IMG/VR virus record: IMGVR_UViG_3300042731_003759
Coordinates: 1-21,375 of that record
Direction: 5' to 3' (one strand)
Source: a virus
Length of the DNA stretch: 21,375 nucleotides
Of this stretch, positions 1-21,375 are shown piece after piece. The translations under genes were made by a program, and so were the position numbers. Under the pieces are notes generated by a model. It saw only the letters and a list, made by a program, of their open reading frames with translations, made no database searches and was not told the DNA's origin. Position 1 is the first letter of the stretch; each line of letters begins with the position of its first letter.

Positions 1-3000
1 GTACAGCCCTTGCAACATACAGTATTGGTGATATTATCTACGCACAATCTGCAAGTAGTTTAAACCAACTAGGCATTGGTAGAAGAAACAACTTCCTAAA
101 ATCAAATGGTACAGTACCTGAATGGGGTACAGCACTTGATCTTGCAGAAGGATTGGACGTTGGTTCTGCTGCACTTACTTCTAAGAGTACAGGTGCTGGT
201 AGAATTTACAATGAAAACGTAACCAGTTTACAAATTGGCGGAGCAGCAACAAATGTTAGAATTGGTAATGGAGATGGACCAAGAAACTTGTTCCCATTCA
301 TTGCAAGCTACGAAGCAACTGTTGCTAGAGACGTTGCTGTAAACTTAGAAAGTATTACACAAAGCACAAGTGAAGTAACACAAAACGGTGTTAACGAAGT
401 TATTATGAGTGACACCACTGGTATTCTTGCAGGTATGATTGTTACCGGTAGTACAAGTATTCCTTCAAATACAACTGTTAGTGGTGTTACAGATGATGCA
501 ATTTATTTGAGTAACGATACCACTGGTAGTATCTTATCAGCAACAACACTAGCATTCCAATATACTCCATTTACACTTGGTGTTTTACCAGGCGACACTG
601 TTAACATTGGTAGTAGTGGAGTAACAAACTTAGACGGCACATGGATTGTTAGTGGTGCAACCGAAACTGCTACTTCATTTACAATCAGAACAGACAATCT
701 TGTTACTGCATTAGCAACAGACATTCCTGCAGGTACTCACACAATCAACAACACATTGATTCTTAAAAATGAAACTGTTGTTGTTGGTAATGCAGAATCT
801 AGTGCCTCGCCTACAAACGGCACTATCAAAGGAACTGACGGATTTGGTACAGACGTTGCAGGTGGTGACATTACAATCGAAGCAGGTATCGGTACAGGTA
901 ACGCAACAGGTGGAGACTTTATTGTAAAAACTGGAGAAACAAGCACAACAAGTGATATTCAACAAACCTCAACAGAACGTTTAAGAATAGATACTGTTGG
1001 TAAGCTAACTGTAACAGGATATGCAGAATTTACAGATACAACTGGTGTTAAAGTGCCAGTTGGCACAACAGCACAACGTCCAGGCGAAACAGGTATTATC
1101 ACTCCAGTTGCGCAAGGTCAGATACGTTTCAACACAACAGATACAACGTTTGAAGGATACGATGGTACTAATTGGGGTTCACTGGGCGGTGTTAAAGATG
1201 TTGACCAAGACACATATATTGCCGCAGAAACCAGTGCAGGTGCAGACAACGATGAATTAGATTTTTATACAGCAGATGTTCAACGTATGCAAATCGGTGC
1301 AACAGGTAATCTTTCATTTGGTGACGGATTAAATAAATTTACTGTTGCTTACACTACAGGTAATGCAACTTTTGCAGGTGATTTAGTAGTAGACGGTGAC
1401 CTAACAATAAGTGGTACAACAACTACGCTAGATACAACAACATTGGTTGTCGAAGATAAAAATATCGAACTAGGTAACGTTGATACACCAACTGATATAA
1501 CTGCAAACGGCGGTGGTATTACATTAAAAGGCGATACAGATCATACTATTACTTGGAACGTAACGAATGATGCTTGGGAATTTACTGAAAGCATAAATGT
1601 TGCAAACACAATGGTATATCGTATCAATAATACAGATGTTCTCAGTGCAACTACACTAGGATCAGGTGTACAAAACAGTAGTCTTATTGGAGTAGGTACG
1701 CTTACCAGTGGTAGTATTACAACTACATTTGGCGATATTAATATTGGTACAAGCACATTTACAGGTAACGGTAGTGGACTTACTACACTAAATGCAAGTA
1801 ATTTGTCAAGTGGAACAGTTGCAGGTGCGAGACTAGGTGGCAACCAAACAATGGCGGGTGTAAAAACATTCAGCGATACGAGCGCAGCAACAAACACAAC
1901 AACTGGTGCTGTGCGTGTAGGCGGTGGTATGGGTGTTGCTGGAGATTTATATGCAGGTACATTAAACACAGCAGACGGCAGCGGCATTGATGGTTTAAAT
2001 GCAACAAACCTAGACAGCGGTACAGTACCAAATGCTAGAATTAGCGGTTCATATAGCAACTTAACAGGTACAGGTGCATTAGATGCAGGTAGTATTACAA
2101 GTAACTTTGGTAATATCAACATTGGTACAAATACATTTACAGGTGATGGTAGTGGGCTTTCAAACGTTTCAGCTGATACACTTGACGGTATTGATAGCAC
2201 ACAGTTCTTGCGTAGTGATGTAGCAGATACAATGGAAGCATTGCTTACTATTTCACACGCAGGTGATGAAATATTACGTTTGGCTGATACAAGTGCTACT
2301 GGTAATCCCTATATGAGCTTTTATCAATCTAGTACACGTAGAGCTTATATTCAATATGTAGACGCAGGCGATGTGCTGCAAATTGCCAACGAAGGAGGCA
2401 ACACTAGACTTAACCTAGATGGGGGTACTAGTGGACTACAATGGTACAATGGCACCGATACATATACTGTATGGCACAGTGGTAATGATGGAGCAGGCAG
2501 CGGTCTAGATGCAGATTTACTCGATGGTCTAAGTAGCGGCAGCTATATCCGCAGCGATGCAAATGACACGTTTACTGGTACATTAAGTGGTTCAGGTAGT
2601 ATTAACATCAGTGGTAACGTAACTGCTAATTCATTCAGCGGTGACGGTAGTGGACTTACAGGTATTACTGCCGATGATGCTAATACGCTTGACGGACTAG
2701 ACAGTACACAGTTTTTACGTAGTGATGTAGGAGCTACAAAGACTCAGGATCCATTAACCTTCAATGATAGTGTTCAATTAAGATTTGGTACAAGTGCCGA
2801 TTGGGAAATTTATCACAATGGCACTGACAACTTTATGGATCTTAACGTAGGTAATATGATTGTTAGAGATGGCAGTACAAATAGATTTACATTTGCTAGA
2901 ACTACTGGTAATTTTACAGCAACTGGCGAAGTTACAGCGTATTCAGATGTTACACTTAAAGATAATATTGAACTTGTTGCTGATCCATTGACAAAGATCT

Positions 3001-3236
3001 TAAATGTAAGAGGTGTAACATTTACACGCAAAGATCAAGAAGATCAGCGTGTACATATGGGTGTTATTGCTCAAGAGATAGAGGAATACTTCCCAGAAGT
3101 TGTACATACAAATGACGAAGGAATCAAGTCAGTAAACTACGGTGCAATGGCAGGTGCATTTATTGAAGCATTCAAAGCACAGCAAAAACAAATTGACGAC
3201 CTTACTGATTTGGTTAAAAAACTATTAGATAAGTAA
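1..3236 (+). CDS. Long tail fibre protein with C-terminal S74 intramolecular chaperone (5' end outside window)
   Basis: The reading frame is open from base 3, so the gene starts upstream; the first start-like codon (TTG at 153) is internal. The visible part is about 1077 residues of Gly/Thr/Ser/Asn-rich, low-lysine beta-repeat sequence typical of trimeric phage fibres, including GDGSGL, LDGxDSTQFLRSDV and WHSGN motifs. The last 100 residues carry a peptidase S74 / endosialidase-type chaperone: YSDVTLKDNI with Ser codon 2943-2945 and Lys codon 2958-2960 (Ser, then Lys five residues on, the family's catalytic dyad), then HMGVIAQEIEEYFPEVV, and a terminal coiled coil (AFKAQQKQIDDLTDLVKKLL). In known members this domain trimerises the fibre, then cuts itself off before the Ser. 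It probably binds a host surface receptor; the receptor is not readable. Confidence 0.85.
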   Translation, partial: TALATYSIGDIIYAQSASSLNQLGIGRRNNFLKSNGTVPEWGTALDLAEGLDVGSAALTSKSTGAGRIYNENVTSLQIGGAATNVRIGNGDGPRNLFPFIASYEATVARDVAVNLESITQSTSEVTQNGVNEVIMSDTTGILAGMIVTGSTSIPSNTTVSGVTDDAIYLSNDTTGSILSATTLAFQYTPFTLGVLPGDTVNIGSSGVTNLDGTWIVSGATETATSFTIRTDNLVTALATDIPAGTHTINNTLILKNETVVVGNAESSASPTNGTIKGTDGFGTDVAGGDITIEAGIGTGNATGGDFIVKTGETSTTSDIQQTSTERLRIDTVGKLTVTGYAEFTDTTGVKVPVGTTAQRPGETGIITPVAQGQIRFNTTDTTFEGYDGTNWGSLGGVKDVDQDTYIAAETSAGADNDELDFYTADVQRMQIGATGNLSFGDGLNKFTVAYTTGNATFAGDLVVDGDLTISGTTTTLDTTTLVVEDKNIELGNVDTPTDITANGGGITLKGDTDHTITWNVTNDAWEFTESINVANTMVYRINNTDVLSATTLGSGVQNSSLIGVGTLTSGSITTTFGDINIGTSTFTGNGSGLTTLNASNLSSGTVAGARLGGNQTMAGVKTFSDTSAATNTTTGAVRVGGGMGVAGDLYAGTLNTADGSGIDGLNATNLDSGTVPNARISGSYSNLTGTGALDAGSITSNFGNINIGTNTFTGDGSGLSNVSADTLDGIDSTQFLRSDVADTMEALLTISHAGDEILRLADTSATGNPYMSFYQSSTRRAYIQYVDAGDVLQIANEGGNTRLNLDGGTSGLQWYNGTDTYTVWHSGNDGAGSGLDADLLDGLSSGSYIRSDANDTFTGTLSGSGSINISGNVTANSFSGDGSGLTGITADDANTLDGLDSTQFLRSDVGATKTQDPLTFNDSVQLRFGTSADWEIYHNGTDNFMDLNVGNMIVRDGSTNRFTFARTTGNFTATGEVTAYSDVTLKDNIELVADPLTKILNVRGVTFTRKDQEDQRVHMGVIAQEIEEYFPEVVHTNDEGIKSVNYGAMAGAFIEAFKAQQKQIDDLTDLVKKLLDK
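1710..2159 (+). repeat. Internal direct repeats in the tail fibre gene
   Basis: Bases 1710-1781 and 2088-2159 are near-identical 72-base units, 378 bases (126 codons) apart. Both encode GSIT-x-x-FGxINIGTxTFTGxGSGL. A related GDGSGLTGI unit follows near 2640. A second repeated block, LDGxDSTQFLRSDV, is encoded near 2178-2222 and 2689-2730. These are fibre-shaft repeats and plausible substrates for recombination between fibre genes. Confidence 0.75.
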
Positions 3237-3238
3237 AA

Positions 3239-3262
3239 CAAGTAGCCAGCAATGGCTACTTG
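3239..3262 (+). other. Perfect stem-loop after the tail fibre gene
   Basis: A 10-bp perfect stem (CAAGTAGCCA / TGGCTACTTG) closes a GCAA (GNRA-type) tetraloop two bases after the fibre stop codon. No T-run follows on the plus strand (the next bases are ACAAAAAA), so it is not a textbook intrinsic terminator. It may act as a 3'-end stabiliser or weak terminator. Its right arm contains the first bases of the TTGACA box of the next promoter. Confidence 0.6.
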
Positions 3263-3287
3263 ACAAAAAATAAGTACATGTTATAAT
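3260..3287 (+). promoter_or_regulatory. Sigma70-like promoter for the 3312 gene
   Basis: TTGACA at 3260-3265, a 16-base spacer, and TATAAT at 3282-3287: perfect consensus hexamers. Transcription would begin about 3294, ahead of an AGGA ribosome-binding site near 3300 and the ATG at 3312. This differs from the GATAAATA signals in front of most structural genes here and suggests recognition by unmodified host RNA polymerase. Confidence 0.65.
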
Positions 3288-3311
3288 AAGGTATTTAAAA
3301 AGGAATAAAAG

Positions 3312-4874
3312 ATGGCATTACCAGCAACTGGCTCCACAATTACAATGACTGATATTGAACAGTATTTTACATTACAAGGTGAAGCAAGCAGTTTTGTATT
3401 AGGAATTTTAGGCACATACATTGGTATAGCCACTGGGACTACAATCAGTATGAGTGGTTCATTTGGCGGCTATGAAGATGTTAGTCTTCCTGTATATAGC
3501 TTAGCCAACAGATACGACTTAACAATAGACGGAACAACCTATCAAAGTGCTTATAGACGAACTGACGATGTTGAATGTGCAATATCAAGTTGGCCAGGTT
3601 ATGACGATGGTGTATTTTTGTTTAGATTTGACGGTACTAACGGTCATGTAATTAGGGTTCCATCTGCTGCAAGTTTAGAAGCAAATGGTAACGATGAACC
3701 TGAACATGTTTTAACATTCTCACAATCTCTCGGTGAGTTTCAGCCAGTAGAAATGCACGAAGGTTGGGCAAATCAAGACTGGTTTCTATATCAAGTTGGT
3801 GACACAATCTATCAGAGATCAACAGCAAACGGGTCGTTAATAAACAGTTTCAATTTTTCTAATCCTTCGGGCGGTAGACTTTTCCACACTTATAGACATA
3901 GCTGTGTAGCTAGATTAGGCGGTAATAATTTTGAAATTTGTTTTGTAGTTAGAGCCGATTCAAATAGTAACGGAAATTACAACGAAAGGTATTTAAGAGT
4001 TTATAATCAATCAGGAACTGTAGTGCAATATACTGCATTTCCTGACGGATTAACAGGCCAGAGTAATGAATCTAGCACTTTGCTGAATACCGTTTGTGAA
4101 GAATCAGCTTTAAATTCGCCAATTTGGTGGTTAGGTTTATATAATTCAACTAATAATCGCATATACAGAATTACTAGAACTTCAGGAACCTGGAGTGCAG
4201 CAATAAAAATAGACGGAAGTAGAACTAGTTTACTTGATGCACCAAATCCCAATGACCCTGAATTTCAAGATGGCACTCATACATTAAGACACGTATGCAT
4301 AGGCAGAGTTCAAACAAGTATTACACGTACAGTAGTAACAGCATTAATAGGCAACTCTAGTGCTTCTTACGGATATTTAAAAGGATGGAACCGAACACCA
4401 GCTGAATGGGCTGCTGGAGGTAGATCTTGGAGTGCTCATGACTGGCGCACACTTCGAATATCGAATCTCGAAAATCATTTTACAAGACACGCTGCTGTAT
4501 TTTATCAGGAAAATGCAACTGGTAAAAATCCAATAGCTGTTTGGATACCAGATCAGACATTAACAGCAAATCGCGAAAATACACTTTTACTAGCCTTAAA
4601 TTTACAAACAGGAGAAATAATAATAGACTTTAACCATGCACAAAACAACATTCCTGATCCAAATTTTATCGGTATAGTTGATCCAAGTTATTGTCCTAAA
4701 ATTATACCAATTTTTAATAGTGTTGGAAATTTTGATCGAGGCCCTGTACTACATCCTTCATATAATACTAGAGCTGTTTACATGGTGGCAGAGAGGTCAA
4801 ACTATTCAAATTATAATGAAACTTCAGAATTTCATAGCGAGGTTTACCAACTTGTTCTGCCATTTGATGTATAA
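3312..4874 (+). CDS. Putative tail accessory / adhesin protein
   Basis: 520 residues. The N-terminal 55 residues (MALPATGSTITMTDIEQYF ... TISMSGSFGG) resemble a short N-terminal module that I associate with marine phage structural proteins, perhaps an attachment domain; this is from memory, not a search. The remainder is beta-rich with many aromatic and Asn/Gly residues, has no signal peptide or membrane segment, and shows irregular strand-turn blocks that could be a beta-propeller or similar adhesin fold. Start ATG at 3312 has AGGA about 8 bases upstream. Lying directly after the tail fibre, a host-recognition role is plausible, but no catalytic motif is recognised and the function is unproven. 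Confidence 0.5.
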   Translation: MALPATGSTITMTDIEQYFTLQGEASSFVLGILGTYIGIATGTTISMSGSFGGYEDVSLPVYSLANRYDLTIDGTTYQSAYRRTDDVECAISSWPGYDDGVFLFRFDGTNGHVIRVPSAASLEANGNDEPEHVLTFSQSLGEFQPVEMHEGWANQDWFLYQVGDTIYQRSTANGSLINSFNFSNPSGGRLFHTYRHSCVARLGGNNFEICFVVRADSNSNGNYNERYLRVYNQSGTVVQYTAFPDGLTGQSNESSTLLNTVCEESALNSPIWWLGLYNSTNNRIYRITRTSGTWSAAIKIDGSRTSLLDAPNPNDPEFQDGTHTLRHVCIGRVQTSITRTVVTALIGNSSASYGYLKGWNRTPAEWAAGGRSWSAHDWRTLRISNLENHFTRHAAVFYQENATGKNPIAVWIPDQTLTANRENTLLLALNLQTGEIIIDFNHAQNNIPDPNFIGIVDPSYCPKIIPIFNSVGNFDRGPVLHPSYNTRAVYMVAERSNYSNYNETSEFHSEVYQLVLPFDV

Positions 4875-4881
4875 AAAAAGA

Positions 4882-4910
4882 TTGACACAGATTTAATTTT
4901 CATATATATT
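4882..4910 (+). promoter_or_regulatory. Sigma70-like promoter for the 4932-8514 unit
   Basis: TTGACA at 4882-4887, a 17-base spacer, and TATATT at 4905-4910, in the 57-base gap between two genes. The downstream gene has a good Shine-Dalgarno (AGGAG 4921-4925). Because the three following genes overlap, this promoter could drive the whole unit. Confidence 0.55.
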
Positions 4911-4931
4911 TAATACAAACAGGAGTTTAAT

Positions 4932-5309
4932 ATGAAAACACTTTACGAAGTGCTAAATGTAGATTTAGCGCAAGAATATACAAAGGCTCGTAAAAAAGCT
5001 GTACTTGAAACACTTGAACTTGATGCGCAAACAGAAATTGCTGCAAAAAAAGCAATTGACGATATGATTATACCCGAAGACGATGATAGACTACATTGGA
5101 TTCAAAAAATTGGTAACGCTGCTGGTGCAGATTTGTTAACTATTGGAAAAGTACAACCTGAAAATATGTTAGCAATGGCTGCACTTTCAGAAGAAGATTT
5201 TCAAGAATGTGTAAAAGTAGCAACAGGTTCAGCTAGACGTTGGAATGAGTTAACAGTAGCAGCGGAAAAAGAACTTAACAAGGACTTAGTACCAAGCACT
5301 ATGATTTAA
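4932..5309 (+). CDS. Small unknown protein, first gene of the glycosyltransferase unit
   Basis: 125 residues, acidic and mostly helical by composition, with no signal peptide or membrane segment. I do not recognise a family. Features: an Ala/Lys/Glu-rich N-terminal helix, an EDDDRLHW stretch near the middle, and a C-terminal helical part (SEEDFQECVKVATGSARRW). AGGAG lies 6 bases before the ATG. Its stop overlaps the next start as TAATG, so translation is probably coupled to the glycosyltransferase, suggesting a shared process. The FQECVKVATGSARR segment loosely recalls FRECAKLASRTIARQ in the C-terminal part of the 874-residue protein two genes on; this may be meaningful or chance. Confidence 0.6.
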   Translation: MKTLYEVLNVDLAQEYTKARKKAVLETLELDAQTEIAAKKAIDDMIIPEDDDRLHWIQKIGNAAGADLLTIGKVQPENMLAMAALSEEDFQECVKVATGSARRWNELTVAAEKELNKDLVPSTMI

Positions 5310-5893
5310 TGCAATTAAGTATTTGTATTCCTGCAAGAGATACTGTTCATACAGGATTTGCCAAGAGTTTGGTAAATCTTACAAACAAACTTACTGCAAA
5401 CAATGTAAATTTTAATTTACATATTATTTGTGGCAGTGTCATTTCACAAAGTCGTATTGATTTAGCTAATGAAGCATTAGATAGTGGATGTACTCATATA
5501 TTGTGGTTAGATAGTGATATTCACTTTTCATCAAATATATTTGATAAACTTATTTTGCACAACAAAGATATTGTGGCTGCAACGTACAGCACCCGTTACA
5601 GTCCTAATGTAAGTGTTGCATTTGTAGATCCTGACAACATTGATCTTAGATTAAATGCTACCACAGGTTTACACAAGGTATGGGCAGTAGGAATGGGTTG
5701 TATGTTAACTTCTGCAAGTGTGTACGATGAATTACCAAAACCGTGGTTTGCCCACGAATATAATAAAAATTTAGATAACTTCAGTGGCGAAGATATATAC
5801 TTTTGTAATCAAGCAATGCATCATGGAATAGATGTTTATGTTGATGCAGATATAAAATTAGCACACTACGGAACGAAAGCAATCTTACTATGA
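5309..5893 (+). CDS. GT-A fold glycosyltransferase
   Basis: 194 residues. It opens with a family-2-like strand and nucleotide-sugar loop (LSICIPARDT, residues 3-12). A DxD metal/sugar-nucleotide motif follows at Asp68-Ser-Asp70 in ILWLDSDIHF, then a GED motif at 160-162 (the acceptor-side acid of GT-A enzymes) and a late His186 (LAHYGT) that could complete the metal site. Short but apparently complete. It should transfer a sugar from a nucleotide donor; donor and acceptor are not readable. Targets could be phage virion proteins, DNA bases or host glycans. Its start overlaps the previous stop (TAATG) and its stop overlaps the next start (ATGA), so it is translationally coupled to the repeat protein that follows. 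Confidence 0.8.
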   Translation: MQLSICIPARDTVHTGFAKSLVNLTNKLTANNVNFNLHIICGSVISQSRIDLANEALDSGCTHILWLDSDIHFSSNIFDKLILHNKDIVAATYSTRYSPNVSVAFVDPDNIDLRLNATTGLHKVWAVGMGCMLTSASVYDELPKPWFAHEYNKNLDNFSGEDIYFCNQAMHHGIDVYVDADIKLAHYGTKAILL

Positions 5894-8514
5894 AAGTATT
5901 TGACAAATTTGGAATAGACCCACAAAGTACATTTAGTGCATTTAGTACTATGAAAAATAACGTTGTAAATCATGCACCTATTTTGTATGTAGATGATACA
6001 GATGATTTGAGTATTTTAGGCAAGCAACAGTTTGGCACTAGATACGTCTGGCTAGTCGATAAATCAATTACTACATATGATAGCTTTCCGTGGTACTTTA
6101 TGCCAGAGACAAAAACTAAAAAAATACACACGTTTCCATATGTACACAAAAACAGTAGAAAAATAATTTCTTATGATAAAGTTAAGCTAGTGCCTACTAA
6201 CGCTCATTTGAATAATTTTGAATCTGTAAAAGAAAGATATATTTGTGGACACTACGATCCTTATTTTGGCAAAGACAAATTTGATATTTTTTACATTGGC
6301 GAAGATAAAACAGTCTACGATAAACTCATTGCTAGAGAATTTGACGTTCAAGTGGTTGACAATGTTGAACAGGCTAAAAGTCAAAGTTTTACAGATTTGT
6401 TTTGGATTGTGTACGACGATACCGATGTAAGAGAAACATTTAAATTCAGTTACAAACCAGATGAGTGGAGTTATGATATTCCTCATGTATTTGGCAACGG
6501 CGACATAGATCAATTAGATGGTATTGTGCTGATGCCAAGACATTATAATGCCACTGATAAAGAAATAAAACACAGATTCTTTGTTAACAAAAAAGAAGTG
6601 CGTATTATGGCAAGTGTTCCAAAAAAATACGATCAATTTGTTGTTAACAATTATTATGATTATAAAAACGCATTAGAAAAATCAACTACAGAAATGTTTT
6701 GGGCATATAACAATCAAATTGTAGTTGATGATGATTTTAAATTTGACTACTATATAAGTCATCATAGCAGTGATCGTAAAAGTAATCATGCTTGGTTAAA
6801 TGCCAACAACTACAATGGCATATTTTTGTTCAGCAAAAATTCTCCTGTAACAGAAGAAGAAATAGTTTTCAAAGATTTAAAAGAAAAAATTCTTCACGAA
6901 GAAATAGCAAGTATGCCAAAAGATTTTGAAAAGTTTACCATTGATACATATGAACAATATAAAAGTGCATTAGAAAGTTGTGGAACAGATATGTTCTGGC
7001 TAATCCCTAGTGATGTTATACCTGCTGAAGATTTTGAGTGGGATACATATTTTCATAAGCAAGAAAAATTTGATATGAAAACCAATCACGTGTTTTTAAA
7101 CGGTAAATCTTTTGACGGAATTGCTTTAATGTGTACAAAAGCAGAAGTGTCTGACAAAGAGTTTGAACATAGATTTTACGTAAACAAGAAAGAACACAAA
7201 GTTGTAGCAAGTAATCCAAAACCATATGAAAAATATACTATTAATTCTTATGAAGATTATACCGAAGCATTGTATAATACTCAAAGTGAAATGTTTTGGG
7301 GTGTGCCTAGTGATGTAGAAGTTGAAGATGATTTCAATTTTGATATGTATTTTGATCATCACAACACATACGATAGAAATATAAATCACGTATTTTTAAA
7401 CAACGATACATACGATGGTATAGTGTTGTTTAGTAAAAATGTTTTGGTTAGCGAAAAAGAAATTGAACACAGATTTTTAATTAAGAAGAAAGAATGGGAT
7501 ATAGTAGCAAGCAAACCTAAGCCATATCCAATTTACACAGTAAATGATTATACCGATTATCTAAACGCAAAAAAAGATTGCAATTACGATATGTTTTGGA
7601 TGGTAAACGATAGCTTCTTGCCAGTGCCTGATTTTAATTGGAACTTCTATATAGATCATCATAATCAATACGAACGAAAAATAAATCACGTATGGAAAAA
7701 CGGAGATTTTTATGATGGCATTGCTTTGACAAGTACAAAACTTAGTATCAGCCAGCGTGAAATTGATTATAGATTTTTTGTTACAAAAAAAGAGTACCTT
7801 GAAGTCGGCAGTAATCCAAAACCATATGACATTGTGTTTATCAGTAATGGCGAACCCAATGCAGATGAAAACTTTGATCTGCTCAGTGAAAAGTTTCCAA
7901 GAGCAAAACGTGTTATGGACATTAAGGGTATTCATGCAGCACATAAACGTGCAGCAGAATTAGTAGAAACAGATATGTTTTGGGTAGTAGACGGTGATGC
8001 AGAAATTATAGATGGATTTGATTTTGATTACTATGTTCCTGCATACGATATTGATGGAAAAGATACAGTGCATGTATGGCGTAGTTTAAATCCTATCAAT
8101 GGACTAGTATACGGCTATGGTGGTGTAAAATTACTTCCTACAAATTTAACACGTAATATGGACGAATCTACAACAGATATGACCACTAGTATCAGCGACA
8201 AATTTAAAGGCATCGAAGAGATGAGTAATACTAGTGCGTTTAATACTGATTCGTTTAGTGCATGGCGCAGTGGATTTAGAGAATGTGCAAAATTAGCAAG
8301 CCGTACTATTGCTAGACAAAAAGATGAAGAAACTGAATTTAGATTAGAGGCTTGGTGTACTAGAGGAGCAGACAAACCCTTTGGTAAAGCAGCAATTGCA
8401 GGTGCTATAGCTGGAAAAGAGTTTGGAGAACTCAACAAAGATAACGTAGAAGAACTTGCAAAAATCAACGACTTCGAATGGCTAAAAGAAGAATTTAAGA
8501 AATTATATCAATAA
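5890..8514 (+). CDS. Giant tandem-repeat protein with degenerate glycosyltransferase-like units
   Basis: 874 residues, soluble, rich in Asp, Tyr, Phe, Trp and Lys. A motif (T-D/E)MFW recurs at residues 170 (LFW), 269, 368, 468, 568 and 696. Four contiguous units (residues 248-346, 347-446, 447-546, 547-646) are 99-100 residues long. Each runs: Tyr-rich helix, MFW, Asp-containing loop, FxFDxYxxHH, NHVFLN, YDGI-hydrophobic strand, EIEHRFxxxKKE, PKPY. Residues 647-780 repeat the plan but with an intact DGD (701-703), like a GT-A DxD, and a KLLPTN strand; an N-terminal KLVPTN copy is near residue 98. The last 100 residues form a distinct helical domain. Together with the coupled glycosyltransferase upstream, a glycosylation or glycan-binding role is inferred. 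The 3' end overlaps the convergent Nudix gene by 20 bases. Confidence 0.7.
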   Translation: MKVFDKFGIDPQSTFSAFSTMKNNVVNHAPILYVDDTDDLSILGKQQFGTRYVWLVDKSITTYDSFPWYFMPETKTKKIHTFPYVHKNSRKIISYDKVKLVPTNAHLNNFESVKERYICGHYDPYFGKDKFDIFYIGEDKTVYDKLIAREFDVQVVDNVEQAKSQSFTDLFWIVYDDTDVRETFKFSYKPDEWSYDIPHVFGNGDIDQLDGIVLMPRHYNATDKEIKHRFFVNKKEVRIMASVPKKYDQFVVNNYYDYKNALEKSTTEMFWAYNNQIVVDDDFKFDYYISHHSSDRKSNHAWLNANNYNGIFLFSKNSPVTEEEIVFKDLKEKILHEEIASMPKDFEKFTIDTYEQYKSALESCGTDMFWLIPSDVIPAEDFEWDTYFHKQEKFDMKTNHVFLNGKSFDGIALMCTKAEVSDKEFEHRFYVNKKEHKVVASNPKPYEKYTINSYEDYTEALYNTQSEMFWGVPSDVEVEDDFNFDMYFDHHNTYDRNINHVFLNNDTYDGIVLFSKNVLVSEKEIEHRFLIKKKEWDIVASKPKPYPIYTVNDYTDYLNAKKDCNYDMFWMVNDSFLPVPDFNWNFYIDHHNQYERKINHVWKNGDFYDGIALTSTKLSISQREIDYRFFVTKKEYLEVGSNPKPYDIVFISNGEPNADENFDLLSEKFPRAKRVMDIKGIHAAHKRAAELVETDMFWVVDGDAEIIDGFDFDYYVPAYDIDGKDTVHVWRSLNPINGLVYGYGGVKLLPTNLTRNMDESTTDMTTSISDKFKGIEEMSNTSAFNTDSFSAWRSGFRECAKLASRTIARQKDEETEFRLEAWCTRGADKPFGKAAIAGAIAGKEFGELNKDNVEELAKINDFEWLKEEFKKLYQ
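6631..7827 (+). repeat. Four head-to-tail 100-codon repeats
   Basis: Units at 6631-6927 (297 bases), 6928-7227, 7228-7527 and 7528-7827 (300 bases each), delimited by the PKPY-type junction. A more diverged unit precedes (about 6283-6630) and an intact-motif unit follows (from 7828). Conserved positions between units include MFW, NHV-aromatic, (Y/F)DGI and HRF. Protein conservation is clear while DNA is diverged, so the duplications are old and under selection. Confidence 0.8.
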
Positions 8515-8929
8515 CTTCAATAATAGTTTTTAATTTATTTTGATTAATTTTGCTACGTAATGTATTTTGCAAACCGTTATGCAGTGGTTTTGGCCAAGAT
8601 CCAAAATTTACCCAACAGTAACCATCGTGTTCTTCATTTAGAAATGGCATAAATTCGTCTTTTACAACACAGAGATATGTGTGAAAATGAAAATGTTCGT
8701 CGTTGCTAACAAAAGTTTCTAAAGGAATAGATTTTTCTATTTGAGGATCGAATCCTATTTCTTCGTTTATTTCACGCAAAAGACCAGTGTAAGGAGTTTC
8801 TTTTCCTTCATTAGTTCCGCCAACTATACCCCATAGATTTTTTGTTTTAGCTTTTGTTCTGTGTAAAAACAAAAAACGTTTTGTATTCAGTGCATAAAAC
8901 AATGCACCGCTGCAACTAATCTTATTCAT
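8495..8929 (-). CDS. Nudix hydrolase
   Basis: 144 residues from the ATG at 8929-8927. A perfect Nudix box is present: G38-x5-E44-x7-R52-E53-I54-x-E56-E57-x-G59-F60 (signature GX5EX7REUXEEXGU), after a typical entry strand (FLFLHRTK ... WGIVGG). Nudix enzymes hydrolyse nucleoside diphosphates linked to another group, such as dNTPs, nucleotide sugars or NAD-type molecules; the box alone does not give the substrate. A longer frame reaching into the upstream gene exists, but its extra 37 residues do not look like the family. The gene starts 13 bases after the gp15-like stop on the same strand, so it is probably co-transcribed with gp14/gp15. Its end overlaps the convergent repeat protein. No strong Shine-Dalgarno is visible. 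Confidence 0.85.
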   Translation of the reverse strand: MNKISCSGALFYALNTKRFLFLHRTKAKTKNLWGIVGGTNEGKETPYTGLLREINEEIGFDPQIEKSIPLETFVSNDEHFHFHTYLCVVKDEFMPFLNEEHDGYCWVNFGSWPKPLHNGLQNTLRSKINQNKLKTIIEVIDIIS

Positions 8930-8942
8930 AAAAATAATTATC

Positions 8943-10646
8943 TTATAAAGTAATAGTCCAAGTACCTCTTGGATAATAACCATCAACGCTTGTTTGCCAA
9001 TAATATCCATTCCAATAATATTGTTGACCTGTTGTAACATTAGTTACATAGGTTGTGTCATTATCAGCACTTGCATCCCATATGATATGCCAGGTTGTTC
9101 CGTCCCATTCTACAATATCGTTTGCATCTGCAACAAAGTCTGTGTTGTCAGCATTTTTCCAAGCAGCAGGCCCATCTTCATTAAGGTTTAGAATATATTC
9201 TACAATGTCTCCTGGATTAAATGCAGTATCTAAAGTTATAACAAAATTATCATCTACATTAGAACCAGTTGCATTGACCAACGTGTTGTTTACATACACC
9301 TGGAAGTTTGTAACAGTTTCGTTACCTTCTCTGTCTGCAAGTGAACTATTGGCAATAAAGTAATCAATATCTGTATTAATCACATTGTAAGTTACATCAG
9401 AAGTAAACTTTCTTGCTACTCTATATCCAATTGGATCTAGCAATACTACTCTAGTACCTGGTGTTTTTACAGCTAACGGACTAAAACTAATTGGACTTAC
9501 AATGTAATTAATTGTACCATCTGTTTTTGTTGGTCCTGCGATTAATGTATTACTAGGAAGCGTATCTTGATCCCATTCAATATCAATTACAAAGTTGTCT
9601 CTTTCTCTAACAACAAAAGTTCCTACAATTTCATTGTCTAATTCTGCTCTACGTATCCTTAGTTGACTAATACCTGGCTGATATTTTGCTGGCAATTCAG
9701 CTTCAATAATGTTCAGCCAAGTAATTTCTCCTACACGTAGTTTTTTGTTAATTGCAAGTTTACCAGTTTCCTCTTGTACAATTAAATCAAAGTTTCGATA
9801 ACTTGTTACTAATGGATTGCTTAGATCAAGTCTACCGCCGACTCCTACACTTTGTGTAGAAGTTGTATTAGTTTGATTATCAACAATTGTGCCATCAGGT
9901 AGTACAGTGGTACCACTTGACGCACCTTGGTCGCTGTCAGACGGAGGATTAAATCCTTCTAAACTAATTGTTCCTGTGTCTTGATTGTATACACTAGTAA
10001 TGATATCTGTAATTATACCTAATTTTTTAACTTTGGTTGGTGGCGAAATATAGATTGGAGCAGTAAACCCAAGTGTTGCAACATCAATTTCGTCATTTGT
10101 ACCCATTGGAATTGTTCTACTACTAAAATTTATATCTTCTAAATATAATGTGCTCAAACTTGTCCAATCTACATAATTGTCGGTTGTTTGAAATTCTAAA
10201 TCCGGGTTAAACAGCATAAAAATTTGTTCAAGTATTTGTAATTTTTGATCAGTGCTAGTGCTCCAGACATCTACATTTACAGCAAGTGTATATGGAGTAG
10301 GATGTAATCTTTCAACTGTATAACCTTTTGCTTGTGTGGCTAGATAGCTATTTGTTTCAGGATCAAATTCTTTTTCACGTAAATTAATTTTACTAATATA
10401 ACTGCTATCACTTAGGCGTGCTCTGTCCATTTGCAGACTTGTAATATAAACACCCATACGTGGGGCACTTGGAAGTTTGTTTTCAGAGTTTTCTCTAATA
10501 ATACTACCTACTTGTCTTGTAATATCTCCGTACATACAAGGCACTCGTCTTAGATCACCGTCGCCGTCTCGGTAACTAAAATTGCTAAATGCTCTAACAA
10601 CTTGTGTTAAGTATCTACGTATTTGTCCGTCATAAAAAAACTGCAT
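8943..10646 (-). CDS. 15: gp15-like proximal tail sheath stabiliser with long C-terminal extension
   Basis: 567 residues. Residues 1-220 fit T4 gp15: FFYDGQIRRYLTQVVRAFSN parallels the T4 start with its RRYATLMGDLFSN segment, followed by RVPxxYG, then HPTPYTLAVNVDVWS and QKLQILEQIFMLFNP (T4: MIYELSIFTRYEDDMFQIVEQILPYFQP in the same order). In T4 gp15 caps the tail tube/sheath and joins tail to head. T4 gp15 is about 272 residues; here about 330 extra residues follow, including a Gln/Thr/Ser linker near 240-270 and C-terminal WDGTTW and YYWNGYYW motifs shared with other structural proteins here. The start overlaps the gp14-like stop as TAATG on the minus strand. The family call rests on recalled T4 sequence. 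Confidence 0.75.
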   Translation of the reverse strand: MQFFYDGQIRRYLTQVVRAFSNFSYRDGDGDLRRVPCMYGDITRQVGSIIRENSENKLPSAPRMGVYITSLQMDRARLSDSSYISKINLREKEFDPETNSYLATQAKGYTVERLHPTPYTLAVNVDVWSTSTDQKLQILEQIFMLFNPDLEFQTTDNYVDWTSLSTLYLEDINFSSRTIPMGTNDEIDVATLGFTAPIYISPPTKVKKLGIITDIITSVYNQDTGTISLEGFNPPSDSDQGASSGTTVLPDGTIVDNQTNTTSTQSVGVGGRLDLSNPLVTSYRNFDLIVQEETGKLAINKKLRVGEITWLNIIEAELPAKYQPGISQLRIRRAELDNEIVGTFVVRERDNFVIDIEWDQDTLPSNTLIAGPTKTDGTINYIVSPISFSPLAVKTPGTRVVLLDPIGYRVARKFTSDVTYNVINTDIDYFIANSSLADREGNETVTNFQVYVNNTLVNATGSNVDDNFVITLDTAFNPGDIVEYILNLNEDGPAAWKNADNTDFVADANDIVEWDGTTWHIIWDASADNDTTYVTNVTTGQQYYWNGYYWQTSVDGYYPRGTWTITL

Positions 10647-11800
10647 TAGTTATCTGCCTTTGCTCTTAGAGCTTTACTTAGAGCTTGACGTTCTACTACG
10701 TCTTCTCCGCCTATGCTATTTACAGTAGTGTTGTTAATAAATGTGCCTTTTAGAGTATCTCTGTTTTCGTTTGGTGTTAGTGTTGTTCTAACTGCATCTT
10801 CAATTTTTGTCCAAACGTTTCCGTCATATCTAAACAATCTATTTGGTGCTAAATCAATACGTAAAAAATAATCGCCTACCGCTGGTGTAGTTGGAAATCC
10901 TGCACCTTGACCAAACAATGCACCATTAGGGGGTATACCGTCTCCTACAAGATATCCCTGATAGCCATTGCCATCAGGTGTTACAAACTTGGTATCTGAT
11001 AATATTGTTCCGTCTGCTAGTAAGTCTGTATAGTCTGCTGAAACAATTGCTATCTCTCCTAAGTCATTTAAACTTAGTGTGTAGAACTGAATAGTACTGT
11101 AACCACTTTGATTAGCGTATTCTTCTGCTTGTGCAATTACTGCATCGTTAATTTGCATTTCTTTTTCATATGTACTCAGTACATTTCTAAGTGTATTTCC
11201 TGCTTCGTCGCCTGCTGGCAGATCTAAAATATCTTTATATTCTTGTGAGTCTAGTATTTGTTTGCATCTGACTCTGTACAAATGAGGATACCAAGTTTGA
11301 CTAAATCCTTCTGCTGCTCTAGTAACCTCGTCTACAACATAATAACGTTTTAATGCTACTTCAAAATCATTAGCAGCATACTCGTCAATCAAATGAGGTA
11401 GTTCAAAAACGTCTCCTGGCATAATTTTTCTACCAAGTGTTTTAACGCTGCTGTTAATATGTATTGTCATAAAAATAGTGTCGTTTTGTAAAAACAAACC
11501 AAACTGACTTAGGTCAAAGTCTTGATCTTGTACATTATAATGTCCACGTATACTGTAAATATCTTCGTCGTATTTTCTATCTCTGTTTTCTAAAAACAAC
11601 AAGTCTTGGATGTTTGTTTCACTAATAACATCATATTGTTTTTGTTCTGCGGTGGCATCATCATCTAAAGGATTCTTCGGACCTAGGTATTTGTGTATTA
11701 ATAAATCAGTTCCACCTACAGTGAATTGTTCATAGACAATTTTGTCTAAAAACTCATAATCGTGTGACCTCTCGGGTCTATATAAACTCAAACGTGGCAT
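10646..11800 (-). CDS. 14: gp14-like neck protein
   Basis: 384 residues from ATG 11800-11798 (MPRLSLYRPE). An ATG six bases further upstream and a TTG at 11824 are also possible, but neither has a Shine-Dalgarno. Residues 60-185 follow the T4 gp14 plan: IQDLLFLENRDRKYD, FGLFLQNDTIFMTIH (T4: FGMQVQDEVTLSI), a GD-x-ELP turn (T4: GDLIYFP), then VVDEVTRAAEGFS and a strand ending in DSQE. gp14 with gp13 forms the neck that closes the filled head and accepts the tail. It is longer than T4 gp14 (256 residues); the C-terminal part contains an inserted GDYFLR ... FRYDGNVW module (residues 309-334). Position next to gp13- and gp15-like genes strongly supports the call. The late-promoter palindrome immediately upstream implies a leaderless mRNA. 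Confidence 0.65.
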   Translation of the reverse strand: MPRLSLYRPERSHDYEFLDKIVYEQFTVGGTDLLIHKYLGPKNPLDDDATAEQKQYDVISETNIQDLLFLENRDRKYDEDIYSIRGHYNVQDQDFDLSQFGLFLQNDTIFMTIHINSSVKTLGRKIMPGDVFELPHLIDEYAANDFEVALKRYYVVDEVTRAAEGFSQTWYPHLYRVRCKQILDSQEYKDILDLPAGDEAGNTLRNVLSTYEKEMQINDAVIAQAEEYANQSGYSTIQFYTLSLNDLGEIAIVSADYTDLLADGTILSDTKFVTPDGNGYQGYLVGDGIPPNGALFGQGAGFPTTPAVGDYFLRIDLAPNRLFRYDGNVWTKIEDAVRTTLTPNENRDTLKGTFINNTTVNSIGGEDVVERQALSKALRAKADN

Positions 11801-11805
11801 ACACA

Positions 11806-11821
11806 TATTTATCGATAAATA
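11806..11821. promoter_or_regulatory. Palindromic bidirectional late promoter
   Basis: TATTTATCGATAAATA is a perfect 16-bp palindrome. It carries GATAAATA on both strands (plus 11814-11821, minus 11813-11806), sharing the central CG. By T4 late-promoter geometry, plus transcription would start near 11827, just before the GGAG of the gp13-like gene, and minus transcription near 11800, the A of the gp14-like ATG. Confidence 0.75.
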
Positions 11822-11836
11822 CAATTGGAGAACAAG

Positions 11837-12604
11837 ATGGCAGACAGTAACCTAACAACACAAAAACAACAAGTATTTGATTATGTGAATGCATTCCTTG
11901 GTGGAGGAATGGTTGACGTTGAACTTGATCCAATTCACTACGAAACTGCACTTACAAAGGCTTTGACCAAGTATAGACAACGCAGTGAAAACAGTGTTGA
12001 GGAAAGTTATGTTACTTTGCCGATTAATACTGATCAAAACGTTTATGAGTTACCACAAGAGATAATTGAAGTTCGAAAAATTTATAGACGCAGTGTTGGT
12101 AGTAGATTAGGCGGTAGTGCAGACGGCGGCAGTTTGTTTGAACCATTTAATTTAGCTTACACAAACACATATTTGTTGGCAGGTAGTGGTATTGGTGGAT
12201 TGGCAACTTATGATTTCTTTGCACAACAACAAGAATTAGTAGGACGTATGTTTGGTAGTTTTTTAGAATTTAAATGGAATCCAACAACTAGTAAATTGAC
12301 AATCCTACAACGTCCAAGAGCCGAAGAAGAAGTTTTGCTTTACTGTTATAATTATAGACCAGATATGCAATTGCTTGATGATTACAAAGCAGCACAGTGG
12401 ATAAAGGATTATACACTTGCAAGTTGTAAATATATGCTAGGTGAAGCACGTAGTAAATTTGCTACTATTGCTGGCCCTGGCGGCGGAACCACTTTAAATG
12501 GAGATAGCCTTAAAGCAGAAGCACAACAAGAAATGGAAAAACTAGAAATGGATCTAGCAATGGCTGTTGCAGGCGGCACAGGCTATGGATTCTTAATTGG
12601 TTGA
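11837..12604 (+). CDS. 13: gp13-like neck protein
   Basis: 255 residues from ATG 11837, chosen because GGAG at 11828-11831 sits 5 bases upstream; an in-frame TTG at 11825 overlaps the promoter and is unlikely. The pattern fits the T4 gp13 neck family: an N-terminal helix with LDPIHYETALTKALTKYRQRS, a YVTLPINTDQNVYELPQEIIEVRKIYR strand-helix segment, a central strand pair (FKWNPTTSKLTILQRP), and a C-terminal helix bundle (AAQWIKDYTLASCKYMLGEARSKF) with a Gly-rich loop. T4 gp13 is 309 residues. It should form the head-tail neck ring with gp14, which is transcribed divergently from the same palindrome. The TGA stop lies inside a TTGACA box for the next gene. Confidence 0.7.
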   Translation: MADSNLTTQKQQVFDYVNAFLGGGMVDVELDPIHYETALTKALTKYRQRSENSVEESYVTLPINTDQNVYELPQEIIEVRKIYRRSVGSRLGGSADGGSLFEPFNLAYTNTYLLAGSGIGGLATYDFFAQQQELVGRMFGSFLEFKWNPTTSKLTILQRPRAEEEVLLYCYNYRPDMQLLDDYKAAQWIKDYTLASCKYMLGEARSKFATIAGPGGGTTLNGDSLKAEAQQEMEKLEMDLAMAVAGGTGYGFLIG

Positions 12605-12629
12605 CAAACTATTACTTTTATCATAATAT
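12601..12629 (+). promoter_or_regulatory. Possible sigma70-like promoter for the dNMP-kinase-like gene
   Basis: TTGACA at 12601-12606 overlaps the gp13 stop. Candidate -10 boxes are CATAAT (12622-12627, 15-base spacer) or TAATAT (12624-12629, 17-base spacer). Either would start transcription within a few bases of the ATG at 12635, and no Shine-Dalgarno is seen, so the message may be leaderless. Confidence 0.4.
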
Positions 12630-12634
12630 AAATT

Positions 12635-13141
12635 ATGAATAAAAAGAAGCTGTTGGTAATCGGGCATGGCAGACATGGTAAAGATACTGTTTGCGAAATA
12701 CTTCGAGACAAATATGGATATAGTTTTGACAGTAGCAGTGCGTTCTGTTCTAAACTATTCATATATGACTTATTAAAGAAAAAATACAACTACGATAGCG
12801 AAGAAGCATGTTACGCTGATAGACATAATCATAGAACTGAATGGTATAATGCTATTAGTGATATGAATTCAAAAGACGCTGCAACACTAGGTAGAGCTAT
12901 TTTTGCAGAACACGACATTTACTGTGGACTTAGAAACAAACGTGAGTACTTTGCTATGCGTAACACAAATGTTTTTGATTATGCTATTTGGGTTGACCGA
13001 AGTGACTATTTGCCTAAAGAATCTAAAGACAGTATGACACTAGAACCTTACATGGCCGACTTTTTTATTGACAACAATGGTACACTCGACGACTTAGAAT
13101 TCTGGGTTGATGAATTGTACAAAGGACAGTTAACTACGTAG
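12635..13141 (+). CDS. P-loop kinase, probable deoxynucleoside monophosphate kinase
   Basis: 168 residues. A Walker A loop sits at residues 10-18 (GHGRHGKDT); the GKDT form is characteristic of phage dNMP kinases such as T4 gp1. This is followed by KYGYSFDSSSAFCSK (the substrate-side segment) and a late VDRSDYLPKES, the usual nucleobase/lid region. If the call is right, it phosphorylates dNMPs to dNDPs for phage DNA synthesis. It is shorter than T4 gp1 (241 residues), and the substrate cannot be read. It is a metabolic gene placed between neck and sheath genes, possibly under its own host-type promoter. The TAG stop lies in an 18-bp palindrome. Confidence 0.75.
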   Translation: MNKKKLLVIGHGRHGKDTVCEILRDKYGYSFDSSSAFCSKLFIYDLLKKKYNYDSEEACYADRHNHRTEWYNAISDMNSKDAATLGRAIFAEHDIYCGLRNKREYFAMRNTNVFDYAIWVDRSDYLPKESKDSMTLEPYMADFFIDNNGTLDDLEFWVDELYKGQLTT

Positions 13142-13146
13142 TTAAC
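13129..13146. repeat. 18-bp perfect palindrome over the kinase stop codon
   Basis: GTTAACTACGTAGTTAAC is identical to its own reverse complement and contains the TAG stop. With no unpaired loop and no T-run it is a poor intrinsic terminator. It could be a protein-binding site or an mRNA-end hairpin between the kinase and sheath genes. Confidence 0.6.
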
Positions 13147-13176
13147 CCCTCAAAACCGCTATTTTCCACCAGATCT

Positions 13177-13184
13177 GCTAAATA
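13177..13184 (+). promoter_or_regulatory. Late promoter variant upstream of gp18
   Basis: GCTAAATA, one of the T4-late-like motifs, lies 34 bases before the sheath ATG. It is followed by AGGAG at 13206-13210. It differs from the GATAAATA copies elsewhere at position 2 and is less certain. Confidence 0.45.
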
Positions 13185-13218
13185 ACATTATACAAGATAA
13201 TGTTTAGGAGAAACAAAG

Positions 13219-16200
13219 ATGGCATTAGTATCACCAGGTGTAGAGGTCCAGGTAATTGACGAGAGTTTTTACACTCCCGCTGAGCCAGGTACAGTACCTA
13301 TTATATTTGTCGCCACAGGCGAGAATAAACAAAATGGTGCAGGAACAGGAATTGCTCCAGGTACCACAAAAGCAAATGCTGGAAAACCATACCTACTAAC
13401 TTCACAGCGTGAACTGGTAGACACATTTGGTGATCCAACATTCTATGTTGATAACAACAATAATCCAATACATGGCGGAGAGCAAAACGAATATGGATTG
13501 CAGGCCGCATACTCATATTTGGGTGTAAGCAATAGAGCTTATGTTGTACGTGCAGATATTGACTTAGGCGCATTAAATGCAAGTTCAACACCAACCACAG
13601 ATAATCCTGATAACGGAACATATTGGTTAGATACCGGTGTTTCTAGATACGGAGTTTTCGAATGGGATGGAAGTGCATTAGCAATTACAAACATAACAGG
13701 ACAATCGTTTAGAGTAAAAGATCCTATTGTTATTACAGATAGCACACAAGCAGACGAAAGCACTTACGTACCTTTAGGTAGTGTAGGTTCGATTGGGGAT
13801 TATGCATTAGTAGCTCTAACAACCATTCCGACACTCTACTACAAGTCAGCAGGTAACGGTTTGACTGTGCAAGCTGGAGACTGGGTAAAAATTGGCAGCG
13901 GTAACTGGAAAGCAAGTTGGCCAACAATTGAAGGTGGGACAATTACAACGTTTACAGCAGGTAATACTGTAACACTTGACGATGGCGCATTTTCAGGAAC
14001 ACTAACTTTAGTTGGTACAACGGGTAGTGCATTTGTTAGCGAGTTTAATGCAGCGTTCTCAAGTGAAGGTTTCTCAGCGCAGATAGTTGATACTATTCTT
14101 TATATTTACAGTGATGGTACACACGATTCAGTTTTAATTGGTGGCACAGCATTGACAGAAGCAGGAATTACAGCTGGTACATACTATGCTCCTAAACTTG
14201 AAGCTGCGCCTCATACTAGTATTCCAGAATTTAAATCAGGCGACACAAATCCACGTCCAACAGGAAGTATTTGGTTAAAAACAACATCGCCTAATTCAGG
14301 TGCAGACTGGTCAGTAAAAGTTTTCAATGGTGACACAGAGTTATGGGAATCAGTAGATGCTCCAATTTACAAGAGTAACCATGCAGCTATAAAAGAATTA
14401 GATTTGTCAGGCGGCGGTGCAAACTTAATTTCAAGCGATTTGTATGTAATGACTAATGTAAGCGAAAATGCAGTAGGTAGTGAGTTAGCTGATTTCACAG
14501 TTTATAAAAGAAATGGTGCCGGTGCTACAACCGTAACTAGTGCAGTGGTAAAAACTGCAACTCTAACTGCAACTACTTTTAATTTTACAATTCAAGAATC
14601 ATTAAAAGGCAGCGATATATTAACAACACCAGTAAACGTATCATTTACTGCAACCGGTGCAAGCACTGATGCAGAAAAAATGGCTACTGCAATTAACGCA
14701 GCAGGATTTACAAATGTTACAGCAGGTGTTACATCGGCTAACAAAGTAACCATTTCACATAGACTAGGCGGAGAAATGAGATTTGCTGATACCGACGGTG
14801 CATTAGCAGACGTGGGATTCGTTGCTTATGATTATGATGATAATTCGGGTACTGCAAACTTCTACGATACTCCAGATGGAGCAGCAAACGAATATGTTGC
14901 AAGTTTATGGAAAGAATTAACCTACGTAGCAAGCGATGATGCTCCAACATCTTTAGCAGCAGATGGCGCCCTTTGGTACAGCAGTGTAATTGATGAAATT
15001 GATCTTATGGTACACAATGGATCAAAATGGGTAGGTGTGTTACACACAGACTCTCAGTTCTATGATGTTGATCCGGCAGCAGCACCAGATCCAGAAGGTC
15101 CTATTGTTAGTGCAACAGAACCAGAAGATGGTGACCGTTCAGACGGCGGTGATCTTGTCACAGGCGATATTTGGGTAAGTACAGCAGACATAGAAAACTT
15201 CCCAAGAATTTATCGTTGGAACAATACACTTAATGAATGGCAAGAGCTTGATACAACAGATCAAACCACAGAAAATGGTGTTCTATTTGCAGATGCACGT
15301 TATAATACAGCAGGCGAAAATAGTGGATCAGCAGGCGATATTGTTGATATGATTACAAGTGATTATGTTGATCCAGACTGTCCAGATCCAGCACTATATC
15401 CAAAAGGTATGATGTTGTGGAACTTACGTAGAAGTGGCTTTAATGTAAAACGTTTTGAACGTAACTACATTGACTTAACAGCTGATAACATACGTTTTGG
15501 CGATGAAGATATGTCAGATTATTATCCACACCGTTGGGTTACTGAGTCAGCTAATGAAGCAGACGGATCAGGTAGTTTTGGACGTAAAGCACAACGTAAA
15601 GTTGTTGTACAAAAACTACAAGCGTTGGTTAACGAAAACCAAGACATCCGCGACGACGAGTCACGTATCTTTAATTTAATTGCAACACCAGGTTATCCAG
15701 AGCTAATTGGCGAAATGATCACACTAAACTATGACAGAGGATTAACTGCATTTGTTGTAGGTGACTCGCCAATGCGTTTAACACCAGATGCAACTTCTTT
15801 GAATGAATGGGCAACAAATGTTAATACAGCAGTTGAAGATAATGACAACGGACTTGTAAGCAGAGATGAATACATGGCTGTATACTATCCAAGCGGATTT
15901 ACAAGTGATAACGCTGGTAACAACGTAGTTGTACCTCCGAGTCATATGGTACTACGTACAATTGCATTAAACGACCAAGTTGCTTATCCATGGTTTGCAC
16001 CGGCAGGTACGAGACGTGGCGGCGTAACAAACGCAACATCAACAGGTTATATCAATAACGAAGGTGAGTTTGTTGCAGTTGCACTTAACGAAGGTGTAAG
16101 AGATACACTGTACTCAAACAACGTAAACCCAATTACATTCCTAACAGGTGCAGGGTTAGTTGTATTTGGACAGAAAACTCGTGCAAGAAATGCAAGTGCA

Positions 16201-16521
16201 TTGGATAGAGTCAACGTTGCAAGACTAGTTGTTTACTTACGTAGTCAGCTAAACCAGTTAGCAAAACCATACTTGTTTGAACCAAATGATAAAATCACAC
16301 GTGATGAAATCAAACAACAAGCAGAAAGTTTACTGGTAGAACTTGTTGGACTTAGAGCATTATATGACTTCTTGGTTGTATGTGACGAAACCAATAACAC
16401 ACCTGCTAGAATTGACCGAAACGAGTTGTATGTAGATATTGCTATTGAACCAGTAAAAGCAGTAGAATTTATTTACATTCCGCTTCGTATTAAAAACACA
16501 GGCGAGATCGCAGGTCTTTAA
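13219..16521 (+). CDS. 18: Tail sheath protein gp18 with large insertion
   Basis: 1100 residues against 659 in T4. The N-terminus (MALVSPGVEVQVIDESFYTP, then PIIFVATGENKQNG, SQRELVDTFGDPTF, NEYGLQAAYSYLGVSNRAYVVRAD) and C-terminus (VNVARLVVYLRSQLNQLAKPYLFEPND ... IAIEPVKAVEFIYIPL) are classic contractile-sheath signatures. The sheath contracts to drive the tube into the host. Residues about 120-700 are an insertion, probably outward-facing. It contains recurring G-x-x-W ... (N/D)G-x-x-W modules at about 132-151, 349-381, 582-604 and 649-678. The conserved core resumes near residue 715 (DYVDPDCPDPALYPKGMM). The start has AGGAG about 8 bases upstream and a late-promoter-like box before that. 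Confidence 0.92.
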   Translation: MALVSPGVEVQVIDESFYTPAEPGTVPIIFVATGENKQNGAGTGIAPGTTKANAGKPYLLTSQRELVDTFGDPTFYVDNNNNPIHGGEQNEYGLQAAYSYLGVSNRAYVVRADIDLGALNASSTPTTDNPDNGTYWLDTGVSRYGVFEWDGSALAITNITGQSFRVKDPIVITDSTQADESTYVPLGSVGSIGDYALVALTTIPTLYYKSAGNGLTVQAGDWVKIGSGNWKASWPTIEGGTITTFTAGNTVTLDDGAFSGTLTLVGTTGSAFVSEFNAAFSSEGFSAQIVDTILYIYSDGTHDSVLIGGTALTEAGITAGTYYAPKLEAAPHTSIPEFKSGDTNPRPTGSIWLKTTSPNSGADWSVKVFNGDTELWESVDAPIYKSNHAAIKELDLSGGGANLISSDLYVMTNVSENAVGSELADFTVYKRNGAGATTVTSAVVKTATLTATTFNFTIQESLKGSDILTTPVNVSFTATGASTDAEKMATAINAAGFTNVTAGVTSANKVTISHRLGGEMRFADTDGALADVGFVAYDYDDNSGTANFYDTPDGAANEYVASLWKELTYVASDDAPTSLAADGALWYSSVIDEIDLMVHNGSKWVGVLHTDSQFYDVDPAAAPDPEGPIVSATEPEDGDRSDGGDLVTGDIWVSTADIENFPRIYRWNNTLNEWQELDTTDQTTENGVLFADARYNTAGENSGSAGDIVDMITSDYVDPDCPDPALYPKGMMLWNLRRSGFNVKRFERNYIDLTADNIRFGDEDMSDYYPHRWVTESANEADGSGSFGRKAQRKVVVQKLQALVNENQDIRDDESRIFNLIATPGYPELIGEMITLNYDRGLTAFVVGDSPMRLTPDATSLNEWATNVNTAVEDNDNGLVSRDEYMAVYYPSGFTSDNAGNNVVVPPSHMVLRTIALNDQVAYPWFAPAGTRRGGVTNATSTGYINNEGEFVAVALNEGVRDTLYSNNVNPITFLTGAGLVVFGQKTRARNASALDRVNVARLVVYLRSQLNQLAKPYLFEPNDKITRDEIKQQAESLLVELVGLRALYDFLVVCDETNNTPARIDRNELYVDIAIEPVKAVEFIYIPLRIKNTGEIAGL

Positions 16522-16565
16522 TATCATAAAGTAGGGGGTCAAATAAAAACCCCCTACAAATGATA
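16522..16565 (+). other. Two-part stem-loop after gp18
   Basis: GTAGGGGG (16531-16538) pairs with CCCCCTAC (16550-16557), extendable by one T-A pair. A lower stem, TATCAT (16522-16527) with ATGATA (16560-16565), is separated by a small A-rich internal loop. No T-run follows, so it is likely an mRNA 3'-end stabiliser or processing element, or a weak terminator. The lower right arm overlaps the next late promoter. Confidence 0.6.
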
Positions 16566-16569
16566 AATA
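16562..16569 (+). promoter_or_regulatory. Late promoter GATAAATA for gp19
   Basis: An exact GATAAATA copy 25 bases before the gp19 ATG, with AGGAGA at 16581-16586 in between, so the predicted mRNA keeps its Shine-Dalgarno. Confidence 0.7.
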
Positions 16570-16594
16570 CTTGTGTATTAAGGAGAAACAATAG

Positions 16595-17233
16595 ATGGCA
16601 ATCTCAACTCTATTAAATTTAACAGTACCATTAGCAAACGACACTACTTCAAGTAGTCAGGGTTTGTTGATGCCAAAACTAAGTTACCGTTTTCGTGTAA
16701 CATTAGAAAATTTTGGTATTACTGGAAACACAACAGAACTAACAAAACAAGTAATTGACGCAACAAGACCTAATGTCCAGTTTGAACAAGTTACATTAGA
16801 TGTTTATAACAGTAAAATTATGATGGCAGGGAAGCATACTTGGCAACCTGTAACTATTAATTTACGTGATGATATTAACGGCAATGTTCAAAAACTAGTT
16901 GGCGAACAGCTACAGAAGCAGTTCGACTTCTTTGAACAAGCAAGTGCTGCAACAGGTCAAGACTATAAGTTTACACAGCGTATTGAAGTCTTAGACGGTG
17001 GAAACGGCGCAAATACTCCACAAGTACTAGAAACCTGGGAATTATACGGTTGTTATCTAAACCAAGTTGATTATGGTTCAATGTCATATTCAACAAATGA
17101 TCCAATGCAAGTTACATTGAACATTACATATGATAACGCAGTCCAACTTAACGTTGGCGTAGGTACACCTAACAATTTCCAAGATAGAAACAGTGAAACA
17201 GGCACAGGTGCTACAGGCGGCGCAGCTCTTTAA
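16595..17233 (+). CDS. 19: Tail tube protein gp19
   Basis: 212 residues (T4 gp19 is 163). After a short N-terminal extension, the core starts at LSYRFRVTLENFG. It continues with a DATRPNVQFEQVTLDVYNSKIMMAGK hairpin, WQPVTINLRDD, a helix at QLQKQFDFFEQ, and the closing VLETWELYGCYLNQVDYGSMSYS ... MQVTLNITYDNAVQL strands. This is the standard tube fold shared by gp19 and gp54-like proteins. Hexamers stack to form the inner tube through which DNA and internal proteins pass. It follows gp18 directly and has its own late promoter and a strong downstream terminator, fitting very high expression. Confidence 0.92.
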   Translation: MAISTLLNLTVPLANDTTSSSQGLLMPKLSYRFRVTLENFGITGNTTELTKQVIDATRPNVQFEQVTLDVYNSKIMMAGKHTWQPVTINLRDDINGNVQKLVGEQLQKQFDFFEQASAATGQDYKFTQRIEVLDGGNGANTPQVLETWELYGCYLNQVDYGSMSYSTNDPMQVTLNITYDNAVQLNVGVGTPNNFQDRNSETGTGATGGAAL

Positions 17234-17253
17234 TACTTAATTGAGATTGCTAC

Positions 17254-17283
17254 AAAAAGGGAGTCTTTGAAGACTCCTTTTTT
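17254..17283 (+). terminator. Intrinsic terminator after gp19
   Basis: Stem AAAAAGGGAGTC (17254-17265) pairs with GACTCCTTTTTT (17272-17283), with one G-T wobble, around a TTTGAA loop. The right arm ends in seven consecutive T's in transcript sense or close to it: a classic factor-independent terminator. It ends the gp18-gp19 transcription block. Confidence 0.85.
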
Positions 17284-17288
17284 AATGA

Positions 17289-17296
17289 GATAAATA
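17289..17296 (+). promoter_or_regulatory. Late promoter GATAAATA abutting the 17301 start
   Basis: An exact GATAAATA copy ending 4 bases before the ATG at 17301, just after the gp19 terminator. By T4 geometry the start site would be about 17301-17302, giving a leaderless or nearly leaderless mRNA. No convincing Shine-Dalgarno is present. Confidence 0.7.
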
Positions 17297-17300
17297 CAGT

Positions 17301-18602
17301 ATGGCGTTGAATAGTTTTTATGATAACTTTAGTGGACAAGGATCTAACAAAGGAATAATGGGCGATTTTGCTCACGCTTCTGCTTTGTATAGACGCAATA
17401 ATTTTCGTCTTGCTCCTAAAACTAAATTTTTATATCATGTTGTTATAGACGTTAATACTACAGCACTAGCAACACTAGGAAGTAGTGTAAGTAGTTTATT
17501 AAATAGAAGAGAATTTAATCTACTTGCAAATGCAGCCGATTTGCCACGATATACAATCGAAACAGAAACACTAAACCAATACAACAGAAAAAAAGTAATA
17601 CAAACAAAATTAAATTATAATCCAATTAATATAGACTTTCACGATGATAATGCAGGCTTGACTACTCTATTATGGGAAGCATACTACAGATATTATTACG
17701 AAGATGGTAATTATGATGATCAAGGCGGCCGTCCTAGAGCCTATTATACAAAATTGTATGATACTGAAAATGCAAATACATATAGACACGGATTTAACAG
17801 AAAGCGTACAACTGATGTTCCATTCTTTAATAGTATTACAATACATCAAATACATCCACAAGATGTAGAAAGTACTTTTACAAGTTACACACTTGTAAAT
17901 CCTTTGATTTCTGAATGGCAACACGATAGAGTAGACCAAACAGACGGATCCGGCATGATGCGTAATACTATGGTGTTAGATTATGAAGCGGTTTTATATG
18001 ATCGTGGAGATACTTCGCCGCTAAATATACAAACTTATGGAGATATTTCTCATTATGATACAACACCAAGTCCGTACTCTAATACTACATCTAACGGTGT
18101 AGGCGATTTAATAGGAGATGTCGGTTTTTGGTCTGAAATATTTCAAGACATTTTATCAAATACAATTACATTAACTGATTTTAACACCCAACAAAATCAA
18201 AATAATTTGCCTTTTCCTGTAACAAACACTAGCACATTTGAACCTATTCCGTTTAATAGTACCAATTATTTTCCTAGTAGTAACAATACTTCATCTGCTA
18301 CAAACGCTCAACCTATTAATACTTTACTTAATGATTTAAGTTTAAGTGATCAAGAGTTTTTAAGACAAATTTCAAACAATCCCAAAAAACTAGCAGACTA
18401 TGCTGCAAAAGAAGCACAATTATCAATTGCTGTATCTAGTGGCTTGAACATACAGGAATCAAAAGATTTTTACAATAGTTTAACACCCAATGTTAAATCC
18501 CAAGTAGAACAAGCTGCTATAAATAATTTTAAAGAACTCAATAGAGGTAACGGAAGTTCTAAAGGATTTGATAGAGATTTACGTGAAATAGGATTGATTT
18601 AA
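17301..18602 (+). CDS. Tail-tube-like baseplate/tail protein, paralogue of gp19
   Basis: 433 residues. The first 250 follow the gp19/gp54 tube fold: TKFLYHVVIDV, LANAADLPRYTIETETLNQYN, a KKVIQTKLNYNPINIDFHDD strand pair, a helical WEAYYRYYY, then ITIHQIH, YTLVNPLISEWQHDRVDQ and MVLDYEAVLYD. The motif order matches this phage's own gp19 (F-x-V, D-x-PR/RP, INL/INID-DD, closing hydrophobic strands). Residues 250-433 are an Asn/Thr/Ser-rich linker and a helical tail. In T4 the comparable tube-fold proteins are gp54 and gp48, which initiate the tube at the baseplate. This could be such an initiator or a tube-tip protein; I cannot decide which. The stop overlaps the next start as TAATG. Confidence 0.65.
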   Translation: MALNSFYDNFSGQGSNKGIMGDFAHASALYRRNNFRLAPKTKFLYHVVIDVNTTALATLGSSVSSLLNRREFNLLANAADLPRYTIETETLNQYNRKKVIQTKLNYNPINIDFHDDNAGLTTLLWEAYYRYYYEDGNYDDQGGRPRAYYTKLYDTENANTYRHGFNRKRTTDVPFFNSITIHQIHPQDVESTFTSYTLVNPLISEWQHDRVDQTDGSGMMRNTMVLDYEAVLYDRGDTSPLNIQTYGDISHYDTTPSPYSNTTSNGVGDLIGDVGFWSEIFQDILSNTITLTDFNTQQNQNNLPFPVTNTSTFEPIPFNSTNYFPSSNNTSSATNAQPINTLLNDLSLSDQEFLRQISNNPKKLADYAAKEAQLSIAVSSGLNIQESKDFYNSLTPNVKSQVEQAAINNFKELNRGNGSSKGFDRDLREIGLI

Positions 18603-18976
18603 TGAGTAGTTACGCAGAAGAAGAAAAAAAATTATCACAAGACAGTGCAAAAGAAACTAAACAATTCTTTGATCGTTATTTTACAAAACAAATCAATTTG
18701 ACTAGTAATGAAGTTGACACAGTTGTAGGATTTTTTACAAAACGTAAATTTACAAAGGATGCTGCTATTTCTGTTGCTACTGTTATTTTAGAACAAGCTA
18801 AAGCTGAAAATAAAAATGTCTTTACTTTAGTAGATACATTGGCAGGCTTGTCAGAAGTGCAATTAAGTCAATTAGTAAGTGCTATACTCAATAATAATAG
18901 AAGTAAAATAAGTGCATTGGGTTATAAAAACAGCTTTGAAAAAGCAACTACTGAAAATAGAAATGTGAGACTATAA
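18602..18976 (+). CDS. Small helical conserved-looking phage protein
   Basis: 124 residues, all-helical by composition, charged at both ends, no membrane segment. The middle (NEVDTVVGFFTKRKFTKDAAISVATVILEQAK) and the following VDTLAGLSEVQLSQLVSAILNNNRSKISALGYK look like a packed helical domain. I recall similar short proteins beside tail genes in marine T4-like phages but cannot name the family. One-base TAATG overlaps on both sides couple it to the tube-like protein and the gp4-like protein, suggesting a virion assembly role. Confidence 0.65.
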   Translation: MSSYAEEEKKLSQDSAKETKQFFDRYFTKQINLTSNEVDTVVGFFTKRKFTKDAAISVATVILEQAKAENKNVFTLVDTLAGLSEVQLSQLVSAILNNNRSKISALGYKNSFEKATTENRNVRL

Positions 18977-19413
18977 TGGCTCGTTTTGCTCAGGGTAAAT
19001 TTACTCTCAAAAACCCTGAGAAGTATATTGGTGGACGAACTCCTACTTATCGTAGTAGTTGGGAGTTTGCATTTATGCGTATGTGCGACACAAATGAAAA
19101 CATAACTAAATGGGCAAGTGAAGCTATAAAAATTCCCTATCGTCATCCATTTACTGGCAAGTATACAATATATGTTCCAGATTTTTTTATTGTTTATGGA
19201 GATAGAAATGGTAAGCAGCATGTCGAACTAATTGAGGTTAAACCTGCTAATCATACTTTCAAAGAGCAACTAGGAAAAAGTCGTGCTAATCAAGCGCACT
19301 ATGTTGTTAACCAAGCAAAATGGGGAGCAGCTAGATCATACTGTAAACAAAAAGGTATGTATTTTAGAGTTGTAAATGAAGGAGATATTTTCCATCAAGG
19401 AAAGCGCAGATAA
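18976..19413 (+). CDS. 4: gp4-like head completion protein with nuclease-like core
   Basis: 145 residues, matching T4 gp4 (about 150). Characteristic segments are YRSSWEFAFMRMCD (25-38), WASEAIKIPYRHPFTGK (46-62), YVPDFFI (66-72) and VELIEVKP (83-90). The order E30, P68-D69, E87-x-K89 is that of PD-(D/E)XK / TnsA-type nucleases. T4 gp4 is needed late in head completion, after packaging and before tail joining; a nuclease role is inferred from the motif. It is joined to the gene before it by TAATG. Its stop codon lies inside the next late promoter. Confidence 0.8.
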   Translation: MARFAQGKFTLKNPEKYIGGRTPTYRSSWEFAFMRMCDTNENITKWASEAIKIPYRHPFTGKYTIYVPDFFIVYGDRNGKQHVELIEVKPANHTFKEQLGKSRANQAHYVVNQAKWGAARSYCKQKGMYFRVVNEGDIFHQGKRR

Positions 19414-19416
19414 ATA
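19409..19416 (+). promoter_or_regulatory. Late promoter GATAAATA for gp16
   Basis: An exact GATAAATA copy containing the gp4-like stop codon (TAA 19411-19413). It lies 26 bases before the ATG at 19443; a weak GGAAG near 19432 could serve as ribosome-binding site. Confidence 0.65.
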
Positions 19417-19442
19417 AAACTAGCATATAATGGAAGCGTACT

Positions 19443-19922
19443 ATGACAAAAAAATTAGAAGAAATGTTAAACTTGCCTGACAACGAAGATCTCAAAGAAG
19501 AACAACCTGCGCCTGTTGTACAGCACGAAGATACATTCCGTGATATTGCAGAATTTGACAAAATAGCCAGCGCATTGCCTGCTGTAAAAGGATTAGGCGA
19601 TATGGCAGACAAAGAACTGAATGAAGTTGCCGACAAAGCAATGACTGCCTACGACGACTTAATGGACTTAGGTATGAACGTTGAAAGTCGTTACAGTGGC
19701 AGAGTATTTGAAGTTGCAGGCACAATGTTAAAAACCAGTTTAGATGCAAAAGTTGCGAAACTAGATAAAAAACTTAAAATGGTTGAGTTACAACTTAAAA
19801 AAGAAAAAATGGATAGAGATAGCGGACCAGGCGATGGCGATATTGTAAGCGGTGAAGGGTATGTTGTTACTGACAGAAACAGTCTACTTGAGCGCCTAAA
19901 AGGCATAGACAAAGATAAATAG
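19443..19922 (+). CDS. 16: gp16-like terminase small subunit
   Basis: 159 residues (T4 gp16 is 164). An acidic N-terminus precedes EFDKIASALPAVKGLGDMADKEL, then a helical pair ending SRYSGRVFEVAGTMLKTSLDAKVAKLDKKLKMVELQLKKEK. This parallels the T4 coiled-coil core (DSPRHMEVFATLMGQM, then the NREILKLHKDM helix). A variable tail follows, with a late NSLLERL like the T4 PTELMDEI. The small subunit recognises phage DNA and stimulates the gp17 motor. The large subunit gp17 does not follow in this window, unlike in T4. The identification is from pattern similarity recalled for T4 gp16. Confidence 0.7.
   Translation: MTKKLEEMLNLPDNEDLKEEQPAPVVQHEDTFRDIAEFDKIASALPAVKGLGDMADKELNEVADKAMTAYDDLMDLGMNVESRYSGRVFEVAGTMLKTSLDAKVAKLDKKLKMVELQLKKEKMDRDSGPGDGDIVSGEGYVVTDRNSLLERLKGIDKDK
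19914..19921 (+). promoter_or_regulatory. Late promoter GATAAATA for the 19945 gene
   Basis: An exact GATAAATA copy overlapping the last codons of gp16. It lies 23 bases before the ATG at 19945, with AGGA near 19934 as ribosome-binding site. Confidence 0.65.
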
Positions 19923-19944
19923 TATTATAGTTTAGGATACGTTA

Positions 19945-20499
19945 ATGAAAAATTTTGCTGATTATTTAACAGAATCAAAGAAAACATATGAATTTAAAAT
20001 TGGCATTGCAGGTGACAGACCTGATGGGTGCGAAGACATGATTGAAACAGGACTACAAAAGTTTGGCATTACAAAAATGTCAGCTGGTAAGAAAACTCCT
20101 ATTCAAGAACGTCCTTTAGATTTTCCACAGTTAGAAAACACAGATGTTATGTACTATGAAGTTGAGCTTACATACCCAACTACTGTACAAGTATTACAAG
20201 AATACTTAGGTGGTGTATGCAGTGTTCCTCAAAGTCACATTATTGTACGTAATCCAAACGAACCACAAGAACTATATCAGCAAGAAGATGCAAAAGACGA
20301 ATACACAGCAAAACTAACACAAGAAGAACTAGAAAGCGAGAGCGCACAAGCCGACGCAGGTTCAGATCGTGTAATGAACTTGTTGAAAGAATTAGAAACA
20401 GCACGTAAAGAAAGAGACAACGATTATGTTGGCGAAGCGCCTACAGGTGATAGCAAAGACATTAGCGATGCTGAAAACAGTAAGGCGGTATTATCATGA
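19945..20499 (+). CDS. Probable prohead-targeted internal/core protein
   Basis: 184 residues. The first ten, MKNFADYLTE, match position by position the T4 capsid-targeting leader MKTYQEFIAE of internal protein III in chemical character, and end in L-x-E, the T4 gp21 prohead-protease consensus (L/I-x-E). Residues 12-110 form a compact alpha/beta domain (YEFKIGIAGDRPDGCEDMI, GKKTPIQERPLDFPQ, MYYEVELTYPTTVQVLQEYL, SHIIVRNP). The rest is an acidic Glu/Asp/Ala-rich tail. This fits a protein packed in the prohead and trimmed during maturation. T4 genes 67/68 are alternatives by location; I see no clear match to either. The stop overlaps the next start as ATGA. Confidence 0.6.
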   Translation: MKNFADYLTESKKTYEFKIGIAGDRPDGCEDMIETGLQKFGITKMSAGKKTPIQERPLDFPQLENTDVMYYEVELTYPTTVQVLQEYLGGVCSVPQSHIIVRNPNEPQELYQQEDAKDEYTAKLTQEELESESAQADAGSDRVMNLLKELETARKERDNDYVGEAPTGDSKDISDAENSKAVLS

Positions 20500-21375
20500 A
20501 ACGTAAACAAGTAATCGAAACAGAACAACTAAATGAAAATCCACTAGTGCTTGGATTAATGGCTGCACTAGTAGGTATGGGTTTAGAAAAAGAAAAAGCA
20601 AAAAAAGCAGCAGCTCAAGCAGTTGATCAAGCACAATCAGGTAAAGCAGCACCAGCAGCACCTGCTACAGGCGGTGCATATAAAGATGTTATGAAACAAG
20701 GTAGCAAAGGCGAAGGTGTAAAGCAGTTACAAATAAAACTAGGTATGTCAGGTAGTAAAGCTGATGGTATTTTTGGACCTGCTACTGCAAAAGCTGTAAA
20801 AACATTTCAAAAAAGTCAAGGACTTAAAGTTGATGGTGTTGTTGGTCCAGAAACAAAAGCAAGAATTGAAAAACTAGCCGGCGATTACAAATACGACGGA
20901 CCAGAAAAAATGTTTCCCGATATGTCTCCAGGACCGCTATTTGGAAAAGGACCAAAGTCTGAAAGCGTAGACGAAAATACAGACAATCAGCTTAACGAAG
21001 CAAGCATCAATATTAATGGTGCTGATGCAAGCGAAGTAGCAGAAATACTACGTATGATGCAACTTGCAGGAGCCGACGGTGCTAAAGTAGTTGGAGCAGA
21101 TGATATTAATCCTGGACCTAAGCCGTGTCCAATTTGCGGTAAGATTCACGGTCCAAGTCAACCAATGGGCGGTTGTGGTGCAAAACCAAAAGAGCCAGAA
21201 ATGGGCGATATGATTCGTATGATGGCACCAGGCGAAGCAATGGAAGAAGAAGCCGATGATGGTGATTTCCAAGATGCAAGCACAGAACCAGATGAAGAAT
21301 ATGCAAACGATGTAAGTGCAAGTATTCCATCAGGTAACGACCTACACAAAGAAAAAGGTTCTTATCCAGCAACAG
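20496..21375 (+). CDS. Peptidoglycan-binding-domain protein of the prohead region (3' end outside window)
   Basis: 293 codons visible; it starts by ATGA overlap with the preceding gene. Layout: a basic N-terminus with QLNE (11-14), a hydrophobic helix (LVLGLMAALVGMGL), an Ala-rich Lys/Gln helix, then a PG_binding_1-type domain at about 66-127 (VKQLQIKLG ... ADGIFGPAT ... VKTFQKSQGLKVDGVVGPET). Next come an acidic linker with QLNE-A (another L-x-E site), SEVAEILRMMQLAG, and a possible zinc site C211-x2-C214-x3-H218-x8-C227. PG-binding modules anchor proteins to cell walls. Finding one among head-morphogenesis genes suggests an internal or head-delivered protein, or a virion-linked wall-active factor. 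The frame is still open at the window end. Confidence 0.65.
   Translation, partial: MKRKQVIETEQLNENPLVLGLMAALVGMGLEKEKAKKAAAQAVDQAQSGKAAPAAPATGGAYKDVMKQGSKGEGVKQLQIKLGMSGSKADGIFGPATAKAVKTFQKSQGLKVDGVVGPETKARIEKLAGDYKYDGPEKMFPDMSPGPLFGKGPKSESVDENTDNQLNEASININGADASEVAEILRMMQLAGADGAKVVGADDINPGPKPCPICGKIHGPSQPMGGCGAKPKEPEMGDMIRMMAPGEAMEEEADDGDFQDASTEPDEEYANDVSASIPSGNDLHKEKGSYPAT

Follow-up and report, generated by a model that had tools for sequence, protein, structure and literature searches.

A protein built of many enzyme-like units, of which only the last keeps its catalytic motif, raises a simple question: what are the other copies for? Such a protein is encoded in the window analysed here, the whole 21,375-nucleotide stretch of IMG/VR record IMGVR_UViG_3300042731_003759, which is a fragment of a myovirus with a tail sheath most like those of the jumbo phages Phosso and Atu_ph07. 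The repeat glycosyltransferase-like protein, or REP, is the 874-residue product of an open reading frame at 5890..8514 on the forward strand, as an earlier note made from the sequence alone had described it, and this reading frame has homologues at 49 loci. The earlier note took the protein to be an enzyme core duplicated into non-catalytic copies.

Modular architecture of REP

REP consists of seven related modules. The first, a degenerate N-terminal module (residues ~31-115, 5980..6234), had been overlooked by the earlier note. It is supported by pairwise z values of up to 10 against the terminal unit, by unit-HMM matches at the same position in L017, L021, L029, L032, L051 and others, and by its first Asp, which is kept in 28 of 31 homologues (DPD in 3 of the 31). 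Five repeats follow, each with another triplet where the DxD motif should be: unit 1 (residues 131-242, 6280..6615; YDD), which is of a longer beta-alpha-beta-alpha type, unit 2 (residues 243-341, 6616..6912; NNQ), unit 3 (residues 342-440, 6913..7209; PSD), unit 4 (residues 441-540, 7210..7509; PSD) and unit 5 (residues 541-640, 7510..7809; NDS). The array ends in the terminal GT-A module (residues 641-785, 7810..8244) and a helical C-terminal part (residues 786-874, 8245..8511) that is missing in every repeat. All of these lie on the forward strand.

Comparison of REP with itself gives peaks at offsets of 100 (score 623) and 200 (388), then at 199, 299 and 99, and the [LM]FW motifs are spaced as previously reported, at residues 170 (LFW), 269, 368, 468, 568 and 696. 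The only full DxD is likewise that of the terminal unit, a DGD at residues 701-703 (7990..7998) which is the predicted metal and nucleotide-sugar motif. Among the triplets earlier placed opposite it, NNQ and NDS hold in the aligned columns but SDV was read one column off; the last Asp is retained in units 1, 3 and 4. Against shuffled sequence, units 1-5 reach z values of 6-52 with each other and 6.5-17 with the terminal unit. Values so far above those of shuffles rule out chance as the source of the array, and its recurrence in 49 IMG/VR loci does the same for an assembly artefact.

A terminal GT-A module with conserved motifs

The full-length protein was modelled with AlphaFold from 24 relatives (mean pLDDT 84.8, pTM 0.59; about 82-95 per ten-residue block across residues 240-643). 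In the predicted structure, residues 643-785 align with B4GALNT1 over 140 residues (VIA-align Z 11.8, rmsd 2.7), followed by the fucosyltransferase WrtF (Z 10.6) and the PBCV-1 capsid glycosyltransferase (Z 9.8); the remaining matches are nearly all GT-A enzymes or sister nucleotidyltransferases such as IspD. A Foldseek search with the full model agrees, returning GT-A-type matches, and the GT-A fold proposed for the terminal unit is thus borne out in prediction. Relatives of this module occur in hundreds of loci. Across 83 distinct terminal domains, six residues are invariant: D701, D703, K747 and D763, together with R797 and E798 of the helical C-terminal part. GG744-745 is nearly invariant.

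Other features of GT-A enzymes include an xED base, a G-loop and a C-His (PMC7185993). The candidate xED Asp, D787, placed by sequence rather than by residue-level structural alignment, is present in 80 of the 83 domains; it was dropped as an invariant catalytic base, as it falls short of invariance here and is replaced by Ser in 22 of 27 paralogues. From the state of DxD in each, the terminal module appears to be active and the repeats inactive: among the units compared, DGD or DAD occurs in 66/66 terminal units. The conserved positions 701, 703 and 798 do not in themselves prove catalysis. Neither REP nor its C-terminal part matches Glycos_transf_2 (PF00535) above the curated cut-off, and the best score among 9 REP homologues, E 0.0063, is also below it. 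Searches of Pfam, PHROGs, NCBIfam, PDB sequences and INPHARED gave no match good enough to place REP in a known family.

Degenerate repeats under purifying selection

The repeats are related to the terminal module by sequence, and an HMM of the latter matches them down to about 1e-7 in L115. Unit 4, modelled singly (residues 441-546) from 80 diverse units, gives a confident structure (pLDDT 95.5, pTM 0.87), which matches GT-A or nucleotidyltransferase folds almost exclusively, although at modest scores (Z no higher than 6.0, below the tool's guide value of 8; Foldseek E never below 0.12). The best of these matches align 95-105 of the 106 residues to GT-A enzymes, and among viral models the nearest is that of an 804-residue protein, without annotation, from an uncultured phage. 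An unrelated beta or helical fold, which would have spoken against the earlier interpretation, did not appear. With fold scores this modest, common descent of repeats and terminal module rests mainly on sequence and on the order of secondary structure elements. In the full model, unit 1 and the terminal unit begin with beta-alpha-beta-alpha-beta and units 2-5 with beta-alpha-beta only, after which the later strands are alike in all units and close with a single long one. It is well supported, from sequence and model together and not from the fold match alone, that the repeats are GT-A cores in which one beta-alpha element is gone, as is the helical C-terminus.

Their inactivity is equally well supported. 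The first Asp of DxD is found in none of 256 distinct repeat units (last Asp in 164/256), in contrast to the terminal domains, where DxD is present in 83/83, and the idea of non-catalytic copies thereby gains firm ground. Nor is there a second unit with an intact DxD, as would be found in active multi-domain glycosyltransferases, the only exceptions being the few relatives with DPD in the N-terminal module. The repeats nonetheless have conserved positions of their own: a mid-unit His in 250/256, and E524 and G510 in 80/80 units. In eight pairs, dN/dS is about 0.05-0.10 in the repeats and 0.02-0.06 in the terminal module; the pair L029/L017 was left out, its dN above 1 along the array pointing to a frame or alignment fault. 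Given values so near those of the terminal module, the repeats are under strong purifying selection and are not decaying.

Distribution and growth of the family

At least 594 IMG/VR stretches contain the terminal domain. In the loci sampled, complete REP-type proteins range from 228 to 1,855 residues with 0, 1, 2, 3, 4, 5, 6, 9, 10 or 16 recognised repeats, and each of 21 records examined has one such gene. No usable match was obtained by tblastn in 50,697 named phages (INPHARED) with REP, its C-terminal domain, a repeat-free form, the 16-repeat form or a paralogue as queries; a lone match to the C-terminal domain had E 4, which is chance level, while the neighbouring glycosyltransferase GT194, used as a control, matched 116 records of the same collection. 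The divergence of the units was too great for a repeat-profile scan of viral contigs. REP relatives lie on just 4 MAG contigs (L134, 335 kb, PBPT01000016.1; L135; L136; L137). These MAGs are labelled as bacteria, and a search of them for a tail sheath found none; their REP-type genes may be of phage or of host origin.

Units are position-specific. In the unit tree, the terminal units are monophyletic (support 1.0), the nearest neighbour of each first unit is another first unit (17/17), and units 1-5 of the window type have their counterparts in units 1 and 6-9 of L037, a protein with nine repeats. The 16-repeat protein (L115:1126-6690) shows a three-unit higher-order repeat, with 52% identity at an offset of 301 residues and 54% at 1001, and its array appears to have grown largely by copying of three-unit blocks. 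A paralogue of the terminal domain, ~300 residues long with D.D in 27/27, lies beside or near REP in most records of the second of two groups of phages described below (for example L103:3476-4360, L112:1770-2663 and L115:6644-7567) and in L081:5047-6687 forms a fusion with the terminal domain. Two homologues (L073:4282-7629 and L077:4285-7632) have an additional C-terminal domain of ~230 residues. In L042 (7878-8001), a frame change splits REP at the junction of repeat 5 with the terminal module, which may be a sequencing error or a real split.

Gene neighbourhood

REP lies downstream of a giant tail fibre, the C-terminal part of which is encoded at 3..3236, as judged from PHROG fibre and structural matches and from relatives. 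Between the two are a 520-residue protein with no assigned function, present in some relatives (3312..4874), a 125-residue protein that is a conserved partner in the cluster (phrog_1409, 4932..5309) and the 194-residue DxD glycosyltransferase GT194 (phrog_1574, Anp1-like, 5309..5893), all on the forward strand. The coupling of GT194 to REP, already claimed before, is upheld by a 4-base ATGA overlap at the REP start and by conserved synteny. In group 1 (L001-L077) the order is fibre, optional 520-residue frame, 125-residue protein, GT194 and REP, then nudix, sheath stabiliser and a virion protein on the opposite strand, followed by neck and sheath, and it is constant as far as the contigs extend. 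By eye, a further frame starting at 20496 and cut at the window end (20496-21374) contains a peptidoglycan-binding-like repeat segment (KQLQIKLG...).

In group 2 (L078-L123), phages unrelated to group 1, REP likewise lies downstream of tail-fibre genes, and its other neighbours are radical SAM enzymes and, in some, a UDP-glucose dehydrogenase. Radical SAM genes near such REP genes are seen at L132:11945-17146 (three, downstream of fibre genes), L127:13394-15556 (with a B12-binding domain) and L126:15845-16801. In record G001 (L130:1-18284), two giant fibre-like frames (at least 2,921 and 3,133 residues) stand in tandem upstream of the cluster. The few complete fibres did not show whether fibre length goes with the number of repeats: those of 5-repeat records vary only from 3,181 to 3,590 residues, and in the 3-repeat and 9-repeat records the fibres are cut by contig ends. 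REP, GT194 and the 125-residue protein lack transmembrane segments (their 19-residue Kyte-Doolittle means peak at 0.7-1.0) and in this differ from what is expected of Gtr-type membrane modification of O-antigen.

Proposed function and alternatives

On balance, we lean towards REP being a glycosyltransferase of the virion, and of the fibre in particular, with a live terminal domain and dead modules that dock the substrate or partners. Virion glycosylation is the first choice because REP is placed after the fibre in two unrelated groups of phages and lacks transmembrane segments, and we hold this preference with moderate confidence. The C-terminal ~230 residues would make up a catalytic domain that is complete in its GT-A fold and its DxD, as predicted from fold and motif. 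The upstream modules, as shortened non-catalytic copies, would form an expandable surface chain kept by selection, most likely to dock an acceptor protein that is long and repetitive, or else partner enzymes. Synteny suggests the virion as acceptor, with the giant fibre encoded just upstream as the first candidate, and REP and GT194 may modify it jointly. Both the fibre as target and the docking role of the repeats are what we infer from these data. A broader and more tentative idea, possible though short of an even chance, is that an enzyme fold has here become a true repeat protein: the chain of dead GT-A copies reads or holds the giant fibre, the end copy transfers the sugar, and phages tune glycosylation through gain and loss of repeats.

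REP might instead modify a surface polysaccharide of the host, such as the O-chain, and so block co-infecting phages, with the repeats binding the growing glycan. We regard this as unlikely. In its favour, glycosyltransferases in the host-recognition cluster of pelagimyophages, within the VrlC-gp14 interval, are read as O-chain modifiers in PMC7029224, whose authors favour host O-chain modification for similar clusters, and the sugar-related dehydrogenase and radical SAM genes of group 2 would suit such a role. Against it stand the lack of transmembrane segments in REP, GT194 and the 125-residue protein and the setting in the lineage of the window, where the cluster sits among virion genes with no recognised sugar-nucleotide or flippase gene.

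An array that is purely structural, a spacer or virion part that binds no ligand and matters only by its length, would sit well with a copy number of 0 to 16 and with the block copying in L115. It is improbable in view of the strong sequence constraint on the repeats, the mid-unit His, E524 and G510 included, and of the position-specific character of the units. Glycosylation of modified bases in phage DNA is a frequent role of phage glycosyltransferases (reviewed in PMC12619734), but REP lies among virion genes, and the window contains no recognised gene for base modification; we give this role very little credence.

Comparison with known systems

An expandable repeat protein made of dead enzyme copies seems not to have been described before; a literature search covering few subscription journals turned up no account of degenerate GT-A units in tandem arrays. 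Single inactive glycosyltransferase scaffolds are already known, but for arrays of shortened dead copies no report was found. The REP family is common in aquatic viromes; it turned up in none of the 50,697 named phages, so annotation based on cultured phages misses it. REP suggests a testable route to virion glycosylation in uncultivated phages and is possibly a new type of repeat scaffold.

The terminal module shares its predicted fold and the invariant DxD with GT-A glycosyltransferases such as K4CP, WrtF, SunS, B4GALNT1 and ppGalNAc-T, which are among its structural matches, but it lies outside Pfam (above cut-off), PHROGs and NCBIfam, and as many as 16 degenerate copies stand before it. 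The chondroitin polymerase of E. coli K4 has two complete GT-A domains, both of which are active. REP resembles that enzyme (2z86) in having several GT-A units in one chain but differs in having one intact module and many short dead ones. A precedent for an inactive GT-A scaffold is COSMC (C1GALT1C1), a pseudo-GT-A protein without DxD and xED that acts as a scaffold or chaperone for T-synthase (PMC7185993). The REP repeats are similarly GT-A copies without catalytic motifs that are maintained by selection, but COSMC is a single, complete and separate protein, whereas these are shortened tandem copies of ~100 residues inside an enzyme. The host-recognition cluster of pelagimyophages likewise combines fibres, glycosyltransferases and radical SAM genes in the interval from fibre to neck; the part of PMC7029224 available reports no degenerate glycosyltransferase repeat arrays, and the sheath of the window phage is nearest those of Phosso and Atu_ph07. 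Although it has no repeats and only 11-13% sequence identity, the capsid glycosyltransferase of PBCV-1 (2p73), with Z 9.8 to the terminal module and 5.2 to a repeat, offers a viral GT-A enzyme that serves a virion glycoprotein.
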